Of a stretch of DNA of 6,310 nt, positions 1-6,310 are shown in pieces. The notes under the pieces are model-generated. The model was given only the letters and a program-made list of their open reading frames with translations. It ran no database searches and was not told the origin of the DNA. Source of the DNA: Planctomycetota bacterium (GTDB taxonomy: Bacteria > Planctomycetota > Phycisphaerae > UBA1845); assembly GCA_022561415.1 (NCBI GenBank), contig JADFRH010000150.1:1-6310 (forward strand), given 5' to 3'. Each line of letters opens with the position of its first letter. Within the stretch, counting starts at the first letter, position 1. A program made the position numbers and the translations under genes.

Positions 1-2
1 AG

Positions 3-365
3 CCCGCCTTGGCGCAGGCTACCCGTGAAGGAAAGCCGACACTCGTCGTGTATCACCGAACCCTGTCTCGCGACTGGCGACGACTCAAGAAGATACTGGA
101 CCGGCACGAGGTCTGCTTACGCCTCAACGACCTGATCCATTGCCGCATCGCGTTGCCCGGTTTTTCGCGAGAAACAGCCATCACACCGTTTGGCGCGCTG
201 CGCCTTCCGGCCATGGTTATCGTAAGACCCGACGGGCAACACGTCGTTCTTGAACTGCCCACGTCGCATGAATCCGTCGTTCATTTCGCGGAGTCGGCTC
301 TATCGCCGGACGCGCCACGCGCGGCGAACCCGTCCTTGCCGGGTGCCCCCGCAACCACCCCCTGA
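3..365 (+). CDS. Thioredoxin-fold protein lacking CXXC, 5'-truncated by the window
   Basis: The reading frame is open to the left edge of the window, so the N-terminus is probably missing; the TTG at 9 is the first possible start inside the window but need not be real. The visible part begins with a 'REGKPTLVVYH' strand, typical of thioredoxin-like proteins (x-GKP-hhhhF). A basic helix (about residues 20-33, counted from TTG 9) and a second strand (VCLRLND) follow. Next comes 'LPAMVIVRPDGQ' (residues 66-77), which matches the cis-Pro loop and following strand of the fold. The spot where CXXC would sit reads HRTLSRDW, and the only cysteines (36 and 45) are elsewhere, so disulfide exchange is unlikely. 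The last 20 residues are Pro/Ala-rich and look disordered. Fold assignment is by pattern only; the cellular role is unknown. The ribBA promoter region follows, so this gene probably ends its own transcript. Confidence 0.6.
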   Translation, partial: PALAQATREGKPTLVVYHRTLSRDWRRLKKILDRHEVCLRLNDLIHCRIALPGFSRETAITPFGALRLPAMVIVRPDGQHVVLELPTSHESVVHFAESALSPDAPRAANPSLPGAPATTP

Positions 366-369
366 CGCA

Positions 370-403
370 CGGGGGAGCACCTCAGCCGGGAAACCCGTCC
401 CCG
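370..403 (+). other. Stem-loop after the thioredoxin-like gene (possible weak terminator)
   Basis: CGGGG (370-374) can pair with CCCCG (399-403), and inside it CGGG-AAA-CCCG (387-397) forms a short hairpin, with an unpaired 12-nt bulge on the left arm. It starts 5 bases after the stop codon at 363-365 and lies upstream of the ribBA promoter, a sensible place for a terminator. There is no adjacent T-run (only a TTTT at 413-416), so intrinsic termination is doubtful. Confidence 0.25.
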
Positions 404-414
404 ATTGGCGGATT

Positions 415-442
415 TTGGAAAACGCGCGTTGTGCGGTACAAT
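415..442 (+). promoter_or_regulatory. Sigma70-type promoter for ribBA
   Basis: A -35-like TTGGAA (415-420, 4/6 matches to TTGACA) is separated by 16 bp from a -10-like TACAAT (437-442, 5/6 matches to TATAAT). Transcription would start near 449, leaving a leader of about 74 nt before the ATG at 523. That leader is too short for, and shows none of the conserved blocks of, an FMN riboswitch. The core CGGTACAA (434-441) recurs in the promoter candidate upstream of the M48 gene. The call rests on sequence match and position only. Confidence 0.5.
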
Positions 443-522
443 TGTGTGGATCGCAGATAATTTGAGAATCAGGAAACGTTTGGCCGCGGCTCGTCGTGCG
501 GGCACGCCACCGTGATATGCCC

Positions 523-1770
523 ATGAGTCAGTCACCTTTTTCATCCGTTGAACAGGCGTTCGAGGATCTTCGCGCGGGCCAACTCCTCATTCTCGTCGAC
601 GACGAGAACCGCGAGAACGAGGGCGACCTGGTGATCGCCGCGCAGAAGATCACGGCCGACGCCGTCAACTTCATGCTCAACGTCGGTCGGGGGGTGCTCT
701 GCCTGCCCATGACCCGGGAGCGCTGCGAGACGCTGAATCTCCCACTGCAAACCTCCGAGAACACGACGCCGTTTGGCACCGCCTTCACGGTCACCATCGA
801 CGCGCACAGTCGTTTCGGCGTGACCACCGGCGTGTCTTCGTTCGATCGCGCCAAGACGATCGAGGTGGCGGCTTCGCCCGACACGCGTCCGATGGATCTC
901 TCGCGTCCGGGACACATCAACCCGCTTATGGCGCGGGACGGCGGCGTGTTGGTTCGCGCGGGTCAAACGGAAGGGACGGTCGACCTCTGCCGGATGGCCG
1001 GCCTGCGCCCGATCGGCGCGATCATCGAAATCATGAATGATGACGGCTCGATGGCCCGCTTGCCGGAGCTGATCAAGTTGTCAAAAAAGCACGACATCCG
1101 CATGTACACCGTCGCAGACATTATTGAATACCGCATGAAGCGCGAGACGTTTGTGACGCGCGGGGTGACGACCAAACTGCCGACGGAGTTCGGAGAATTC
1201 ACGCTGATCACTTACCACTCACCCGTCGATCCGGAGCCGCACTTGGCGATCTGCTGCGGCGGTATCGGAGACCTCGACGCCAAGGGCAACCCCGTGATCC
1301 ACGAGGAACCGGTGATCGTCCGGGTCGAATCGGAATGCATGACGGGGCACGTGTTTCACTCGCGGCGCTGCGACTGTGGCCAGCAGCTCGACGCGGCCAT
1401 GCAGCGGATCCAGGAGGCGGGTAAGGGTGCGGTCATTTACCTGCGTCAAGAAGGTCGGGGCATCGGCCTGCACAACAAACTCAGGGCCTACAAGCTGCAA
1501 GACGAAGGGCTCGACACCGTCGAGGCCAACGAGAAGCTGGGGCTGCCGGTCGATCGGCGTGACTACGGCGTTGGCGCACACATCCTTCGCGACCTCGGTC
1601 TGCGACAGCTTCGCATCATGACCAACAATCGAAAAAAGACGGAGCGGCTCGAGGTGTACGGGATCAAGATCGTCGAGCAACTACCGATCGAGATCAAACC
1701 CAACGAACACAACATTCACTACCTCAGAACGAAGAAAGCCAAGATGGGGCACGACCTCCGCGACGTGTAG
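523..1770 (+). CDS. ribBA: RibBA: DHBP synthase / GTP cyclohydrolase II
   Basis: Bifunctional cytosolic enzyme supplying both riboflavin precursors: the N-terminal half converts ribulose 5-phosphate to 3,4-dihydroxy-2-butanone 4-phosphate plus formate, and the C-terminal half opens GTP to the pyrimidine precursor. From ATG 523 it is 415 residues. Domain 1 (about 1-204) has DDENRENEGD (26-35), RPGH (128-131) and the EIMNDDG loop (Glu169). Domain 2 (about 209-415) has the zinc cysteines C272, C283 and C285 in SECMTGHVFHSRRCDCG, then RQEGRGIGL, RAYKLQDEG, DRRDYG with the catalytic Asp344 and Arg346, and TNNRKK. Oddities: the metal-binding His of the usual GHTEA motif is Gln148 (GQTEG); RVHSEC reads RVESEC; and about 10 extra residues lie near 249-260. 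GTG 496 and ATG 517 are alternative starts. ATG 523 gives the normal N-terminus (SVEQAFEDLRAGQ), but no start has a well-placed SD; an AGGAAA lies far upstream at 471-476. Function is secure for domain 2 and very likely for domain 1. Confidence 0.95.
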   Translation: MSQSPFSSVEQAFEDLRAGQLLILVDDENRENEGDLVIAAQKITADAVNFMLNVGRGVLCLPMTRERCETLNLPLQTSENTTPFGTAFTVTIDAHSRFGVTTGVSSFDRAKTIEVAASPDTRPMDLSRPGHINPLMARDGGVLVRAGQTEGTVDLCRMAGLRPIGAIIEIMNDDGSMARLPELIKLSKKHDIRMYTVADIIEYRMKRETFVTRGVTTKLPTEFGEFTLITYHSPVDPEPHLAICCGGIGDLDAKGNPVIHEEPVIVRVESECMTGHVFHSRRCDCGQQLDAAMQRIQEAGKGAVIYLRQEGRGIGLHNKLRAYKLQDEGLDTVEANEKLGLPVDRRDYGVGAHILRDLGLRQLRIMTNNRKKTERLEVYGIKIVEQLPIEIKPNEHNIHYLRTKKAKMGHDLRDV

Positions 1771-1860
1771 AGACGCCCGCGTCGAGTTGTGCGACCGGGA
1801 CTCTACGTTGCCTCGAACCGATCGCTCCGCCAAAGCACGCCTACGCCTGGTTGGACTGAC

Positions 1861-2712
1861 ATGGGAAGCGTTCCTATCGCCATTATCGGGTGCGGATACG
1901 TCGGCTCGGCACTGGCGGAGGCGCTGGTGGGCGCCGGGCATGACGTGGTGGCCACAACGACCTCCACCGGGCGCATTGGGGAGTTGCGGTCACTCGGCGT
2001 TCGCGCGGAGCTTCTCGACATTGCGGACACCGACCGTCTTGCGGCCGTTCTCGCGGATCGCCAAGCCGTCTATCTGACAATCGCTCCGAAGGATCGTGGA
2101 GCGGATTACCGCAACGTCTATCTCGCCGCGGCGCAACACCTCGCAGCGGCGGTCGCGCAAACGCGCGTTCGGCGGGTCATCTACACGTCTTCCACGCGGG
2201 TCTACGGTCAAAACGACGGGAGTTGGGTGGACGAATCGTCGCCGACGAAGCCGCGCGACGAACGCGGAGCGATCCTGCTCGACACCGAAAACACGTTGCT
2301 CGAACTGGGAACTGGCAGAGCCGGCTTGCTGGCCGGTGACGGCGATCCCGTGGCCGTCTCGGTCGTGCGGCTCGCCGGCATCTACGGACCGGGGCGCGAG
2401 CTGACGGAACGCCCTCTAGCGATGGCGGGTACTCGGCAATCCGGCGGCAGCGCGTATGTCAACCTGATTCACCGCGACGATATCGTATCGGCCCTCGTCG
2501 CGCTGCTCGACGTGCGACACCACGGCGTACTTAATCTGAGCGACGATGCGCCGGAGCCGCGCCGCGTGTTCTACGACCGTATGATCGCCCAAGCCAAACT
2601 ACCGGCCATTGACTGGATCGACGATTCATCCTCGCGCCGCACCGGCAAGCGCGTTGGGAATGACCGAATCAAACGGCTGCTGGACTTGAAACTCGCGCAC
2701 CCCAACCATTAA
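1861..2712 (+). CDS. YeeZ-like atypical SDR (NAD(P)-binding epimerase/dehydratase family)
   Basis: A 283-residue Rossmann-fold protein resembling E. coli YeeZ along most of its length. It opens with 'VPIAIIGCGYVG', whose GCGYVG (10-15) is the dinucleotide-binding glycine motif. It continues with VRRVIYTSSTRVYG (103-116), matching YeeZ's RIIFTSSTSVYG, then VDESSPTKP, VVRLAGIYGPGR (168-179), VNLIHRDDIVSAL (200-212) and RRVFYDRM (234-241). The catalytic YxxxK of classical extended SDRs is absent: the equivalent stretch reads ILLDTENTL (138-146). This is true of YeeZ as well, so the protein may bind nucleotide without normal SDR chemistry. The substrate is unknown. I chose ATG 1861 because the Rossmann strand begins right after it; the frame continues upstream to ATG-less starts near 1789, but those 24 residues look non-coding. 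Only a weak GGA (1853-1855) serves as SD. It lies 90 bp after ribBA and could be co-transcribed with it. Confidence 0.88.
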   Translation: MGSVPIAIIGCGYVGSALAEALVGAGHDVVATTTSTGRIGELRSLGVRAELLDIADTDRLAAVLADRQAVYLTIAPKDRGADYRNVYLAAAQHLAAAVAQTRVRRVIYTSSTRVYGQNDGSWVDESSPTKPRDERGAILLDTENTLLELGTGRAGLLAGDGDPVAVSVVRLAGIYGPGRELTERPLAMAGTRQSGGSAYVNLIHRDDIVSALVALLDVRHHGVLNLSDDAPEPRRVFYDRMIAQAKLPAIDWIDDSSSRRTGKRVGNDRIKRLLDLKLAHPNH

Positions 2713-2747
2713 ACATCGCGACGCGCGAAACCTCCCTGGAAAAAAAC

Positions 2748-2775
2748 TTGCCACGAGCCGACGTGACGGTACAAG
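2748..2775 (+). promoter_or_regulatory. Candidate promoter for the M48 peptidase gene
   Basis: TTGCCA (2748-2753, 5/6 to the -35 consensus), a 16-bp spacer and TACAAG (2770-2775, 4/6 to the -10 consensus). The spacing and the CGGTACAA core (2767-2774) are the same as in the promoter upstream of ribBA, which strengthens both. A start near 2782 would give a leader of about 90 nt. An inverted repeat covers the predicted transcription start. Confidence 0.4.
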
Positions 2776-2781
2776 TGACGT

Positions 2782-2798
2782 AGACGCCGTCGACGTCT
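2782..2798. promoter_or_regulatory. Operator-like inverted repeat AGACG-N7-CGTCT
   Basis: The 5-bp arms AGACG (2782-2786) and CGTCT (2794-2798) flank 7 bases. An overlapping pair, GACGT (2777-2781) and ACGTC (2793-2797), gives a second, wider register. The site sits immediately downstream of the candidate -10, where a repressor would block transcription. Short arms in GC-rich DNA can arise by chance, and no regulator gene is adjacent. Confidence 0.2.
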
Positions 2799-2872
2799 CA
2801 TCCGGGTTCGCGCGGGCGCGGATGTATGGGTCGGAAGCGACGGACGGATCATCACCTTAGGATTACGCTCGG

Positions 2873-4396
2873 ATGCACCTGCTGACCATATTGGCGTTCG
2901 CCCTCATCTTCTGGGAGGCTGAGCAACCGGAACTCGGGCAGTGGCTCGGGAATGAGGGCACGCTGGGGACGGTGCTACTGACCGCCCTACCGCCGATTGT
3001 CCTCGGGATCACGGCCTTCCTGATCGCCAGGCGTGCGCTTCGGCTGATCGACTCGGGCACCGGCTCGTCAAACCGGGCGCACCAACTCCACCATCGCGGC
3101 GGTGCCGTTCTTCGGCTTGCGGCGCTGGCCGGCTTCGGTCTCACCGTGTTCGCGACGCCCTGGCCCGAATGGCTCCGCGTTACCGAACCCGCGCTGCAGA
3201 TCTTCGGGGATTTGATCGTGCTCTCGCCCTTTCTGGCGAGCGTCCTGGCCATCTGGCTCGGGATGTATCCTTTCGAGCGAGCCGTGCGCGACCAGGTGGT
3301 GCTCGATCCGGGCGAGCCGGCCGATGACGGGCGACTGCCGTGGCGGCTGCGGTCCTACCTCGAGTTCAACCTTCGCCATCACTTTTTCATCGGGGCCGTA
3401 CCGATGACGCTGATTCTTTGCGGAGCCAACCTCGCACGCGGCTACGAAAAGGCCCTCGTCGCCCGGACCGGGGTCGACTGGGCGCCGGACGCGCTGCTTG
3501 GCCTCGTGGCCGCGGGTGTTTTCGTGCTGTCTCCGCTCATGTTGCGACGCATCTGGAAAACCGCTCCGCTCGAGGACGGCCCACTGCGCGATCGGCTCGA
3601 AACGATCTGTCGGCGCATCGGCCTGCGCTGTAGAGACATACTCGTTTGGCACAGCGACGGCGTTATGATCAACGCGGCCGTGATGGGCTTGTTTGCCAGG
3701 GTTCGCTTCGTCCTGCTCTCCGACGCGCTGCTCGAGACGATGGACACGCGGCAGATCGAGGCGGTGTTCGGGCACGAGGCGGGGCACGTGCGCCACCGTC
3801 ACATCCAACATTTCCTCGTCTTCGCCTTCGTCGGCTGGCTGGCGGTGGTGGGCATGATGGAACTGCTGGCGCGCGTGGCGATCGAAGCGGAATGGGATCA
3901 GGCCGTTTCCGCGGTGGGTATCCAAACCGTAAGCGTCGTGGGGGCCGTGCTCTTCTGGGGGATTGGGTTCGGCTGGATATCGCGACGGTTCGAGCGAGAG
4001 GCGGACCTGTTCGCGGCCAAGTGCGTCACGCCCGACGTAGCCCAGTGCCGCGAACCATGCAGCGTGCATCTCGACGAGCCGGCGCCACCTGATGTCAAGA
4101 ACCGCGTCTGTGCGACCGGCGCCTCGATATTCACCTCCGCCCTCGATCGGGTGGCCGTGTTGAACGGCATTCCTCACGAAGAGAACAGCTGGCGGCACTC
4201 GTCGATCGGGTTCCGGATTCGATTTCTCCAATCGCTCGCGGGCGACCCCGCACGGGCGGCGACGTTCGCTCGGACGCTTCGGCGCGTCAAAGTCGTCGTG
4301 CCGGCAGCGGCCGTTATCGGCTCCGCAGTTTTCGTGTACTATTGGTCCGTCGTATCGGTGCCGGCCATTCTGCGACTTCAACAGGCTGCCACCTAA
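2873..4396 (+). CDS. Integral membrane M48-family zinc metallopeptidase (Ste24/HtpX-like)
   Basis: A 507-residue membrane protein with the M48 signatures in order: NAAVMGLFARVRFVLLSDALL (267-287), the zinc motif HEAGH (301-305; His301, Glu302 and His305) and SRRFEREAD (370-378), whose Glu374 is the third zinc ligand. A typical C-terminal 'WRHSSIGFRIRFL' (440-452) follows. About eight or nine hydrophobic segments are visible, roughly at 2-14, 32-55, 80-95, 107-130, 170-187, 206-224, 313-335, 348-368 and 474-500. The catalytic site therefore lies between membrane helices on the cytoplasmic side, as in HtpX and Ste24. The family cleaves misfolded or specific membrane proteins; the substrate here is unknown. 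It is longer than HtpX (about 290 residues). Between the third zinc ligand and the C-terminal block lies a longer-than-usual insert with Cys384, 392, 396 and 413. The start is nearly forced: an in-frame TAG at 2858-2860 precedes ATG 2873, and AGGA (2859-2862) is a usable SD. Confidence 0.92.
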   Translation: MHLLTILAFALIFWEAEQPELGQWLGNEGTLGTVLLTALPPIVLGITAFLIARRALRLIDSGTGSSNRAHQLHHRGGAVLRLAALAGFGLTVFATPWPEWLRVTEPALQIFGDLIVLSPFLASVLAIWLGMYPFERAVRDQVVLDPGEPADDGRLPWRLRSYLEFNLRHHFFIGAVPMTLILCGANLARGYEKALVARTGVDWAPDALLGLVAAGVFVLSPLMLRRIWKTAPLEDGPLRDRLETICRRIGLRCRDILVWHSDGVMINAAVMGLFARVRFVLLSDALLETMDTRQIEAVFGHEAGHVRHRHIQHFLVFAFVGWLAVVGMMELLARVAIEAEWDQAVSAVGIQTVSVVGAVLFWGIGFGWISRRFEREADLFAAKCVTPDVAQCREPCSVHLDEPAPPDVKNRVCATGASIFTSALDRVAVLNGIPHEENSWRHSSIGFRIRFLQSLAGDPARAATFARTLRRVKVVVPAAAVIGSAVFVYYWSVVSVPAILRLQQAAT

Positions 4397-4442
4397 GCGA
4401 CGAGCACGTATCGTTTGTAGGCGACCCCGCTGACGGTTGCCA

Positions 4443-4469
4443 TTGACACCCGAGTGAGACCCGTAACAC
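4443..4469 (+). promoter_or_regulatory. Possible promoter just upstream of folD, suggesting a (near-)leaderless mRNA
   Basis: A perfect -35 hexamer TTGACA (4443-4448) is followed 15 bp later by a poor -10, TAACAC (4464-4469, 3/6). If used, transcription would start at or within a few bases of ATG 4475, which fits the lack of any Shine-Dalgarno there. The weak -10 keeps this tentative. Confidence 0.25.
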
Positions 4470-4474
4470 ACACC

Positions 4475-5362
4475 ATGACCGCCGCAAACATCATCGACGG
4501 AGCCGTACTCGCGGAACGCATCAAGGAAGAGACGGCCGAGCAGGTTCGGCGCCTCGGCGACCAGGGCGTGCGCGTCAGCCTCGACGCGGTGATGGTCGGC
4601 GATCCGGATGTGGGCAAGATCTACGCGCGATCGCAGCGGAAGCGCTGCGAAGACGTCGGCATTGAATACCGCCTTCACACGCTCGACGAGGAGGCGGACG
4701 AGTCGCGGATCGTCGAGCTGATCCGCAGGCTCAACGCCGACCCCGCAGTCACCGGCATCTTGGTGAATCTCCCGCTGCCCGCCGCCGTGGACACGCCCGC
4801 GGTGCAGTATCACATCGACCCCTACAAAGACGTCGAGGGGGTCAATCCATCCAACATCGGGCTGCTGTTTTATGACAGCCCGATCATCGCGCCGTGTACG
4901 GCACTGGCCGTCATGGAGATTCTCAAAGAGGCGAACGTCGAGCCGCGCGGACTCAACGCGGTGGTCGTGGGGCAGGGAGGCATCGCGGGCAAACCCGTGT
5001 CGCTTTTCCTCTTGCAGAAGATGGCCACCGTGACCTGCTGCCACATCGCCACGCGCGACCTGACCGAGCACACACGGAACGCCGACCTGCTGGTTGTCGC
5101 GGTGGGCAAGCCCGATTTGATCCGCGCCGAGGACGTCAAGCCCGGTGCGGTCGTGATCGATGTGGGAATCAACCGCATCAACTGCCCGGACGGAAAAACC
5201 CGGATCGTCGGCGACGTTGCCTTCGACGAAGTGAAGAAGGTGGCCGGTTTCATGACGCCGGTGCCGGGCGGGGTCGGACCGGTAACGGTGGCAATTCTCC
5301 TGCGAAGTGCGGCCGAGGCGGCGGCGAAGCAAGTGGCCAGTCCGCGACGGTTGGAGAAGTAG
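4475..5362 (+). CDS. folD: FolD-family methylenetetrahydrofolate dehydrogenase, cyclohydrolase site substituted
   Basis: FolD normally oxidises 5,10-methylene-THF to 5,10-methenyl-THF with NAD(P) and hydrolyses that to 10-formyl-THF in the cytosol. The 295 residues from ATG 4475 match the family length and align with E. coli FolD almost without gaps: IIDGAVLAERI (6-16), KIYARSQRKRCEDVGI (48-63), GILVNLPLP (94-102), KDVEGVNPSNIG (118-129), PCTALAVMEIL (140-150), the dinucleotide loop VVVGQGGIAGKP (163-174), ADLLVVAVGKP, GAVVIDVGIN and TPVPGGVGPVTVAILL (261-276). Tyr50 is kept, but the catalytic Lys54 (human Lys56) is Gln, the Gln98 of VQLPL (human Gln100) is Asn, and the second Asp of KDVDG (human Asp125) is Glu121. 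The NADP-phosphate contacts of the human enzyme (Arg173, Ser197) are Gln167 and Ile191. I infer a dehydrogenase with little or no cyclohydrolase activity. GTG 4454 is an alternative start adding seven unconserved residues. No clear SD is present. Confidence 0.93.
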   Translation: MTAANIIDGAVLAERIKEETAEQVRRLGDQGVRVSLDAVMVGDPDVGKIYARSQRKRCEDVGIEYRLHTLDEEADESRIVELIRRLNADPAVTGILVNLPLPAAVDTPAVQYHIDPYKDVEGVNPSNIGLLFYDSPIIAPCTALAVMEILKEANVEPRGLNAVVVGQGGIAGKPVSLFLLQKMATVTCCHIATRDLTEHTRNADLLVVAVGKPDLIRAEDVKPGAVVIDVGINRINCPDGKTRIVGDVAFDEVKKVAGFMTPVPGGVGPVTVAILLRSAAEAAAKQVASPRRLEK

Positions 5363-5363
5363 G

Positions 5364-5452
5364 AAGAAGTGAAGAGTGGTTAGTGAAGAGTGAAGAGTTG
5401 GGAAGAAAGTTGTCGGTTATCAGTCTTCAGTGAAGAGTCGATAGTGAAGAGT
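5364..5452 (+). repeat. Heptanucleotide repeat array (consensus GAAGAGT / NNNNAGT)
   Basis: Two blocks of tandem 7-mers, each ending in AGT, fill most of the gap between folD and the yceH gene. Block 1 (5364-5398) reads AAGAAGT, GAAGAGT, GGTTAGT, GAAGAGT, GAAGAGT. Block 2 (5418-5452) reads TATCAGT, CTTCAGT, GAAGAGT, CGATAGT, GAAGAGT. A 19-nt spacer rich in GGAAGAAAG-type sequence separates them. CTTCAGT next to GAAGAGT also creates a perfect 13-bp palindrome, TCTTCA-G-TGAAGA (5424-5436). The repeats begin two bases after the folD stop. Purine-rich and lower in GC than the flanking genes, they look like a short tandem repeat of the kind scattered in intergenic regions of some large genomes. 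Confidence 0.75.
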
Positions 5453-5514
5453 TCGGGTGGCATGGTCAAGCGCAGCGCCGCCATGTCTTCGTCGCGTCGA
5501 AAGCCAAGATACAC

Positions 5515-6219
5515 ATGTCGATCACGTTAAACGACGTTGAACTCCGCGTGCTGGGGGTCTTGATCGAGAAGTCCCTGTCGCAGGCCGGCAGCTACCCGCT
5601 GACGATCAACGCGGTGCTGCTGGGTGCGAATCAAAAGCAAAACCGCGAGCCGGTGGTCGAACACAGCGAGGGCGACGTGAGCCGGGCGCTGCACACGTTG
5701 GCGAACAAGAATCTCGTGAAGCAAGCGGCCGTGGGCATGGGTGCCCGCTCCAACCGGTTCGAGCACAACGTAGTCGAGCGTTTCCACTGGGACCGCCGCG
5801 AGCAGGCGGTCATGGCCGAGCTAATGTTGAGGGGTAGCCAGACGGCCGGTGAACTTCGCACGCGCGGATCGCGCATGACCCCCATCCCCGACCTCCCGGC
5901 CGTGCATTCCGTACTCAACGCACTCGCCGCCTACGAAATCCCCTTCGCCGAAGAACTACCCAGAGAGCCGGGCCGATCAACAACACGGTTTCGGCATTTG
6001 CTGGGGGAGGATGCTGCCGCCTGCGAGAATTCGAGCGTCACCGAACGAGTTGAATCGCCGATCCCCGATGCCATCGTCGATTCAAACGAAATGCACCCGG
6101 AAGCAACAGTCGACACGTCCAGACTCTCGGATCGCGTAGCCGCCCTCGAGAACAGAGTGGCCGAGCTATCCCGCACGCTGGAATCGCTACAACGTAATGG
6201 TCATGGAGCAAGTAACTAA
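5515..6219 (+). CDS. yceH: YceH / UPF0502 (DUF480) family protein
   Basis: A 234-residue protein, slightly longer than E. coli YceH (about 215). Conserved family blocks are visible: LNDVELRVLGVLIEKSL (5-21), YPLTINAVLLGANQKQNREP (27-46), the second-helix region EGDVSRALHTLANKNLV (52-68), LMLRGSQTAGELRTR (103-117) and LPREPGRSTTRFRHLL (148-163). The family is built of two winged-helix-like domains, suggesting nucleic-acid or protein binding, but its molecular function is not established. A variable acidic linker (165-200) follows. After it comes a perfect 4-3 hydrophobic heptad run, L204, V208, L211, V215, L218, L222 and L225, predicting a short coiled coil and oligomerisation; a similar C-terminal coil exists in the E. 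coli protein. ATG 5515 fits the family N-terminus. No good SD precedes it. It follows folD by 152 bp containing the heptamer array, so co-transcription is uncertain. Confidence 0.93.
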   Translation: MSITLNDVELRVLGVLIEKSLSQAGSYPLTINAVLLGANQKQNREPVVEHSEGDVSRALHTLANKNLVKQAAVGMGARSNRFEHNVVERFHWDRREQAVMAELMLRGSQTAGELRTRGSRMTPIPDLPAVHSVLNALAAYEIPFAEELPREPGRSTTRFRHLLGEDAAACENSSVTERVESPIPDAIVDSNEMHPEATVDTSRLSDRVAALENRVAELSRTLESLQRNGHGASN

Positions 6220-6310
6220 CTCAGCCCATCGAATGATCAAGTGTGGATTGTCGAAGTGGCCTTCCCCCCGGTTTCATACCAGTTTCTAGGTTACACCTAC
6301 GACGCTCCAG

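Follow-up and report, generated by a model that had tools for sequence, protein, structure and literature searches.

The window, a stretch of 6,310 nucleotides of a planctomycete contig (JADFRH010000150.1), was read by open reading frames and Pfam matches, and contains five complete genes and one partial open reading frame, all on the + strand. In order, these are the partial frame, which has no Pfam match, ribBA, a gene resembling NAD-dependent epimerases, an M48 peptidase gene, a folD homologue and a DUF480 gene. The features discussed below are collected in Table 1. A protein 100% identical to the window FolD (P0002) is present on two other contigs (longest 6262 bases).

Table 1. Features of the folD region of the window. 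Q-E, loci with Gln54 and Glu121; K-D, loci with Lys54, Gln98 and Asp121.
Feature	Position in window	Strand	Observation
M48 peptidase gene	2873-4396	+	
folD homologue	4475..5362	+	ATG 4475, stop 5362, 295 aa; predicted monofunctional 5,10-methylene-THF dehydrogenase
Tyr50, substrate-stacking tyrosine kept	4622..4624 (tac)	+	Y in 195/196 Q-E loci
Gln54 replacing catalytic Lys54 (human Lys56)	4634..4636 (cag)	+	Q in 196/196 Q-E loci; K in 88/88 K-D loci
Asn98 replacing Gln98 (human Gln100)	4766..4768 (aat)	+	varies within clade
Glu121 replacing Asp121 (human Asp125)	4835..4837 (gag)	+	invariant in 16-row clade alignment
Gln167 at human Arg173 column (NADP+ 2'-phosphate site)	4973..4975	+	R in 88/88 K-D, 13/196 Q-E loci
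Ile191 at human Ser197 column (NADP+ 2'-phosphate site)	5045..5047	+	S/T in 88/88 K-D, 14/196 Q-E loci
Repeated gtgaagagt-like words, non-coding, 3' of folD	5363-5460		

FolD is a core enzyme of one-carbon metabolism that is routinely annotated as bifunctional, and among the homologues listed, the close relatives with full names in their source records have both activities named. The only Pfam matches of the window protein at E ≤ 0.001 are the two FolD domains, PF00763 (107.3 bits against a gathering score of 32.8) and PF02882 (202.8 bits against 27). With the NCBIfam FolD models the best score was 299 bits against a cut-off of 396, and none of the best 25 of the 30 matches listed reached its cut-off, although this is a weak test, made without a K-type planctomycete FolD for comparison. 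An AlphaFold2 model built from 16 sequences gave a mean pLDDT of 85.9, with a weak stretch at residues 124–138, and when this model was compared with the PDB by Foldseek the best 50 rows were all FolD or MTHFD, at query TM scores of 0.85–0.92. Since the model and its matches are those of a FolD/MTHFD protein, the gene is predicted to encode a sound fold and does not appear to be decayed.

Direct reading of the codons places Tyr50, Gln54, Asn98 and Glu121 where bifunctional FolD has Y, K, Q and D, so that the catalytic lysine of the YxxxK motif is absent and Gln54 stands in its position. The alignment with E. coli FolD (1b0a) contains a one-residue gap near residue 30 and two two-residue gaps near residues 233–240, and no gap from Tyr50 to Glu121. 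The assignment of these four residues against the E. coli enzyme in the earlier note is exact. In the human enzyme Lys56 acts in both reactions, Gln100 works with Lys56 and Asp125 binds the pterin (PMC3368264). The D121E change keeps the acid, at a position whose Asp125 equivalent concerns pterin binding (PMC3368264, PMC6443876).

The pattern at positions 50/54/98/121 is more than a chance finding: in the 120 homologues listed from 8000 scored, it was YQNE in 116, YQHE in two, and FQNE and YRNE in one each. The 80 genome loci kept fall into 15 with Q54...E121 (Q-E) and 65 with K54-Q98-D121 (K-D). The former belong to planctomycete or Phycisphaerae records and have N, H, Q or L at residue 98; the latter are mostly from Chloroflexota, with Clostridia, Proteobacteria, two planctomycetes and others making up the rest. 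Across 16 aligned members of the clade, with identities down to 47%, Q54 and E121 do not vary. In a comparison of 15 Q-E loci, the seven closest (L001–L007) have a homologue of the M48 peptidase immediately upstream of folD and in the same orientation; the other window genes had no match in these loci, some of which are short.

A sample of 298 genomes was drawn from the class of a Phycisphaerales genome (G004), the class names being presumptive, and FolD residues were read in 243 of them; the remaining 55 comprise 15 genomes without a match to the Q-E alignment and 40 others. Each FolD read was either K54-Q98-D121 or Q54-x-E121, and no K...E or Q...D mixtures occurred among the FolDs read from these 243 Phycisphaerae genomes. 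By genome, 162 were Q-E only, 61 K-D only and 20 had both, where ‘only’ refers to FolDs actually read: a second match, unread or possibly different, is present in six Q-E-only genomes (G004, G041, G181, G190, G286 and G298) and in two K-only genomes (G252 and G272). A second, canonical folD is thus found in 20/182 Q-E genomes. The totals of 196 Q-E and 88 K-D are loci, not genomes, some genes being represented by two overlapping loci; a misaligned row (L012) was dropped from the residue counts and its genome was read from L183. In three Q-E loci (L183, L184 and L191, from G012, G015 and G020) the stop-to-stop frame containing folD extends over 732–1112 aa.

On a FolD tree of 301 sequences, from which the last 40 loci were left out, the Q-E proteins form one clade with weak support (0.67). 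Parsimony requires one K/Q change at position 54 and 12 changes at residue 98; because of these 12 changes, and because all tips outside the Q-E clade have Gln98, residue 98 appears to be under relaxed constraint within it. The earlier note had taken the three changed positions together as a signature and had proposed looking for co-occurrence of Q, N and E in one clade. This holds for Q54 and E121 but fails for residue 98, which in the 182 Q-E genomes is H in 101, Q in 52, N in 25, M in two and S in two. Since Gln is retained so often and the position varies in the clade, we dropped it, and the diagnostic pair is Q54 and E121, not N98. A displaced Lys56 serving as catalytic stand-in had been named in that note as the refuting case. 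It is not conserved, residue 56 being K in 84, R in 61 and another residue in 51 of 196 Q-E loci, and it was dropped as a substitute lysine even though K or R is present in 145/196.

FTCD_C, the family of FchA and the cyclodeaminases, was found in 15/15 Q-E genomes and in 0/2 canonical planctomycete controls. In 14 of the 15 a shorter frame (205–437 aa) was present, and G010 has only a frame of 601 aa. Across the class the family occurs in 213/298 genomes. It was present in 176 and absent from six of the genomes with a Q-E FolD (n = 182), against three present and 58 absent where only K-D FolD was read (n = 61; Fisher p ~4e-45, uncorrected for kinship). Among the 55 genomes without a FolD reading, 34 have FTCD_C, 11 of these belonging to the 15 that lack a FolD match. 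As fchA is seen in its relatives, we infer that the window's own genome contains it as well.

The nine genomes that depart from this distribution are of two kinds. In the three K-only genomes with FTCD_C (G157, G243 and G252) the frames are of 574–644 aa and hence FTCD-sized, as expected for the fusion protein FTCD of histidine degradation; G252 also has a second FolD match whose residues are unread. The six Q-E genomes without FTCD_C may be incomplete assemblies; two of them have Fhs, one of these also having a K-type FolD, and four are without Fhs. A K-type folD adjoins a long FTCD-type gene in L292 of G252 (3-1712) and in G105:C51 (24447-26813), and on the FolD tree 22 of the 23 K-type second copies of Q-E genomes lie in one K-type clade. 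The pattern suggests that the K-type second copies are linked to histidine breakdown.

For three standalone partner proteins, the only NCBIfam match at E ≤ 0.001 was the FchA model NF045657, in each case below its cut-off of 275 bits (91.6 bits for G001; 212.7 and 201 bits for the G236 and G161 proteins). The best PDB match of the G236 partner was FchA (7vg4, 151.5 bits), and that of the G001 partner was a cyclodeaminase (1o5h, 71 bits), with FchA (7vg4) at 60.9 bits. An FTCD_C match does not in every case tell FchA from cyclodeaminase. A separate FchA is documented for some microorganisms (PMC7219735). In G236 and G161 an fchA of 207 aa overlaps the ATG of a Q-M-E folD by one base. Upstream of the G161 pair (L159 1-1462) are a gene resembling hexulose-6-phosphate synthase/RraA, partial in the locus, and one for 6-phospho-3-hexuloisomerase, as judged from the families tested; similar translations follow in the same order in G236 (L140), and in both genomes Fhs is encoded on the same strand of the same contig, ~2 kb further upstream. 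These loci possibly represent a cluster for formate or formaldehyde assimilation in Phycisphaerae.

Kinship was taken into account with an RpoB tree. Its 30 genomes (29 from the class and one outgroup) were selected by FolD type among those of known FchA state. All nine discordant genomes were left out, so that the tip-by-tip agreement of FchA state with FolD type (30/30) is by choice, and what the tree contributes is the number of switches. FolD type changes four times on this tree, compared with a mean of 10.4 and a minimum of 6 changes in 1000 label shuffles, and because FchA state agrees at all 30 tips its four changes coincide with those of FolD type. With support of 100 in each case, G102 (K-only) pairs with G065 (Q-E), seven K-only genomes form a clade whose sister group is Q-E G012/G020/G106, and the Q-E genomes G161 and G236 are nested within a K-only group. 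By parsimony each joint switch may be a gain or a loss. In the sampled sister class (that of G017) the Q-E codon pattern (KDVEG), which recovers 156/196 Q-E loci and 0/88 K-type loci, was found in 0/198 genomes, and FTCD_C likewise in 0/198. Extra in-frame sequence interrupts four of the RpoB matches, with ~224–232 aa near model position 391 in G019, G139 and G218 and ~130 aa near position 200–230 in G212 (RpoB loci L422-L425 = G212, G218, G019, G139).

The earlier note had envisaged either another cyclohydrolase or Fhs as the source of 10-formyl-THF. The first half of this proposal agrees with the FchA-type gene in 176/182 relatives; the second does not, as Fhs was not found in 140/182 Q-E genomes. 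Fhs scored over its cut-off in 112/298 class genomes, and we rejected it as a general source in view of its occurrence in 0/17 genomes first searched and 42/182 Q-E genomes. FchA without Fhs and with only Q-E FolD read is the state of 117/243 genomes, 111 of them with a single FolD match, and FchA, Fhs and only Q-E FolD that of 40/243. The 61 K-only genomes divide into 44 with Fhs, 14 with neither Fhs nor FTCD_C and three with FTCD_C. Mch (PF02289), the H4MPT cyclohydrolase, occurs in 2/2 sister-class controls and in 0/15 Q-E genomes, and the H4MPT route was rejected on this count. The C-terminal domain of Fmt is present in 13/15 Q-E genomes, which therefore need 10-formyl-THF.

The dinucleotide loop had been described as intact in the earlier note. 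The PGGVGP loop is kept, but the columns that hold the 2'-phosphate of NADP+ in the human enzyme are mostly replaced (Table 1). Human Arg173, His196 and Ser197 hold this phosphate (PMC3368264), the role of Ser197 also being given in PMC9173628. On the basis of these columns, a preference of Q-E FolD for NAD+ seems reasonably likely. The assignment is insecure, however, because E. coli FolD, an NADP+-dependent enzyme (PMC6443876), also lacks equivalents of Arg173 and Ser197, having A and R in these columns.

Published mutants bear on the chemistry. According to PMC5688156, E. coli FolD K54N has no detectable cyclohydrolase and ~19% dehydrogenase activity, and Q98H retains ~1% and ~8%, respectively; the K54N strain grows very slowly, and hydrolysis of methenyl-THF can be spontaneous, which is given as the likely reason why the mutants survive. 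PMC9173628 doubts that the lysine acts catalytically in hydride transfer, and the modelling of MTHFD2 left the role of this residue in cyclohydrolysis unsettled.

Overall, it is very probable that the window folD encodes a monofunctional methylene-THF dehydrogenase, the cyclohydrolase having been lost, with an FchA-type partner. This prediction is supported by the genome comparison and the E. coli mutants, and it agrees with the earlier note, which had proposed a dehydrogenase without the second activity and another supply of 10-formyl-THF. The Q-E FolD would oxidise 5,10-methylene-THF to 5,10-methenyl-THF, and with Gln54 it would be unable to open the methenyl ring efficiently. A separate FchA-type cyclohydrolase would make 10-formyl-THF for purines and fMet, so that the job of bifunctional FolD would be split over two proteins in Phycisphaerae, and the pair would be present or absent as a unit. 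We infer cyclohydrolase loss and dehydrogenase retention from the residues, the published mutants and the FchA partner, and cofactor preference from the Arg173 and Ser197 columns; retention of the dehydrogenase is an assumption, because both K54N and Q98H lowered this activity in E. coli.

It is unlikely that the Q-E enzyme is still bifunctional, with Gln54 and Glu121 performing the cyclohydrolase reaction in another way and the FchA-like protein serving, for example, formimino-THF cyclodeamination. Such an enzyme would be compatible with the ordinary FolD fold of the model, with the unsettled role of the lysine in the MTHFD2 modelling, with a partner family that includes cyclodeaminases (one partner scoring best against one) and with the four Q-E genomes that have neither FTCD_C nor Fhs. 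It accords poorly with the undetectable cyclohydrolase of K54N, with the FchA-like genes, which change state along with Q-E FolD at all four switches of the 30-genome tree and occur in just 3/61 K-only genomes as FTCD-sized frames, and with the unconstrained residue 98 of the Q-E clade. The same four genomes could also be explained if cyclohydrolase was lost since spontaneous hydrolysis of methenyl-THF suffices, the link to FchA then reflecting shared ancestry. That such hydrolysis is possible, and the likely reason why the E. coli mutants survive, is in its favour, yet the slow growth of K54N, the presence of FchA in 176/182 Q-E genomes, the four joint switches of FchA and FolD type on the 30-genome tree and the overlap of fchA with Q-E folD in two genomes together make this explanation very improbable.

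We give hardly any credence to a different pterin substrate for the Q-E enzyme, for instance methylene-tetrahydromethanopterin. In its favour, H4MPT genes are well known from planctomycetes, Glu replaces the Asp that binds the pterin, and both sister-class controls contain Mch; against this, none of the 15 Q-E genomes has Mch, 162/243 genomes have only Q-E FolD read (six with a further unread FolD match), and the Fmt domain in 13/15 Q-E genomes indicates that 10-formyl-THF is needed. Within the reading of a monofunctional dehydrogenase with an FchA-type partner, a bolder proposal can be put forward tentatively: Gln54 and Glu121 may form an alternative, fully active and undamaged site that transfers hydride to NAD+ without the lysine and acts as a dehydrogenase only, insensitive to carolacton since Lys54, which anchors it (PMC5688156), is gone. 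The pair of Q-E FolD and FchA and the one-protein FolD might then be modules that Phycisphaerae exchange for one another.

In much of a bacterial class the job of FolD appears to be split, as indicated by two invariant residues, a second gene and several joint switches, and the division between Q-E and K-D offers a natural experiment on the residues required for dehydrogenase as opposed to cyclohydrolase chemistry. The label ‘bifunctional FolD’ is probably wrong for the Q-E group, because the lysine that the cyclohydrolase step requires is lost and nearly all Q-E genomes read also have a likely separate enzyme for this step. If this is true, the FolD annotation of the 182 Q-E genomes (of 243 read) changes, and FchA has to enter models of their purine synthesis; natural insensitivity to a FolD antibiotic is also predicted. 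A literature search over titles and the beginnings of abstracts, with few subscription journals covered, returned no paper that describes a FolD clade marked by Q54/E121 or a division of the work of FolD in Phycisphaerae. The term K56Q occurred in no paper among the matches listed, and ‘Planctomyc’ is absent from the main text of a family survey across life (PMC11064299). What is probably new is a class-wide, FchA-coupled FolD that is probably monofunctional; monofunctional methylene-THF dehydrogenases as such are already known, including the Peptostreptococcus productus enzyme and a yeast enzyme cited with it (PMC6443876).

Bifunctional FolD of E. coli (1b0a) shares with the window protein its fold, both Pfam domains, Tyr50, the PGGVGP loop and ~45% identity in the structural alignment. 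The window FolD differs in lacking Lys54, Gln98 and Asp121, and its relatives carry a separate FchA homologue. The carolacton-resistant E. coli mutants K54N and Q98H (PMC5688156) are a laboratory counterpart of the loss of Lys54 or Gln98, but they are single changes with impaired dehydrogenase, whereas Q54 and E121 occur jointly in the natural clade. Yeast MTD1, an NAD+-dependent monofunctional enzyme (1edz), resembles the window FolD only in predicted function (dehydrogenase alone, NAD+) and is very distant from it, matching at E 2.6e-9 over query residues 37–203 only. Its active-site residues, inserts and dimer mode are presumably different. In Methylorubrum extorquens, MtdA and FchA provide one dehydrogenase and one cyclohydrolase, the same division of labour as that proposed here. 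The partner in the Q-E genomes is also of the FchA family, but the dehydrogenase is a FolD-family protein, unlike MtdA, which presumably belongs to another family.
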